DNA of 55,875 nucleotides from Bacteroidaceae bacterium (GTDB lineage: Bacteria > Bacteroidota > Bacteroidia > Bacteroidales > Bacteroidaceae). The translations under genes were made by a program, and so were the position numbers. Shown here piece after piece: positions 1-55,875 of the stretch; positions within the stretch are counted from its first letter, which is position 1; each line of letters begins with the position of its first letter. Under the pieces are notes generated by a model. That model searched no databases and was not told where the DNA came from. It saw nothing but the letters and a program-made list of their open reading frames with translations. The stretch covers positions 1 through 55,875 of the forward strand of contig JAFZYE010000030.1 of NCBI GenBank assembly GCA_017616445.1. The letters are read 5' to 3'.

Positions 1-1
1 C

Positions 2-199
2 GGCGAGCACATCCTCTTCCAGTTCCGCTCACGCTATCTTGACCTCCATTGCGCCACGCCCCGCGAGCGCTATGACCTGCTCATGCGCCGCTGCCCCGGC
101 ATCGTGAACGAGTTGCCGCTCAATGCCATCGCCTCGTTCCTGAACATCACACCCAAGACCATCTCGATGCTACGTCGCGATATCACCTTCGGCAAATAA
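2..199 (+). CDS. Crp/Fnr-family transcriptional regulator, C-terminal end (partial)
   Basis: Open from the left edge, 65 residues and a TAA stop. The visible part reads as the C-terminal winged helix-turn-helix of a Crp/Fnr-like regulator: a helix with a PRERYDLLMRRCPGIVNELP-type linker, then LNAIASFLNITPKTISMLRR, which is a helix-turn-helix with the turn at NITPKT. The C-terminus is short (DITFGK). The cyclic-nucleotide-binding-like sensor domain lies outside the window, so the ligand cannot be judged. Higher G+C than the genes that follow. It could be another HTH family, but the spacing of the motif favours Crp/Fnr. Confidence 0.7.
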   Translation, partial: GEHILFQFRSRYLDLHCATPRERYDLLMRRCPGIVNELPLNAIASFLNITPKTISMLRRDITFGK

Positions 200-266
200 A
201 GGTGATTTGTCTATGAATAAAAGAAAATAAATAGGTGTTTATATCGATTATGTCAATATAAATCCG

Positions 267-274
267 TACATTTG
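267..274 (+). promoter_or_regulatory. Bacteroidota -7 box for the toxin-antitoxin pair
   Basis: TACATTTG fits TAnnTTTG. It lies 28 bp before the ATG at 302 and overlaps a possible TTG start at 272, which argues against that longer start. No clear -33 element is visible. Confidence 0.5.
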
Positions 275-301
275 CAACGTGATAGAATAAAAATCAAGAC
301 T

Positions 302-550
302 ATGATAGGAACAATAAATGTAAACGATGTCTATATGGACATGCTCGGTTCGTTGCCCAGCGAAGATAAGCTCGATCTCATTTCTCGGCTCGTTAAGTCG
401 ATGAAGAAAGCCGTGGCTCCCAAGGCCGAGCCGAAGGATATCTTCGCACGTTTCTCCAGTGACTGGGGTGGTGATATGACGACCGAGGCTTATGCAGACA
501 TGCTGCGCAGTGAGAACATAGAGAATACACGAACTGTTGGTAATTGGTAA
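302..550 (+). CDS. Probable VapB-type antitoxin
   Basis: 82 residues from the ATG at 302. A TTG at 272 is in frame but falls inside the promoter box. I see an N-terminal half with LPSEDKLDLISRLVKSMKK and an acidic C-terminal tail, the usual shape of a short antitoxin whose C-terminus wraps its toxin. The stop is 6 bp before the start of a PIN-domain protein, so the two are co-transcribed. The function is inferred mainly from that neighbour; the DNA-binding fold itself is not obvious from sequence. Confidence 0.65.
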   Translation: MIGTINVNDVYMDMLGSLPSEDKLDLISRLVKSMKKAVAPKAEPKDIFARFSSDWGGDMTTEAYADMLRSENIENTRTVGNW

Positions 551-556
551 ACGACT

Positions 557-952
557 ATGGCAAAGTATCTGCTTGACACCTGTACCTGCATCTCTATGTT
601 CCGTAATGAAGGCCGTGTCCGCGAGACCCTGAGTCGTGTGGGTATTAAGAACTGCTTCATCTCGGAAATCACCATAGCCGAACTCTACTTTGGATTGGCC
701 AAGGCAGAGAACCAGAAACGAAAGCTTGACGACATTCGCGAGGTGCAACGTCTTTTCCGTGTCATCCCCGTCTATTCATCATTCAAAGAATACGGTGAAA
801 TCCGTTACTCTCTCGAACACTGTGGCCAGCGTGTTGACCAATTCGATCTGCTAATCGGAGCCACTGCCTTGCATTATAATTTGACACTTGTCACTTCAAA
901 TCTTAAGCATTTCGAGCGCATGGAAGGTCTCGAAATTGAAAATTGGAAGTAA
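557..952 (+). CDS. vapC: VapC-type PIN-domain ribonuclease toxin
   Basis: 131 residues, normal length for VapC. The acidic PIN residues are in place: D7 in LLDTC near the N-terminus, E41 in TIAELYFG, and D96 in the QFDLLIGATAL motif. The C-terminus has the TSNLKHFERMEGLEIENW ending that VapC toxins share (usually T-N-HF-R-GL-NW). VapC proteins cut tRNA or rRNA, and the partner antitoxin 6 bp upstream holds the toxin inactive and normally represses the operon. No truncation or missing catalytic residue is seen. Confidence 0.9.
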   Translation: MAKYLLDTCTCISMFRNEGRVRETLSRVGIKNCFISEITIAELYFGLAKAENQKRKLDDIREVQRLFRVIPVYSSFKEYGEIRYSLEHCGQRVDQFDLLIGATALHYNLTLVTSNLKHFERMEGLEIENWK

Positions 953-1062
953 CAAATCAGATTCACCTATCCTAATCTCTTTCTGCAGGCTGATACCATC
1001 CTTTTATTTCATTTTTGGTAACTAACAGCGGAATCTCTTACAGAAACTCTTAACCTAAGTAA

Positions 1063-1114
1063 AGACTTTTACCCTCGGCACCCGATTTGCGGGTTTTGCC
1101 GAGGGTTTATTTGT
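1063..1114 (+). terminator. Rho-independent terminator, copy 1 of a 52-bp repeat
   Basis: A 10-bp stem, ACCCTCGGCA (1071-1080) with TGCCGAGGGT (1097-1106), followed by a T-rich stretch. The same 52 bp recur without a mismatch at 4066-4117. It ends the vapBC transcript. Confidence 0.75.
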
Positions 1115-1150
1115 GTGCCTTTTTGTAATTTCGCAGGCGAAATGACGTTG

Positions 1151-1173
1151 CTTCGCGGGATATTTCCGCGAAG
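1151..1173. repeat. Perfect 8-bp hairpin
   Basis: CTTCGCGG (1151-1158) pairs with CCGCGAAG (1166-1173) around a 7-nt loop. It lies between the terminator and a broken reading frame. Function unknown. Confidence 0.5.
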
Positions 1174-1218
1174 TTGTCGTATATATCTATGGATAATCAC
1201 ATAAAACCAGTAAAAAAT

Positions 1219-1308
1219 ATGAACAAGAAAACTATTATCACCGCACTGCTGGCTCTTGTTGCAATGGTGGGGAGCTGCATGGTGCAGTTCCCTGCTATAT
1301 TAACATGA
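1219..1308 (+). pseudogene. Relic of a secreted-protein gene: signal peptide only
   Basis: A 29-codon frame starting MNKKTIITALLALVAMVGSC, a complete secretion signal of the kind common in Prevotella, which stops almost at once after VQFPAILT. The mature protein is missing. Its end overlaps the convergent zinc-ribbon gene by 9 bp. Two further decayed copies of the same start are seen near 3518 and 32254. Confidence 0.45.
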
Positions 1309-1482
1309 GATTATTTCTACTGTCAATACACCGTCAGTTCGTTTGCTTCCAACAACTGTATTGCAAATAGGACAGTTTGCTTCTTCACGTTCATAGCAAC
1401 CAGCCATACCAATTGCTCCTTGTTCATATATACATAATTTCGCTCCACACTTTGGGCAAGTTGTATCATATAATTTATTCAT
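1300..1482 (-). CDS. Small zinc-ribbon protein
   Basis: 60 residues with two Cys pairs, CPKCGAK near residue 9 and CPICNT near residue 37, which should bind one zinc ion; a lone Cys lies between them. The start is 13 bp after the stop of the serine protease on the same strand, so the two are probably one transcript. I do not recognise a named family. A role as a partner or regulator of the protease is only a guess from position. Confidence 0.6.
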   Translation of the reverse strand: MNKLYDTTCPKCGAKLCIYEQGAIGMAGCYEREEANCPICNTVVGSKRTDGVLTVEIISC

Positions 1483-1495
1483 CCTATATCTTTTG

Positions 1496-2950
1496 TCAAT
1501 TGGTACATACTATCATAAAAACAAACGTCTCCAATTTCTTAACCTTATTTGTCAAGTTCATTCCTGAGATCGTATTATTAGTTGGCAATATGGAAGAATT
1601 CATCATACTCTCAACAAGGTTATTAAGATATGATACTTTAATAGCATAACCAACATTCTCTGCTCCTGTATGTTTGGCATTTATAACTCCAATAATATTA
1701 CCTTGAGTATCAAATAAAGGGCCTCCACTATTGCCTGGCTGAACTGGTGCCGATATCTGATACTGAGCAACATCTCCCATAAAGCCTGTCTTTGAACTAA
1801 TGACACCTGTCGTCAACTTAATCTCATTACCCATCGTTGTTATAAGTGGATATCCCAAAACGAAAATTTCCTCTCCTACATCTGATAAAGATGTTTTAAC
1901 ACGATAGGGAATTTCACCAAAGCCCTTAAATTGATTGTCTTTTATCTGGATTAAAGCAAGGTCGTTAATTTTATCAGTTGCAATAATTGATGCGGAATAT
2001 TTTGTTGTGGTATTTCCACCAACTCCATAAACACTGATATTTTTTGCATTTTCCACTACATGATAATTTGTTGCAATGTAACCATTCTTTAGAGCAAAGC
2101 CTGTTCCTGACCAAGAACTCCCTGATGCCGCAATTCCATTTTGAGCTGATGCAGTTGGATACATCTTCAAATAGTTAGTTTCCTCATTTGCCACAAAGGT
2201 TTTCATTGTCGTTCCATTAAACACAAGATAAGCATCTTCATTTTTGCGTTTGTCTGCCATATACCAAGTGGCCTTGAATAATCCAGCTGTTGCACTAGGA
2301 CGTAATTCTGCCTTAACATCACCTATTTTCCATCTTCCATTATTATGGTTTACTCCTAAGAAGATTAGCATGTACTCGTTGTTTTCTTTAATGCATGCAA
2401 GTTTATATCCTTGCTCGTCAATACCTTCATATATACCGCAAATTCCATCGTTAGAGTTTGATATCATTGTCTTAATATCTGTTTCTGACAGTTTTTTATG
2501 CGGAGTCTCTGCCATAGGATTCGATATGTGAATACCTTGCCAAACAAACCCCGAATTTGAGTTTTCGCTTATCGTAAGTACTGTAAAACCAGAAGGAATT
2601 CTATTAAAATGCATGTCAAGATGTGACTCTTTTTTTCGTCCAGGCATACCATACTGTTGATCAAGCATTCGTATTGTTCCGTGATCAGTAAGGGCAAGAA
2701 TAGGTAACGTTATTCTTTCATTTCCATCAGAGGCAACGAGTGTTGTATTTGAACTAATCCTTATCCATTCACCCAAACTGCCACCTGTTAAAAATAATGT
2801 CACAATAGTTTCATCTTGTGTAATTACCACTTTTTCAATCGAAATCTTTTTACTATTCATATTTTGGGCATCTACAATAGGCCAACTAGTGGTTTGAGGA
2901 AATACACAGATAGAAAATGCGGACATAATTAATAAAAAAAGGTACCTCAT
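1496..2950 (-). CDS. Exported trypsin-like (HtrA/S1-type) serine protease with an N-terminal extension
   Basis: 484 residues with an N-terminal signal peptide ending near residue 18. Residues about 20-265 form an unrecognised N-terminal region. Residues about 275-455 are a chymotrypsin-fold protease: His297 in ATNYHVV, Asp330 in INDLALI and Ser408 in PGNSGGPLFD complete the triad. There is no PDZ domain, so it is not a full DegP/HtrA. It is probably periplasmic or surface exposed. The upstream region holds a large nested inverted repeat that would lie in its mRNA leader. The gene is more A/T-rich than the his genes, which fits an accessory origin. The substrate is unknown. Confidence 0.85.
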   Translation of the reverse strand: MRYLFLLIMSAFSICVFPQTTSWPIVDAQNMNSKKISIEKVVITQDETIVTLFLTGGSLGEWIRISSNTTLVASDGNERITLPILALTDHGTIRMLDQQYGMPGRKKESHLDMHFNRIPSGFTVLTISENSNSGFVWQGIHISNPMAETPHKKLSETDIKTMISNSNDGICGIYEGIDEQGYKLACIKENNEYMLIFLGVNHNNGRWKIGDVKAELRPSATAGLFKATWYMADKRKNEDAYLVFNGTTMKTFVANEETNYLKMYPTASAQNGIAASGSSWSGTGFALKNGYIATNYHVVENAKNISVYGVGGNTTTKYSASIIATDKINDLALIQIKDNQFKGFGEIPYRVKTSLSDVGEEIFVLGYPLITTMGNEIKLTTGVISSKTGFMGDVAQYQISAPVQPGNSGGPLFDTQGNIIGVINAKHTGAENVGYAIKVSYLNNLVESMMNSSILPTNNTISGMNLTNKVKKLETFVFMIVCTN

Positions 2951-3028
2951 AACAATTAATATTTACGTCCTCCTGTACCATAAGGACAATTTATTAATAT
3001 GCAGAAGCGTGGTACTGATTTGCCACTT

Positions 3029-3148
3029 CTTCAAATGGAGGTCGTGAGATTACCCTAGTACGAGAAATTGCAACCAGCCCACGCTAACGCGTGAACCATT
3101 ACACTTTCCTTGCGTACTATAGAAATTTCTCACGTTTCCATTTGCAAG
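3029..3148. repeat. Nested 120-bp imperfect inverted repeat
   Basis: Outer arms 3029-3049 and 3128-3148 pair with few mismatches. A middle stem pairs CTAGTACG with CGTACTA, and the core is CACGC-TAAC-GCGTG. It lies upstream of the protease gene (minus strand), so it could be part of that leader or a small non-autonomous element. No function is claimed. Confidence 0.55.
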
Positions 3149-3690
3149 TCGAGCATAACGCTTCGTTATTATCATAAAGTCGTGTCTCTTAAGAAACACG
3201 TTGCAAATTTACTAATAATATTACAAATCGGAACGAAAAACAGAAAATTTCTTTGGTTTTCGTCGATTTCTTGAGCGAAGCTATACGGAGTTACTGTTTT
3301 TTTACTACATTTTCAATTGAAACATTTGGTTTAAGAGCCAACAGTTTGTCGTAACGTCATAATTCTGAATCAAAGACAAATTTTGCGATACACGATGGCT
3401 GCCTGTTCATACCTCGAAATGAGGCGTGGGCGTTGTTAGTTTCAACAGTATTGCAAAAGTTGCTCATTTCTTACCAACGTCAAGAACTGATTCTAATTGA
3501 TTAAAACCGCAAGTGAAATGAACAAGAAAAACATCATCACCAGTTTCGGCAAAGTTGAGAGGTTAGCATCGTAGTGCCTATTGTGACCAACTTTTAATGG
3601 GCAATTTTTGGAGAAGAATAGTTTAGTTTGCATTGCGGATATATAGCAAGGTGATGTAGTAAATACAATTTCTTGATTAAATTGTTGGCA
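3149..3690. other. Intergenic stretch without a gene
   Basis: A/T-rich and non-coding in all frames of useful length. A CAAATTTA at 3204-3211 is a possible minus-strand TAAATTTG box for the protease, without a good -33 element. A decayed gene start lies at 3518-3574. Confidence 0.4.
3518..3574 (+). pseudogene. Decayed gene start (MNKKNIIT...)
   Basis: An 18-codon frame that begins like the signal-peptide relic at 1219 (ATGAACAAGAAAA, then ATCATCACC) and then loses all resemblance to a signal peptide. It is too short to be a gene and is best read as a remnant. Confidence 0.35.
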
Positions 3691-3696
3691 AAAGCA

Positions 3697-3726
3697 TTGT
3701 CGATTCAGAAAAATAATGTATTTTTG
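3697..3726 (+). promoter_or_regulatory. Bacteroidota promoter for the double-glycine peptide
   Basis: TTG at 3697-3699, then 19 bp, then TATTTTTG at 3719-3726, a full match to the phylum consensus. The start codon is about 80 bp downstream. Confidence 0.7.
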
Positions 3727-3807
3727 CAGCCGAGAACAAGAGAATGCATATATGTCTTTTTATTGCAAAGCGCTGAAAAAGTATTCACTCATCATATTTG
3801 ATAATAT

Positions 3808-4017
3808 ATGGAAACAAAAGAAAAAAGAGAGTTGAGTGTAGAACTCGACAATGACGTAAAGAAGGAATCCATCACTGGCAAGAACAGCGATGAGAAAGTG
3901 GCTATGCAACAAGAGCTTAACGAGGAAGACCTGGACAAAGTGACAGGTGGAGGCAGATTTGACGAAGTTGAACCTGATCATCATATTCCTGGAGGTGGAT
4001 GGACCGAATTCACTTAG
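3808..4017 (+). CDS. Double-glycine leader peptide: candidate bacteriocin/RiPP precursor
   Basis: 69 residues. The first 48-49 are a charged leader ending ELNEEDLDKVTGGG, the classic double-glycine processing signal with the L/D/V pattern before GG that C39 peptidase exporters recognise. Cleavage would release about 20 residues, RFDEVEPDHHIPGGGWTEFT, rich in acidic residues, His and Gly and without Cys. A good promoter precedes it, and the terminator at 4066 follows 50 bp after the stop, so it is a self-contained transcript. No C39 transporter or modifying enzyme is in the window. Such orphan GG peptides are known in Bacteroidota. The mature function is unknown. Confidence 0.7.
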   Translation: METKEKRELSVELDNDVKKESITGKNSDEKVAMQQELNEEDLDKVTGGGRFDEVEPDHHIPGGGWTEFT

Positions 4018-4065
4018 TGATAGTCACCTTACAATCTTAGCCATAGTAGCGCAGTAAACCGAATC

Positions 4066-4117
4066 AGACTTTTACCCTCGGCACCCGATTTGCGGGTTTT
4101 GCCGAGGGTTTATTTGT
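4066..4117 (+). terminator. Rho-independent terminator, copy 2 of a 52-bp repeat
   Basis: Identical to 1063-1114: a 10-bp GC-rich stem with a T-rich tail. It ends the GG-peptide transcript. Confidence 0.75.
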
Positions 4118-4178
4118 ATGCTTGTTTGACATCGCGACCGTGGCGAACTATTTTACTGAACGTGTAGAGTAGGGGAAA

Positions 4179-4220
4179 TAACCCTAGTGAAAAGGGAGTT
4201 TAACCCTAGTGAACAGGGAG
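4179..4220. repeat. Two direct repeats of 20 bp
   Basis: TAACCCTAGTGAAAAGGGAG at 4179-4198 and the same with one change at 4201-4220. The period is 22 bp, about two helical turns. Confidence 0.6.
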
Positions 4221-4239
4221 AATGAGATAGGTAAACTAT

Positions 4240-4324
4240 TTGTTCCTCGTACGGGAACAATATTGGCAGCGCCCGCTGCCAATGATGGCAACGGGCGCGG
4301 AACTTGATGGCAGCGGGCGCTGCC
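4240..4324 (-). terminator. Hairpins downstream of the HU-like gene
   Basis: Two structures follow the stop of the minus-strand HU gene. One is a perfect 17-bp inverted repeat (4265-4281 with 4308-4324, very G+C-rich) enclosing a third partial copy of the same motif. The other is a 7-bp hairpin, TTGTTCC/GGAACAA at 4240-4260. They probably end the HU transcript, although no long T-run is present. Confidence 0.45.
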
Positions 4325-4333
4325 GACTCGGGT

Positions 4334-4969
4334 TTATTGTGTGGGAGTATTCTTCAAAACGGTATAGTGTAGTGTCCGTCCTTCGCGATAGCGTCGCAGA
4401 CGTGGGGTCTCTCCTACGCAGAGACTATCGAGATATGCCTTTGCTGACTTGCGTTTCAAGTGACTGAACACCATGAAGGCGCTGATGGTGATGTAGCCAT
4501 TGTGTGAGCTACGTCGCAATGCCTCGTCCATTGCTTGCGGATCGTACATCTGGCTATTGCCCACGAAGCTCTTTTTTCTGCGGAATCCATGACGGCTACA
4601 GTCGGCATCGTTGACAAATTGCTTTGCGGGAATGAACTCTATGCCTCCATACATGATGTCGCGTGATGTCACTTTCGTGGGGTCGGTATGCTCGCCAAGT
4701 AATTTCAGCTTGGGTGCAAAGGAACCGAATGGCGTTTCTACTCGGCTCCCTTCTCTTAACCACATTGTCGCAACTTCTTCAAGCAGGTAGAACAGACGCA
4801 TGATCTCGCCCTTGCTGGTGTGGCGGTATTTTGCGCAGAATTCGTCTAAGTCTTTCATGTCGTACTTACGAATGATGACTGGTTGGGCATAGAGCAGGGG
4901 GTTCCCGTCTTCGCCTTTCGTTGGGCGTGGCTGTAGCTCGAAGAGTATTCCGTCGGTCTTGCGTGGCAT
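4334..4969 (-). CDS. HU-like DNA-binding protein
   Basis: 211 residues. The N-terminal 125 residues read as the HU/IHF-like domain widespread in Bacteroidota: a Met-Pro-Arg-Lys start, a helical segment around YRHTSKGEIMRLFYLLEEV, then GSRVETPFGSFAPKLK, the beta-arm entry. The C-terminal 85 residues are basic (a KRKSAKAYLD helix and an RYREGRTLHY hairpin) and may form a second small DNA-binding unit. Members of this group usually have a single HU domain and a variable tail. The target is unknown. A full promoter lies at 4992-5022. Confidence 0.7.
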   Translation of the reverse strand: MPRKTDGILFELQPRPTKGEDGNPLLYAQPVIIRKYDMKDLDEFCAKYRHTSKGEIMRLFYLLEEVATMWLREGSRVETPFGSFAPKLKLLGEHTDPTKVTSRDIMYGGIEFIPAKQFVNDADCSRHGFRRKKSFVGNSQMYDPQAMDEALRRSSHNGYITISAFMVFSHLKRKSAKAYLDSLCVGETPRLRRYREGRTLHYTVLKNTPTQ

Positions 4970-4991
4970 AGTTTTCGTTTTTTTTCAGCAA

Positions 4992-5022
4992 CAAAGATAC
5001 GAAATTTTTTGAAGAAATGCAA
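4992..5022 (-). promoter_or_regulatory. Promoter of the HU-like gene
   Basis: On the minus strand TTG (5022-5020), 20 bp, TATCTTTG (4999-4992), about 23 bp before the start codon. Confidence 0.65.
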
Positions 5023-5095
5023 GTGTTTGGCTCAAAAAGATTGTCCGGTCGATTGATTTCTTGCCAATTGACGATAAATTGCAAAGTGTGATGTC

Positions 5096-5923
5096 TCACT
5101 CTTTCCAATACTTTGCGAGTGGACCATCGCTCTTGAGGTAGGGTAGGAGTGTGGATTTGTCCAAGAAAATGTAGTCGAGCCGGTCTTCGTCTATGTTGTC
5201 TGTAGGGATGTAAAAGTTGAGCCCTCGCTCTGATATTTCGAAGCTGGCAGTTGTGTCGACATTGTAGTCATAGTCGGTTTCTTCAGGATGGTTCTTACGG
5301 AACTCCTGCATCATCAGGTCTGTGACGGCTTTACGGTTCGTGCCTGTCAGGTCGAGCAGGTCGTCGAGGGTGAGCAACTGACCGGTGTGGCTGTCGAATA
5401 CAAGGTTCTCAGCTGTGTAGAGGCTGTTGCCGATATACTCCACCTGTTGCAGGAAGAACTGGAAAAATGGGATGTGGCTCATCATCGGATTGTACAGGGA
5501 GTCTTCGTCCATCTGACCAGAGTATTCGACCAACCATTTGAACAGCACCTTGTGACTGGCTCGTTCTGGTTCGTCCATCGATTCAATCAGTCCGCTCAGT
5601 TCGTCGAGGGTCTTCTTCTCAAACTGTGCCGTCAGGGCTTTGTAGTCATCGTCTCCCTTTATGTATTTCACTCCTAATGCTTTGCTCAGAACGGTGTCGC
5701 GTACAGCTGTGAGTGCTTGTTTGTAAGGTCCGGGCACTCGTTCGATGACTGGCAATTCTAATCGGATGAAGTAGTAGAGGCTGCCATCATACTGTTCAAT
5801 GAGAGGACGACCGCCCTTCACCTCCTTGTTGGCGAACAGGGTACGAGTCATACTCTCCTGGGCGCAGACGGATGACACCATGAGCGTCATCATGACCACT
5901 GATATCAAGACAATTCTTTTCAT
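5096..5923 (-). CDS. Exported RsiV/DUF3298-like protein
   Basis: 275 residues with a signal peptide (cut after VCAQ, near residue 22). The later part, with ENLVFDSHTGQLLTLDDLLD followed by a helix, and the FEISERGLNFYIP...D strand pair, follows the DUF3298/RsiV C-terminal fold. In Bacillus RsiV this domain is the lysozyme-binding part of an anti-sigma factor, but Bacteroidota proteins of this type have no anti-sigma part and sit in the periplasm or envelope. The exact role is unknown. The -7 box ends 5 bp before the ATG, suggesting a leaderless mRNA. Confidence 0.6.
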   Translation of the reverse strand: MKRIVLISVVMMTLMVSSVCAQESMTRTLFANKEVKGGRPLIEQYDGSLYYFIRLELPVIERVPGPYKQALTAVRDTVLSKALGVKYIKGDDDYKALTAQFEKKTLDELSGLIESMDEPERASHKVLFKWLVEYSGQMDEDSLYNPMMSHIPFFQFFLQQVEYIGNSLYTAENLVFDSHTGQLLTLDDLLDLTGTNRKAVTDLMMQEFRKNHPEETDYDYNVDTTASFEISERGLNFYIPTDNIDEDRLDYIFLDKSTLLPYLKSDGPLAKYWKE

Positions 5924-5927
5924 GATG

Positions 5928-5957
5928 CAAACATACGGATTTTTTTTGATATGTCAA
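5928..5957 (-). promoter_or_regulatory. Promoter abutting the start codon of the RsiV-like gene
   Basis: Minus strand: TTG (5957-5955), 19 bp, TATGTTTG (5935-5928). The start codon begins at 5923, so transcription should begin at or next to the ATG. Confidence 0.6.
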
Positions 5958-6018
5958 AATATTTCGTCCTTTTTGTGGTTTCTATGTCTTTATTGTGCCG
6001 TAATTCAAAAAGTTTTCG

Positions 6019-6026
6019 TAACTTTG
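6019..6026 (+). promoter_or_regulatory. -7 box of the his operon
   Basis: TAACTTTG fits TAnnTTTG. A TTG at 5993-5995 is 23 bp upstream, a little far for a -33 element. The transcript would include the 96-bp repeat before hisG. Confidence 0.5.
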
Positions 6027-6043
6027 CAAGCTGAAAAAGGAAA

Positions 6044-6139
6044 AAAGACCCACCCCGCCCTAACGGGCACCCCTCCCTCTATGGAGGGGATTTCTTCTCC
6101 CCTTAGAGGGGGAGATGTCCAAAGGACAAAGGGGGTCTG
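6044..6139 (+). repeat. 96-bp multi-hairpin intergenic repeat, copy A
   Basis: Bounded by AGACCC/GGGTCT ends. Inside are three small palindromes (CCCGCCC/GGGC, CCCCTCC/GGAGGGG, CTCCCCTTAGAGGGGGAG). It differs from copy B at 7005-7100 by about three bases. It lies in the 5' leader of hisG. Confidence 0.75.
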
Positions 6140-6154
6140 CTAATTGAATAGATT

Positions 6155-7006
6155 ATGTTAAGAATAGCTATACAGTCTAAGGGACGTCTCTATGAGGAGA
6201 CGATGAATATCCTGCAGGAGGCAGGAATCAAGATATCAAGTGTGAAGCGTACTTTGTTGGTTGAGGCTTCGAACTTCCCTGTGGAGGTGTTGTATCTGAG
6301 AGATGACGACATTCCGCAGACAGTTGCGAACGGAGTGGCTGACATCGGTATCGTGGGCGAGAATGAGTTTGTGGAACGTGGCGTGGATGCTGACATCATC
6401 TCACGTCTGGGGTTCAGCAAATGCCGTCTGTCGCTTGCCATTCCAAAGCATACCGACTATCAGGGTGTGGAGTGGTTCAACGGCAAGAAGATTGCAACCA
6501 GTTATCCGAATATTCTGAAGTCGTACATGGACTCAAAGGGTATCAAGCTTGATGTGCATGTTATTCAGGGTTCAGTGGAGATTGCTCCTGGTATCGGATT
6601 GGCTGACGGTATCTTCGACATTGTGAGCAGCGGTTCGACTCTCGTGAGCAACAACCTGCGTGAGGTAGAGGTAGTGATGAAGAGTGAGGCGCTCTTGATC
6701 GGCAACAGAAACCTCGATGCTGACAAGCAGGAGATACTGAAGGAGTTGTTGTTCCGTTTCGAGGCTGTACGTGCGGCTGAGGATAAGAAGTACGTGCTGA
6801 TGAACGCGCCAACGGACAAGGTGAAGGAAATCATCGAGGTGCTGCCTGGTATCAAGAGCCCTACGGTCATGCCGCTTGCTACAGAAGGGTGGAGCAGCAT
6901 CCATACAGTACTCGACGAGAAACGTTTCTGGGAGATTATCGGACAACTGAAACGTCTGGGTGCAGAAGGCATCCTTGTATTACCGATTGAGAAGATGATT
7001 TTATAA
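6155..7006 (+). CDS. hisG: ATP phosphoribosyltransferase, long form
   Basis: 283 residues, the length of the long (homohexameric, His-regulated) HisG. It catalyses the first step of histidine synthesis, joining ATP and PRPP. Start MLRIAIQSKGRLYEET; the periplasmic-binding-like catalytic part covers about 1-205, with the PRPP loop GIFDIVSSGSTLVSNNL near 150. Residues about 210-283 are the ACT-like regulatory domain where histidine binds. Because it is the long form, HisZ is not needed. The stop codon overlaps the first bases of repeat copy B. First gene of hisGDCB. Confidence 0.95.
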   Translation: MLRIAIQSKGRLYEETMNILQEAGIKISSVKRTLLVEASNFPVEVLYLRDDDIPQTVANGVADIGIVGENEFVERGVDADIISRLGFSKCRLSLAIPKHTDYQGVEWFNGKKIATSYPNILKSYMDSKGIKLDVHVIQGSVEIAPGIGLADGIFDIVSSGSTLVSNNLREVEVVMKSEALLIGNRNLDADKQEILKELLFRFEAVRAAEDKKYVLMNAPTDKVKEIIEVLPGIKSPTVMPLATEGWSSIHTVLDEKRFWEIIGQLKRLGAEGILVLPIEKMIL

Positions 7007-7100
7007 AGACCCACCCCGCCCTAACGGGCACCCCTCCCTCTATGGAGGGGATTTCTTCACCCCTTAGAGGGGAAGATGTCCAAAGGACAGAGGGGGTCTG
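7005..7100 (+). repeat. 96-bp multi-hairpin intergenic repeat, copy B
   Basis: Near-identical to 6044-6139. The element begins inside the hisG stop codon and ends 14 bp before hisD, so it would form a structured spacer in the his mRNA. Confidence 0.75.
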
Positions 7101-7114
7101 ATATTCTATAGATT

Positions 7115-8365
7115 ATGATAGAAAGACCACATAAAGAAGCAGCTGAGCTGAACAGCATCGTAGGCGGTGTACTGGATGACATCCGTCGTCGAGGTGATGC
7201 TGCCGTGAAGGAGTACGAGCAAAAGTTCGACAAGGTAAGCCTGACGAACCTGAAGGTGACTGAAGAGGAGATACGTGAGGCTGAGGCATTGGTGAGTGAT
7301 GACTTGAAAGCAGCACTCGAGATGGCACATCAGAACATCAAGACCTTCCACGAGGCTCAGCGATTCGAAGGAAAGAAAATACAAACGCAACCAGGTGTGA
7401 CTTGCTGGCAGAAAGCTGTTGCGATTGAGAGGGTAGGGTTGTACATCCCTGGAGGGACAGCTCCGCTGTTCTCTACCGTGTTGATGCTCGCTACACCGGC
7501 CAAGATAGCAGGATGTAAGGACATCGTGCTTTGTTCGCCGCCCAACCGCGAAGGTAAACTCCATCCGGCTATCCTTGTAGCTGCTCAGATAGCAGGAGTG
7601 AACAATATCTATAAAATCGGAGGTGTGCAGGCAATTGGAGCGATGGCTTATGGTACTGAATCTGTTCCGAAAGTGTATAAGATATTCGGTCCAGGTAACC
7701 AATATGTGATGGCAGCGAAACAGATGGTGAGTCTGCACGACGTGGCAATCGACATGCCAGCTGGACCGAGTGAGGTGGCCATCATCGCTGACGAAACAGC
7801 CAATCCTGCCTTCGTCGCTGCTGACTTTCTCTCGCAAGCCGAACATGGATTGGATTCGCAGGCAGTCCTTGTAACGACGAGCCAGACGATGTTGGAGGCT
7901 GTGGATAAAGAAGTGAAACGTCAGTTAGACTTATTGCCTAGAAAAGAAATCGCAAGTGTGTCTCTTTCAAATAGTAAGATGATTCATGTTGACTCGATAG
8001 ATGAAGCTGTGGAACTCATTAACGACTACGCACCAGAGCATCTGATTATTGCGACGAAAGACTACATGGAGGTAGCAGAGCGAATCGTGAATGCTGGTTC
8101 TGTATTCCTTGGCAACTACTCGTGCGAGAGTGCAGGCGATTATGCTTCGGGTACGAACCACACCCTACCAACCAGCGGATATGCGAAGGCTTACAGCGGC
8201 GTGTCGCTCGACAGTTTCATTCGTAAGATCACTTTCCAGGAACTGACAGCAGAAGGTATCCGCAACATCGGTCCTACCGTAGAACTGATGGCAGAGCATG
8301 AACAATTGGATGCTCATAAGAATGCAATGACACTTAGGCTTCGCGAGTTGAAAGTTGAGAATTAG
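7115..8365 (+). CDS. hisD: Histidinol dehydrogenase
   Basis: 416 residues, normal length. It oxidises histidinol to histidine in two NAD-dependent steps. Signature segments are GLYIPGGTAPLFSTVLM, the GPGNQYV loop, AIDMPAGPSEVAIIAD, then SQAEHGLDSQ, whose Gln and His are zinc ligands, and the catalytic YAPEHLII. The zinc ligands and the catalytic Glu-His are all present. The last codons (KVEN) come from the low-complexity tract that fills the gap to hisC. Confidence 0.95.
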   Translation: MIERPHKEAAELNSIVGGVLDDIRRRGDAAVKEYEQKFDKVSLTNLKVTEEEIREAEALVSDDLKAALEMAHQNIKTFHEAQRFEGKKIQTQPGVTCWQKAVAIERVGLYIPGGTAPLFSTVLMLATPAKIAGCKDIVLCSPPNREGKLHPAILVAAQIAGVNNIYKIGGVQAIGAMAYGTESVPKVYKIFGPGNQYVMAAKQMVSLHDVAIDMPAGPSEVAIIADETANPAFVAADFLSQAEHGLDSQAVLVTTSQTMLEAVDKEVKRQLDLLPRKEIASVSLSNSKMIHVDSIDEAVELINDYAPEHLIIATKDYMEVAERIVNAGSVFLGNYSCESAGDYASGTNHTLPTSGYAKAYSGVSLDSFIRKITFQELTAEGIRNIGPTVELMAEHEQLDAHKNAMTLRLRELKVEN

Positions 8366-8446
8366 ACTTTAGACGCTAGACTTTAGACATTAGACTATAG
8401 ACTCTCAACTGTCTTTAAACTATAAACTATAAACTTTAAACTGAAA
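8366..8446 (+). repeat. A/T-rich low-complexity tract
   Basis: Variants of TAGACTTTAGAC and TATAAACTTTAAAC in series. The same kind of tract recurs at several other intergenic sites in the window. Confidence 0.6.
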
Positions 8447-8449
8447 AAA

Positions 8450-9487
8450 GTGATAGAATCTTTAGTTAGAAAAAACATACAACAGCTGAAACCCTATAGT
8501 TCGGCACGTGATGAGTATAAGGGCAGGAAAGCGTCTGTGTTTGTGGATGCGAACGAAAACCCTTATGGAACGTTGCTGAACCGCTATCCCGATCCGCTTC
8601 AGGAAGAGTTGAAGCGTGCAATAGCGGGTGTGAAGCAAGTACCAGCAGAGTGTATCTTCCTCGGAAACGGTTCGGACGAAGCAATCGACCTGAGTTATCG
8701 CGTATTCTGTGAACCACGGGTGGATAATGTAGTGGCCATTGACCCAACATACGGAATGTATGAGGTGTGTGCCAATATCAACGATGTGGAATACCGCAAG
8801 GTGCCACTCGACGATCATTTCCAGATGACGGCAGAGAAATTGTTGGCTGCATGCGACAGTCACACGAAGCTCATCTTCATCTGTTCGCCCAATAATCCTA
8901 CGGGGAACGACCTCAGCCGTGAAGAGATTGTGAAGGTGATAGAGAACTTCAAGGGAATCGTGATTGTGGACGAGGCTTACTCTGACTTCTCGATGCAACG
9001 TCCGCTACGATTGGATTTGGACAAATACGAGAACCTGATTGTCTACAACACCTTCTCGAAGGCATACGGGTGTGCCGCTATCCGATTGGGAATGGCGTTT
9101 GCATCAGCTGAAATCATCTCGTACTTCAATAAGGTGAAATATCCTTACAACGTGAACGTGCTGACGCAGAACAAAGCGATGGAGGTGCTGAGTGCTGAGA
9201 TGGCGAAGACCTGCAAGCATATCAACCTCATTCTTGATGAGCGTTCGACCGTTATGCAGGCATTTGCACAACTGCCTTTGTGTGAGAAGGTTTATCCTTC
9301 GAACGCCAACTTCTTCCTTGCCAAGGTAACAGATGCCAACCGCATCTATGCCTATCTGGTCGATAAAGGCATTATTGTTCGTAACCGTAATTCAGTCAAT
9401 ATGTGCGGAAACTGTCTGCGTATCACCATCGGTACGAAAGAAGAGAATACACAACTCCTGAGTGCACTCAGGGTATATAAACCATAA
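8450..9487 (+). CDS. hisC: Histidinol-phosphate aminotransferase
   Basis: 345 residues from a GTG at 8450; the next sequence matches the family N-terminus, so this start is likely. A class I/II PLP transaminase that makes histidinol phosphate from imidazole-acetol phosphate with glutamate. I see [11 protein letters not shown], the [10 protein letters not shown] loop, CSPNNPTGN, the [10 protein letters not shown] Asp-Tyr pair and the PLP lysine K204 in TFSKAYG. The Arg that holds the substrate phosphate/carboxylate is in NCLRITIG near the end. Third gene of the operon. Confidence 0.93.
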
Positions 9488-9499
9488 CCCCAACGAGCT

Positions 9500-10603
9500 A
9501 TGAAGAGAGCTTTGTTTATCGATCGTGACGGAACCATCCTGGAAGAACCGGCAGACGAACAAATCGATACCATCGATGAGTTTCGTTTCCTGCCTCAGGT
9601 CATCAGCAGTCTGAGTTTCCTCAGAAGCAAGACAGATTACGAGTTTGTGATGGTGACCAATCAGGACGGACTGGGTACACCGGCCAATCCGCAGGATGTG
9701 TTCGATCAGTTCCAGAACCTGATGCTCCATACGTTGAGTACAGAGGGAGTAACGTTTGACGACATCCTTATCGATAAGTCCTATCCCGAAGATAATCTGC
9801 CTACCCGTAAACCCGGAATCGGTATGATGGGCAAATACCTCACGGGCGAGTACGATTTGGCTCACTCATTCGTGATAGGTGATAGAGCCACTGATGCTCA
9901 GTTGGCCAAGAATATGGGTTGTAAGGCTGTCATCCTCAAGAGCCGCTTTACGGAGAACTTGGAGGGTGAAGGTGTTACGTTGGTGGATTCGTGGCAGCAA
10001 GCTACAGAACTCATCTATGCAGGTGAACGTGTAGCAGAGACGCACCGTCAGACCAAAGAGACGGATATCTATGTGAAGGTGAACCTCGACGGTAGCGGAA
10101 AGGGAACGATTGATACGGGGCTCGGATTCTTCGACCACATGCTGGAGCAGATATCCAAGCACGGAGGTATCGACCTCGATGTGAAGGTGAAAGGTGACTT
10201 GAACGTGGATGAGCATCACACCATCGAAGATACGGGTATTGTGCTTGGAGAATGTCTGCTGAAAGCTTTGGGCGACAAACGAGGTATAGAACGTTATGGC
10301 TACACGCTTCCAATGGATGATTGCTTGTGTCAGGTGGCACTTGACTTCGGTGGTCGTGCATGGCTGGTGTGGGATGCCGAGTTCAAACGTGAGAAGATTG
10401 GCGATATGCCGACAGAAATGTTCCTGCATTTCTTTAAATCGTTCAGCGATGCTGCAAAGATGAACCTTAACATCAAGGCTGAAGGAGAGAACGAACACCA
10501 CAAGATTGAAGGAATCTTTAAGGCTGTAGCCCGTTCCATCAAAATGGCAATCCGACGTGACATTTTCAATTATGAACTTCCGTCAAGTAAAGGAATTTTG
10601 TGA
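9500..10603 (+). CDS. hisB: Bifunctional histidinol-phosphatase / imidazoleglycerol-phosphate dehydratase
   Basis: 367 residues, the length of the fused HisB. Residues 1-165 are a HAD phosphatase (FIDRDGT with D8 and D10; VIGDRATD with the later acidic pair). Residues about 175-367 are the dehydratase with its metal-binding His motifs, including [23 protein letters not shown] and the later [15 protein letters not shown]. It carries out steps 6 and 8 of the pathway. It begins 12 bp after hisC. hisH, hisA, hisF and hisIE are not in the window, so they must lie elsewhere. Confidence 0.95.
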
Positions 10604-10628
10604 ATAAATGCGATTTTCTCCCATATCA

Positions 10629-10660
10629 TTTTCTCAAATGAGAAAAAATGCTTAAATTTG
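10629..10660 (+). promoter_or_regulatory. Palindromic operator candidate and -7 box of the mce-mmd operon
   Basis: TAAATTTG at 10653-10660 fits the -7 consensus. A perfect palindrome, TTTTCTCAAATGAGAAAA (10629-10646), covers where the -33 element should be, and no better -33 sequence is visible. It could bind a repressor or activator, or act as a weak terminator for hisB. Confidence 0.45.
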
Positions 10661-10766
10661 CTTGATTTTTGCGTGCCTCCCCTCGAAATCAACTGCGAAA
10701 GTCAAGCATTTTCTTTATGATTGTTAGAAATATAGATTTACATAAACTTAGTTAATTAACAACAAA

Positions 10767-11177
10767 ATGAAGATTTCACGTATTGATCACCTTGGAATAG
10801 GTGTTGAGAGCATCGATGCAGTGCTCCCTTATTTTGAGAACGTATTAGGTCTCAAGTGTTATGCAGTCGAAGAAGTAGCTGACCAGAAAGTGAAGACAGC
10901 TTTCTTGAAGGTTGGTGAAGTAAAACTAGAGCTTCTTGAACCAACATCTCCTGAATCTGCTGTTGCAAAATGGCTTGAGAAGGGTGGAAAGGGTGTTCAT
11001 CATGTTGCATTCGCTGTAGAAGATGGTGTTGCTGAAGCACTCGTAGAATGTGAAGGTAAGGAAGTACGCCTCATCGATAAGGCTCCACGTCCAGGTGCTG
11101 AGAACATGATGATTGGTTTCTTGCATCCAAAGTCAACCGCAGGTATTCTTACAGAACTTTGCGAACCCAAAAAGTAG
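10767..11177 (+). CDS. mce: Methylmalonyl-CoA epimerase
   Basis: 136 residues, the usual size. A vicinal-oxygen-chelate (glyoxalase) fold of two repeats. Metal-binding positions are visible: H8 in RIDHLGIGV, H79 in GVHHVAFAV and E130 in ILTELCEP. It interconverts (R)- and (S)-methylmalonyl-CoA, linking B12-dependent mutase to the decarboxylase encoded next. Co-directional with mmdA, with a 75-bp A/T-rich spacer. Confidence 0.93.
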   Translation: MKISRIDHLGIGVESIDAVLPYFENVLGLKCYAVEEVADQKVKTAFLKVGEVKLELLEPTSPESAVAKWLEKGGKGVHHVAFAVEDGVAEALVECEGKEVRLIDKAPRPGAENMMIGFLHPKSTAGILTELCEPKK

Positions 11178-11252
11178 TAAATGTCCTTAAATGGTCAAAT
11201 AATTAAATTGTCAATCAATTGTAAATTGTAAATTGTCAAATAGTAAATCAAA
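11178..11252 (+). repeat. A/T-rich low-complexity spacer
   Basis: Repeated TTGTAAATTGTCAAATAGTAAA-like words between mce and mmdA. The same words recur near 12835, 25740, 25980, 36845 and 46020. Confidence 0.5.
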
Positions 11253-12824
11253 ATGAGTATTCAATCACAGAAAATCAAAGAACTTGTTGAGAAACGTGAG
11301 AAAGCACGTTTGGGTGGTGGTGAGAAAGCCATTCAAAAGCAACATGATAAGGGTAAGTATACTGCTCGTGAGCGTATAGCTTTGCTGCTCGATGAAGGTA
11401 GTTTCGAAGAGATGGACATGTTTGTCACTCACCGTTGTCACAACTTCGGAATGGAAAAGAAGCAATACGATGGTGATGGTGTCGTAACAGGTTGCGGTAC
11501 AATCAACGGTCGTCTTGTATATGTATTTGCACAGGACTTCACAGTGAACGCTGGTTCGCTCTCTGAGACGATGTCACTCAAAATCTGCAAGGTGATGGAT
11601 ATGGCTATGAAGATGGGCGCTCCTGTAATCGGTCTGAACGACTCAGGTGGTGCACGTATTCAGGAAGGTATCAACGCACTTGCCGGTTATTCTGAGATTT
11701 TCGAGCGTAACATCCTCGCAAGTGGTGTCATCCCACAGATTTCAGGTATCCTCGGTCCATGTGCCGGTGGTGCTGTATATTCTCCAGCGTTGACTGACTT
11801 CACCTTGATGATGGAGAACACATCATACATGTTCCTCACAGGTCCTGCAGTAGTAAAGACCGTTCTTGGTGAGGTTGTCACTCAGGAAGAACTCGGTGGT
11901 GCTTCTGTTCACTCTACCAAGTCAGGTGTTACTCACTTCACCGCTAAGACAGAGGAAGAGGCTATGGCGATGATCAAGCAGCTCTTGAGCTACATCCCAC
12001 AGAACAACCTCGAGAAGACTCCACGTGTTGAGTGTACAGACCCAATCGATCGTAAGGACGACTATCTCAACGAAATCATTCCTGACAATCCTAACATGCC
12101 TTACGACATGTATGAGGTAATCGGAGCTATCGTGGACAACGGCGAGTTCTTTGAGGTTCAGAAAGACTATGCACGCAACATCATCGTAGGTTTCGCACGT
12201 TTCAACGGAGAGTCTGTAGGTATTGTGGCTAACCAGCCTAAAGCACTTGCAGGTGTGCTTGATTGCAACGCATCTCGTAAGGGTGCACGTTTCGTTCGTT
12301 TCTGCGATGCATTCAATATTCCAATCGTAACACTTGTCGACGTTCCTGGATTCCTTCCTGGAACAGGTCAGGAGTACAATGCAGTTATCCTCCACGGAGC
12401 TAAGTTGCTCTACGCTTACGGAGAATGTACAGTTCCAAAGGTAACAGTTACACTGCGTAAGTCATACGGTGGTTCACACATCGTGATGAGCTGTAAGCAG
12501 CTTCGTGGTGATATGAACTATGCATGGCCATCTGCTGAAATCGCAGTAATGGGTGCAGCTGGTGCTGCTGCCGTTCTCTATGCGAAGGAAGCAAAGGCGT
12601 TGAAGGACGAAGGTAAGGTTGAAGAATCTAAGGCATTCATTCAGGAGAAGGAAGACGAGTACACGAAGCTCTTCGCTAATCCTTACAATGCAGCTAAGTA
12701 CGGTTATATCGACGATGTGATCGAACCACGTAACACTCGTTTCCGTATCATCCGCGCTTTGGCTCAGCTTGCTGACAAGAAACTCACCAATCCTGCTAAG
12801 AAACACGGTAACATTCCATTGTAA
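11253..12824 (+). CDS. mmdA: Methylmalonyl-CoA (propionyl-CoA) carboxyltransferase/decarboxylase alpha subunit
   Basis: 523 residues, typical for this biotin-dependent carboxyltransferase. Two crotonase-like halves: the N half has [25 protein letters not shown] and [15 protein letters not shown]; the C half has [25 protein letters not shown] and [15 protein letters not shown]. It moves the carboxyl group of methylmalonyl-CoA to biotin on the carrier protein. Cytoplasmic, bound to the membrane pump. The decarboxylase assignment over propionyl-CoA carboxylase rests on the delta and beta subunits downstream. Confidence 0.93.
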
Positions 12825-12869
12825 TGATAGATTACTAAATCAATTGTAAATAGCTAAATCGTAAATTAT

Positions 12870-13238
12870 ATGATGGTAATCAATTTTTTAGCAGACGTAG
12901 TTTGGGCTGATGCTTGGGCACGTACTGGTATGGGGTTCGGCGTGGTATTCAGCGTACTCCTTATCCTTGTGTTCGTGCTTGTTGCGTTCGGTCTCTTTTC
13001 ACGTGCAGGTAAGAAAAAGGCTCAAACTCCTCAGCCGGCTCCTCTGAAAGCAGCTGCTCCTCAGACCGTAGCTCCAGCCGCTTCTGCATCTGATGCTGAT
13101 AAGGCTGCCATAGCAACGGCACTCTATTTATATTTCCAGAATGTCCATGATGAGGAAAGCAATGTCATCACAATACGTCACAATGCTAGCTCAGCATGGC
13201 ATCATGAGTTGAATCCACGTTATAACTCAGTTAAGTAA
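12870..13238 (+). CDS. mmdD: Decarboxylase delta/gamma subunit (OadG/MmdD-like)
   Basis: 122 residues. One membrane helix around residues 22-46 (GMGFGVVFSVLLILVFVLVA), then a Pro/Ala-rich linker and a small cytoplasmic C-terminal region ending HHELNPRYNSVK. This is the shape of OadG-family subunits that tie the carboxyltransferase to the membrane beta subunit. It lies between mmdA and the biotin carrier, as expected. An in-frame ATG three bases later is also possible. Confidence 0.85.
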   Translation: MMVINFLADVVWADAWARTGMGFGVVFSVLLILVFVLVAFGLFSRAGKKKAQTPQPAPLKAAAPQTVAPAASASDADKAAIATALYLYFQNVHDEESNVITIRHNASSAWHHELNPRYNSVK

Positions 13239-13263
13239 TAATCGTATAAAAGAAAATAATTCG

Positions 13264-13980
13264 ATGAAAGATTTCAAATTTAAGATAAACGGTACTGAAT
13301 ACACAGCATCTGTTGAAGAGAAAGATGACAACATGGTTCAGGTAACTGTGAACGGCAATGCTTACAGTGTTGAGATTGAACGCGAAGCTCCTGCCGCTCC
13401 TATGGCACGTCCGGCTGCTGTTGCTGCTCCTGCAGCTTCGGCTCCTGTAACTGCCGCAAGTGCAAAGATTTCTGCTCCACTCCCAGGTAACATCACGAAG
13501 ATTCTTGTTTCTGTAGGTCAGAAAGTACAGAAGGGCGACGTTGTGATGACGATGGAAGCCATGAAGATGGAGAACAACATCACCGCAGAGGCTGACGGTA
13601 CAGTAAAGGCTATCGTTGCTCAGGTAGGTCAGTCTGTTAATCAGGGTGACGTGCTTGTAGAGCTTGAAGGTGCTGCTGCTCCAGCAGCTGCTCCTGCACC
13701 AAAGGCCGCTCCTAAGGCAGAAGCACCAAAAGCCGCTCCTGCTCCTGCTGCTAAACCTGCAGCTGGTGCTAAGACCGTGAATGCTCCACTTCCTGGAACC
13801 ATCACAGCGGTGAAGGTGGCTAACGGTCAGGCTGTAAAGAAGGGTGACGTGCTCCTCGTGATGGAAGCTATGAAGATGGCAAACGACATCACAGCTGAGT
13901 GTGACGGAACTGTGAAGAATGTATTTGTTCAACAGGGTGCATCCGTAAACGTAGGTGATGCATTGGTAGAGATTGCATAA
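13264..13980 (+). CDS. mmdC: Biotin carboxyl carrier protein with two biotinyl domains
   Basis: 238 residues, well above the roughly 130-145 usual for this subunit. After an N-terminal beta region (1-40) and an Ala/Pro linker come two complete biotinyl domains: about 68-136 with MEAMKM (biotin lysine K101) and about 171-238 with MEAMKM (K204). A second Ala/Pro/Lys linker separates them. Both have the flanking beta-strand pattern (PLPG.IT..V..GQ.V.KGDV) and look functional. The two differ enough that the duplication is not recent. The carrier shuttles carboxyl-biotin from MmdA to MmdB. See findings. Confidence 0.92.
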   Translation: MKDFKFKINGTEYTASVEEKDDNMVQVTVNGNAYSVEIEREAPAAPMARPAAVAAPAASAPVTAASAKISAPLPGNITKILVSVGQKVQKGDVVMTMEAMKMENNITAEADGTVKAIVAQVGQSVNQGDVLVELEGAAAPAAAPAPKAAPKAEAPKAAPAPAAKPAAGAKTVNAPLPGTITAVKVANGQAVKKGDVLLVMEAMKMANDITAECDGTVKNVFVQQGASVNVGDALVEIA

Positions 13981-14043
13981 GTTTTGGGTGGAGTCGTTTC
14001 GGCTCCACACGAAACATTTAACTTCTAATTAAAATACACGACA

Positions 14044-15312
14044 ATGAAACGAATATTGTGTTTGTTCTCCATGTTGCTGCTTGTGACTGTAGGGTGTTTC
14101 GCCGATAGTTTCGACTTCGGAGAGGCTTCTTCGAAATTCTTGGACAGCATGGGACTTGTTCAGATCTTCCAGGGCGAAGGTTGGAAATATCTGGTGATGG
14201 TTGCACTTGCCTGTTTCCTTCTTTTCCTTGCCATCAAGAAGCAATACGAACCACTTCTCCTCTTGCCGATTGCATTCGGCATGCTCCTCACGAACTTGCC
14301 TGGAGCTAACATGTTCCATACAGAGATGTGGAACGATGAGTTCCTCAACCCAGCAAGTGAATACTATCACAGCTATCGCCATGTGTTGGCTGAAGGTGGT
14401 TTGCTCGATGTACTCTATATCGGTGTGAAAGCAGGAGTTTATCCTTGTCTTATCTTCATCGGTGTAGGTGCCATGACCGACTTCGGTCCGCTGATTGCCA
14501 ATCCAAAGAGTTTCCTCCTCGGTGCAGCTGCTCAGTTGGGTATCTTTATCACCTTCATCACAGCTCACGCACTTGGTTTCGATAGTCAGGAAGCCGCTTC
14601 TATCGGTATCATCGGTGGAGCAGACGGACCTACGTCTATCTTCCTCACTACCAAGTTGGCTCCACATCTCTTAGGCCCAATCGCTATCGCTGCATATAGC
14701 TACATGGCACTTGTTCCTGTGATTCAGCCGCCAATCATGCGACTGCTCACTACGAAGAAAGAGCGTATGATTGAGATGAAGCAGCTCCGTACGGTGAGCA
14801 AGACTGAGAAGATCATCTTCCCAATCGCAATCACCATCGTTGTAGCCTTCATCCTTCCAGATGCAGCACCTCTGATTGGCTGTCTCATGTTGGGTAACCT
14901 CATGAAGGAGTCAGGTGTGGTTGACCGTCTTGCAAAGACTGTTCAGAACGAACTGATGAACATCGTGGTCATCTTCCTCGGAACTACCGTAGGTGCAACA
15001 GCAACAGCTTCTACCTTCCTTGACATTCGTACCATCAGCATCCTTTGCATGGGTATCGTGGCATTCGGAGTAGCTTCTGCTGGTGGTATCATCTTCGCTA
15101 AGATCATGAACCTTTTCCTCAAGGAGAAGATTAACCCATTGATTGGTTCTGCAGGTGTGTCAGCCGTTCCTATGGCTGCACGTGTAAGCCAGACCGAAGG
15201 TCAGAAGGCCAATCCGCACAACTTCCTTCTCATGCACGCTATGGGACCGAACGTAGCAGGTGTGATTGGTTCGGCAGTTGCAGCAGGTATCCTCCTCAGC
15301 ATGCTTGGATAA
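14044..15312 (+). CDS. mmdB: Na+-translocating decarboxylase beta subunit
   Basis: 422 residues. A hydrophobic protein with about ten membrane segments. The key GGADGPTSIF motif (D194) corresponds to the aspartate needed for Na+ movement and decarboxylation in OadB (D203 in Klebsiella), and the second inverted half has a GATATASTFLDIRT loop. It decarboxylates carboxy-biotin and pumps Na+ out. It is followed at once by a clear terminator, so it closes the operon. Confidence 0.93.
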   Translation: MKRILCLFSMLLLVTVGCFADSFDFGEASSKFLDSMGLVQIFQGEGWKYLVMVALACFLLFLAIKKQYEPLLLLPIAFGMLLTNLPGANMFHTEMWNDEFLNPASEYYHSYRHVLAEGGLLDVLYIGVKAGVYPCLIFIGVGAMTDFGPLIANPKSFLLGAAAQLGIFITFITAHALGFDSQEAASIGIIGGADGPTSIFLTTKLAPHLLGPIAIAAYSYMALVPVIQPPIMRLLTTKKERMIEMKQLRTVSKTEKIIFPIAITIVVAFILPDAAPLIGCLMLGNLMKESGVVDRLAKTVQNELMNIVVIFLGTTVGATATASTFLDIRTISILCMGIVAFGVASAGGIIFAKIMNLFLKEKINPLIGSAGVSAVPMAARVSQTEGQKANPHNFLLMHAMGPNVAGVIGSAVAAGILLSMLG

Positions 15313-15336
15313 TCACACGCACACGCGTATATATAA

Positions 15337-15374
15337 ATAAGGTGTAGCTCATCAGAGTTACACCTTATTCTTTT
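15337..15374 (+). terminator. Rho-independent terminator of the mmd operon
   Basis: A 14-bp stem with one mismatch (15337-15350 with 15355-15368), a 4-nt loop and a T-rich tail. It may also serve the convergent GH31 gene. Confidence 0.8.
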
Positions 15375-15388
15375 CAGTCTATCTGCTA

Positions 15389-17674
15389 TCAGTTGCGTTC
15401 GAATACAGGTATGTGGTCATCCGTCACAGCTACAGTAACATACTGTCCACCCTTGAATTGTTCATGCGTATATCGATGTGTCCAACCTTTCTTGTTCTTA
15501 GGCAGATACACCTTCCATTCTTTCACGTTCTCTGCCGTGATAGGGCAGACGAGGTATTTCGGACCGAACATGTATTCTGTTTCCTGACGAAGGGCTTCAG
15601 GATCATCACTGAAGTCGAACACCAGTGGGCGCATCAGTGTATAGTCCTCTGTAGCTACTCGACGTGCACACTCTTTGATGTATGGAAGCAACTCCTTGCG
15701 CTCTTTGATGCAGTCAACAAACATCTTCTCGATGTCAGCTGGATACTCCCAAGGTTCAGTACGGCTTTGATAGCCGTGAACACGCATCACTGGAAGGAAC
15801 ACACTGGTTTCAATCCATCGTAGCATACGCAACTGGTAAGCTCTGTCGCTATATTGATTGCCTGGACGGAAGAAACCGCCTGCATCGTAGGTCCACCAAG
15901 GCATACCTGTTGCTACGTAGTTCAGTCCGCCTGCAATCTGACGACGCAGACAATCCATATCGTTACCTACATCACCGCTCCACACGACTGCGTTGTAGCG
16001 TTGCATGCCTGAGAAAGCACTACGGGTGAGGATGCATGGAGTACGTCCTACATCATCGCGCAACAGTCCGTTATGCATCGTGTTGATGACTTTCAGCGGA
16101 TACACGTTACGATAGATGTCGCCTGGCACCTGACGGTCACCTACACGACGTCCGTGAATATCGTCATTCTCAGGTTCTGTAGCGTCGAACCACCAGATAT
16201 CGATATCGTAGGGTTTGAGAACCTTCTGACTGAACTGCTGCCAATAATACTCTGTGACGGCGGGTTTGAAGAAATCTATCCAATCAGTTCCTTCGATATA
16301 GGCTCCACGTTTCATCAATTCTTTACCAAGTTCCGAGTTCTTATCGACTTTCGACCATACGGAGAGCATGAAACGTATATTCATCTCATGCAGTTCACGA
16401 ATCATCCCTGTAGCATCAGGATACTTGCCTTCATCCCACTGCATGGCGTTCCAGCCATACTTTCCCCACCATTGCCAGTCCTGTACGATCACATCGATTG
16501 GGATGTTCTTCTCGCGGAACTTATGTGCACTCTCCATCAATTCTTTCTGGGTGTCATAACGTTCACGACAATGTACGTATCCCAACATGTAGTCGGGCAT
16601 CAGGGGTGCCTTTCCTGTCAGCTGTCGATATGTCTTCACCACCTGGTCTGCATTTCCTGCGAAGACCGTATAGTCGAGGCCTGCTGCTACAGGTGACCTG
16701 AAGGTTGTCTCGTTGTTGTCTTTACGCCATGAAACGGTAGGGGAGTCGCCTCTCACACCCTTCACGGTGAGGGTGTGTTTGCCCTTCTTCAGATAGACTT
16801 TCACGGAACCAGTAGGGGGAAGCCACATGTTGTTGAGGTCGATAACAGGTTTATCGTCAATCGCAAGATAGAGCTTGCGGGCCATCGTCTGGCCTACATC
16901 GAGCAGGAAGGCATAATCGCCATCTTCGTCGAGCGTGATGTCTGCCTTGAAGGTATCCGACACACGGCGTTCGCGCATGTTACCTGTCGTACTCGTGGTA
17001 TTCACCTCAATCACATTTCCCTGCTCATCTGTTCCTTGCAGCTTCACACTACCTGTCGAGGGGTTGAAGTCAGTCAGTCCGTAGTTGTTCCACAGTATTC
17101 CGTAGCCTTTGCTCGACAAAACAAATGGTACAGCAATCTGTGTGTTGACCTGTGTCAGCCTTCGTGTCAGTCCACGTATATTCAGATAGCCGTCCTGAAA
17201 CTGTCCGGTACCGAAGAGGAATTCATCGCTGGGCGAAACAAACGACTGTGATACTTGCTTCCATTGGTTGTTTCCGTCACCCAACGAGCTGGATGTTATT
17301 TCCCTGCCTATAACGGCCACCTCTTCCAGAATTTTCTTCCCTTTTCCGTCGTAGAAAGTGAACTTATCGGCCATTTTGTCGTAGGTCACACGCATCCCTT
17401 TCAGATTCAAGCTATAGACGGCTGGATTGCTTTCGTCGAATTTATATTTAGGAGCCTTGACCTTCTCTGTGTAGATGAGTTCGTCCAACTCTGGAGCGCC
17501 CATAAAATAGAGTTTAATACGTACGGCATTATCTGCAAGCGGTATGATTCGCATGTTGCCTTGAACAGTTGGAATCGTTACTCCGATCCCGTCTTTATTG
17601 TTTGCAACAGCAATGCCCACCATTCCTATGAGCATTACCGTCAATATAATCATTCTTTTCTTCATAACTTTCAA
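15389..17674 (-). CDS. Glycoside hydrolase family 31, probable alpha-xylosidase with a PA14 insert
   Basis: 761 residues with a signal peptide (cut near residue 24). Order: N-terminal beta-sandwich (about 30-235), a PA14-like insert (about 236-320), the TIM barrel (about 355-680) and C-terminal sheets. The nucleophile is D497 in IWWFDATEPE and the acid/base is D568 in WSGDVGND; both are present. A PA14 insert at this position is typical of xyloglucan-active alpha-xylosidases. It would remove alpha-linked xylose from oligosaccharides in the periplasm. Probably co-transcribed with the two GH43 genes, with a repeat-filled 187-bp gap. Confidence 0.88.
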   Translation of the reverse strand: MKVMKKRMIILTVMLIGMVGIAVANNKDGIGVTIPTVQGNMRIIPLADNAVRIKLYFMGAPELDELIYTEKVKAPKYKFDESNPAVYSLNLKGMRVTYDKMADKFTFYDGKGKKILEEVAVIGREITSSSLGDGNNQWKQVSQSFVSPSDEFLFGTGQFQDGYLNIRGLTRRLTQVNTQIAVPFVLSSKGYGILWNNYGLTDFNPSTGSVKLQGTDEQGNVIEVNTTSTTGNMRERRVSDTFKADITLDEDGDYAFLLDVGQTMARKLYLAIDDKPVIDLNNMWLPPTGSVKVYLKKGKHTLTVKGVRGDSPTVSWRKDNNETTFRSPVAAGLDYTVFAGNADQVVKTYRQLTGKAPLMPDYMLGYVHCRERYDTQKELMESAHKFREKNIPIDVIVQDWQWWGKYGWNAMQWDEGKYPDATGMIRELHEMNIRFMLSVWSKVDKNSELGKELMKRGAYIEGTDWIDFFKPAVTEYYWQQFSQKVLKPYDIDIWWFDATEPENDDIHGRRVGDRQVPGDIYRNVYPLKVINTMHNGLLRDDVGRTPCILTRSAFSGMQRYNAVVWSGDVGNDMDCLRRQIAGGLNYVATGMPWWTYDAGGFFRPGNQYSDRAYQLRMLRWIETSVFLPVMRVHGYQSRTEPWEYPADIEKMFVDCIKERKELLPYIKECARRVATEDYTLMRPLVFDFSDDPEALRQETEYMFGPKYLVCPITAENVKEWKVYLPKNKKGWTHRYTHEQFKGGQYVTVAVTDDHIPVFERN

Positions 17675-17682
17675 TTTTTTAA

Positions 17683-17760
17683 GAAGTTATCGCTTCGCTC
17701 GAAGTTATCGCCTTCGGATAGAAGTTATCGGCCTACGGCCTAGAAGTTATCACTTCGTTC
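17683..17760. repeat. Four tandem GAAGTTATC units, each with its own mini-palindrome
   Basis: Units of 18, 20, 22 and 18 bp (17683, 17701, 17721, 17743), all beginning GAAGTTATC and ending in a different short palindrome (for example GGCCTACGGCC). Two inverted relatives (GTAACTTC) follow at about 17823-17850. Confidence 0.7.
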
Positions 17761-17861
17761 GACAATACTTTGCCGATGTTAACACCCGTTGGTTCCGTCG
17801 GAGCGAAGAGCATAGCTCGAGCGGTAACTTCGGAGCGCAGCGGTAACTTCTTTAACTCCTT

Positions 17862-19454
17862 TTAATATGTCCACTGGTGGAAATAATCAAAGTCAGCATA
17901 TCCTCCGACTTTCTTGGTCGAATAGTTATAGAGGGCAGCCTTGTAACCAATGAAGAAGTCGAGGGTGAATCGCATCTGCAACTGGTTGTCAACATTAATC
18001 CAGTGCTTGCCGTCGGTAGAATAACTCATGAAGGCCTTATCTGGTCCGCAGTCGTCATCAGCCTGTGGGGTGAACACATACTTCATGCGCAACCACACCT
18101 TCTTGCCTTTGAGAGGCATGCGCAGCACTTCCTTCGTGTCACGACGTGAGCCGCTTGTAGCTACCACGAAGCGTTTACCGTTATCATCCACCTCCACACC
18201 GATTGAGCAGAAGTTGCTCTGGAAGGCAGCCAATCCGGCTTTGTCGCCTGGTTTCATGTTTGTTGCATCGAGCAGGGTCTCGTTCATACAACGAGGACCT
18301 ACGGTACGCTGGGTGAGGGTGTTGCGGGCATTGAACAGGTTGGTAGCCAACTGACTGGTTGTCAGTCTCAGCCATCCCTTACGAGCCGTTACCGACCAGC
18401 ATTGGTTGATAGGCTTGTGATTCCATTGCCATACGAGGTCAAGATCGTCGTTCGACTTATAGTTGAACTCATCACTTGCCCATACATGTTCTTCACCTGA
18501 TGGTGCGAGGTTCACGTCAAACTCTTTTACTGGTACTGTGTTGTCACCCAGGATAGGCCATCCGTCCACCCACTTCATTGGCTGAAGGGTAGGGACACGA
18601 CCCACACCTCCGTGGTCTTGGAATATCACACCATACCAGTCACCCTTTGGTGTGTCGAATATTGCACCCTGTGCCACACCGTCTCCACGTCCGTCGAATG
18701 CTCCCTGAAGCACCACTTTCTCCTCATACGGACCGAGAAGGGTCTTACTCCTGAAGCAACGCTCTGTACGTGGTTTGCCGCTTGGCCAGTCAATCACGAG
18801 CACATAGTAGTAGTCACCTATGTGATAGAAATGAGCACCTTCTGCTCTCAGACCGAATCCCTGGCGTGGGGTGTTGATAAGTACCTGATTCACACCTCCC
18901 TGCTTCTTAGCTTTCAGGTCAGGAGTCAGCTCTGTGATGTGCAGTTCGCCGTTTCCGTACACTACATACACCTTACCGTCGTTGTCGAACAGCAACGAAG
19001 CATCGTGGAAGAAGGCACCTTCAATCTCGTTACGCTCCCAATAGCTCTTGGTGATGTCGGTCGTGCGATACACGTAGGTCTTGTGTTGGTCGTTTGCGAT
19101 GAACAGCGCATAGAACACACCGTTATGGTAGCGTAGGGTAGTGGCCCACTGACCTTTTCCGTAGGCATCCTTTCCGTTACGCAGGTTGTAGATGTCGTCA
19201 TCTGCGATGTAGTCGTAGATGTAGCTGATGATTCTCCAATGTACGAGGTCCTTCGAGTGCATGATCGGTGCACCTGGACACATGAACATCGTCGTGCTCA
19301 CCATGTAGAAATCATCTCCGACACGAATCACGTCGTTATCGGGAATGTCTGTGTAAGTAAGTGGATTTACCATCTTGGTCGTCTGACCATAAGCTACATT
19401 CATACATGTGCTTGTGAGTAGTGCTAACACTACAAGGATTGATTTTAGTTTCAT
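17862..19454 (-). CDS. Glycoside hydrolase family 43, xylosidase/arabinofuranosidase type
   Basis: 530 residues with a signal peptide (cut near residue 23). The five-bladed propeller occupies about 30-330 with the three acids in place: D39 (IPDNDVIRVGDDFYM), D151 (FFHDASLLFD) and E205 (LRAEGAHFY). A C-terminal concanavalin-like sandwich (about 345-530) is the one that caps beta-xylosidases of this family (subfamily 12-like). It cleaves arabinose or xylose from arabinoxylan or xyloglucan oligosaccharides. Start 31 bp after the stop of the other GH43. Confidence 0.85.
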   Translation of the reverse strand: MKLKSILVVLALLTSTCMNVAYGQTTKMVNPLTYTDIPDNDVIRVGDDFYMVSTTMFMCPGAPIMHSKDLVHWRIISYIYDYIADDDIYNLRNGKDAYGKGQWATTLRYHNGVFYALFIANDQHKTYVYRTTDITKSYWERNEIEGAFFHDASLLFDNDGKVYVVYGNGELHITELTPDLKAKKQGGVNQVLINTPRQGFGLRAEGAHFYHIGDYYYVLVIDWPSGKPRTERCFRSKTLLGPYEEKVVLQGAFDGRGDGVAQGAIFDTPKGDWYGVIFQDHGGVGRVPTLQPMKWVDGWPILGDNTVPVKEFDVNLAPSGEEHVWASDEFNYKSNDDLDLVWQWNHKPINQCWSVTARKGWLRLTTSQLATNLFNARNTLTQRTVGPRCMNETLLDATNMKPGDKAGLAAFQSNFCSIGVEVDDNGKRFVVATSGSRRDTKEVLRMPLKGKKVWLRMKYVFTPQADDDCGPDKAFMSYSTDGKHWINVDNQLQMRFTLDFFIGYKAALYNYSTKKVGGYADFDYFHQWTY

Positions 19455-19485
19455 GATAGTTAGTCTTTTATGATTTAATTATGTT

Positions 19486-21039
19486 TCACCTTTTGATAAT
19501 TTTTCCTTTTCCTGTGATGATAATCGAATGATTTGGAGCCGCCTCAATGCTCTCCACCTTTTGACCCGTCAGGTTGTAATAATTACTCTCACCTCTTACC
19601 TCTGACCTCTCACCTCTGACTTCTTTTATCCCATTTCCCACTTCGTTGAACTGCCATGTGTCGAAGTTGAATATGGACGTTCCCGATGTGCTACCCGAGA
19701 ACGTGAAATACAAGTCCTGCACACCCGTCACGTTACGAAGTAGTTCGCCAGTGATTTCTGTCCATTGATCCAGTCCGCCTGTCGGCTCTATCTTGATACG
19801 GCCAATGATGCTGCCTGTCTGTGATTTCAAGCGTATGATCAGTGAGGAGGTCTTTTCTGCTGCCACACGTATCGTGATACTTGCGGCACCCGTGCTGCCG
19901 AAGTCTACGTTCCTCACCTTGATGTAGTCGCCCGAATGGATTTTCGTCACCCAGCAGCCGTTATAGTCGCCCTCACACCTTATGCCAGAGCTTTGGTTGA
20001 TGGTCTCTGCCTGCTGCAATTCGTAGGGGTTCAGTGTCTGGATAGGATTTACGCCCTTCGTCGTGAATGGGATATTGGGGATGCTGCCGTCTTCGTTCCT
20101 TGTGAACTCCTCTATGCAGGTCGAGCGTTTGTAGCCGCCTCCACCTGCCAGCGTGCCGTTGTGGTAGAACATGTAGCTGTGGCCCTTGAACTCCACACTA
20201 CCGCCATGAATGGTGAAGCTGTTCTTCGCCTCTCCCATCACCTTTCCCTGGTAAGTCCACGGACCTGTCACCTTCTCAGCTGTCGAGTAAGCCCAGTGTT
20301 CGGGCACACCACCTGCAGCATATTCCAGATAGTACTTGCCGTCACGTTTGTAGATCCACGATGCCTCCTCGAAGTTCGTCTTTGGATTGCCGTTGTCGTC
20401 ATAACCCTTGAACTTACCGAACGCACTCTCGTCCTTGGTCTTCACCTCAATCTCGCCACCCGAAATGGATGTCATGCTCCTGCTCAACTTTGTGTACCAC
20501 AGGTTGTTGTTTCCATAGAACAAGTAAGCTTGACCGTTGTCGTCGATGAATACCGTAGGGTCAATCTTGAACCATCCCTGAACCAGTGGTTTCCTGATGG
20601 TATCCTTATAGGGACCTGCAGGATTATTGGCTACAGCCACACCGATACCAGGATAAGCCTGACCCTTGATGGTTGCCGTCACATACCAATACCACTTGCC
20701 GTTACGTTCTATACACTGGCTTGCCCAGCAGTCGTTATCCTGCTTTGCCCATGCCTCGAAGGTCTTCGAGGTGAGGGGAGTGCCGCGGTACGTCCAGTTC
20801 ACCATGTCCACCGTGCTATACAGCAACCAGTCCTTCATGGTGAAGTAGCCGTTTTCCGTCACGTCTTCATCATGATCCACAAACAAATACAACGTATCTC
20901 CATGCACGTAAGGTGCAGGGTCTGGAGTATATCGGTCACAGATGATTGGGTTCTGAGCTTGAACCGATGATGTCAGGCAGAGAGTTCCCAGCAGTAATGA
21001 TGCTTTTAGTAATGATGTCTTGATAAAAGTAGCTTCCAT
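19486..21039 (-). CDS. Glycoside hydrolase family 43 with a C-terminal CBM6 domain
   Basis: 517 residues, signal peptide cut near VQAQ. GH43 propeller about 30-330 with D40 (YTPDPAPYV), D160 (FKIDPTVF) and E225 (FEEASWIYK). A CBM6-like lectin domain follows (about 340-465; QQAETINQSSGIRCE and FNFDTWQF). The tail has YNLTGQKV and ends in GKGKIIKR, a degenerate version of the C-terminal sorting-like motif of Prevotella secreted proteins. Just before that tail a low-complexity repeat has been translated into EVRGERSEVRGES. First gene of the GH operon; substrate probably arabinoxylan. Confidence 0.83.
   Translation of the reverse strand: MEATFIKTSLLKASLLLGTLCLTSSVQAQNPIICDRYTPDPAPYVHGDTLYLFVDHDEDVTENGYFTMKDWLLYSTVDMVNWTYRGTPLTSKTFEAWAKQDNDCWASQCIERNGKWYWYVTATIKGQAYPGIGVAVANNPAGPYKDTIRKPLVQGWFKIDPTVFIDDNGQAYLFYGNNNLWYTKLSRSMTSISGGEIEVKTKDESAFGKFKGYDDNGNPKTNFEEASWIYKRDGKYYLEYAAGGVPEHWAYSTAEKVTGPWTYQGKVMGEAKNSFTIHGGSVEFKGHSYMFYHNGTLAGGGGYKRSTCIEEFTRNEDGSIPNIPFTTKGVNPIQTLNPYELQQAETINQSSGIRCEGDYNGCWVTKIHSGDYIKVRNVDFGSTGAASITIRVAAEKTSSLIIRLKSQTGSIIGRIKIEPTGGLDQWTEITGELLRNVTGVQDLYFTFSGSTSGTSIFNFDTWQFNEVGNGIKEVRGERSEVRGESNYYNLTGQKVESIEAAPNHSIIITGKGKIIKR
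19585..19623. repeat. Intragenic low-complexity repeat in GH43
   Basis: Four to five copies of an ACCTCT(T/G)A-type word read in frame as EVRGERSEVRGES between the CBM6 domain and the C-terminal tail. It looks like an intergenic-type repeat that entered the gene. Confidence 0.55.
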
Positions 21040-21094
21040 TATCGATAGTTTGATTATGTTCTGTATTCCGTAGCATTACGGCCAAAATCAATTG

Positions 21095-21102
21095 CAAAGT
21101 TA
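21095..21102 (-). promoter_or_regulatory. -7 box for the GH operon
   Basis: CAAAGTTA on the plus strand is TAACTTTG on the minus strand, 56 bp before the GH43 start. A second identical box lies at 21146-21153. A convincing -33 element was not found for either. Confidence 0.4.
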
Positions 21103-21251
21103 GTATATTTTTTTGAATTGAGTGCGTGCACGTTTGAATTCTTTGCAAAGTTACTACATATAATATAGATTGTCTGTAATTATTCGTACAATTACTTATG
21201 GTTTTGAAACATCCTGAGAGTTGATTCTCTCGCTCGGACCTCGCGCATCGC

Positions 21252-21288
21252 TTGCTCGGAGCAAACGACCCTTTTGCTCGGAGCAAAC
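21252..21288. repeat. Two copies of a palindrome-containing 15-mer
   Basis: TTGCTCGGAGCAAAC at 21252-21266 and 21274-21288. Each contains TTGCTC/GAGCAA. Confidence 0.6.
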
Positions 21289-21337
21289 CCCTTGTTTGCC
21301 GCTTCCTTCCTCCATTCTTCACTTTTTCTGCAAAACA

Positions 21338-21369
21338 TTTGGTGGTTTCAGATAAATACCTTATCTTTG
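21338..21369 (+). promoter_or_regulatory. Strong Bacteroidota promoter
   Basis: TTTG (21338-21341), 20 bp, TATCTTTG (21362-21369): a full consensus match. Predicted start of RNA near 21376, exactly at the start of the long-hairpin RNA. Confidence 0.75.
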
Positions 21370-21375
21370 CCCCTG

Positions 21376-21550
21376 CATTCTGCAAAGAGTGCAAGACATA
21401 TTGCTCAATCTCTCTACCGAATTGGAACCTCGAATGAGAAAAACGAGCAACCTAACGTGCATTGGAGCTACGCTGAGCGTAGGCTTCACCATAGTACGTT
21501 AGAGGCAGTTCCAAGCCTGGTAGAGAGTATGGCGGGTCTGCGCTTTTCTT
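21376..21550 (+). ncRNA. Long-hairpin RNA, 6S RNA-like candidate
   Basis: About 175 nt beginning at a consensus promoter. It folds as one interrupted rod: a closing stem (about 21384-21396 with 21536-21549), an internal loop, CTCTCTACC (21410-21418) with GGTAGAGAG (21519-21527), TTGGAAC (21422-21428) with GTTCCAA (21508-21514), a large one-sided bulge holding a CTCG/CGAG hairpin, CTAACGT (21452-21458) with ACGTTAG (21496-21502), and a tip CTACGC/GCGTAG (21468-21482). The 3' arm ends in CGCTTTTCTT. Rod shape, bubble and length agree with 6S RNA. It could instead be a leader of the BspA-like gene 60 bp downstream. Confidence 0.6.
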
Positions 21551-21610
21551 ATGTTTATAGGTTAGTGCAGAAATGGAAAGGCTATAATTAACTTATAAAC
21601 AATAAGCATT

Positions 21611-24547
21611 ATGAAGAAAACTATTACTCTTAAAACTTTGATGTTGGTGTTGGTGGCACTGTTTTCTATCAATGCATCTGCATACGATGCTGAAATAGAT
21701 GGTTTCTATTATAACTTCTCGGGCAACGAGGCCAGTGTAACCTATCAGAATCGCATAGAGGTGGATGAATATTATGAAATCTATAATTATGAGTCTGATT
21801 ATTCGGGCGACGTGGTCATTCCCCAAAGTGTAGTTTATAAAGGTAAGACCTATAGTGTTACCAGCATCGGTGACAATGCTTTTGCAGATTGCGCAGGATT
21901 GACATCTGTCAGCATTCCAAAGAGCGTAATATCAATCGGTGGTGACGCTTTTTCAGGTTGCAAGGGATTGACTTCTGTCAGCATTCCAAAGAGCGTGACA
22001 TCAATCGGTGGTGGCGCTTTCTATGGTTGCAAGGGATTGACTTCAATAATCATTCCCAATAGTGTGAAGACAATTGGAAAAAATGCTTTCGGCGACACAG
22101 GTTTGACATCTGTTACCATCCCCAATAGTATAACTTCAATCGAAGACTATGTTTTTTATGGCTGTTATAGATTGATATCAGTCACCATTCCTGGCAGCGT
22201 GAGGACAATTGGAGACTGTGCTTTCGGGTATTGCACTGGATTGACATCCATTGAGCTCCCAAACGGCGTGACAGAAATTTACCTTAGAGCTTTCATGGGC
22301 TGCAAAGGATTGACATCTGTTACCATCCCCAACAGTGTGACAGATATTGAATCTTTAGTTTTTGCAGGATGTGATAACATTACTACCATTTATTCTTATA
22401 TGGAGGAACCCTGTCTTTTGGTCGGAAAGGCTTCATCTAATAGTGCATTCGAAAATAATGTTTTCGATAACGCAACACTATATGTACCTAAGGGAACAAT
22501 AGACAAATATAAAGCGAAAGCGTGGAGGGACTTTGCACACATTGAAGAGTGGGCAGGAGGAGACATCGAAAAAGTGGGTGATATCTTCATTGAGGATGGT
22601 CTGAAGTATAAGATCACGAGTGTAAATGCCAAAACAGTGGAGTTTGTCGGTTATGAGGGTGCTAAGCCCACTGGCACTTTAGCTATACCCGCTGCAGCCA
22701 AGGGCTATTCCGTGTCATCCATCGGCGGTAGCGCTTTATGGGGCTGCCCTGACTTGACTGGCATTGTTATTCCCGCATGCGTGAGGTCAATTGGAGATGA
22801 AGTCTTTGGTAACTGTACAGGGTTGACATCTGTTACAATTGGCAGCAACGTGACTTCGATTGGAAACAATGTTTTCGGTGGATGCGCAAGTCTGGCTGAA
22901 ATCGTTGTAGCAAGTGATAATCCCGAATATGATTCACGGGATAACTGTAATGCTATCATAGAAACCAAAACCAATACACTTGTCAGTGGCTGTAAGAATA
23001 CCATTATCCCTAATGGAGTGACAGCAATCGGAAAAAATGCATTCTCTTATTGCGCAGGATTAACCTCAATCGTCATCCCCAACAGCGTGAAGACAATTGG
23101 ATACAGGGCTTTCGAGTATTGCGAAGGACTTGCTTCTGTCGTTATTGGTAGCGGTGTGACTGCAATTGAAGAAGGTGCTTTCTCTCATTGCACAGGATTG
23201 ACCTCAATAGTCATCCCCAACAGCGTGACTACAATTGGGGCTGATGCCTTTTGGGGCAACACTGGATTGACATCGGTCGTTCTTGGCAGAGGTTTGACGG
23301 ATATAGGAGTTTATGCATTCTATAATAGTGATAATATAAGCTGTATTATCTCATATATTGAAAACCCATTTCCAACGCAGAAGTATAAAGAAGATCGCGT
23401 TTTCTCATTGAATGTCGTCAAGAATGCCACACTATATGTGCCAGAGGGAACGATAGGCAAGTATCGTTTAGTGAAAGAGTGGCTTGAGTTTGTGCATATT
23501 GAAGAAGGAATAGGAGGCCTCGAACAAGTGGACGACATCATCATTGTGGATGGTCTGAAGTACACGGTCACGAGTGTTGTGGAGTCAAGAACAGTAGAGT
23601 TGACCGGTTATGATGGCGCAAAGCCCACAGGTGCTTTGGTTATTCCCACCGCAGCCAAAGGTTATTCCGTGATATCTATCGGAGCTGGAGCTTTCCAGGA
23701 GTGCACCGGATTGACCTCTGTCAGCATTCCTGCCACCGTGACTACAATAAAAGCGTTTGCTTTCTCCGAGTGTACAGGATTAACATCTTTCACCATTCCA
23801 CACAACGTGACAGAAATCAAAAGTTATACTTTCTCTGGCTGTACTGGATTGACTTCTGTCACCATCCCAGATGGTGTGACTTATATTGGCTCTGGGGCAT
23901 TCGAACAATGCGCTGGGTTGACATCCATTGAGATTCCAAACGGTGTGACCTATATTGGATATCGGGCATTCGAAGGGTGCTCTGGATTGACATCTGTCAG
24001 CATTCCAAACGGTATGATTAGTATTGGTTATTCAGCTTTCTCTGAGTGTAACAACATAACTACTGTTTATTCCTACATGGAAGTCCCTTGTCACATATAT
24101 GGAAAGAATTCAGACTATAGGGCTTTCCCATTGAATGTCTTCAATAATGCCGCCCTGTTTGTGCCTGTTGGGACAATCGGCAATTACAAGGAAACAGAGG
24201 GTTGGCAGGACTTCGTATCCATTGAGGAATTCTCAGGAGTGAAAAAATGTGCAACTCCTACAATTGCATATAGGGATGGAAAGCTGATATTCGAGTGTAA
24301 CACAAAGGGCGTAGAGTTCAAATACGATATAAAGGCCTCCTCCGCAAAGAGTGGAGTCGGTGATGAAGTGGATTTTACACCCGTTTACACCATTTCAGTT
24401 TATGCCACAAAGGTTGGCTATGAGAATTCTGATACCGTCACCATGGAAATCAGCAATAGCGGAGGAAACTCAACAGACGTGAATGGAGACGGAACCGTAG
24501 ATACCCAGGATGTGCTTGAGATTTATCAGTATATTCAGGAGCATTAA
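21611..24547 (+). CDS. BspA-type leucine-rich repeat surface protein with a dockerin-like tail
   Basis: 978 residues with a signal peptide (cut near residue 24). Three blocks of TpLRR/LRR_5 repeats of about 23 residues (consensus CxGLTSVxIPNSVTSIGxxAF). They are separated by similar spacer modules near residues 320-370 and 640-690, beginning with an IxxDGLKY(K/T)(I/V)TSV segment. Near residue 877 is a short domain (CATPTIAYRDGKLIFEC) as in chitobiase-like C-termini. The end is DVNGDGTVDTQDVLEIYQYI, one dockerin-like EF-hand. Such proteins mediate adhesion or carbohydrate/host contact. Downstream of the 6S-like RNA and possibly sharing its promoter. Confidence 0.88.
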   Translation: MKKTITLKTLMLVLVALFSINASAYDAEIDGFYYNFSGNEASVTYQNRIEVDEYYEIYNYESDYSGDVVIPQSVVYKGKTYSVTSIGDNAFADCAGLTSVSIPKSVISIGGDAFSGCKGLTSVSIPKSVTSIGGGAFYGCKGLTSIIIPNSVKTIGKNAFGDTGLTSVTIPNSITSIEDYVFYGCYRLISVTIPGSVRTIGDCAFGYCTGLTSIELPNGVTEIYLRAFMGCKGLTSVTIPNSVTDIESLVFAGCDNITTIYSYMEEPCLLVGKASSNSAFENNVFDNATLYVPKGTIDKYKAKAWRDFAHIEEWAGGDIEKVGDIFIEDGLKYKITSVNAKTVEFVGYEGAKPTGTLAIPAAAKGYSVSSIGGSALWGCPDLTGIVIPACVRSIGDEVFGNCTGLTSVTIGSNVTSIGNNVFGGCASLAEIVVASDNPEYDSRDNCNAIIETKTNTLVSGCKNTIIPNGVTAIGKNAFSYCAGLTSIVIPNSVKTIGYRAFEYCEGLASVVIGSGVTAIEEGAFSHCTGLTSIVIPNSVTTIGADAFWGNTGLTSVVLGRGLTDIGVYAFYNSDNISCIISYIENPFPTQKYKEDRVFSLNVVKNATLYVPEGTIGKYRLVKEWLEFVHIEEGIGGLEQVDDIIIVDGLKYTVTSVVESRTVELTGYDGAKPTGALVIPTAAKGYSVISIGAGAFQECTGLTSVSIPATVTTIKAFAFSECTGLTSFTIPHNVTEIKSYTFSGCTGLTSVTIPDGVTYIGSGAFEQCAGLTSIEIPNGVTYIGYRAFEGCSGLTSVSIPNGMISIGYSAFSECNNITTVYSYMEVPCHIYGKNSDYRAFPLNVFNNAALFVPVGTIGNYKETEGWQDFVSIEEFSGVKKCATPTIAYRDGKLIFECNTKGVEFKYDIKASSAKSGVGDEVDFTPVYTISVYATKVGYENSDTVTMEISNSGGNSTDVNGDGTVDTQDVLEIYQYIQEH

Positions 24548-24556
24548 GACAAAAAA

Positions 24557-24622
24557 GGGGGCATGTTGGTGACCATGCTCCTCAATTATAAATTAGTAAA
24601 GCCGCTCCTGTTGGGGCGGCTT
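24557..24622 (+). terminator. Two hairpins after the BspA-like gene
   Basis: GGGGCATG/CATGCTCC (24557-24583), then AAGCCGC/GCGGCTT (24599-24622). One or both end the transcript and may act for the convergent gene as well. Confidence 0.55.
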
Positions 24623-24649
24623 CGCTATGGTTGATATGAGGTTATGTGT

Positions 24650-25660
24650 TTACTTGTTGAGTGCAAGTGCTACGTTTACTGCACATGCAACAGTACATCC
24701 TACCATTGGGTTGTTTCCAATTCCGAGGAAGCCCATCATCTCAACGTGTGCTGGTACTGATGATGATCCTGCGAACTGTGCATCTGAGTGCATACGTCCG
24801 AGGGTATCGGTCATACCGTATGATGCAGGTCCTGCTGCCATGTTGTCTGGATGGAGGGTACGTCCTGTACCACCACCTGATGCTACTGAGAAGTATGGCT
24901 TGCCAGCAAGCACGCGCTCCTTCTTGTAGGTTCCTGCAACTGGGTGCTGGAAGCGGGTTGGGTTGGTTGAGTTACCTGTGATAGATACATCTACATCTTC
25001 CATCCACATGATGGCTACGCCTTCGCGTACGTCGTCTGCTCCGTAGCAGTTTACCTTTGCACGTGGGCCGTCGCTGTATGGTGTCTTCTTCACTACCTCG
25101 ACCTTACCAGTGTAGTAGTCGAACTTGGTCTGTACGTATGTGAATCCGTTGATACGGCTGATGATCATAGCTGCATCCTTGCCGAGTCCGTTGAGGATGA
25201 CGCGCAATGGGTTCTTACGTACTTTGTTTGCCATCTCTGCAATCTTGATGGCTCCTTCAGCAGCTGCGAAACTCTCGTGACCTGCGAGGAATGCGAAGCA
25301 CTGTGTCTCCTCACGCAACAGACGTGCTGCGAGGTTACCGTGGCCGAGACCTACCTTACGGTCGTCTGCTACTGAACCAGGGATACAGAATGACTGCAGA
25401 CCGATACCGATTGCCTCTGCTGCATCAGCTGCGTTCTTGCAGCCTTTCTTGATGGCGATAGCGCAACCACAAACGTATGCCCACTTTGCATTCTCGAAGC
25501 AAATCATCTGTGTTTCTTCACATGTCTTATATGGATCGAGACCTGCCTTGTCGCAGATTTCGTTAGCTTCTTCGATTGAAGCAATGCCGTTCGCGTTCAA
25601 TGCAGCAAGTATCTGCTTGATACGACGGTCTTGTGATTCAAATTTAACTTCTCTTATCAT
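24650..25660 (-). CDS. GGGtGRT protein
   Basis: 336 residues. The diagnostic SVASGGGTGRTLHPD motif lies near residue 262, and the whole sequence fits the GGGtGRT family found in anaerobes, a family without a proven function. Cysteines cluster in CEETQMICFENAKWAYVCGC near residue 47, which could hold a metal or cluster. Residues about 125-170 (CFAFLAGHESFAAAEGAIK) are the conserved core. No signal peptide, so cytoplasmic. The NifU-like gene lies upstream on the same strand; this pairing is a recurring one and suggests Fe-S chemistry. Confidence 0.85.
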   Translation of the reverse strand: MIREVKFESQDRRIKQILAALNANGIASIEEANEICDKAGLDPYKTCEETQMICFENAKWAYVCGCAIAIKKGCKNAADAAEAIGIGLQSFCIPGSVADDRKVGLGHGNLAARLLREETQCFAFLAGHESFAAAEGAIKIAEMANKVRKNPLRVILNGLGKDAAMIISRINGFTYVQTKFDYYTGKVEVVKKTPYSDGPRAKVNCYGADDVREGVAIMWMEDVDVSITGNSTNPTRFQHPVAGTYKKERVLAGKPYFSVASGGGTGRTLHPDNMAAGPASYGMTDTLGRMHSDAQFAGSSSVPAHVEMMGFLGIGNNPMVGCTVACAVNVALALNK

Positions 25661-26031
25661 AGTCTTATTTAACTTCGTTCAATCTTGTCACGACTCGGCA
25701 TAGTTCAAACAAGTTTGACTCTGCTCTCGCTGCTCCAAGATTTTCCCATTTAACGATTTACTATTTACTATTACTATTATTTAGTCATTCATTATTTTGT
25801 TATTGGGCAATTTATCGATGACCTTATTATTAATTATTATTATCAAATACTGTTCACTTCGCTTTTGATGATACCGAATATGGCATCTCGTCGACAAGTC
25901 GTATAATTCTCAGCGCAAACTGTTTCAACCTGAACTTCAACTATGTTTCTGTCATGATGCGAATGAACAAATAGTGAATAATACAATTAACAATAAATGG
26001 TCAATAGTGAATTGTCCAATTGTAAATGAGA
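25661..26031. other. 371-bp intergenic region without a gene
   Basis: Mostly A/T-rich low-complexity words (TTTACTATTTACTATTA and relatives at 25740-25850 and 25978-26030) around a short unique core (25855-25970). No promoter box of good quality was found for the GGGtGRT gene, so it may be co-transcribed from upstream. Confidence 0.4.
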
Positions 26032-26733
26032 CTATTCTTTACGTGGGTCGATTGATTTAACTGCACCTTGTTCTGGTTTTGTGCGGCCGTATGTGCCAGT
26101 CACACTCTTGAGAGCTTCGTCAGCAGGAACGCCTTTCTTTACGGCATCCATGAACTTACCCATATGAACGAATTCGTATCCGCATACCTGGTTGTCGCTA
26201 TCGAGGAACATCTTGGTGATGTAGCCTTCGGTGAGCTGGAGGTAGCGAGTACCCTTTGCCTTGGTACCATAGAGTGTACCACACTGTGAAACGAGTCCCT
26301 TACCGAGGTCTTCGAGACCTGCACCGATGACGAGACCACCTTCTGAGAATGCAGACTGTGTACGTCCGTAAACAATCTGAAGGAAGAGTTCACGCATAGC
26401 AGTGTTGATTGCGTCACAAACGAGGTCGGTGTTGAGTGCCTCAAGGATGGTCTTACCTGGGAGAATCTCTGATGCCATAGCTGCTGAGTGGGTCATACCA
26501 GAGCAACCGATGGTCTCAACGAGACATTCCTCGATGATTCCGTCCTTAACGTTCAAACTGAGTTTGCAGCAACCCTGCTGAGGTGCACACCAACCAATAC
26601 CGTGTGTCATACCGGAGATGTCCTTGATCTCCTTTGCCTGAATCCATTTTCCTTCTTCTGGAATTGGAGCTGGTCCGTGGTTAGGACCTTTGGCAACACA
26701 GCACATTTCTTGTACTTCTTTTGAATAAACCAT
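26032..26733 (-). CDS. NifU-like iron-sulfur scaffold-related protein
   Basis: 233 residues. The N-terminal part resembles NifU/IscU scaffold proteins: WCAPQQGCCKLSLNVKDGIIEECLVETIGCSGMTHSAAMASEIL, with cysteines near residues 49, 55, 56 and 77. The later part (from about 150) is not IscU-like (LQLTEGYITKMFLDSDNQVCGYEFVHMGKFM). Cytoplasmic. The neighbouring GGGtGRT protein follows on the same strand 371 bp later, and the two probably work together. A minus-strand -7 box lies at 26798-26805. The precise role is unknown. Confidence 0.75.
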   Translation of the reverse strand: MVYSKEVQEMCCVAKGPNHGPAPIPEEGKWIQAKEIKDISGMTHGIGWCAPQQGCCKLSLNVKDGIIEECLVETIGCSGMTHSAAMASEILPGKTILEALNTDLVCDAINTAMRELFLQIVYGRTQSAFSEGGLVIGAGLEDLGKGLVSQCGTLYGTKAKGTRYLQLTEGYITKMFLDSDNQVCGYEFVHMGKFMDAVKKGVPADEALKSVTGTYGRTKPEQGAVKSIDPRKE

Positions 26734-26797
26734 AATAAATAAAAATTTGTTATATAACTAATAGCTGTTAATATATTCTATATTCCGAAATCTTTTG

Positions 26798-26805
26798 CAA
26801 AGGTA
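26798..26805 (-). promoter_or_regulatory. -7 box of the NifU-like gene
   Basis: TACCTTTG on the minus strand, 65 bp before the start codon. The would-be -33 region lies in a TTAAGAATTAAG tract, and no clear -33 element is seen. Confidence 0.5.
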
Positions 26806-26895
26806 CGAAAAAGTTAAGAATTAAGAGTTATGAGTTAAGAAAAAAATTAAAAAACTTCCATTTTTACATTTTATATTCTACATTTTCCATCTGTT

Positions 26896-26910
26896 CTCCC
26901 CCTTGGGGAG
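26896..26910 (-). terminator. Short GC hairpin after the efflux operon
   Basis: CTCCCC-CTT-GGGGAG, 14 bp after the stop of the permease gene on the minus strand. It belongs to the G/C-rich intergenic repeat family and may end the transcript. Confidence 0.45.
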
Positions 26911-26923
26911 TTAGAGGGGACTC

Positions 26924-28138
26924 TTATTCGTGTCGGATTGCATCAATTGGGTCCATATTGGCTGCCTTGCGGGCAGGAATGTATCCGAAGAGAACTCCAA
27001 TCACTACACACACTCCGAAGGAGAGGAAGATGGACCATGCGGGTACGATGCTTGGCATTCCCATCTTTGGCAGGATGCTCGAGGCTCCTATGCCCAGCAG
27101 CACACCGAAGATACCTCCTGTGAGGCTGATGAGGATAGACTCGATGAGGAACTGTACGCTGATGACGAATCCTGTGGCTCCGACAGCCATACGCAGACCA
27201 ATCTCCTTGGTACGTTCGGTGACACTCACGAGCATGATGTTCATGATGCCGATACCTGCAATGAGGAGTGAGAAGCCTGCTGCGATACCGAGAATCATGG
27301 TGACGGTATCCATGGTGTTCGACATGGTCTCCATCATCTCGGCTTGTGAACGGATGTTGAAGTCGTCGACCGCACCTTCTTTTAATTTATGCGAGCGACG
27401 TAGTATCTGTGTCAATTCTTCAATGGCGTGATCTGACATCTCTTCCGTGATGGCTGAGCAGACAATCGATCCGTAGTAGGTCTGGGCAGAGATACGTTTC
27501 ATCACACAGGTATAGGGGGCGACAATCACATTATCCTGGTCCATTCCCCAGCTGTTGTAACCTTTCGACTTGAGCACACCGATGACCTTCATCGGGATGG
27601 ACTTGAATCGGATGTTCTTTCCGATAGGGTCACCACCTCCGAAGAGTTCGTCCACAATGGTCTTACCCACCACGCATACTTTGGCTGATGTACGTATGTC
27701 TTCTTCTGTGAAGAAATCACCGTCCTGTATATCCCATTGTCTGATTTTCAGGTAGTCTGTCGATTCACCGTATATGGTCGATGTGGTGTTGCTGTTACCA
27801 TAGATGACCTGTCCGCTAGATGTCACTTCGGGCGATACGTAGGTCACGTATTTCTTCTCGTTCATGATGGCTTCGAGGTCTGCAGGTTTGAGTGTTTGCA
27901 TCTGAGAAGGGTCACGACGTACTCCTCCACGCATATCTGCACCCGGACGGATGGTGAGCAGGTTGGTTCCCATAGTGGCCAACTCTTCACGGATGCTTTC
28001 CTTCGATCCCTGTCCGATGCTCATCATGGTGATGACAGCTCCCACTCCGATGATGATACCCAGCATGGAGAGGAACGAACGTAGCTTGTTACTTGCTACG
28101 GCACGTAGGGATACTTTAAATAAATTCAGTATGTTCAT
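26924..28138 (-). CDS. MacB-like ABC transporter permease
   Basis: 404 residues. One N-terminal membrane helix (about 20-42), a large periplasmic MacB core domain (about 45-270), then three C-terminal helices of the FtsX type with GIGIMNIMLVSVTERTKEIG. Here the permease is separate from the ATPase, as is usual in Bacteroidota. With the ATPase, MacA-like adaptor and TolC encoded upstream it should form a tripartite pump for peptides, macrolide-like compounds or lipoprotein-like substrates. Last gene of the operon. Confidence 0.9.
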   Translation of the reverse strand: MNILNLFKVSLRAVASNKLRSFLSMLGIIIGVGAVITMMSIGQGSKESIREELATMGTNLLTIRPGADMRGGVRRDPSQMQTLKPADLEAIMNEKKYVTYVSPEVTSSGQVIYGNSNTTSTIYGESTDYLKIRQWDIQDGDFFTEEDIRTSAKVCVVGKTIVDELFGGGDPIGKNIRFKSIPMKVIGVLKSKGYNSWGMDQDNVIVAPYTCVMKRISAQTYYGSIVCSAITEEMSDHAIEELTQILRRSHKLKEGAVDDFNIRSQAEMMETMSNTMDTVTMILGIAAGFSLLIAGIGIMNIMLVSVTERTKEIGLRMAVGATGFVISVQFLIESILISLTGGIFGVLLGIGASSILPKMGMPSIVPAWSIFLSFGVCVVIGVLFGYIPARKAANMDPIDAIRHE

Positions 28139-28152
28139 GTTAATTGCTTTTC

Positions 28153-28914
28153 TTAATCATCCGCTGGTGCCGGCAACTTAGCTAATGCTTCTGCTGCTGA
28201 TTTGATGTTCTGGTTAATGGTATCTTCACGAATCTTTCCGTCACGCAGGTAGATATTACGTGAGGAGTATTCTGCAATCTCGGGGTTGTGGGTCACGAAG
28301 ATGATGGTGTGCCCCTGTTTGTAGAGTTCTTGGAACAGCACCAGCACCTCGAATGAGGTACGTGTGTCGAGGTTACCTGTTGCCTCGTCGGCCAGCAATA
28401 CAGCTGGATTGTTGACCAAGGCACGAGCGATGGCTACACGCTGCATCTGACCTCCGGACATCTGGTTCGACTTATGGTTGAGACGGTCGCCCAGTCCTAC
28501 GGCTTCGAGTGCCTTGATGGCAGCCTCACGACGTTGTTTTGAGTTGTATTTGTTGTTGTACATCAACGGCAGTTCTACGTTCTCCACAGCAGTCGTATTG
28601 GCCAGCAGGTTGTAGTTCTGGAAGATGAAACCGATCTTCTTGTTGCGCAGATGGGCACGTTGGCTTTTCGACATCTTTCGTACAGCCACACCGTCGAGGT
28701 AGTACTCGCCTGATGTGGGTGTGTCAAGACAACCCAACTGGTTGAGCAGAGTCGATTTGCCTGAACCAGATGTGCCTTGTATGGTCACGAACTCTCCTTC
28801 ATAGATCTTGAACGATACGCCACGGAGGGCCTTCACTACTTCGGAGCCCACATGGAAATAGCGTTTTACGTTATCGAGTTCAATGACGGCTTTATCCTTA
28901 TTCTCTTCTTTCAT
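28153..28914 (-). CDS. MacB-like ABC transporter ATPase
   Basis: 253 residues. Walker A GTSGSGKS near residue 49, Q-loop in FIFQNYNLL, signature MSGGQMQRVAIARA near 151, Walker B VLLADEA and the switch His in IIFVTHNPE are all present. The LolD/MacB subgroup is indicated by the FQNYNLLANTTAVENVELPL segment. 14 bp before the permease start. Confidence 0.93.
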   Translation of the reverse strand: MKEENKDKAVIELDNVKRYFHVGSEVVKALRGVSFKIYEGEFVTIQGTSGSGKSTLLNQLGCLDTPTSGEYYLDGVAVRKMSKSQRAHLRNKKIGFIFQNYNLLANTTAVENVELPLMYNNKYNSKQRREAAIKALEAVGLGDRLNHKSNQMSGGQMQRVAIARALVNNPAVLLADEATGNLDTRTSFEVLVLFQELYKQGHTIIFVTHNPEIAEYSSRNIYLRDGKIREDTINQNIKSAAEALAKLPAPADD

Positions 28915-28929
28915 GCGTATGAATCGTTT

Positions 28930-30192
28930 TTAGTTTCCACCTGGACGATTTCCACCTGTTGGGCGGCTTCCTGCAGCACCTCCTGTTGGCATACCTGATG
29001 GGCGGCCTCCTGCGGCACCTGCACCTGTTGCACCCTGACGGTTTCTGTTGTTGTTACGTGGACCTGGCATAAATGGGTTTGACGTCGTTGTAGTCTCTTC
29101 TACTTCCTCTTCCGGCATTACAAATTCTGTGATGACTTCCTGACCTTCCTTCACACCTGATACAATTTCGGTATAGATACCGTTCGTACGACCTGCCTGA
29201 ACAGGGATGGCTTTGAACACGTTTCCTTCGCGTACCCATACCTTCATCATACCTTCGCAATCCTCGATGGTCTCATCGTCCTGCAGCAGCAGTTCGTTTG
29301 GTGCGAAGCGGAGTGCCTTCGACGGAACAGAGAGGATGTCGTGCATCTCCATCGTGAAGATGGTTACGTTGGCAGTCAGACCTGGCTTGAGTTTCAATGA
29401 CTCGTTTGGTGCAGAGATGACAACCTCGTAAGTCACCACGTTGCTCTCAGTGGTTGCCTGCTGGCGCACCTGAGTCACAGCTCCTTCGAAGGTGTCGTCA
29501 GGATAAGTGTCGACGGTGAACGATACGCGCTGTCCTTCTTTCACACCACCTATGTCGGCTTCGTCGATGTTGGCAATCACACGCATGTTGGTCAAGTCCT
29601 GAGCGATGATGAAGAGGGTAGGGGTGGTCATTGCTGAAGCGACAGTCTGACCTTCCTCTACCTCACGGCTCAGTACGATACCGTCGATAGGTGAGGTGAT
29701 GGTTGCATAGCCCAGGTTGGTCTGTGCCTTCTGCACACTCATCTGCTGCATGGCTACCTGTTGGGTAGCTTGCTCGTAGCTCAGACGTGCGTTCTCGTAT
29801 TCGTTTGCACTCACGAGACCTTTCTCAAAGAGCTGCTTGTAACGGTTGAAATTCGATGTCTGATAGTTCAGGTTGCTCTGGTAGTTAGCCAGGTTACTCT
29901 TGGCTGAAGCGAGTTCGCTCAGCAGGTTGGTCTTGTCGAGTTCGGCAATCACCTGACCCTTATGTACTTCGCTGTTGTAATCGACATAGATGCGGTCGAT
30001 GATACCTGATACCTGTGTACCTACCTCCACCTGAGTGACAGGCTCAATGGTACCCGTTGCCGTGATACTGGTTGAGAGGTCGTGCTTCTCAACGGTTGCC
30101 ATGGTGTAAGTCACCTTGGCACTTTTTGAACATGATACGAGCATCGTCCCTGCAAGAGCAATCAATGCTGCATAGAATAGTTGTTTTTTCAT
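28930..30192 (-). CDS. MacA-like periplasmic adaptor lipoprotein
   Basis: 420 residues. Lipobox LVSC with Cys21, so a lipoprotein. Order: lipoyl-like half (about 45-75), long coiled-coil hairpin (about 80-150), second lipoyl half with SPIDGIVLSREVEEGQTV (about 165-190), beta-barrel (about 195-280) and membrane-proximal domain (about 285-365). The last 50 residues are a Gly/Arg/Pro-rich low-complexity tail (repeated GGxRPxG), unusual but common in Prevotella. It bridges MacB and TolC. Confidence 0.92.
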   Translation of the reverse strand: MKKQLFYAALIALAGTMLVSCSKSAKVTYTMATVEKHDLSTSITATGTIEPVTQVEVGTQVSGIIDRIYVDYNSEVHKGQVIAELDKTNLLSELASAKSNLANYQSNLNYQTSNFNRYKQLFEKGLVSANEYENARLSYEQATQQVAMQQMSVQKAQTNLGYATITSPIDGIVLSREVEEGQTVASAMTTPTLFIIAQDLTNMRVIANIDEADIGGVKEGQRVSFTVDTYPDDTFEGAVTQVRQQATTESNVVTYEVVISAPNESLKLKPGLTANVTIFTMEMHDILSVPSKALRFAPNELLLQDDETIEDCEGMMKVWVREGNVFKAIPVQAGRTNGIYTEIVSGVKEGQEVITEFVMPEEEVEETTTTSNPFMPGPRNNNRNRQGATGAGAAGGRPSGMPTGGAAGSRPTGGNRPGGN

Positions 30193-30329
30193 ATGTTGTA
30201 TTTGTTTAATTTTCTTTCAGACCCTCTCCCCGCTCTCCCTAAAGGGCGAGTGCGGTTACTCAGAGGGTGTTCTTTTTGCTTAGTATATACTCCCCGCCCT
30301 TAAGGGAGGGGTTGGGGGAGGGTCCCCAT
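30193..30329. repeat. G/C-rich intergenic repeat between macA- and tolC-like genes
   Basis: Contains CCCCGC...CTCCC, GGGAGGGG and a GGGGGAGGGTCCC motif, members of the same family of hairpin-forming intergenic repeats seen beside hisG. Confidence 0.5.
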
Positions 30330-31667
30330 TTATAGTTTCAACGCTTCTCCCTGATAGAATCTCAGCATTGCCAGATTGTAGAGCGTGGTGTATTTGCTCT
30401 GGAGCAACTGCTGCTCAGCCTGGAGCAGGTTAGTCTTGCCCGATGTGAGTTCGATGATGTTCTTCAGTCCGAGACGGAACTGCTCGCTCACCAAGTCGTA
30501 GCTCTCCTGCATACTCTGTACGTTGGTCTTCGCATAGATATACTGCTGCTGAGCTGTGTAGGCATTCAACCAATAGTTCTCGATGTTGCTGTAGAGCGTC
30601 TTCTGTGCGTCCTGCAACTGCAGTTCGCTGTTGTATTGTGTCAGACGTGCCTTGCGCACATTCGTCATATTCTGTTTCTGATCGAAGATAGGTATCTGAA
30701 CCGATATGCCCAGTGAGTTGCTGAGGTTGGTCTTCACCTGGTCGAAGAACGGTTTGTGGACTCCGCTGGAATTGTTTGTTCCTACGCTGGCATTCAGGCT
30801 GACGGTTGGCAGGTAACCTGCTTTCGCAATGCTGACCCCAAGTTCGCTCGACTCTACGCTGAGTTTGCTGCTCTTGATTTCGGGTCGCATATTCAGTGCT
30901 GCCCGATACACGGATGTCTTATCGGGAATAGGAGCCAGGACAGATGCTTCAGATACGTTGTTCACAGCTACGTTGAACTCTGAGGCATCCATCAGTTCCA
31001 GCAGTTGCTTCAGTTGCAGTTTGTTGTTCTCCAACTGTGACTTGCTGTTTACGATGTTGTATTCGTCCTGCGATACCTGAGCCTCCAGCTGTACGAGGTC
31101 CACCTTCGCCAGACTTCCCAGCTCGACCATCACTTTCGCACGGTCGCGCTGTTGCTGCGAAGCTTTCAGAATCTCCTCGTTCACTTTCACCGCCTCAGTC
31201 TGATACAGAATCTGCACATACAGTTGTGCTATCTGTTCCTGGATGGAGTTTGCTGTACGTTCTGTGTCCAGTTCGCCCATCGCCTGAGTGTACTCGCTCT
31301 TCTTGATGTTCTTAGTGTTACGTCCACCGTTCCAAATCGTCACACTTGAGTTCAAACCATAACTGCCGTTATAGCTTGTTGTGTTTCGTGTTGTTGTCAT
31401 AGTACCGTTCGTCAGGTTGATGGTCGACTCGCTGAATGGTCGCCACGAACCGTTTTGGTTTGTACTGAACGAAAGGGTAGGGAATAGGGCAGCTTTCGAC
31501 TGCGCCACGTCAAGTTCATTTTGTGCATTTGTCAGCCTACTTTGTTTCAGCTGAATGTTGTTCTCCAATGCGTAATCAATACACTCTTGCAGTGTCCATT
31601 GCTTCTGAGCATACAATGCTGTACTTGCCAGACATGCTCCAAGAGCTACACAAATCAGTTTTCTCAT
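30330..31667 (-). CDS. TolC-family outer membrane efflux protein
   Basis: 445 residues with a signal peptide ending near ALYAQ (residue 20). Two repeated OEP halves with long alpha-helices (heptad-like stretches near 120-215 and 325-435), start WTLQECIDYALENNIQLKQ, a family hallmark. First gene of the tolC-macA-macB(ATPase)-macB(permease) operon. Carries no cysteine lipobox after the signal, so it is not lipidated as some OprM relatives are. Confidence 0.92.
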   Translation of the reverse strand: MRKLICVALGACLASTALYAQKQWTLQECIDYALENNIQLKQSRLTNAQNELDVAQSKAALFPTLSFSTNQNGSWRPFSESTINLTNGTMTTTRNTTSYNGSYGLNSSVTIWNGGRNTKNIKKSEYTQAMGELDTERTANSIQEQIAQLYVQILYQTEAVKVNEEILKASQQQRDRAKVMVELGSLAKVDLVQLEAQVSQDEYNIVNSKSQLENNKLQLKQLLELMDASEFNVAVNNVSEASVLAPIPDKTSVYRAALNMRPEIKSSKLSVESSELGVSIAKAGYLPTVSLNASVGTNNSSGVHKPFFDQVKTNLSNSLGISVQIPIFDQKQNMTNVRKARLTQYNSELQLQDAQKTLYSNIENYWLNAYTAQQQYIYAKTNVQSMQESYDLVSEQFRLGLKNIIELTSGKTNLLQAEQQLLQSKYTTLYNLAMLRFYQGEALKL

Positions 31668-31716
31668 ATTTTTATAATGTCTAAAGTCTAGCGTCTAAAG
31701 ACTAGTGTCTTAAAAA

Positions 31717-32098
31717 AGAAAGCAGCCAGCCTATAAGCCGGGTTCTGTCATCACTCGAATGTGATGGTCTGTCATTTATCCTGGTTGTATGTCACCACAC
31801 AACTCTAGCGTTCTACCCTGTAGCTCGGACGAGCAGCCCTCAGGCGCTACTATACATGAACTTGCAGCTTCCAAGACACACAGCCACTGTGTCACCACAG
31901 GCGCTGGTGGGCTCTTACCCCACCTTCTCACCCTTACCCCGACGGGGCGGTTGTTTTCTTCTGCATTACTCAACCCTCGCGGATTGCTTCTATATTAGGA
32001 AGTGGAATGCTCTGTGCTGCCCGGACTTTCCTCTCGCATACCGTTGTAGCTCGATGTCTACCAGCATATACTAGCGACAGACCGTCCGACTGCTTTCA
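31717..32098 (-). ncRNA. rnpB: RNase P RNA
   Basis: About 382 nt. The 5' part on the minus strand has the universal GAGGAAAGTCCGGGC core, and the 3' part has GACAGAACCCGGCTTA. The P1 stem pairs GCAGTCGG (5' end) with CTGGCTGC (3' end), followed by a run of Ts ending near 31711. It is the catalytic RNA that matures tRNA 5' ends. Open frames across this stretch are shadows. Confidence 0.97.
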
Positions 32099-32103
32099 AT
32101 CTG

Positions 32104-32133
32104 CAAAATTAATAATAATTTTGTAGAGCACAA
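32104..32133 (-). promoter_or_regulatory. rnpB promoter
   Basis: Minus strand: TTG (32133-32131), 19 bp, TAATTTTG (32111-32104), a few bases before the predicted 5' end of rnpB. Confidence 0.75.
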
Positions 32134-32547
32134 TAAAAATCACTGTAGAATTAACATTTTTTGTGTAATAAATAGTTCTCTAAGGCTATTTCTATCAATT
32201 TCCTCCTTCGCACTCCCCAGTTTATATTATTTCGTCATTGTAGAAAGACCTTATAACAAAAAGACTATCATCACCGAATGAAATCGTCACAAATCACCGA
32301 ATTACTAACATTTGAAAGGGTGGCGAATAATCGTCCAGCCTTTCCTTACATTTTACTCCCCATAGAGGCTCCCCCATAGAGGGGGCCTTGAGGAGGGGAC
32401 CACTTGTGGTGGAGGAGTATGATAACGATAATGTGAACTTTTGTATTTTGATTTTTTTGAAATTTTTGTTTTTGCCTACATGTCTACATACATAAGTGTA
32501 TAAAACCATAACGTAGATAACTGTAAAGGCGAATTTGACTTGGGTTG

Positions 32548-32661
32548 AGCCTACACAAAGCCTACATAAAGCCTACATTATACCTACATTCTTTCTGCAT
32601 GATTATGATGATTTTTGGTATGTAGACTTTATGTAGGCTTTGTGTAGGCTTTATGTAGGCT
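32548..32661. repeat. Inverted repeat built of TGTAGGCTTTA units
   Basis: Left arm 32548-32589 and right arm 32620-32661 are about 42 nt each and near-complementary. Each arm is three to four tandem copies of an approximately 12-bp unit. Stray units lie at 32471-32494 and 32705-32724. Confidence 0.7.
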
Positions 32662-33173
32662 GAAAACTTTATAACTTTCAGTAATGCAATTAGATACAGC
32701 GATTTTATGTAGGCATGTAGGCAAGTCAAAAATTTTCTAGGAACTTTTTTCATTTTTTCAAAGAAGTTTTTTCCTTTTTTCCTAGAACGCAGAAGCTTTT
32801 TTCCTTGATTACAGCCGCCACATTCCTTGATTGCGTAAGCTGCGTTTCTTGATTCATTCGCAAAAGACTTGAGTCCAGTAAAATGAAAGAATTAAAGGCT
32901 TATGTCTAATTGTCATCTAATTATGCATTATGAATTATGCATTGTCTAAGGTCTAAAGTCTAACTGTCAACTTTCAACTCGATGAGTTTGGTGCCTAAAT
33001 TCGGATCGAGTTAAGCCTGAATTGACTTCGTCCATTCTGCTTGCACTCGACAAAGCTCATACTTGTATGGCATTGTTCTCGTTTAATCGCAGAATTCGAA
33101 GTGTATGCAGGCTTGATACACTTTGAATTTAGGCTTAATACTCCAGCCAGTTGCTTCCGAGAGGTGCTTTTTG

Positions 33174-33236
33174 TAAACCTTAGGGTTTGCACTTGTTAAC
33201 CCTAGGCTTTGCAATTGCTAACCTTAGGGTTTGCAA
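33174..33236. repeat. Three tandem AACCTTAGGGTTTGCA-type units
   Basis: Period about 22 bp. Each unit has an AACCTTAGG-like palindromic centre; the middle one is changed to AACCCTAGGCTT. Confidence 0.6.
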
Positions 33237-33498
33237 ATTCAGCCCCTTAGTCTCGCTTAGTTCCCCACAAGGTGATGAGGTGAGTACCCCAAAGGGGGGG
33301 GATAGAATATGACAATAAATACACAAAGTTTTGATTTTACCAGTGATCCTTATTCCTGCCGCCATTAAGCAGTAGTGATGTCAACATGTAAAATGTAAGA
33401 TGTAAAATGTAAAATATAGAATGTATAATGTAAAAATGAAAAAACATACTCCTCCACTGCAAGCGGCAATGGAAGATTGAAACGAAGGATGCCCCTGC

Positions 33499-33570
33499 AA
33501 ATGAGACTGTAAATGAGACTGTAAATGAGACTGTAAATGAGACTGTAAATGAGACTGTAAATGCGACTGT
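33499..33570 (+). repeat. Six tandem 12-bp repeats
   Basis: AAATGAGACTGT five times exactly and once with A to C. One plus-strand frame reads (NETV)x5 but has no start codon. Likely prone to slippage. Confidence 0.8.
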
Positions 33571-33629
33571 AACTATAAAGAGGAATCAAGGAACGGTTCT
33601 TTGGTCCGATTAATTCTAACCGCTAACGT

Positions 33630-34925
33630 CTAACGTTTTGCGTCTAAATTCTTCAGTCTTGGATACCTAAACGCGATGCAGAGGAGGACAGCAATGCCGA
33701 GGGCGAGGGGGTAGTAGAGATAGCGGACGATGTCGATAGGGGTGATGGAGGTAGCCTTCAGGCATTCATTGGCCAGACTGGTGGCGATAAGTACCTGGGC
33801 ACCGTAGGGTAGGAGTCCCTGAGTGAAGCACGACATGGTGTCGAGGATGCTGGCTACCTTGCGGTTGTCGAGTCCGAAACGCTGGGAGATGTCGTGTGCG
33901 ATGCTGCCTGTGGTGATGATGGCGACGGTGTTGTTTGCGGTACAGATATTGACCAGACACACCAGGGCTGCGATGCAGTATTCGGCTCCTCGCTGTCCGC
34001 TGATGTTGCGCGTGAGTCGGTTGATGATGTAGCTGATGCCTCCATTATGTCGTATCATGGCCAGCATGCCGCTTGCCAAGAGGGTCATGATGATGAGTTC
34101 GCTCATACCCATCATTCCTTCGGCGATGCTGCGGAACCAACCGAACAGGTCGTAGTCGCTTCCTGTCATCCCGATGATGCCTGTAGCGACGATACCGATG
34201 GTGAGTACGAGCAATACGTTCATGCCGCATACAGCGGTGATGATGACGATGAGGTAGGGGAGTACCTTGAGGAAATTGATGGGTTGAAGGTCTGTGGGTG
34301 CTGCGATGTCGCTTCCCATCACGGCATAGATGACAAGCATGATGAGGGCGATGGGGAACACAATCCGTGAGTTGACCTTGAACTTGTCGCTCATCTTGCA
34401 TTGCTGGGTCTGCGTGGCTACGATGGTGGTGTCGCTGATGAAGGAGAGGTTGTCGCCAAAGAAAGCACCTCCAACCACGATGGCAACCACGAGGGCGGTA
34501 CTGATGTCTGACTGTGAGGCGATGCCTGCTGCTACCGGGGTGAGGGCTGCGATGGTGCCTACGGAGGTGCCGATGGCCAACGAGATGAAACAGGCGGCGA
34601 GGAAGATGCCTGCCAGAATCATGGAGTGGGGGAGTACGACCAATGCCATATTCACGGTTGCATCGACGGCTCCCATGGCTTTGGCTGCACCTGCGAACCC
34701 GCCTGCCAGGATGAAGATCCACAGCATCAGCATCATGTTCTTGCTGCCTGCACTCTTCGAGAATATCTGAATGCGGTGGTTGATGCTTCCTTTTGTGATG
34801 GCAATCGCATAGATGGAGGAGATGAGGAACGCTACGATGATAGGTACCTTATAGAAGTCCTGCACGATGATGCTGGTCACCAGATACAGGCACAGGAACA
34901 CAAATAATGGGGAAAGTGCAAGCAT
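33630..34925 (-). CDS. Na+/H+ antiporter, NhaC family
   Basis: 431 residues from the ATG at 34925 (MLALSPLFVFLCLYL); a 446-residue frame to 34970 exists, but the promoter box lies inside it. About twelve membrane segments. Conserved stretches include GTSVGTIAALTPVA and GGAFFGDNLSFISDTT (the charged FGDNLSP-like motif of NhaC) and TANNTVAIITTG. It exchanges Na+ for H+ across the inner membrane. The last codons (NLDAKR) come from the TTAGACGC low-complexity tract. Divergent from the MltF-like gene. Confidence 0.85.
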   Translation of the reverse strand: MLALSPLFVFLCLYLVTSIIVQDFYKVPIIVAFLISSIYAIAITKGSINHRIQIFSKSAGSKNMMLMLWIFILAGGFAGAAKAMGAVDATVNMALVVLPHSMILAGIFLAACFISLAIGTSVGTIAALTPVAAGIASQSDISTALVVAIVVGGAFFGDNLSFISDTTIVATQTQQCKMSDKFKVNSRIVFPIALIMLVIYAVMGSDIAAPTDLQPINFLKVLPYLIVIITAVCGMNVLLVLTIGIVATGIIGMTGSDYDLFGWFRSIAEGMMGMSELIIMTLLASGMLAMIRHNGGISYIINRLTRNISGQRGAEYCIAALVCLVNICTANNTVAIITTGSIAHDISQRFGLDNRKVASILDTMSCFTQGLLPYGAQVLIATSLANECLKATSITPIDIVRYLYYPLALGIAVLLCIAFRYPRLKNLDAKR

Positions 34926-34943
34926 AATTGATTGATTTGATGG

Positions 34944-34972
34944 CAAATTTACAAAAAATGCATAATTCACAA
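34944..34972 (-). promoter_or_regulatory. Promoter of the NhaC-like gene
   Basis: Minus strand: TTG (34972-34970), 18 bp, TAAATTTG (34951-34944), about 19 bp before the ATG at 34925. Confidence 0.6.
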
Positions 34973-35005
34973 TGCATAATGTATAATTTATTTATATTAT
35001 TTTTG

Positions 35006-35013
35006 TAATTTTG
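35006..35013 (+). promoter_or_regulatory. -7 box of the MltF-like gene
   Basis: TAATTTTG. It overlaps a TTG at 35011 that would be a longer start, which argues for the ATG at 35023 or 35032. Confidence 0.55.
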
Positions 35014-35022
35014 CACCTCAAA

Positions 35023-36165
35023 ATGACAGAGATGACAGTTTTTCATCATAAATGTAGCTACCTGATTGCAGTCATTATACTGACGGCTCTCATCGGTTGT
35101 AAGCAGGAGAAACCCCGCGAACTGGGTGTGTTTCGTACACCGAACGCCACAGAGAGTCTGGACCTGGATGCCATTCAGTCGAACGGTGAACTGATTGTGC
35201 TGACACAGTATGGGGCACAGAGCTATTTTGAGTTCTATGGTGAGGGATATGGAACACTGTATAAGCTGGCTGATGCCTATGCACAGAGTATCGGGTGTAA
35301 GGTGCGGGTGGATGTGATGCGTTCGGAAGCCGAACTGAAGCAACACCTGCTCGATGGTGATGGTGACATCGTGACGTATGGGATGACTGTGGACGATACG
35401 CTGAAGGAGCAGTTTCTGTTGTGTGGCGAGCGCGAGCTGACACACTTCATCGACAGTCTGAAACCCATTGCGTGGCTCGTGAGGAAAGACGCTCCGCTCC
35501 TGGCTCAATCGGTGAACGACTGGATGGCTGCGAACGAGACGCAGTTCAAGGACATGACCACCTTACGAATCACAGACGGAACAGGACGTGTCTACACTCC
35601 ACGCCGTCGTACCTATAGTCCGATGCTCAACAGAGCGACAGGACAGATTTCGCAGTTCGACCATCTCTTCAAGAAATATGCTACCCAATGTAACTGGGAT
35701 TGGAAACTCCTGGCTGCCCAAGCCTATCAGGAGAGTGCGTTCGACCCCACCGCCGTTTCTTATATGGGTGCGCTGGGACTGATGCAACTCATGCCGACTA
35801 CCGCTCGCAACATGGGTGTGAGCATCTCACAGGCATTCGACCCTGAGACCAATCTCCGTGGAGCTGTCCGACTGATCAACCAGCTGAACGACTACTATGG
35901 TTCGATTGCCGACAGGAACGAACGCATCAAATTCATCTTGGCTGCCTATAATGCTGGTGCAGGACATATAGATGATGCCCGTAGTCTGGCACGCAAGTAC
36001 GGAAAGAATCCTGACCTTTGGAATGGGAATGTGGACCAGTGTGTGCTCCATCTGAGCGAAGCCCGTTACTTCAACGACGAGGTGGTGAAGCATGGATATA
36101 TGCGAGGCACAGAGACTTACCAGTATGTGTATAGTATCATGGACCGATGGGGAAGCTATAGATGA
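35023..36165 (+). CDS. MltF-like membrane-bound lytic transglycosylase (lipoprotein)
   Basis: 380 residues from ATG 35023; ATG 35032 is equally possible given the promoter. Lipobox LIGC near residue 26. Residues about 55-210 are a truncated solute-binding-protein (SBP_bac_3) domain, and about 220-375 a lysozyme-like SLT domain with catalytic Glu in AYQESAFDPTA (near 237), GALGLMQLMPTTA and YNAGAGH. It cleaves peptidoglycan to anhydromuropeptides at the envelope. MltF of E. coli has the same two-domain order. Confidence 0.9.
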   Translation: MTEMTVFHHKCSYLIAVIILTALIGCKQEKPRELGVFRTPNATESLDLDAIQSNGELIVLTQYGAQSYFEFYGEGYGTLYKLADAYAQSIGCKVRVDVMRSEAELKQHLLDGDGDIVTYGMTVDDTLKEQFLLCGERELTHFIDSLKPIAWLVRKDAPLLAQSVNDWMAANETQFKDMTTLRITDGTGRVYTPRRRTYSPMLNRATGQISQFDHLFKKYATQCNWDWKLLAAQAYQESAFDPTAVSYMGALGLMQLMPTTARNMGVSISQAFDPETNLRGAVRLINQLNDYYGSIADRNERIKFILAAYNAGAGHIDDARSLARKYGKNPDLWNGNVDQCVLHLSEARYFNDEVVKHGYMRGTETYQYVYSIMDRWGSYR

Positions 36166-36287
36166 AGTTAAGAGTTAAGAATTAAGAGTTAAGAAAAATA
36201 GACGTTAGCGAGTTGACAATTGACAGTTGAAGAGACGAGACTTTAGACGCTAGACTTTAGACTTTAAACTATAGAAGTTAAGCATAA
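36166..36287. repeat. A/T-rich low-complexity tract
   Basis: GTTAAGAATTAAGAG words followed by TAGACTTTAGACGC words, as at 8366 and 47284. Confidence 0.5.
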
Positions 36288-36292
36288 AAAAT

Positions 36293-36315
36293 AACAGCTG
36301 ACAAAATCAGCTGTT
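36293..36315 (-). terminator. Terminator of ssrA
   Basis: AACAGCTGA/TCAGCTGTT, a perfect 9-bp stem with a 5-nt loop, followed on the minus strand by a T-rich tail. Confidence 0.75.
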
Positions 36316-36387
36316 TTATGTAGTGGAGCTGGCCAAAACAGCATGGAATGCTGAAAAAAACGGACGATTCCCGGAAGCGGAACGAAG

Positions 36388-36783
36388 TGGAGCTGGAGGG
36401 AATCGAACCCTCGTCCAAACAAGGAGACCATAAGCTTTCTACATGCTTAGTTCAGTTTTGGTTTTCGTGATGTGACCTGACTTGAACCATCGAGTCACAC
36501 CCTTATCCTCTAAAGTTTCACTCGAGGCACGAGGCTGCCAAGAGCTATTCCTGAATTTGCCGCACCGCTTGTCTAAACGCCTCAGGAAGGGGGCTTTCAG
36601 GGCGATGTCTCGTTCCCTAGTCTAACTAAGGAATAAAGCGATCTACTATACTTCGATCAAGCTGCGAGAGCATAAGTATTGTTGCCAGATAAAATTTATG
36701 AAAGATGGGATTAAAGAGCCACCCAACAACGCTCTGCATGCTTACCTACCACCTCGGCTTGCTGTCAAATCCATGTCAACCCC
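36388..36783 (-). ncRNA. ssrA: Transfer-messenger RNA
   Basis: About 396 nt. The acceptor stem pairs GGGGTTG (5', 36783-36777) with CAGCTCC (3', 36395-36389). The T-arm is in the GGGTTCGATTCCCTCCAGC-type end, and CCA is not encoded. The tag reading frame (36686-36657) gives GNNTYALAA then TGA, close to other Bacteroidota tags. It rescues stalled ribosomes and marks the product for proteolysis. Confidence 0.97.
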
Positions 36784-36828
36784 AGTAGTATTTAGACTTT
36801 AGCAGTTGCGCTCAACTGGAAAAGCGTG

Positions 36829-36858
36829 CAAAGATACAAAATATTTACCATTTGACAA
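36829..36858 (-). promoter_or_regulatory. Promoter of ssrA
   Basis: Minus strand: TTG (36858-36856), 19 bp, TATCTTTG (36836-36829). The transcript would start about 40 nt before the mature 5' end. Confidence 0.7.
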
Positions 36859-36956
36859 TTTACAATTTACTATTTTTGCTTATTCCATAGATGTTTTTTT
36901 CTCATTTGTTCAGATTGTGCACTTTTATGGGGGTTGGAAGGGCTTTGACGGAAAAG

Positions 36957-36986
36957 TTATTAACATTATCAACAGAGTTTTCAACA
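36957..36986 (+). other. Three DnaA-box-like 9-mers
   Basis: TTATTAACA (36957), TTATCAACA (36966, directly abutting) and TTTTCAACA (36978). All are one or two changes from the TTATCCACA consensus and all point the same way, about 90 bp upstream of dnaB. Confidence 0.4.
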
Positions 36987-37038
36987 GGGAGGTTGAAAAA
37001 TAATTCACAATGCATAATGCATAATGCATAATAAGTCG

Positions 37039-37046
37039 TAACTTTG
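37039..37046 (+). promoter_or_regulatory. -7 box of dnaB
   Basis: TAACTTTG, 25 bp before the start codon. The -33 region lies in an ATGCATAATGCATAAT tract and has no clear element. Confidence 0.5.
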
Positions 37047-37071
37047 CAAGCCGAAAAGATAAAGTGAGATT

Positions 37072-38625
37072 ATGCCAACAACAACGAATAAACGTCCAGC
37101 AAAGAAAAAAAAGAGTGAAGAAGTGGTTCAGATCGTAACCGACTTGGGTCGTCAGCAGCCGCAAGCTGTTGACTTCGAAGAGGTGGTGATCGGTGCCTGC
37201 CTGATTGAACAGGAGGCATTCGGACAGATTGTCGATATTCTGAAACCTAAGTCGTTCTATGAGACCAAACACCGTCTGATATTCGAAGCTATCCAAAGTC
37301 TGTCGGCCGAGAACAAACCGATAGACATACTGACCGTTACGGAACAGATGCGTGTGAATGGCACGTTGGAGCAGGCTGGTGGTCCGTATTATATTGCAGA
37401 ATTGAGTAATAAAGTGGTCTCGTCGGCTCATATCGAGTATCACGCCAAGATCATCGCTCAGAAAGCTTTGGCACGCGAACTCATCACCTACGCCAGTCGT
37501 ATTCAGGAAGATGCCTTCACCGAAGGACAGGATATCGATGAGTTGATGCAGACAGCAGAGGGAAAGCTGTTTGAACTGTCGAAGTCGAATATCAAGAAGG
37601 ACTTCGTACAGATTGACCCTGTGCTCAACGAGGCCTATAAGATGATAGAGGAAGCTGCCCATAATACAGATGGTATATCGGGTATCAGCTCCGGGTTCTA
37701 TCAGCTGGATGAGATCACGAATGGTTGGCAGCGATCGGACTTAATTATCATTGCTGCACGTCCGGCTATGGGAAAGACCGCATTCGTGCTATCTATGGCC
37801 AAGAATATAGCCATCGACAGTCGTGTTCCTGTTGCGATGTTCTCGCTCGAAATGTCGAATGTGCAGTTGGTAAACCGTTTGTTAGTGAATGTATGTGAGA
37901 TTCCAAGTGAGAAACTGCGCAGTGGTCAGCTGGCGCCATACGAGTGGCAGCAGTTGAGCGTCAAGATGCAGGCGTTGTATGGCGCTCCGCTCTATGTCGA
38001 CGATACGCCTTCGTTGTCTGTTTTTGAACTCCGAACCAAAGCACGTCGACTGGTGAGGGAACATGGGGTGCAACTGATACTGATTGACTACCTTCAGCTG
38101 ATGAACGCATCGGGTATGAGCTACAACAGCCGTCAGGAAGAGGTGTCAACGATTTCGCGTAACCTGAAGGCTTTGGCGAAGGAACTGAACATCCCGATTA
38201 TCGCTTTGTCGCAATTGAACCGTGGTGTTGAGAACCGTATTGCAGGTGCAGCAACCGAAGAGCAGAAGGACACACACCGTCCGCAGTTGGCCGACTTGCG
38301 TGAGTCGGGTGCCATTGAGCAAGATGCTGATATGGTTTGTATGATTCATCGTCCAGAGTATTACGGCATCATGAAAGACACGCATAACCGTTCGTTGAAA
38401 GGTATTGCGGAAATCATCATTGCCAAGCATCGTAACGGTAAGACGGGCGATGTGAAACTACGGTTCGTGGGAGAGTTCGCACGATTTGCAAACATGACGG
38501 ACGAAGTCCCAATGCCTGGTGAGGATCCGCAATCGGGCCTGATTCAGTCGAAGATGAATCAAGTGGTCTTGTCTGATGACGATCCGTTAGGTGGTAATTC
38601 TCCTGCAGGCGATTCACCGTTTTGA
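37072..38625 (+). CDS. dnaB: Replicative DNA helicase DnaB
   Basis: 517 residues. A basic N-terminal tail (1-14), the all-helical N domain (about 30-140), linker, then the RecA-like motor: Walker A ARPAMGKT (229-236), Walker B LILIDYLQLM (about 335-344), and the SQLNRGVENR and DLRESGAIEQDADMVC loops. It unwinds DNA at the replication fork and loads primase. No intein or frameshift is present. The acidic tail DDDPLGG is usual in Bacteroidota. The upstream DnaA-box-like cluster is noteworthy. Confidence 0.97.
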   Translation: MPTTTNKRPAKKKKSEEVVQIVTDLGRQQPQAVDFEEVVIGACLIEQEAFGQIVDILKPKSFYETKHRLIFEAIQSLSAENKPIDILTVTEQMRVNGTLEQAGGPYYIAELSNKVVSSAHIEYHAKIIAQKALARELITYASRIQEDAFTEGQDIDELMQTAEGKLFELSKSNIKKDFVQIDPVLNEAYKMIEEAAHNTDGISGISSGFYQLDEITNGWQRSDLIIIAARPAMGKTAFVLSMAKNIAIDSRVPVAMFSLEMSNVQLVNRLLVNVCEIPSEKLRSGQLAPYEWQQLSVKMQALYGAPLYVDDTPSLSVFELRTKARRLVREHGVQLILIDYLQLMNASGMSYNSRQEEVSTISRNLKALAKELNIPIIALSQLNRGVENRIAGAATEEQKDTHRPQLADLRESGAIEQDADMVCMIHRPEYYGIMKDTHNRSLKGIAEIIIAKHRNGKTGDVKLRFVGEFARFANMTDEVPMPGEDPQSGLIQSKMNQVVLSDDDPLGGNSPAGDSPF

Positions 38626-38660
38626 TACATTTTCTCACTTTATAAATTGTTGTTTTTGGG

Positions 38661-38689
38661 TGGACGTTTGTTGCAGAAACAAGCGTCCA
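38661..38689 (+). terminator. Terminator-like hairpin after dnaB
   Basis: TGGACGTTTGTT pairs with AACAAGCGTCCA (one G-U). A strong T-run does not follow. Confidence 0.5.
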
Positions 38690-38788
38690 TCTGCTTTGTA
38701 AATACGGTTAGCGGTTAACGGTTAGCGGTTGGAACATTAAAAATACAATTTATTTTACATTTTATATTCTACATTATACATTATTTTG

Positions 38789-38796
38789 TATCTTTG
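38789..38796 (+). promoter_or_regulatory. -7 box of the lipoprotein gene
   Basis: TATCTTTG, 23 bp before the ATG. The preceding sequence is an A/T-rich tract, so the -33 element is uncertain. Confidence 0.5.
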
Positions 38797-38819
38797 CATT
38801 CGAATTCAGTACAGCAAGT

Positions 38820-39692
38820 ATGGAAAAGAGATGGCTCCTTTGGTTTGTTCTGTTACCCTGCTTCGTCGCCTGTTCACATCAGGAACCGATGGACGACGAG
38901 AATGCCGTGTATTACTGGCGAACAGAATGGCGGCTTGACTCGCTGGAGCAGGACTTCCTGACGAAGTATGATGTCCATAAGGTGTATTGCCGCTATTTCG
39001 ATGTGGTGATTGACGGACTAGACACCAACGAGCCCCATCCCAATGCAACCATCACGTTTGTGGATGCTGTCCCGTCGAGCCTGGAAATCATTCCTACGGT
39101 CTATATCACCGAGGCTTGTATCCATCAGCCACATACAGGTCTGGCACAGAAGCTGGTGCAGCGTATCGTGCAGATGAACGAGACCAACGATATCATGAGT
39201 GTGAAGGAGATTCAGATTGACTGTGACTATACTCTACGCAGCAAAGGTGTCTATTACGACTTTCTGAGCGAAGTACGCGAAGAGGCCCGCAAGCATGATA
39301 TGCGGCTTTCGACCACCATCCGTCTGCATCAGTTGTCGATGTCAGCTCCACCAGTTGACTACGGGGTGCTGATGATTTACAATACAGGCGATCCACAGAA
39401 GTTCATGGAGCGTAACCCCATCCTCGACCTGCGTGATGTACAACCCTATCTGCGTTATCTCGACAGCTATCCGCTTCCGTTGGCTGCAGCCTATCCCGTC
39501 TTTCGGTGGGTGCGTACCATCAGCAATGTGCCTATTATTCAGGATGTGGAGGCAGACGAAATCCTACGTGTGAAGACTGCAGTCGAGAATGAGCGCGACG
39601 GCCTGCGACACACCATCTTGCTCTACCATTTGGATCATGATAATATAAACAGATATGAACAAGAAACATTCGATGCGATTTATCGCCGTTAA
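38820..39692 (+). CDS. Lipoprotein of unknown function
   Basis: 290 residues. Lipobox FVAC with Cys18, so it is lipidated and probably on the outer membrane. I see no named domain. The middle (EIQIDCDYTLRSKGVYYDFLSEVREEARKHDMRLSTTIRLHQL) alternates strands and amphipathic helices as in a TIM-barrel-like fold, but no catalytic motif is certain. It overlaps the next gene by up to 38 bp, so the two are translationally coupled and likely act together. Confidence 0.75.
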   Translation: MEKRWLLWFVLLPCFVACSHQEPMDDENAVYYWRTEWRLDSLEQDFLTKYDVHKVYCRYFDVVIDGLDTNEPHPNATITFVDAVPSSLEIIPTVYITEACIHQPHTGLAQKLVQRIVQMNETNDIMSVKEIQIDCDYTLRSKGVYYDFLSEVREEARKHDMRLSTTIRLHQLSMSAPPVDYGVLMIYNTGDPQKFMERNPILDLRDVQPYLRYLDSYPLPLAAAYPVFRWVRTISNVPIIQDVEADEILRVKTAVENERDGLRHTILLYHLDHDNINRYEQETFDAIYRR

Positions 39693-41730
39693 TCCAAGGC
39701 TGAGGACTGTTGCCTTGTGCCTTTTGTCATTCGCTTTCTTCCCACGCGAAGCAGTTGCGTGCGCTTGGAATATTACTCACAATTATTACCTCTTTCATAT
39801 CTATGACAACGAGGAGTTCCGTGAGCGTGTCGACCGCATCTCACGCGACAACTGGAAAGTGTATCTTGGCTCAACAGAAGAGTACTATTATTTCGATGCC
39901 AAGGAAGTGAAGGACTTTGCACAGAAGAAAGGTGACGAACTGATGGTGAGCTACGTGGACAACTTGGAGCGCTATCTCAACTGTTCAAATGAGGTGGAGG
40001 CCGAATCGTGGGATTATCCGACGAAAGACGAACTGGCCCAGCGAAACCGTGTGCTCAACTCTGTGCTTCAGTATGCGAAGAGTAAGTTGACGTCTCGTCT
40101 GCGCAGTCAGCATGGATTGTTGGTGATGCGCTGCAATATGTTGCTGGGCAAACATGCTGATAATGTTCAGTTCTGGGAGCAGACCGCATCCAAGTATATA
40201 GAGTCGGTCTATAAGGAGATGATGCAGAATATCTATGCAGGTGCACTCTACAAGACCGGACAACTGGATAAGTCGGGACAGCTCTTTGCTGAGATGGGCG
40301 ACTGGCAAAGCCTGATGACGCAGTATTATCTGAAACGTTCTTATCAGGCCATCCGTGAGGAGTATGAGCACAACCCGAACTCAGCCGTATTGCCATTCCT
40401 GCTACAGGACTTCGTCAACAACAGTCAGGAAGCTGTCGATGAGGATGGCTACGGAAAAATGTTCGTGCGCGACATCTCAACAAGAGAGGCTCAGCAGATG
40501 ATTCTGTTTGCAGGACAGGTCGTTCAAGAGGGTAGGTCGAAGGTGCCGGTCATGTGGCTGACCGCCAAGGCATGGCTCGAGTTCATGTTGGGCAATCGTC
40601 GTCAGGCTGTTACGGATATCAACCAGACCGTGAATCTCGAAGGAACAGATTGGATGAAGAATGCAGCACGCGTGATTCGTCTGTATATAACTGTAGCTCA
40701 GTCGTCGAAGGTCGATTCGCAGTTCGACTCTTATGTGGCAACCGAATTGGAATGGATGGAACTGATGAACCGTGAAACACGTGATGCCTTCTTTGAGAAT
40801 GCACTCGACCGTATCGTTCATCAGTACCTTGCAGCCAAATATGCGAAAGCGGGTCGTGTAGAGACATCCATGGGACTTCTTGCTGCTACCGATGCATACG
40901 AGTATAGTGAAGCACTCGACACACTCGAGGTACACTCGCTCATCAGTCTCCTCCATTATTTCGATGCACCAGCCAATCCGATCGATCGTTATCTCAGCTC
41001 ACATATCGATAATGACGCTTACAACATGGATGACCTCATCGGTACCAAATACCTGCGCCTCTGTCAGTGGGACGAAGCCATCAGTTGGTTGAAGAAGGTG
41101 CCGATGTCGTATTATAACAACAAAGGCTATGCTGTCTATGCAGCTAAACGAACGACAAAGGTCGAACCCTGGATCAAACGACAGTGGTTGCCTTCAGAAA
41201 TGGAGTATGAGGCAGCGGAACAGCACATGACCACCAATCCTAAGATAGACTTCGCAACTGACATACAAAGTCGCGAGCGTCAGTTGGCGAAACTCAAAGG
41301 TAAGAACTATCAGCAGGCCTGCTATGACCTCGCAGTCCGTTATGCCCAGGCAAGCTATACGGGCGATTGTTGGTTCCTGATGCGAGACGGTAAGAGTTAT
41401 ATGGATACTTTACGTGTTCATGAGGTGGACCTTCATGCCAAGGCGATAGAACTGTTATGTCAGGCAGCAGAGACGACCGACGTGCAGTTGAAGGAACGTG
41501 CTTTGTTTGCGTTGTCATTTGGTGACCTCTATCCAGAAGGGGACAGGTGGTACCGTTCAGAGTGGAATACACAGACAGGGAAGTATCGCACAATTGCACA
41601 GCCGTCAGCCAGTCAGTACAAGACCTTTAGTGCACTTGCCGATTTCGAAAAGACCAACAGCAAGGGCGTCAGCACCTACGTGTCACGTTGTGACGAGTAT
41701 ATCCAGTTCCGTAAGTTCTATAAGAATTAA
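39655..41730 (+). CDS. Large exported helical-repeat protein of unknown function
   Basis: 691 residues. A signal sequence is followed by CAWNITHNYYLFHIYD. The start could be the ATG at 39655 or at 39673. Much of residues 150-690 is made of amphipathic helix pairs (e.g. GALYKTGQLDKSGQLFAEMGDW; RQLAKLKGKNYQQACYDLAVRYAQ) that resemble tetratricopeptide-type repeats. No catalytic motif is recognised. Coupled to the lipoprotein upstream; the MATE gene starts three bases after its stop, so all three may be one operon. Confidence 0.75.
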   Translation: MNKKHSMRFIAVNPRLRTVALCLLSFAFFPREAVACAWNITHNYYLFHIYDNEEFRERVDRISRDNWKVYLGSTEEYYYFDAKEVKDFAQKKGDELMVSYVDNLERYLNCSNEVEAESWDYPTKDELAQRNRVLNSVLQYAKSKLTSRLRSQHGLLVMRCNMLLGKHADNVQFWEQTASKYIESVYKEMMQNIYAGALYKTGQLDKSGQLFAEMGDWQSLMTQYYLKRSYQAIREEYEHNPNSAVLPFLLQDFVNNSQEAVDEDGYGKMFVRDISTREAQQMILFAGQVVQEGRSKVPVMWLTAKAWLEFMLGNRRQAVTDINQTVNLEGTDWMKNAARVIRLYITVAQSSKVDSQFDSYVATELEWMELMNRETRDAFFENALDRIVHQYLAAKYAKAGRVETSMGLLAATDAYEYSEALDTLEVHSLISLLHYFDAPANPIDRYLSSHIDNDAYNMDDLIGTKYLRLCQWDEAISWLKKVPMSYYNNKGYAVYAAKRTTKVEPWIKRQWLPSEMEYEAAEQHMTTNPKIDFATDIQSRERQLAKLKGKNYQQACYDLAVRYAQASYTGDCWFLMRDGKSYMDTLRVHEVDLHAKAIELLCQAAETTDVQLKERALFALSFGDLYPEGDRWYRSEWNTQTGKYRTIAQPSASQYKTFSALADFEKTNSKGVSTYVSRCDEYIQFRKFYKN

Positions 41731-41733
41731 GTG

Positions 41734-43068
41734 ATGAAATCCAAATCTCTGACTTGGAGTATCATCTCGTTGGGCTTCCCCATGATTGTGGGGCAGTTGG
41801 GTATTGTGTTCCAGAGTTTTGCCGACACGATGATGGTAGGCCAATACGGAACGATGGAACTGTCGGCTTCGGGATTCGTGAACAACATGTTCAACATGGT
41901 CATCTTCTTCATGTTGGGCATTTCCTACAGCACGATTCCTATTGTGGGTGCCCTGTTTGGCCGTCGCGACTATGTGGGTACGGCTCGTTCCCTGCGCGAA
42001 AGCCTGTTGGTGAACATCACCTGCGGATTTGTTGTTGCGCTGTTGTTATTGCTGCTTTATGTCAACCTCGACCGTCTGGGACAGCCCGAGGAACTGTTGC
42101 CGCTGATACGTCCTTATCTCCTCACTCAGATAGCATCGCTCCCGTTTCTGGCCGCATTCAATTCCATGAAACAGTTTTCCGATGCGTTGGGCCGTACACG
42201 CACTCCGATGTGGATTTTGCTTACATCGAACGTGTTGAATGTGGTGCTCAACTACCTGCTGATATATGGTAAGTGTGGATTGCCCGAGATGGGTTTGTTG
42301 GGTGCAGGCGTAGCTACTTTCCTTGCCCGTACGTTCCTTCCGTTGGCGATGTCGGTCATTCTGTTGAGTCGTTCTTATCAGCCTTTTGTGCGTCCCGCAT
42401 CCAATGCTTCGGCAAAAAATGTGACGCGTCTTGGTGTCGTCCATCTGCTAAGCGTAGGGTTCCCTATCGCCATTCAGCTATGTCTTGAAGCATCTGCATT
42501 CAACATTACCGCTTTGTTCATGGGATGGCTGGGGGCGATTCCTTTGGCCGCACATCAGGTGATGGGTACCGTCTCCACCCTTTGTTTCCAGATATTGTAT
42601 GGCGTAGGAGGAGCTGCTTCGATTCTGGTGAGTCAGTATCGGGGTCAGAACGACCTTGTGATGGTGCAGCGTACGGTAAAGACTGCCTACATCATCGGTT
42701 TATGCTGTGCAGGCTGTATGACGACGCTGATTGTGTTAGCCTTCCGACCACTTGTTTCGTTGTTCACGACCAGCGATGAAGTTGTTGCTGTGTTGTTGAC
42801 GATGCTCCCTTGTTTTGTTGTCTATCAGTTTGGCGACTGCACACAAATCCTCTTTGCGAATGTGCTGAGGGGATTGGAAGCCGTGAAACGTATGATGCTT
42901 CATGCGTTCATTGCCTACATTGTCGTAAGCATTCCCCTCAGTTATGTTTTCGCATTCGTGCTTGGGTGGGGTAGTGCCGGCGTGTGGTGGGGTTTCCCGT
43001 TCGGCTTGTCCACCGCAGGTCTGCTGTTCTGGCTGGAATACCGCCGCAGCGGGTACGCTAATAGATAA
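41734..43068 (+). CDS. MATE-family multidrug/sodium antiporter
   Basis: 444 residues from the ATG at 41734 (a GTG one codon earlier is in frame). Twelve membrane segments in two related bundles. The N-terminal LGFPMIVGQLGIVFQSFADTMMVG and the second-half FPIAIQLCLEASAFNITALFMGWLG are the MATE signatures. It exports cationic compounds in exchange for Na+ or H+. It follows the helical-repeat gene by three bases. The substrate is unknown. Confidence 0.9.
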   Translation: MKSKSLTWSIISLGFPMIVGQLGIVFQSFADTMMVGQYGTMELSASGFVNNMFNMVIFFMLGISYSTIPIVGALFGRRDYVGTARSLRESLLVNITCGFVVALLLLLLYVNLDRLGQPEELLPLIRPYLLTQIASLPFLAAFNSMKQFSDALGRTRTPMWILLTSNVLNVVLNYLLIYGKCGLPEMGLLGAGVATFLARTFLPLAMSVILLSRSYQPFVRPASNASAKNVTRLGVVHLLSVGFPIAIQLCLEASAFNITALFMGWLGAIPLAAHQVMGTVSTLCFQILYGVGGAASILVSQYRGQNDLVMVQRTVKTAYIIGLCCAGCMTTLIVLAFRPLVSLFTTSDEVVAVLLTMLPCFVVYQFGDCTQILFANVLRGLEAVKRMMLHAFIAYIVVSIPLSYVFAFVLGWGSAGVWWGFPFGLSTAGLLFWLEYRRSGYANR

Positions 43069-43089
43069 CTCAATTATAATTAAATAACT

Positions 43090-43190
43090 TGGAGTGACAG
43101 AAGTGACAGGAGTGGCAGACAAATGACTGCTGATGAATACAACCTTTGGTATCGTCAGTCACTCCTGAACTCCTGTCACTTCTGAACTCC
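43090..43190. terminator. Bidirectional hairpin of GTGACAG-type repeats
   Basis: Left arm 43090-43118 and right arm 43158-43190 are inverted, sharing an exact 14-bp core (AGAAGTGACAGGAG and complement) with further matches on both sides. It lies between convergent genes and could end both transcripts. Confidence 0.5.
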
Positions 43191-43226
43191 GGAAAAAATC
43201 CTGAGCGGTTACAGACCGCGATAACT

Positions 43227-44603
43227 TCAATAAATGATTTGCGTGATGATGGTAGCTACGATGGTACTAACAATCACGCTTACCATTCCTGGCATCATGA
43301 ACGAGTGATTGAGCAGGTATTTGCCAATCACAGTAGTTCCTGACCGGTCGAAGTTGACCGTCGCAATATCTGATGGATAGTTCGGAATGAAGAAATATCC
43401 GTAGACAGATGGCAGCACACCTAAGAGGACTGGTCCTGATATGCCTAATGAATAAGCTAATGGCAACATCGCTACGACAACAGCTCCCTGGCTGTTAATC
43501 AGTACAGATACTGCGAAGAACACAAACGCAATTGCCCAAGGATAATCGGTCACAATACCGTTCATGGCATCCCTCATCTCTTCTTTATAATTGCCGAAGT
43601 AGGTATCAGCGAGCCATGCGATACCGTAGATGGCTACGACTGCTACCATACCAGACTGCCATACTGGACCCGCCACAGCTTTCTTAGGACTTGCTTTCGC
43701 AAAGATAATCATGGCTGCAGCTGCTGTAATCATCACAATCTGGATGATGATGTTCATGCCAATCGGTTTGAGAACAGGACTTCCATCTTCTGCCACTTTA
43801 CCAGAATCGACAATTGGACGGATGTCACATCCCAAGATCTGCATCAACGAATAGAGTACGATGACTGCAAGTGCACCCAGGAAGATGTAAACCGACAACT
43901 TGGCATGCTTGTCAACCTTCTTGTCGAGCAATGATGCGGTGTCGCCATACATGTATTCCTTCATCTGAGGATCTGCCAGACGAGCCTGGAACTTGGGGTC
44001 TTTATCGAGGTCCTTACCACGTTTGAAGGATAAGAGGGATGCTGCCATCAATCCGCAGAGACATGCAGGAATGGTAACTGCGATGACTTGCAGGTTGTTT
44101 ACGTTAAATCCACATTCATTACTGATTAACACAAAGGACGCTACTGCCGCTGCGATAGGCGAACAGGTGATTCCGACCTGAGAGGCAATGGAAGCAACAC
44201 CGCAAGGACGTTCTGGACGAATACCTTTCTTCAGGGCGATATCGCAGATGATAGGCATCAGGGTGTAAACGACGTGTCCTGTACCCACGAGTACCGTCAG
44301 GAAGAAGGTGCAAAGAGGTGCAAGGAACGTCACATACGACGGGTTCTTTCTCAAAAGTTTTTCGGCCAGCTGAATCAGCCAATCCATTCCGCCAGCAGCT
44401 TGCATGATGCCGGCACAGGTGACAGCTGCGATGATGATGTAAATGACGTCAGTTGGTGGGTTTCCTGGTGCCATGCCAAACCCCAATACCAAAATGGCAA
44501 GACCGATGCCAGAGATTGCACCGAGTGCCAAACTACCGTAGCGTGAGCCTACATAGAGTGCTAGCAATACGATAATCAGTTGAAGAATCATTAGGATATC
44601 CAT
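43227..44603 (-). CDS. Anaerobic C4-dicarboxylate transporter, DcuA/DcuB type
   Basis: 458 residues, about ten to twelve membrane segments. The N-terminal ILMILQLIIVLLALYVGSRYGSLALG and the conserved TGHVVYTLMPIICDIALKKGIRPERP and GVASIASQVGITCSPI match DcuB-family proteins. It exchanges fumarate, malate or aspartate for succinate, fitting a fermentation route that ends in succinate and propionate (see the mmd operon). It follows the AGCS gene by 25 bp on the same strand. Confidence 0.9.
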   Translation of the reverse strand: MDILMILQLIIVLLALYVGSRYGSLALGAISGIGLAILVLGFGMAPGNPPTDVIYIIIAAVTCAGIMQAAGGMDWLIQLAEKLLRKNPSYVTFLAPLCTFFLTVLVGTGHVVYTLMPIICDIALKKGIRPERPCGVASIASQVGITCSPIAAAVASFVLISNECGFNVNNLQVIAVTIPACLCGLMAASLLSFKRGKDLDKDPKFQARLADPQMKEYMYGDTASLLDKKVDKHAKLSVYIFLGALAVIVLYSLMQILGCDIRPIVDSGKVAEDGSPVLKPIGMNIIIQIVMITAAAAMIIFAKASPKKAVAGPVWQSGMVAVVAIYGIAWLADTYFGNYKEEMRDAMNGIVTDYPWAIAFVFFAVSVLINSQGAVVVAMLPLAYSLGISGPVLLGVLPSVYGYFFIPNYPSDIATVNFDRSGTTVIGKYLLNHSFMMPGMVSVIVSTIVATIITQIIY

Positions 44604-44628
44604 ATTTGTTTATTGTTAAAGGTAATTG

Positions 44629-46011
44629 TCATTTCATCGGATTCTGGAGGTCGTTGGCATCTTGATCGAGATTACCTTTCCACAGATAGTAGTCGGTTTC
44701 ACGGGCGATGATGCCTGAGAGGAGGAGTAGGGCGATGAGGTTAGGGATGGCCATCATGGCGTTCATGAGGTCGGAGATGTTCCACACGAGGTCGAGGCTG
44801 AGGACAGAACCGACAAGCACGAGCAGAATCCAAAGAACGCGGTAGCAGAATACCGCCCGACGTCCACCCAGGTATTCCACAGCACGCTCACCGTAGTAAC
44901 TCCAACCGAGGATGGTGGAGAAGGAGAAGGTGATGATGCCGAAGGTGAGGATGGGTGTGCCGATGTATGGAATCATGCCGAACGCTTCTTTCGTAAGCAT
45001 GCCGCCATCGTCCTGACTGATTTCAGGATAAGCGAGGATGCTGGTGACTACCACCATGCCTGTGATGGCGCAAATGACCACCGTGTCCCAGAATGTACCG
45101 GTTGATGATACGAGGGCTTGGCGTACAGGATTCTTCGTCTGTGCAGCAGCTGCTACGATAGGTGCAGAGCCCATACCTGACTCGTTCGAGAACAGACCTC
45201 GGGCGATACCGTAGCGGGCTGCCATCATGATGACGGTACCTGCCGTGCCGCCTCCGAAGGCTTTCAGCGAGAAGGCTTCACCCACGATGAGTTGCAGGGC
45301 TTGGATGATGTACTGATGATTCACAAAGAGGATGTAAAGACAGCCGAGGACATAGAGCAGGGCCATGAAGGGTACGAGTCGGGTGCACCATGTAGCGATG
45401 CTCTTCACACCTCCGATGATGACGAATCCCACGATAGCTGCGACAATGAATCCTGTCACCATCTTTGTGGTCAGAGGGTCGAACAAGTCTTGGCATACGA
45501 GACTCAGGTTCTCCGAGATGGCGTTGGCTTGTACGGTGTTGCCGATTCCGAATGCTGCTATGGCGGTGAAGATGCAGAAGACGACAGCCAACCACTTCAT
45601 GCCGAGACCACGTTCGAGGGCATACATCGGGCCACCAATCATCTTGCCTTCTGCGTTTTTTGTGCGGTATTTGATGGCAAGCAGACCTTCTGCGTATTTC
45701 GTTGCGATGCCGAACACACCTGTGAGCCAGCACCACAACACAGCGCCAGGGCCTCCCAACGAGATGGCTGTAGCTACTCCGATGATGTTACCTGTACCGA
45801 TTGTTGCTGCCAATGAGGTGGCAAGCGCTCCGAACTGGCTGACGTCGCCGCTCGAGTTCTTGTCCTTACCAACCGACAGCTTGATGGCTGTCCATAACTT
45901 CCGCTGTGGCACCTTCAGTCGGAAGGTGAGGAAAATGTGCGTGCCAAGCAGCAGGATAATCATGGGCCATCCCCACATGAAGTCGTTTAATGCTGATACT
46001 ATTTCGTTCAC
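44629..46011 (-). CDS. Alanine/glycine:cation symporter (AGCS family)
   Basis: 460 residues from a GTG at 46011 (MNEIVSALNDFMWGWP). A TTG at 46047 gives 472 residues, but those extra codons are the translated low-complexity tract. Typical motifs: TLAATIGTGNIIGVATA-like segment, GGPMYALERGLG, and FSNESGMGSAPIVAAAAQ. About eleven helices. It takes up alanine or glycine with Na+. Between prfA and the Dcu gene, all on the minus strand. Confidence 0.87.
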   Translation of the reverse strand: MNEIVSALNDFMWGWPMIILLLGTHIFLTFRLKVPQRKLWTAIKLSVGKDKNSSGDVSQFGALATSLAATIGTGNIIGVATAISLGGPGAVLWCWLTGVFGIATKYAEGLLAIKYRTKNAEGKMIGGPMYALERGLGMKWLAVVFCIFTAIAAFGIGNTVQANAISENLSLVCQDLFDPLTTKMVTGFIVAAIVGFVIIGGVKSIATWCTRLVPFMALLYVLGCLYILFVNHQYIIQALQLIVGEAFSLKAFGGGTAGTVIMMAARYGIARGLFSNESGMGSAPIVAAAAQTKNPVRQALVSSTGTFWDTVVICAITGMVVVTSILAYPEISQDDGGMLTKEAFGMIPYIGTPILTFGIITFSFSTILGWSYYGERAVEYLGGRRAVFCYRVLWILLVLVGSVLSLDLVWNISDLMNAMMAIPNLIALLLLSGIIARETDYYLWKGNLDQDANDLQNPMK

Positions 46012-46142
46012 AATCTCATTTACTATTTGACAATTTACTATTGACAATTTATTTTCAATTTAGCTATTTGGTCATTTACCTATTAACCTACTAAACTATT
46101 CAACTGACTATAAACTTTAAACTATCAACTATGAACTTTATA
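46012..46142. repeat. A/T-rich low-complexity tract
   Basis: TTTGACAATTTACTATTG words followed by TATAAACTTTAAAC words. The tract also gives the false upstream codons of the AGCS gene. Confidence 0.5.
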
Positions 46143-47252
46143 TTACAGTTCTGCGTCCTTCAACCTTTCTGCATTCTCGGCAACGATGAGGTGGTCGATG
46201 CAGTCCTGGATGTCGCCATCCATGAAGGCGGCAAGATTATAGATGGTGTAGTTGATGCGATGGTCGGTGATGCGTCCCTGTGGATAGTTGTAAGTGCGAA
46301 TCTTGGCTGAGCGGTCACCCGTCGACACCATCGTCTTACGGCGGCTGGCGATGTCGTCGATGTATTTCTGATGTTCGCGGTCATAGATGAAAGTACGCAG
46401 GCGAGCCAGGGCACGCTCTTTGTTCTTAGGCTGGTCGCGCGTTTCGGTACACTCAACGAGGATTTCCTCCTCGACACCTGTATTCGGATTCTTCCACATG
46501 TAGCGGGCACGGACACCCGACTCCACCTTGTTCACGTTCTGACCACCAGCACCTTGGCTGCGGAAGGTATCCCACTTGATGGCACCTTCGTTGATTTCCA
46601 CGTCGAACGGTTCTGCTTCTGGTAGCACCGCTACTGTTGCTGCACTGGTGTGAACACGTCCCTGAGTTTCGGTTGCTGGTACTCGCTGCACACGATGCAC
46701 ACCGCTCTCGTACTTCAGAATACCATATACACCTTCACCCGTCACGTTGAAGATGATTTCCTTGTAGCCGCCCGATGCACCCTCGGAGAAACTCGAAATG
46801 GTCACCTTCCAACCTTTCATCTCGCAGTATTTCGAGTACATGCGGAACAGGTCGCCTGCAAACAAAGCTGCTTCGTCGCCACCAGTACCGCCACGGATTT
46901 CCATCACCACATTCTTGCCGTCCTCTGGGTCAGCAGGAACGAGCAGCAATTTGATTTCTTCCTCCAGTTCCGGTATGCGTTGTTCGGCAACAGCCAGTTC
47001 CTCGCGTGCCATTTCTTTCATCTCGGGGTCGTCCTCAGCGCTGATCATCTCACGCGCCTCGTTGGCGTTCTGCAAGCAAGTCATGTACTCCTTCCTTGCC
47101 TTCATGATGTCGCTCAAGTCCTTATATTCTTTTGTCAACTTCACGTAGCGTTTCTGGTCGCCAATCACGTTGGGGTCGGTGATGAGCGTTGATATCTCCT
47201 CAAACCGACTCACCAGTCCCTCCAATTTGTCTAATATATTACTTTCTGCCAT
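46143..47252 (-). CDS. prfA: Peptide chain release factor 1
   Basis: 369 residues from ATG 47252 (MAESNILDKLEG); ten more codons are open upstream, but the -7 box lies in them. RF1 rather than RF2: the stop-codon-reading tripeptide is PAT (in RVPATETQGRVHTS), and no RF2 frameshift site is needed. The GGQ loop (RSQGAGGQNVNKVESG) near residue 237 is intact. Reads UAA and UAG. Monocistronic or leading the AGCS-Dcu transcript. Confidence 0.96.
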   Translation of the reverse strand: MAESNILDKLEGLVSRFEEISTLITDPNVIGDQKRYVKLTKEYKDLSDIMKARKEYMTCLQNANEAREMISAEDDPEMKEMAREELAVAEQRIPELEEEIKLLLVPADPEDGKNVVMEIRGGTGGDEAALFAGDLFRMYSKYCEMKGWKVTISSFSEGASGGYKEIIFNVTGEGVYGILKYESGVHRVQRVPATETQGRVHTSAATVAVLPEAEPFDVEINEGAIKWDTFRSQGAGGQNVNKVESGVRARYMWKNPNTGVEEEILVECTETRDQPKNKERALARLRTFIYDREHQKYIDDIASRRKTMVSTGDRSAKIRTYNYPQGRITDHRINYTIYNLAAFMDGDIQDCIDHLIVAENAERLKDAEL

Positions 47253-47271
47253 AGTTTTATGTTCTTTGTTG

Positions 47272-47279
47272 CAAAGGTA
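47272..47279 (-). promoter_or_regulatory. -7 box of prfA
   Basis: TACCTTTG on the minus strand, about 20 bp before the ATG at 47252, which supports the shorter start. Confidence 0.6.
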
Positions 47280-47282
47280 CAA

Positions 47283-47869
47283 AAAAGTTAAGAATTAAGA
47301 GTTAAGAATTGAGAAAAATAGACTTTAGACGCTAGACTTTAGAAGAGAACAAACACTTTTTAATATTTTTGTTTTTCTCCGGAGGCTTTTTATTTATCTC
47401 AACACAGTATTTTACTGGTGAGCCGGAAAACTCACGGAAATCTCACGGAATCGTTTATTGTTTGTCATTCACCTGTCAGATAATGGATGAATCAAAGTGC
47501 CTGTCCCTATGATTCTGATTCTGCTGGTATATAGCTCCTCCGCTAAGATAGCGGAGGGGGACCGCTTGCGGTGGAGGAGTATGATGGTGACATAAGAGTA
47601 TGACTCTTTGGATATCACTCTGTCAGATCTTTTATTCAACAACTGGATATACACACAATAATGATGATGATGATAATGACAATGATACAGCCTTTACCAC
47701 CACCTCCTCCTGAGGGAGAATTATACGACTCTTCGAATGCTACAAAATCAAGAAAATCCATAATACTCCCTCTTATTTAACCCACCCTTCTTCATCGTTA
47801 TTCTCCAAAACTGACACTCTCCTCTGTCCCCAGTCAGATGACTAAAGTCTAGTGTCTAACGTCTAAAGT
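47283..47869. other. 587-bp intergenic region without a gene
   Basis: A low-complexity tract (47284-47345), a CTCCGGAG hairpin with a T-run (about 47376-47390), a G/C-rich intergenic repeat (47528-47583, relative of 32391-32425 and 33445-33472), an ATGATGATG run (47662-47672) and another TAAAGTCTAGTGTC tract (47840-47872). Confidence 0.5.
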
Positions 47870-48151
47870 CTATATTTTATCGCTTTTCTTTTTATCCTCT
47901 GTACTTTTATAAACATCATGGTTGAGTCCAATGATAAAGCCAGCGGCAGCAAAGAAGATGAAGCAGAGCCAACTCTCGAAGACCAAACCGAGGACTATTC
48001 CGATGATTGTGCCGACAACAGCAATCTTGCCGCCTGTAGTCACCGGTTCATCAGAACTTCTAGACGAGTATTTCGGAGAAGAGTTGTTCTCTTCCTCCTC
48101 CATCGCATCATTGATGGCCATGAATGTCATGAAATCTTTGAAGTCAAACAT
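47870..48151 (-). CDS. Small two-helix membrane protein of the candidate defence operon
   Basis: 93 residues. The N-terminus (MFDFKDFMTFMAINDAMEEEE) is amphipathic and acidic. Two hydrophobic helices with glycine-rich faces follow (about 42-58 and 60-77, IAVVGTIIGIVLGLVFES and CFIFFAAAGFIIGLN), then a charged tail. No named family. Starts 19 bp after the 520-residue gene and probably belongs to its operon. A membrane-acting effector is a possibility raised only by size and position. Confidence 0.6.
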   Translation of the reverse strand: MFDFKDFMTFMAINDAMEEEENNSSPKYSSRSSDEPVTTGGKIAVVGTIIGIVLGLVFESWLCFIFFAAAGFIIGLNHDVYKSTEDKKKSDKI

Positions 48152-48170
48152 CTTACAGATCTTTAGTAAA

Positions 48171-49733
48171 TCATTGTTTTTTTATTAGTGACCATCCATT
48201 GGCCATCAATTTTATTAGTTTCATATCGCTGTTATACTTCTTTGCATACTCAATGAATGAACGTAAGGCAAAATCACACACCTCTTGATAGTGGGCATCT
48301 ATATATTCCCACCATTCTTCATCAAGTACGATGTAGTTGGAGTGTATCGCATACAATCCGTTAAAACTCTTAGCACATGATTTCTCAATTACTTCTGCAT
48401 CTGTAGTATATTGTATCCAAGGCGAGAGAAAACGATATGGCACATTCTTCATTAGAGGAGCAAGTACTTTGTCAACCCCTTGTGAAGAATAGTGTTGCAT
48501 CAAATAGCACTCTACGACTTTGCTTGATGCACCTTTTATGAGCTTCGTTTTTTTAATGACCTCTTCAAAATACTTTCTCATCATGTCTCCGCTTCCCAGG
48601 TCAATGTCATTTTCAAATACGATTGGCCATGCCAAAGCTGCCATCCTTATGGTGATGTCATTGAAGGCTATGGAAAAGTGCTTGTTTTCCTTTGCCAATG
48701 AAATGATAGCCATCAACCAGAAATATTTATAGGAAGACGATTTTTTCTCAAACACCTTTTGAAGCATCTTAACGTCTATGGGATTCCTCACTTCCTCCTG
48801 GACTACAGAAGTTGAACAGCTTGGCTGTGAAACGTCAGCAGCAGGAGAATGAGCAGATGAAGGAATAACAACATGGACTTGTTTCGTTTCTTGCTCGTCG
48901 GATGTTTTATAGGGTTCTTTATTAGAGTCATCCCTATCTTCACCCTCATTCTCCGATTTGTCTGTAATTAAATCCTTATAAAAAGGTAATGCCTCTGCAT
49001 AATATGACAGTAATTCTGAAGGAACTACAATATGCTTTAGGCTATTGCATTCAATGATTGGGAACACACCGAACATGACCTTACCTTCAAACTTCAGTGA
49101 TTCAAGCTCATCGCAATAAGCGAATGCAGTATTGCCCACGTAAACAACATCTTTCGGAACTGTATAAGACTTGATTTTTGCTTTTAAGAAAGCATTGTTT
49201 CCTATGATGGAATCGGAAACACCTTTTGTGTTCTTAGCTAGATATCCGTAGTAAGAACGTTCATTCCTATATTCAGGGGTAATAATGGATTTCTTGAAGG
49301 CAGTTTTGATGTCATCGGAGAACTTATTATCATAATAATAGTTCTCCATCATATAGAACAGCATCTTAACCTCATCATCGTCCCAATTATCCATTATTAG
49401 GGACATATAGTTAATCCACTGGAAGCTATCTATTGGCTTGGATATAAAAATGAGGCTGTCATCATCACACAATTTAATGTATTTGTGATTAACTATGATA
49501 AGGCGCAAGGAAAGCAAAAGCGCAAGAGAGTGTACAGGTGTTCGATAGTTTTCAGATGTTCTAATTTTCAAAGATTCACCCAGAAATCTGCCATCAATAA
49601 AGAAATATGAATAATTATACAGTGAGAAATCCTTATCTACGAAGGCTTTTTTCACGCTGTAATAGAAGACATTCATGGCATAAACGTCTTCAATATACTT
49701 TTTGACATATGTAATAAGTGAAGTCTCTTTCAT
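48171..49733 (-). CDS. Protein combining BspA-type repeats with an HNH-nuclease-associated module
   Basis: 520 residues, no signal peptide. Residues about 1-165: an unrecognised region rich in Tyr. About 170-245: two or three LRR_5/BspA-like repeats (IIGNNAFLKAKIKSYTVPKD; YVGNTAFAYCDELESLKFEG). About 250-310: a charged, probably disordered linker. About 320-505: a region that reads like the N-terminal non-catalytic part of certain HNH endonucleases (SSYKYFWLMAIISLA; MAALAWPIVFE; VPYRFLSPW; EEWWEYIDAHYQEV). The HNH domain that normally follows is absent. Its start lies one base from the stop of the Hsp70-like gene. Function unknown. Confidence 0.65.
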   Translation of the reverse strand: MKETSLITYVKKYIEDVYAMNVFYYSVKKAFVDKDFSLYNYSYFFIDGRFLGESLKIRTSENYRTPVHSLALLLSLRLIIVNHKYIKLCDDDSLIFISKPIDSFQWINYMSLIMDNWDDDEVKMLFYMMENYYYDNKFSDDIKTAFKKSIITPEYRNERSYYGYLAKNTKGVSDSIIGNNAFLKAKIKSYTVPKDVVYVGNTAFAYCDELESLKFEGKVMFGVFPIIECNSLKHIVVPSELLSYYAEALPFYKDLITDKSENEGEDRDDSNKEPYKTSDEQETKQVHVVIPSSAHSPAADVSQPSCSTSVVQEEVRNPIDVKMLQKVFEKKSSSYKYFWLMAIISLAKENKHFSIAFNDITIRMAALAWPIVFENDIDLGSGDMMRKYFEEVIKKTKLIKGASSKVVECYLMQHYSSQGVDKVLAPLMKNVPYRFLSPWIQYTTDAEVIEKSCAKSFNGLYAIHSNYIVLDEEWWEYIDAHYQEVCDFALRSFIEYAKKYNSDMKLIKLMANGWSLIKKQ

Positions 49734-49734
49734 A

Positions 49735-51201
49735 TCAGCATTGGTCTTTACTTATTTCTTCAATAGTATTCTCATGCATCTTTGGCAGATGTTCAAACAA
49801 AGACTTATAGCTCTTCAGCTTTACATCCTCATCGCTTACACTTACCGACAAGCCGTATGCAGTAGTTAGGAGAAGTGACAGCTGAGCCACTGCAGCTTTG
49901 TCCTTTATGTTTTCCTCGTTCCATATTGAAGCATTGATGATACGTACATCGGTAAACGTATCAATGGGCTTGGTAAGGAAATCGAATGTGCTTCCTCCTC
50001 CAGAATATACTAGAATCCTGTCTTTAAGTGCATCCCTCAGGTTCTGCACTGGGATGCTCGTTTCATCCTGAATTTTTCTTGCTAAATCCCGAACCAGATT
50101 TGATACAAGTTCATGCTTTTTACGATTGAACTTATCAATAACTTCCTCTTGAACCTTACTGGCGAAGCCTCCGTCTGCATAATCAAATCCTGACCTTGCT
50201 GCTACATAATTCAAACCTCTTGGAATTGACCAGAACTTGTAAATCATAGGCAAACCTTCTTCTATGGTAAAGAAAGAAATGTCTGTCGTACCTCCTCCAA
50301 TGTCAGCTGTCAAGCTCATGCCGGCTGGCAGTTTTCCCCTTGATGTGAGTGCCGACAGACTTGCGTATGCTTCAGGGAATATGTTTATAACATACTCTTC
50401 TTTCAAATCATCAGAATATCTCAAACTCTCGGTTTTAGATAAGAGGGTTTCGTATTTCTCGTTCAAGAAGCGCGTAAAATCATTCTTATACACCTTCTCA
50501 ACAAGATGATAGGCGGCAGCAAGGATTTCAACAGCAAGACGTTTTTTTACTTCGAATGTCTCTTCATCAGCAGGTATTCCCATATTAATTGAAAAGTCCG
50601 TACCAAACCTCTCTTCGAGCAGAAAGATGACATAAGCAAGATACCAAACGCATAGCGTTCGATTGCTGATGAGAGTAACTCGGTTCCATTCACCACCTAT
50701 AAAGGTAGCCTGTTTAAAGTATCGGAATACATTCTTGGCGCTTTTATAATCATATAATAGCTTATCGTATTCCTTTTCCGCCTCTTCTTTCTTCCTTTCA
50801 TTTCTCTCTTTTACCATTTGAAGCCGTTTTTTAAGCATTTCGCTTAAGATATACAAGTCTTCAGGACTATTTTTATCTGTGGCATACTTGTCATAGAGCT
50901 GTCTTGCCTTTTCTGCTACGTCAAATTCTTCTTCAAGCAAAACGGACTGTTTAATAGGTTCGTCTTGTTCAGGCTTCATCCTGGCACTATCCACATAGCC
51001 ATACGATAATGTATCATCTTCGTTAATTTGAATGACAGAAGGCAGGAAATATTGTTCGCTACCCAGTAAGTCAGTAAACTTGAAATACTCAAAATTTGGC
51101 TCACCGCGACCTTCATCGGGAGTTCGGCGCACACAGATTTTTGTCTGATGAGTGCCAAAGTCGAGACCTATTTTTATTTCATCATTCATAGTGCTATACA
51201 A
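49735..51201 (-). CDS. Hsp70/actin-fold ATPase
   Basis: 488 residues. Phosphate-1 loop IGLDFGTHQTKICV (11-24), phosphate-2 loop TADIGGGTTDISFF and adenosine motif VYSGGGSTFDF show an Hsp70/actin-type ATPase. There is no Hsp70 substrate-binding domain of usual type. A long charged helix (about 125-155, KKRLQMVKERNERKKEEAEKEY) is inserted in the first half. The start overlaps the helicase stop by 8 bp; an ATG four codons later (51189) is also possible. Coupled to the SNF2 gene, it may act as a switch or sensor for it. Confidence 0.8.
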   Translation of the reverse strand: MYSTMNDEIKIGLDFGTHQTKICVRRTPDEGRGEPNFEYFKFTDLLGSEQYFLPSVIQINEDDTLSYGYVDSARMKPEQDEPIKQSVLLEEEFDVAEKARQLYDKYATDKNSPEDLYILSEMLKKRLQMVKERNERKKEEAEKEYDKLLYDYKSAKNVFRYFKQATFIGGEWNRVTLISNRTLCVWYLAYVIFLLEERFGTDFSINMGIPADEETFEVKKRLAVEILAAAYHLVEKVYKNDFTRFLNEKYETLLSKTESLRYSDDLKEEYVINIFPEAYASLSALTSRGKLPAGMSLTADIGGGTTDISFFTIEEGLPMIYKFWSIPRGLNYVAARSGFDYADGGFASKVQEEVIDKFNRKKHELVSNLVRDLARKIQDETSIPVQNLRDALKDRILVYSGGGSTFDFLTKPIDTFTDVRIINASIWNEENIKDKAAVAQLSLLLTTAYGLSVSVSDEDVKLKSYKSLFEHLPKMHENTIEEISKDQC

Positions 51202-54200
51202 CTTGTACGAGGTTTAACGATTTTATTTCCTGAGTAACTTTCAGGTTAACATCACGATTGATACGCTCAATGTCACTTTCTTTACGATCCAACAAATCTC
51301 GAAGATTGGCACGTTGCAGACGTAAGACGTTCTCTGTCCTCCTCAATTCATCATCGCTACCTGATGAAATGGCATATTCCCGCATCAACTCCTGATTGGC
51401 AATATTTCTCTCCATACTCTTCTGACGTGTTTCATAATATTGCATCGTCTGTTGGAAGCGAAGTTTCTTGCTGTTGTCTATGCGAGTCTGCATTTCCCCT
51501 CTATGTTTCCAAACATATGCATTGACACATTCATTAAAATCATAACGAAGGTCTGCAATTAGTTCTTCGCTAAGACGGTTTGACTCATCGAGAGGGGCGT
51601 ATTGCCCATCTACCTGTGCACGGCCCATGAATCTTTCAGCAAGGCTATGGTCATCAACAAGCTTGTCGTTAGTTACGTCAAAAAGTATGGGATAGAGAGA
51701 ATCTGTTACGACATCTCTTTCAAATTGGGTACGTGACACAGAAATTTTGTATATTGCCAGCATGTAGAGACCTTTGCCTATCTCTAAAGGCAGATGGTCA
51801 GAAGCTAACTGGAAGAAGAAGGTACACTGTGTCTTGTCACGCTTCGACTCAAAGAATTTTACCCCTGCCCTGATGATGGGATGGTAAATGTTGATAAATG
51901 CCAGCTTCTTTTCCTTGAAAGCCTTTTCCTGGTCAAAGGTCATGCGCAGCTCAAGCTCATCCTCAATTTCTGTGATGTATCTGCGGAAGAGCTTATTGCT
52001 ATCAGGATCCATCGGTTGGTATTGCTCCAAAAACCGTTTGAGCACCTTAGGATCACTTTTGGGGATACGAAGAACATACACATCAGGCGAATCAGAAAGC
52101 ACTAGCTCGCAGGTTGTCAGATGTTCTTTAAGTAACTGACGAACGAACTGATACAGCTCATGACTGGTAACGTATGCGTTGTTATTGATAATCTTGTTGA
52201 TTTCGTCCCTGAAATATGAGTCATTCGTCAGGGAATTAGTTAAACCTTCTTCTATCTTCTGTAGGTTCAGCTTCTCATTCTCAATTGCTCTTTCTATTTC
52301 TTTCCGTTTCTTTTCCACCTCTTCTGTATTCAACTTATCGGAATAGAAATCACGTTCCATGTACTTCAGAGCATCTTGAATGGTAATCGTCCTTCCGTCG
52401 TCTGTCTTCATGGTTGAATCTAGGATGGCTTCAAGGTCTCCGATTGATTCACGGAAGATACCGATACGATTCAGAAGCCGCTCATAAATATCTTCAAGAA
52501 TAGACTCTTCAACGATAATCGTGTTGATGTTCACCTTTGGCGATTCCTGACCAAAACGGTCTATACGACCGATGCGCTGTTCTACCACCATTGGGTTCCA
52601 AGGCAGATCATAGTTCACCAACGTATTGCAGAACTGCATGTCAAGACCTTCGCTGCCCACCTCAGAAGATAGTAACACCTTTACTGAATCGTCAAACTGG
52701 AATGTTCTTAACACTTCCGTTTTGTCAATTTTCGTATCTCCGTATATCAAGGCACATTTATATCCAGCCTTTCTCAGACGGATATTAAGATATTTAAGCG
52801 TCTTCTTGAAGATGGCAAAAATAATTATCTTCTTGTTGCCATGTTCGAAAACAGTCTGGAGTATGGATAGCAGTTTGTCCAACTTAGCATCGCGGTATTC
52901 GCTATAACAGTCAATGCCTCTGTCAAGATCTTCGTTGTCATTAAGATATGCCCAAACACTACTTGCCAGTTGGCGTTTTACAGTCACCAATCCCATACTC
53001 CCTGTCCTCTCTCTGCCATACTCGTCTATTACCGTATGGTCATCAATATAGTCTTCAATAGCTTGCTCGTAGGCATTGCGCTCATCCGACCACAAACTTA
53101 CCCTATGTGTATAGGGGTTTCGTTCAGCCTGTGTCCAGTCCTGAGTAACTTCACGCTTACGTGTTCTCGAGAAGATAGTATTCATAGGACTCATCTCCGA
53201 CAGATCGTATTGCAGCTGTGCTCTGACTGCTGGCGTGTCGTCACCCTTAGTCATCAGGCGAATGATGTCCTGATAGATTGGGTAGTCTCGGAAATAATCC
53301 TTGATCAAGAAATTTTGAGTTGACTCAATATCATTAATGGTGTTATAAGTAGTGACTTCTGAAGAAGACAATTCTTCTGCGATACCCTTCAGGTTTGCGC
53401 CACTGTTCAACTGACTAAGCGCCCGAACAAATGGTCTGTTCAACTGGATGTTGTTCCTGAAAACTTCGGGATTATCATACAAGTCATCATCAAGCAGGTG
53501 CAGTTGGTTGTACAGATTATATTCGTCTATCATAATAGGCGTAGCCGACATGAAAACCACACTGTTAGAAATCTGTAATAGCCTCTCTGCACCGTGATAT
53601 ATCAACGTAGTGTTGTTTCTTAATTTGTGTGACTCATCACAGATAATGATACTGAACTTTATATTTTTTTCTTCAATGACCTTCAGTATCTCGCTTGTTT
53701 CTCTTATCTTGTCATAGTTGAGAACAGCTAGAACACCACCGTTATGGTGCTGTAACTCATGTATCAGTGTCTCTTTCTTTTCTACTTCAATAAATTCCAA
53801 ACCGAATTTCTCATTCAACTCCGTTGCCCATTTAGAGCGCAGTGCCATTGGGCAGATGACAAGAGCGTTATGGAACTCACCTCTGGCTTTCAGTTCAAGC
53901 ATTATATGCCCAGCCTCAATGGTCTTACCAAGACCAACCTCATCAGCAATTAGCAAACGCCTGTTGTCTGAGTTCAAAAACTTTAACAAAGGCTTGAACT
54001 GGTAAGGCCGGAACAAAGTACGTGAAGCCTTCAGAGACGAAATGGTACTGTTATTAGAACTTTGTATCTTAAAAGCAGTATTACCTTTCAAATATTCTGA
54101 GTAATGATCATAGTAGTTCTCCTTGACGCGCTCAAACGGGTCAGTCAAGTCAACGTTTGGAAGGAGGTTTGCACTCAGCTCATCAGATTCCCTGTCATCA

Positions 54201-54313
54201 TATTTTACCTTATAAAGCTGGCGTCCTCTTCGAGGAGGATAAACCTCAATAACGTAGCCAATCTCATTGGTTACGACATTCTTTACTTTGTCTCCTTTTC
54301 CAAACTTGCTCAT
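51194..54313 (-). CDS. SNF2-family DNA helicase/translocase
   Basis: 1039 residues. N-terminal SH3/Tudor-like barrel (about 1-52), then SNF2 motor: motif I DEVGLGKT (K130), DEAH-type box DESH (226-229), SATP (256-259), and the C lobe with GSEGLDMQFCNTLVNYDLPWNP and the QRIGRIDRFGQ arginine finger motif. The last 300 residues are helical with coiled-coil stretches (about 955-1035). The size and layout resemble RapA/HepA-like and DrmD-like proteins of defence loci. No nuclease motif is seen, so it would need a partner. Leads the operon. Confidence 0.9.
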   Translation of the reverse strand: MSKFGKGDKVKNVVTNEIGYVIEVYPPRRGRQLYKVKYDDRESDELSANLLPNVDLTDPFERVKENYYDHYSEYLKGNTAFKIQSSNNSTISSLKASRTLFRPYQFKPLLKFLNSDNRRLLIADEVGLGKTIEAGHIMLELKARGEFHNALVICPMALRSKWATELNEKFGLEFIEVEKKETLIHELQHHNGGVLAVLNYDKIRETSEILKVIEEKNIKFSIIICDESHKLRNNTTLIYHGAERLLQISNSVVFMSATPIMIDEYNLYNQLHLLDDDLYDNPEVFRNNIQLNRPFVRALSQLNSGANLKGIAEELSSSEVTTYNTINDIESTQNFLIKDYFRDYPIYQDIIRLMTKGDDTPAVRAQLQYDLSEMSPMNTIFSRTRKREVTQDWTQAERNPYTHRVSLWSDERNAYEQAIEDYIDDHTVIDEYGRERTGSMGLVTVKRQLASSVWAYLNDNEDLDRGIDCYSEYRDAKLDKLLSILQTVFEHGNKKIIIFAIFKKTLKYLNIRLRKAGYKCALIYGDTKIDKTEVLRTFQFDDSVKVLLSSEVGSEGLDMQFCNTLVNYDLPWNPMVVEQRIGRIDRFGQESPKVNINTIIVEESILEDIYERLLNRIGIFRESIGDLEAILDSTMKTDDGRTITIQDALKYMERDFYSDKLNTEEVEKKRKEIERAIENEKLNLQKIEEGLTNSLTNDSYFRDEINKIINNNAYVTSHELYQFVRQLLKEHLTTCELVLSDSPDVYVLRIPKSDPKVLKRFLEQYQPMDPDSNKLFRRYITEIEDELELRMTFDQEKAFKEKKLAFINIYHPIIRAGVKFFESKRDKTQCTFFFQLASDHLPLEIGKGLYMLAIYKISVSRTQFERDVVTDSLYPILFDVTNDKLVDDHSLAERFMGRAQVDGQYAPLDESNRLSEELIADLRYDFNECVNAYVWKHRGEMQTRIDNSKKLRFQQTMQYYETRQKSMERNIANQELMREYAISSGSDDELRRTENVLRLQRANLRDLLDRKESDIERINRDVNLKVTQEIKSLNLVQVV

Positions 54314-54372
54314 TTTAGATTCAAATAATTAGAAATTCCATTTTCATGTACATCAAGGACAGATCATTTGAT

Positions 54373-54618
54373 TCAACGTATCATTTTTCCTGTCCCTTTG
54401 ATTCTTCGAGCGCGAATCCTACTAATAGAGAATTCCATCCGTACTGGCTTTGAAGAATCCAAGGGTACATCTAGCGAGTTTTGAATAGACTCTCGGATCA
54501 AAGAAGCATAAGGAGCTTTCTTGAAGTTGTCCTGCATCGGATCGTTAGGACCATCCTCACGACCTCCCAGTTGCTTTGCAAAGTGCCATTTACAATTACG
54601 TTCTATTTCATTCATCAT
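54373..54618 (-). pseudogene. Truncated GHKL (Hsp90-like) ATPase gene
   Basis: 81 residues. CKWHFAKQLGGREDGPNDPM, then the N-box helix SLIRESIQNSLDV with its Glu and Asn, the first ATP-site motif of GHKL ATPases. The frame stops just after the following strand (MEFSISRI), so the DxGxG and later ATP motifs and all downstream domains are missing. Only 59 bp separate the stop from the SNF2 start, so the rest has been deleted. It could be a real short protein but looks like a remnant. Confidence 0.55.
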
Positions 54619-54725
54619 ATATTAGATTATTGTATGTTTTAACACTCCTTTTTGTTATAAAACTCTGTGTTGTCACTCATCTTATGTCATTCATCCATCC
54701 CCTAGTACAATTTGTCGCCTAACAT
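54619..54725. other. Short A/T-rich spacer
   Basis: No gene or strong promoter seen between the methylase gene and the GHKL remnant. Confidence 0.4.
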
Positions 54726-55875
54726 CTAGTTAATACACTCAAGATTCTCGACTCCGTATAAATCACAAACGATTTTGTCTACATTGTTTGACAATTCTTT
54801 GAAACGAACGTCATCATTGCGTGATTGCATTAATTGATCAGCAAGATGGCTCAACTCTGCTGGTAGTTGCATTGGTATAGGTATTTGACGGAAGTTATCC
54901 CATATCAGTTGTGCTCCATTTTGTATACGAGGACAGAACTCCATAATGAGCCACCATCCAATTTTAGAGCACAGAAGAGCCAGCAACGCTTTATCAGGTA
55001 CAGTCATGAAGTACATAGAATTGTTGCAGAATGTTGAGGATTCGTCATAAACGAAACATGGTTTTGTCGGGAACACCTGATAAAAGAGCTTATGCTTTGC
55101 GAACTTGTCATAATAATCACATGCCCTAAGTTCCCACCAATAATCACCTTTATCCTGCCTATCTTTGGCTTCTTTCTTGAAATTTAATAGCCAATCGGAA
55201 ACAGCAGGATAATTAGAAGAGAACCATTGCCATGCATCATCTTCAGAGGGCATTAACTCTTCTTTCCAGTTCCTGTTATTTCTTTTGTCTTCGTCGGTTA
55301 TAACTATTCCCATTCCGTTTAGAGTGAAGCCTTTAGGGGTGTATACGAGAACTGAGCCAGCTTTTGCTTCACCATAAGCAACAAGTCCTCTGCCTTGCAA
55401 GAATGGGCGTAATACTTCTTTTGAGCGATTATCTTGTGATATTAATTCTTGGGCTTTGTCTAAACTGATATTAAATGCTTTGGAGAGACCAGATAATATC
55501 CCACGATAAGATTCTCCACCGACATACTCTCCCAATGTAATCATCTGCGACTTTAACCTTTCTATTGCATCGAAGTTGTCAAGACTGGATATTACCCATA
55601 TACCATCGTTCATTTTGGTAGTATCAAACTCTTCTTTCTCCTCTTCTACATCTTCATGAAGCATTTCCTTTCTTAGTTTTTGAAGAGTAGAAATCTGTAT
55701 ACTTCCCTTACTCTCTTCGTTTTTCATTCGAATAATGCATGTATAGGTGGTAGCATCTTCGAATAATTGATTATCGCAAAAATCAATTATTTGAGTTAGA
55801 TTCTTCTCTAGGAAGAGACCACGCAATGGTTTCCCATATATAACTTTTTCCCATTTGTTTGGAATGATATATGAA
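54726..55875 (-). CDS. Type IIG (Eco57I-like) restriction-modification methylase, C-terminal part (partial)
   Basis: Open to the right edge; 382 residues visible. It begins in the segment that follows the NPPY motif of Eco57I-type N6-adenine methylases (SYIIPNKWEKVIYGKPLRGL), so the catalytic motifs are outside the window. The rest is the TaqI-like target recognition domain: YGEAKAGSVLVYTPKGF, YWWELRACDYYDKFAKHKLFYQ and the closing NGAQLIWDNFRQIPIP motif. In type IIG enzymes or BREX/DISARM-like loci this domain chooses the DNA site. Same strand as the helicase cluster downstream. No frameshift in the visible part. Confidence 0.8.
   Translation of the reverse strand, partial: SYIIPNKWEKVIYGKPLRGLFLEKNLTQIIDFCDNQLFEDATTYTCIIRMKNEESKGSIQISTLQKLRKEMLHEDVEEEKEEFDTTKMNDGIWVISSLDNFDAIERLKSQMITLGEYVGGESYRGILSGLSKAFNISLDKAQELISQDNRSKEVLRPFLQGRGLVAYGEAKAGSVLVYTPKGFTLNGMGIVITDEDKRNNRNWKEELMPSEDDAWQWFSSNYPAVSDWLLNFKKEAKDRQDKGDYWWELRACDYYDKFAKHKLFYQVFPTKPCFVYDESSTFCNNSMYFMTVPDKALLALLCSKIGWWLIMEFCPRIQNGAQLIWDNFRQIPIPMQLPAELSHLADQLMQSRNDDVRFKELSNNVDKIVCDLYGVENLECIN

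What the first reader, a model, noticed from the sequence alone, without database searches (positions are those of the whole stretch)
47870..55875. Candidate undescribed defence locus: type IIG methylase, GHKL remnant, SNF2 helicase, Hsp70-like ATPase, LRR/HNH-module protein, small membrane protein
Seen: six minus-strand frames. Helicase, Hsp70-like and 520-aa genes overlap or lie within 1 bp, and the small membrane gene follows by 19 bp. Known: Eco57I-like methylases, SNF2 helicases and GHKL ATPases are typical of restriction-like phage defence. Inference: the SNF2 motor and Hsp70-like ATPase form a sensing/translocation unit, with the 520-aa and/or membrane protein as effector. I do not know a named system (DISARM, BREX, Zorya, Druantia) with this set; a complete DISARM is excluded because no drmA or drmB is visible.
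Basis: partly seen in the sequence, partly recalled or inferred. Interest (0 to 1): 0.78.

Follow-up and report, generated by a model that had tools for sequence, protein, structure and literature searches.

The report
SNF2 motor paired with Hsp70-like switch
An uncultured bacterium carries a gene pair, a DNA motor and a chaperone-like ATPase, that has stayed together across three bacterial phyla and sometimes sits beside known anti-phage genes, so it may well be an undescribed virus-defence module.

Summary
The six minus-strand frames are real and where stated, but they are not one unit. The conserved core is two adjacent genes: a 1,039-aa RapA/DrmD-like SNF2 ATPase and a 488-aa ATPase of the Hsp70/actin fold. 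In all 13 loci found with the Hsp70-like query (window included; ten lineages) SNF2 lies directly upstream on the same strand, -8 to +15 bp. Six of 19 plasmid neighbourhoods read hold the pair too. The two gene trees share 12 of 14 splits. The third gene varies: LRR/HNH-companion protein here, PtuA fusion plus PtuB (Septu) in L015; brxABC follows in L014. L007, the close relative with long flanks, is a low-GC three-gene cassette without methylase, GHKL gene or the 93-aa membrane gene. Best reading: a mobile, probably anti-phage module in which a translocase and an Hsp70-fold switch drive exchangeable effectors. No PADLOC, Pfam or NCBIfam model scanned covers the set, and ten paper searches found no description. 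Defence function is inferred, not shown.

The parts
51194..54313 (-). SNF2-family ATPase, 1,039 aa, RapA/DrmD-like; core gene 1
   Evidence: Pfam SNF2-rel_dom and Helicase_C; best PADLOC model DrmD 377 bits; nearest solved chain RapA; GLGKT, DESH and QRIGRIDR motifs present
49735..51201 (-). Hsp70/actin-fold (ASKHA) ATPase, 488 aa; core gene 2
   Evidence: Motifs GLDFGT, FPEA, DIGGGTTD, SGGG aligned with DnaK; aspartate, glutamate and aspartate positions kept in 17 of 17 rows; SNF2 directly upstream in 13 of 13 loci; tree congruence
48171..49733 (-). 520-aa protein: unknown N-terminal part, one BspA-type LRR_5 stretch (176-243), C-terminal HNH-companion module (~320-507) without HNH; clade-specific third gene
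   Evidence: LRR_5 9.4e-8; homologues in L007, L008 and L009 at 58-65% identity, the last two partial; companion module shared with ~357-aa proteins, HNH_4 in the one scanned
47870..48151 (-). 93-aa membrane protein; flanking gene, probably not part of the module
   Evidence: in L007 the next frame is an unrelated 121-aa one
54373..54618 (-). 81-aa remnant of a PDC-M33A-type (GHKL, recalled) gene; neighbour, not part of the module
   Evidence: PADLOC PDC-M33A 2.9e-14, model positions 3-73 of 627; no similar DNA in L007
54726..55874 (-). C-terminal part of a type IIG restriction-methylase, cut by the contig end; neighbour
   Evidence: TaqI_C, PADLOC REase_MTase_IIG 4.7e-23; no similar DNA in L007

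Best explanation
The locus is a probably horizontally acquired three-gene cassette built on a conserved two-gene core: a RapA/DrmD-like SNF2 ATPase and an Hsp70/actin-fold ATPase. It most likely works as an anti-phage module. The SNF2 protein loads on invading DNA or its transcription complexes and translocates with ATP. The Hsp70-fold partner acts as a nucleotide-dependent switch that reads the motor's state and passes the signal to an effector. The effector is exchangeable: in L015 the Hsp70-like ATPase is fused to PtuA and followed by PtuB (a Septu nuclease); here the slot is filled by the LRR/HNH-companion protein, which I take to be an adaptor or recognition subunit working with a nuclease from elsewhere. 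Shown here: the pairing, its parallel evolution, its spread, the ATPase motifs, low GC, and defence neighbours of some copies. Inferred: complex formation, what is sensed, the order of signalling, and the effector role.
For: 13 of 13 loci found with the Hsp70-like query (window included; four of them one clade) have SNF2 directly upstream on the same strand, spacing -8 to +15 bp. 6 of 19 plasmid neighbourhoods read have the pair, 5 distinct; in one (L027) the order is reversed with a 98-bp gap. SNF2 and Hsp70-like trees: 12 of 14 splits shared, r 0.976, 0 of 2000 permutations as high. Profile comparison of six Bacteroidota and four plasmid Hsp70-like proteins: probability 99.6, E 7e-24. Specificity: among the best 80 of 362 viral-contig SNF2 relatives only the closest, the same contig as L016, has this partner (exception L089 below). 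Septu fusion in L015 (PtuA 1.9e-79, PtuB 9.9e-73). brxA, brxB, brxC after the pair in L014; type III methylase, PDC-S19 and PDC-S68 beside L020. WYL regulators before the pair in L016 and L025. Cassette GC 37-40% in a 54% host (L007) and 37-42% against 47% in the window. Patchy: 4 of 301 genomes of the family, 3 of 393 of the order. Gene 3 diverges fastest: 58% identity to L007 against 81% and 90%.
Against: No phage-resistance test exists. L007 lies among scanned housekeeping genes, and L051 and L052 look the same by eye (frames not scanned). No nuclease was recognised in the window cassette. tblastn with Hsp70-like proteins found nothing in plasmid records (window and L013 queries) or phage records (L013 query only), so the tie to the plasmid partners rests on profiles and motifs; the two Sphingobium copies were missed by the profile built without plasmid rows. 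The trees conflict with support on one row (L015). Permutation of rows shows only that the trees are alike, which a few deep groups alone could cause. 9 of 19 plasmid SNF2 relatives read have neither an Hsp70- nor a GHKL-like neighbour. L014's BREX genes may be an independent neighbour. L089 shows that a DnaK-like gene can also lie near an SNF2 gene without this arrangement. No structure could be predicted.
Confidence: 0.62

Rival explanations
1. A RapA-like transcription accessory: the SNF2 protein recycles stalled RNA polymerase and the Hsp70-like ATPase helps remodel the complex. It is a mobile housekeeping or stress module, not a defence system.
For: Nearest solved chains are RapA, residues 72-309 aligned in most; NCBIfam RapA model 169 bits; L007 sits among housekeeping genes.
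Against: Presence in about 1% of the related genomes sampled, low-GC cassette, Septu fusion and defence neighbours do not suit a housekeeping role. The RapA score is far below its cut-off (169 against 576).
Confidence: 0.13
2. A maintenance or partition device of mobile elements: an actin-fold ATPase (ParM-like) with a DNA translocase.
For: Copies on plasmids of Sphingobium and Cyanobacterium HL-69 near parA, parB or mob genes; GLDFGT-type actin fold.
Against: The Sphingobium plasmids carry their own ParA/ParB; L007 is among chromosomal housekeeping genes; fusion to PtuA and adjacency to BREX point elsewhere. Defence genes also travel on plasmids (recalled).
Confidence: 0.1
3. One reading: one locus of methylase, GHKL ATPase, SNF2, Hsp70-like, LRR and membrane proteins acting together, with host DNA protected by the methylase.
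For: All six frames lie on one strand with short gaps in the window.
Against: L007 carries only the three genes between a trpS-like gene and a leu operon; the GHKL frame is an 81-aa stub; the 13 loci share only two genes.
Confidence: 0.05
4. A reduced or divergent DISARM that keeps DrmD and has replaced DrmA/DrmB.
For: DrmD is the best PADLOC and NCBIfam model (377 and 297 bits).
Against: Below the 610-bit cut-off; no MZB (DrmB) domain in the held, 70%-complete genome; the partner is an Hsp70-fold ATPase, which I do not know from DISARM (recalled).
Confidence: 0.07

Closest known systems
DISARM (DrmD)
   Same: SNF2-family ATPase of about 1,000 aa; DrmD is the best-scoring model
   Different: Score under the curated cut-off; no DrmB-type MZB domain in the held genome; Hsp70-fold partner instead
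BREX with BrxHI/BrxHII, Zorya ZorD, Hma, Dpd DpdE
   Same: All have SNF2-like helicases whose models hit this protein (94-184 bits for the best model of each)
   Different: Scores lower than DrmD (377); none of their other proteins was listed for the six window proteins; L014 has brxABC as neighbours of the pair
Septu (PtuA/PtuB), also effector of type I-A retrons
   Same: L015 has PtuA fused to the Hsp70-like ATPase and PtuB next to it, so the same effector is used
   Different: The window has neither PtuA nor PtuB; SNF2 and the Hsp70-fold part are not parts of Septu (recalled)
CoCoNuT type III (CnuD Hsp70-like; PMC11090510, passages read)
   Same: An Hsp70-like protein serves in a predicted defence system
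   Different: There it goes with McrB-like GTPase and DUF2357 proteins; the passages read describe no SNF2 plus Hsp70-like pair, though they announce a separate paper on a DISARM-like association of McrBC
MORC/paraMORC restriction operons (PMC2292703, passages read)
   Same: GHKL ATPases with SWI2/SNF2 helicases and HNH nucleases; resembles the plasmid sister group with Hsp90/GHKL-like partners
   Different: HSP70 does not occur in that text; the window's GHKL gene is a stub
RapA
   Same: Closest solved structure to the SNF2 protein
   Different: Far below the RapA model cut-off; accessory and paired

Membership tests
DISARM | DrmD over the curated cut-off | tested here: not met
   296.8 and 294.6 bits against 610
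DISARM | DrmB (MZB/DUF1998 domain) | tested here: not met
   0 matches for PF09369 in the held genome; 8 of 14 control genomes ring; the genome is only 70% complete
DISARM | DrmA helicase beside DrmB | tested here: inconclusive
   Only the SNF2 protein itself hits DrmA, weaker than DrmD (141 against 377 bits); contig ends nearby
BREX | PglZ, BrxC and PglX-type core | tested here: not met
   No such hit listed for the six window proteins; brxABC only in L014
Zorya | ZorD with ZorA/ZorB motor proteins | tested here: not met
   ZorD 94 bits against DrmD 377; no ZorA/ZorB hit listed for the six proteins
Hma | HmaA with HmaB methylase and HmaC ATPase | tested here: not met
   HmaA 146 bits, no HmaB or HmaC hit listed for the six proteins (the best 25 of 43 rows seen for SNF2)
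Septu | PtuA plus PtuB | tested here: not met
   No hit listed for the window proteins; met in the relative L015
CoCoNuT | McrB-like GTPase and McrC/DUF2357 | tested here: not met
   No such Pfam or PADLOC hit listed for the six window proteins
Hsp70 (Pfam PF00012) | Match over the Pfam cut-off | tested here: not met
   No HSP70 match for the window protein or for the 8 other family members scanned; the ten remaining members were not scanned with Pfam
Hsp70/actin (ASKHA) fold superfamily | Phosphate-1, connect-1, phosphate-2 and adenosine motifs in order | tested here: met
   All four align with the genome's own DnaK in 17 rows (motif names recalled); local hhalign match to DnaK E 1.4e-4, probability only 53; no fold was predicted
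SNF2 family | SNF2-rel and Helicase_C domains with motifs I, II and VI | tested here: met
Anti-phage defence system (functional) | Protects against phage in an experiment | not testable with these tools
   Needs plating assays

The most novel reading that the evidence does not exclude
A new class of prokaryotic immune module in which a SNF2 translocase is gated by a chaperone-fold ATPase and drives interchangeable effectors (Septu nuclease by direct fusion, an LRR/HNH-companion adaptor, others). A sister group of SNF2 proteins does the same with an Hsp90/GHKL-fold partner. The Hsp70 and Hsp90 folds would then have been recruited alternatively as switches on one motor.
Probability: 0.45. Interest if true: 0.82.

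Novelty: new variant of a known kind. Interest (0 to 1): 0.63.

Why it matters
SNF2-like motors recur in bacterial immunity, but how they signal to effectors is, to my knowledge, mostly open. A compact two-ATPase core that keeps its partner over deep divergence while swapping what hangs on it gives a tractable system. It offers an unusual role for an Hsp70-fold protein and a natural link (L015) between a translocase and the Septu nuclease. It also gives annotators a signature: a RapA/DrmD-like SNF2 gene followed, in most copies within about 15 bp, by a 410-590-aa GLDFGT-type protein that Pfam mostly leaves blank.

Tried and rejected
Rejected: (1) the six-gene unit, because L007 has only three genes. 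(2) The 93-aa membrane protein as effector: no counterpart in L007. (3) The 520-aa protein as a universal third gene: other clades have a 228-aa protein (L051, L053), a 141-aa protein (L016), PtuB (L015), brxA (L014) or a convergent neighbour instead (L013, L020); in L025 the contig ends, and L052 has only a short, broken-looking frame, judged by eye. (4) DISARM, BREX, Zorya and Hma membership (see table).

Led nowhere: plasmid and phage tblastn with Hsp70-like proteins; viral scans with the single Hsp70-like protein, the 520-aa alignment and the plasmid Hsp70-like alignment; solved-structure searches with the Hsp70-like profiles (nothing significant); promoter and terminator scan (33 promoter-like sites against 24 expected, 7 terminator-like against 5.7; uninformative). 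Ten paper searches, seven of them aimed at the pair, listed no paper on it; the library lacks most subscription papers.

Caveats on counts: the genome search samples overlap, so tallies must not be summed; the nine distinct positive genomes include the window's own. 19 of 25 plasmid records were read; six Halobacterium rows with the same scores were not. L028 and L037 are near-identical. The 80 viral SNF2 loci are the best 80 of 362, many near contig ends, where a partner would be missed. Left out of the SNF2 tree: L008 (partial), L037, L042, L043, L044 and the viral SNF2 loci other than L016. The 17-row Hsp70-like profile was built partly from the plasmid rows it then recovers.
Full report
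What is in the window. The window is a whole contig of a 2.38-Mb, 81-contig, 70%-complete genome; its closest relatives in the species-genome collection are titled uncultured Prevotella, uncultured Bacteroidaceae (both red deer isolates) and 'bacterium P3', so it is probably a Bacteroidales genome. The methylase end is cut by the contig end. The GHKL frame is an 81-aa stub that matches positions 3-73 of the 627-position PADLOC model PDC-M33A (that this model is a GHKL family is recalled).

What the core is. A scan of one genome per species for 84,980 species with the Hsp70-like protein gave three loci: L007 (79-kb contig), L008 and L009 (short contigs). All three have the order SNF2, Hsp70-like, 520-aa-type gene; identities to the window are 88-90%, 76-81% and 58-65%. 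In L008 SNF2 and gene 3 are cut by the contig ends; in L009 gene 3 is a 408-aa frame near the end. L007 has long flanks. There the three genes sit between a trpS-like gene and a leu operon, and blastn of the window against its 21 kb matches only the three genes, so nothing like the methylase, the GHKL stub or the 93-aa gene is there. Their GC is 37-40% while the flanks are 54%; in the window the three genes are 37-42% against 47% for bases 1-47,200. So the mobile unit of this clade is three genes.

Distant relatives. Searches with the Hsp70-like protein or its profiles in overlapping samples found matches in 2 of 295 and 3 of 393 genomes of the order, 3 of 395 of the phylum, 3 of 244 of the class of G605, 4 of 301 of the family and 1 of 17 of the genus, the window's own genome. 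One viral-collection contig, L016, was added. In all 13 resulting loci (window, L007, L008, L009, L013, L014, L015, L016, L020, L025, L051, L052, L053) an SNF2 gene lies directly upstream on the same strand, with spacing from 8 bp of overlap to 15 bp. The searches used only the Hsp70-like protein, so this is not circular; counting the window's clade once, it is ten lineages.

Plasmids. The SNF2 protein hits 25 plasmid records at E 1e-20; I read 19. An Hsp70-like gene adjoins SNF2 in 6: Leptolyngbya (upstream of SNF2, 98 bp), Cyanobacterium HL-69, Aminobacter, Shinella (unannotated) and two near-identical Sphingobium plasmids. A nine-row profile built without plasmid rows recovers four of these six; the two Sphingobium copies were seen by motif. 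The 17-row profile finds all six, but was partly built from them. A profile-profile comparison of six Bacteroidota and four plasmid rows gives probability 99.6 and E 7e-24. Four more records have an Hsp90/GHKL-like gene directly downstream instead (L026, L029, L030, L038). The other nine have neither by these profiles.

Co-evolution and specificity. In a 27-row SNF2 tree the Hsp70- and GHKL-partnered proteins together lie on one side of a branch with 100/100 support, away from six other SNF2 proteins; the Hsp70-partnered ones alone are not shown to be one clade. A 17-row tree of the Hsp70-like proteins shares 12 of 14 splits with the SNF2 tree (r 0.976; 0 of 2000 permutations as high). The two differences are the order within window, L007 and L009 (weak) and the place of L015 (supported in both trees, so a real conflict). 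As a control, among the best 80 of 362 viral-contig SNF2 relatives only the closest, at 44% identity and the same contig as L016, has the Hsp70-like partner; the next three, at 27-29%, have a GHKL-like gene nearby (in L082 on the other strand), and L103 has a weaker GHKL-like match. One more (L089) holds a DnaK-like gene about 2.5 kb away on the other strand, with a different set of genes. The flanks were at most 5 kb and many contigs end near the gene.

Chemistry. SNF2 motifs are present (GLGKT, DESH, QRIGRIDR). The closest solved chains are RapA. The Hsp70-like protein has no match over a cut-off in Pfam or NCBIfam and none among solved structures. Its four nucleotide-binding motifs align with the genome's own DnaK; the phosphate-1 aspartate, the connect-1 glutamate and the first phosphate-2 aspartate are kept in 17 of 17 rows and the second phosphate-2 aspartate in 16 of 17 (motif names recalled). 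The profile comparison with DnaK is only local (45 columns, probability 53, E 1.4e-4). I take it as an ATPase of the Hsp70/actin superfamily without a recognised substrate-binding half, not an Hsp70 chaperone in the strict sense; no structure could be predicted to confirm the fold.

The third gene. The 520-aa protein has one LRR_5 stretch and, at about 320-507, a module found in many related genomes. Of nine such loci read, seven are 356-369-aa proteins with the module in their N-terminal half, one (L055) has a Helicase_C domain and one (L065) is an 804-aa protein without Pfam match; HNH_4 was confirmed by Pfam in the one 357-aa protein scanned (L057) and is plain by eye in the others. The 520-aa protein has no HNH match. 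Other clades fill the slot otherwise: a 228-aa protein in L051 and L053, a 141-aa protein in L016, and in L015 a fusion of the Hsp70-like ATPase to PtuA (residues 420-865, 1.9e-79) with PtuB next (9.9e-73).

Why defence. Direct Septu fusion; brxA, brxB and brxC on the same strand, brxA starting 234 bp after the pair in L014; a type III methylase, PDC-S19 and PDC-S68 proteins beside L020; a DpdF/PsyrT-like helicase and an HNH protein beside L013; WYL-domain regulators before the pair in L016 and L025 (their role in defence control is recalled); rare, patchy copies, of low GC in the two loci measured; fastest divergence in gene 3. Against: L007, and by eye L051 and L052, lie outside obvious defence islands; no nuclease recognised in the window cassette; no matched control for the frequency of defence neighbours; no experiment.

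Mechanism proposed. Shown: the pair behaves as one evolutionary unit, both ATPases keep their motifs, the effector slot changes. Inferred: SNF2 translocates on invading DNA or displaces bound complexes; the Hsp70-fold protein changes conformation with ATP and relays this; the attached protein acts. The L015 fusion is the strongest hint that the Hsp70-like part, not SNF2, touches the effector. For the window I take the 520-aa protein as a recognition or adaptor subunit working with a nuclease encoded elsewhere; a direct toxic role is possible.

Literature. Ten full-text searches, seven aimed at the pair, listed no paper on an SNF2 plus Hsp70-like pair. Passages were read in PMC11090510, PMC7159879, PMC2292703 and PMC3710099; the other papers were seen as listings only. 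The passages describe Hsp70-like proteins with McrB GTPases or with GTPase/tubulin systems, and GHKL proteins with SNF2 helicases, but not this pair. The library lacks most subscription papers and preprints, so a published description may exist.

Noticed in passing
L026, L029, L030, L038 (plasmids); L081, L082, L083 (viral contigs): Sister SNF2 proteins have an Hsp90/GHKL-like ~1,030-1,110-aa gene directly downstream in the four plasmid loci, and GHKL-like frames near SNF2 in the three viral contigs (on the other strand in L082): the same motor with another chaperone-fold partner.
   Followed up: partly
L015:5789-9339: Hsp70-like ATPase fused to PtuA, followed by PtuB, after an SNF2 gene; a Septu effector attached to a translocase pair, with a DNA methylase of the N6_N4 type further on.
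   Followed up: partly
window 48171-49733; L055, L057, L065: A ~190-aa companion module of HNH_4 proteins occurs without an HNH match in the 520-aa protein, in a protein with a Helicase_C domain and in an 804-aa protein; Pfam gave no model for it in these scans.
   Followed up: partly
window 54373-54618: 81-aa stub of a PDC-M33A-type gene between a type IIG methylase end and the SNF2 gene; a decayed defence-type gene at the contig edge.
   Followed up: no
L089:1-11554: A DnaK-like gene with a C-terminal half on the strand opposite a 1,183-aa SNF2-type helicase, with an AAA-type ATPase frame after it; a different arrangement of Hsp70 and helicase.
   Followed up: partly
L020:2247-7135: PDC-S19 (DUF3644) and a 1,224-aa PDC-S68 RecD-like protein next to a type III methylase, convergent with the pair.
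   Followed up: no
window about 47630-47760, minus strand: A short glycine- and isoleucine-rich frame beginning MDFLDF resembles, by eye, the start of the 93-aa membrane gene, perhaps a second small membrane protein.
   Followed up: no
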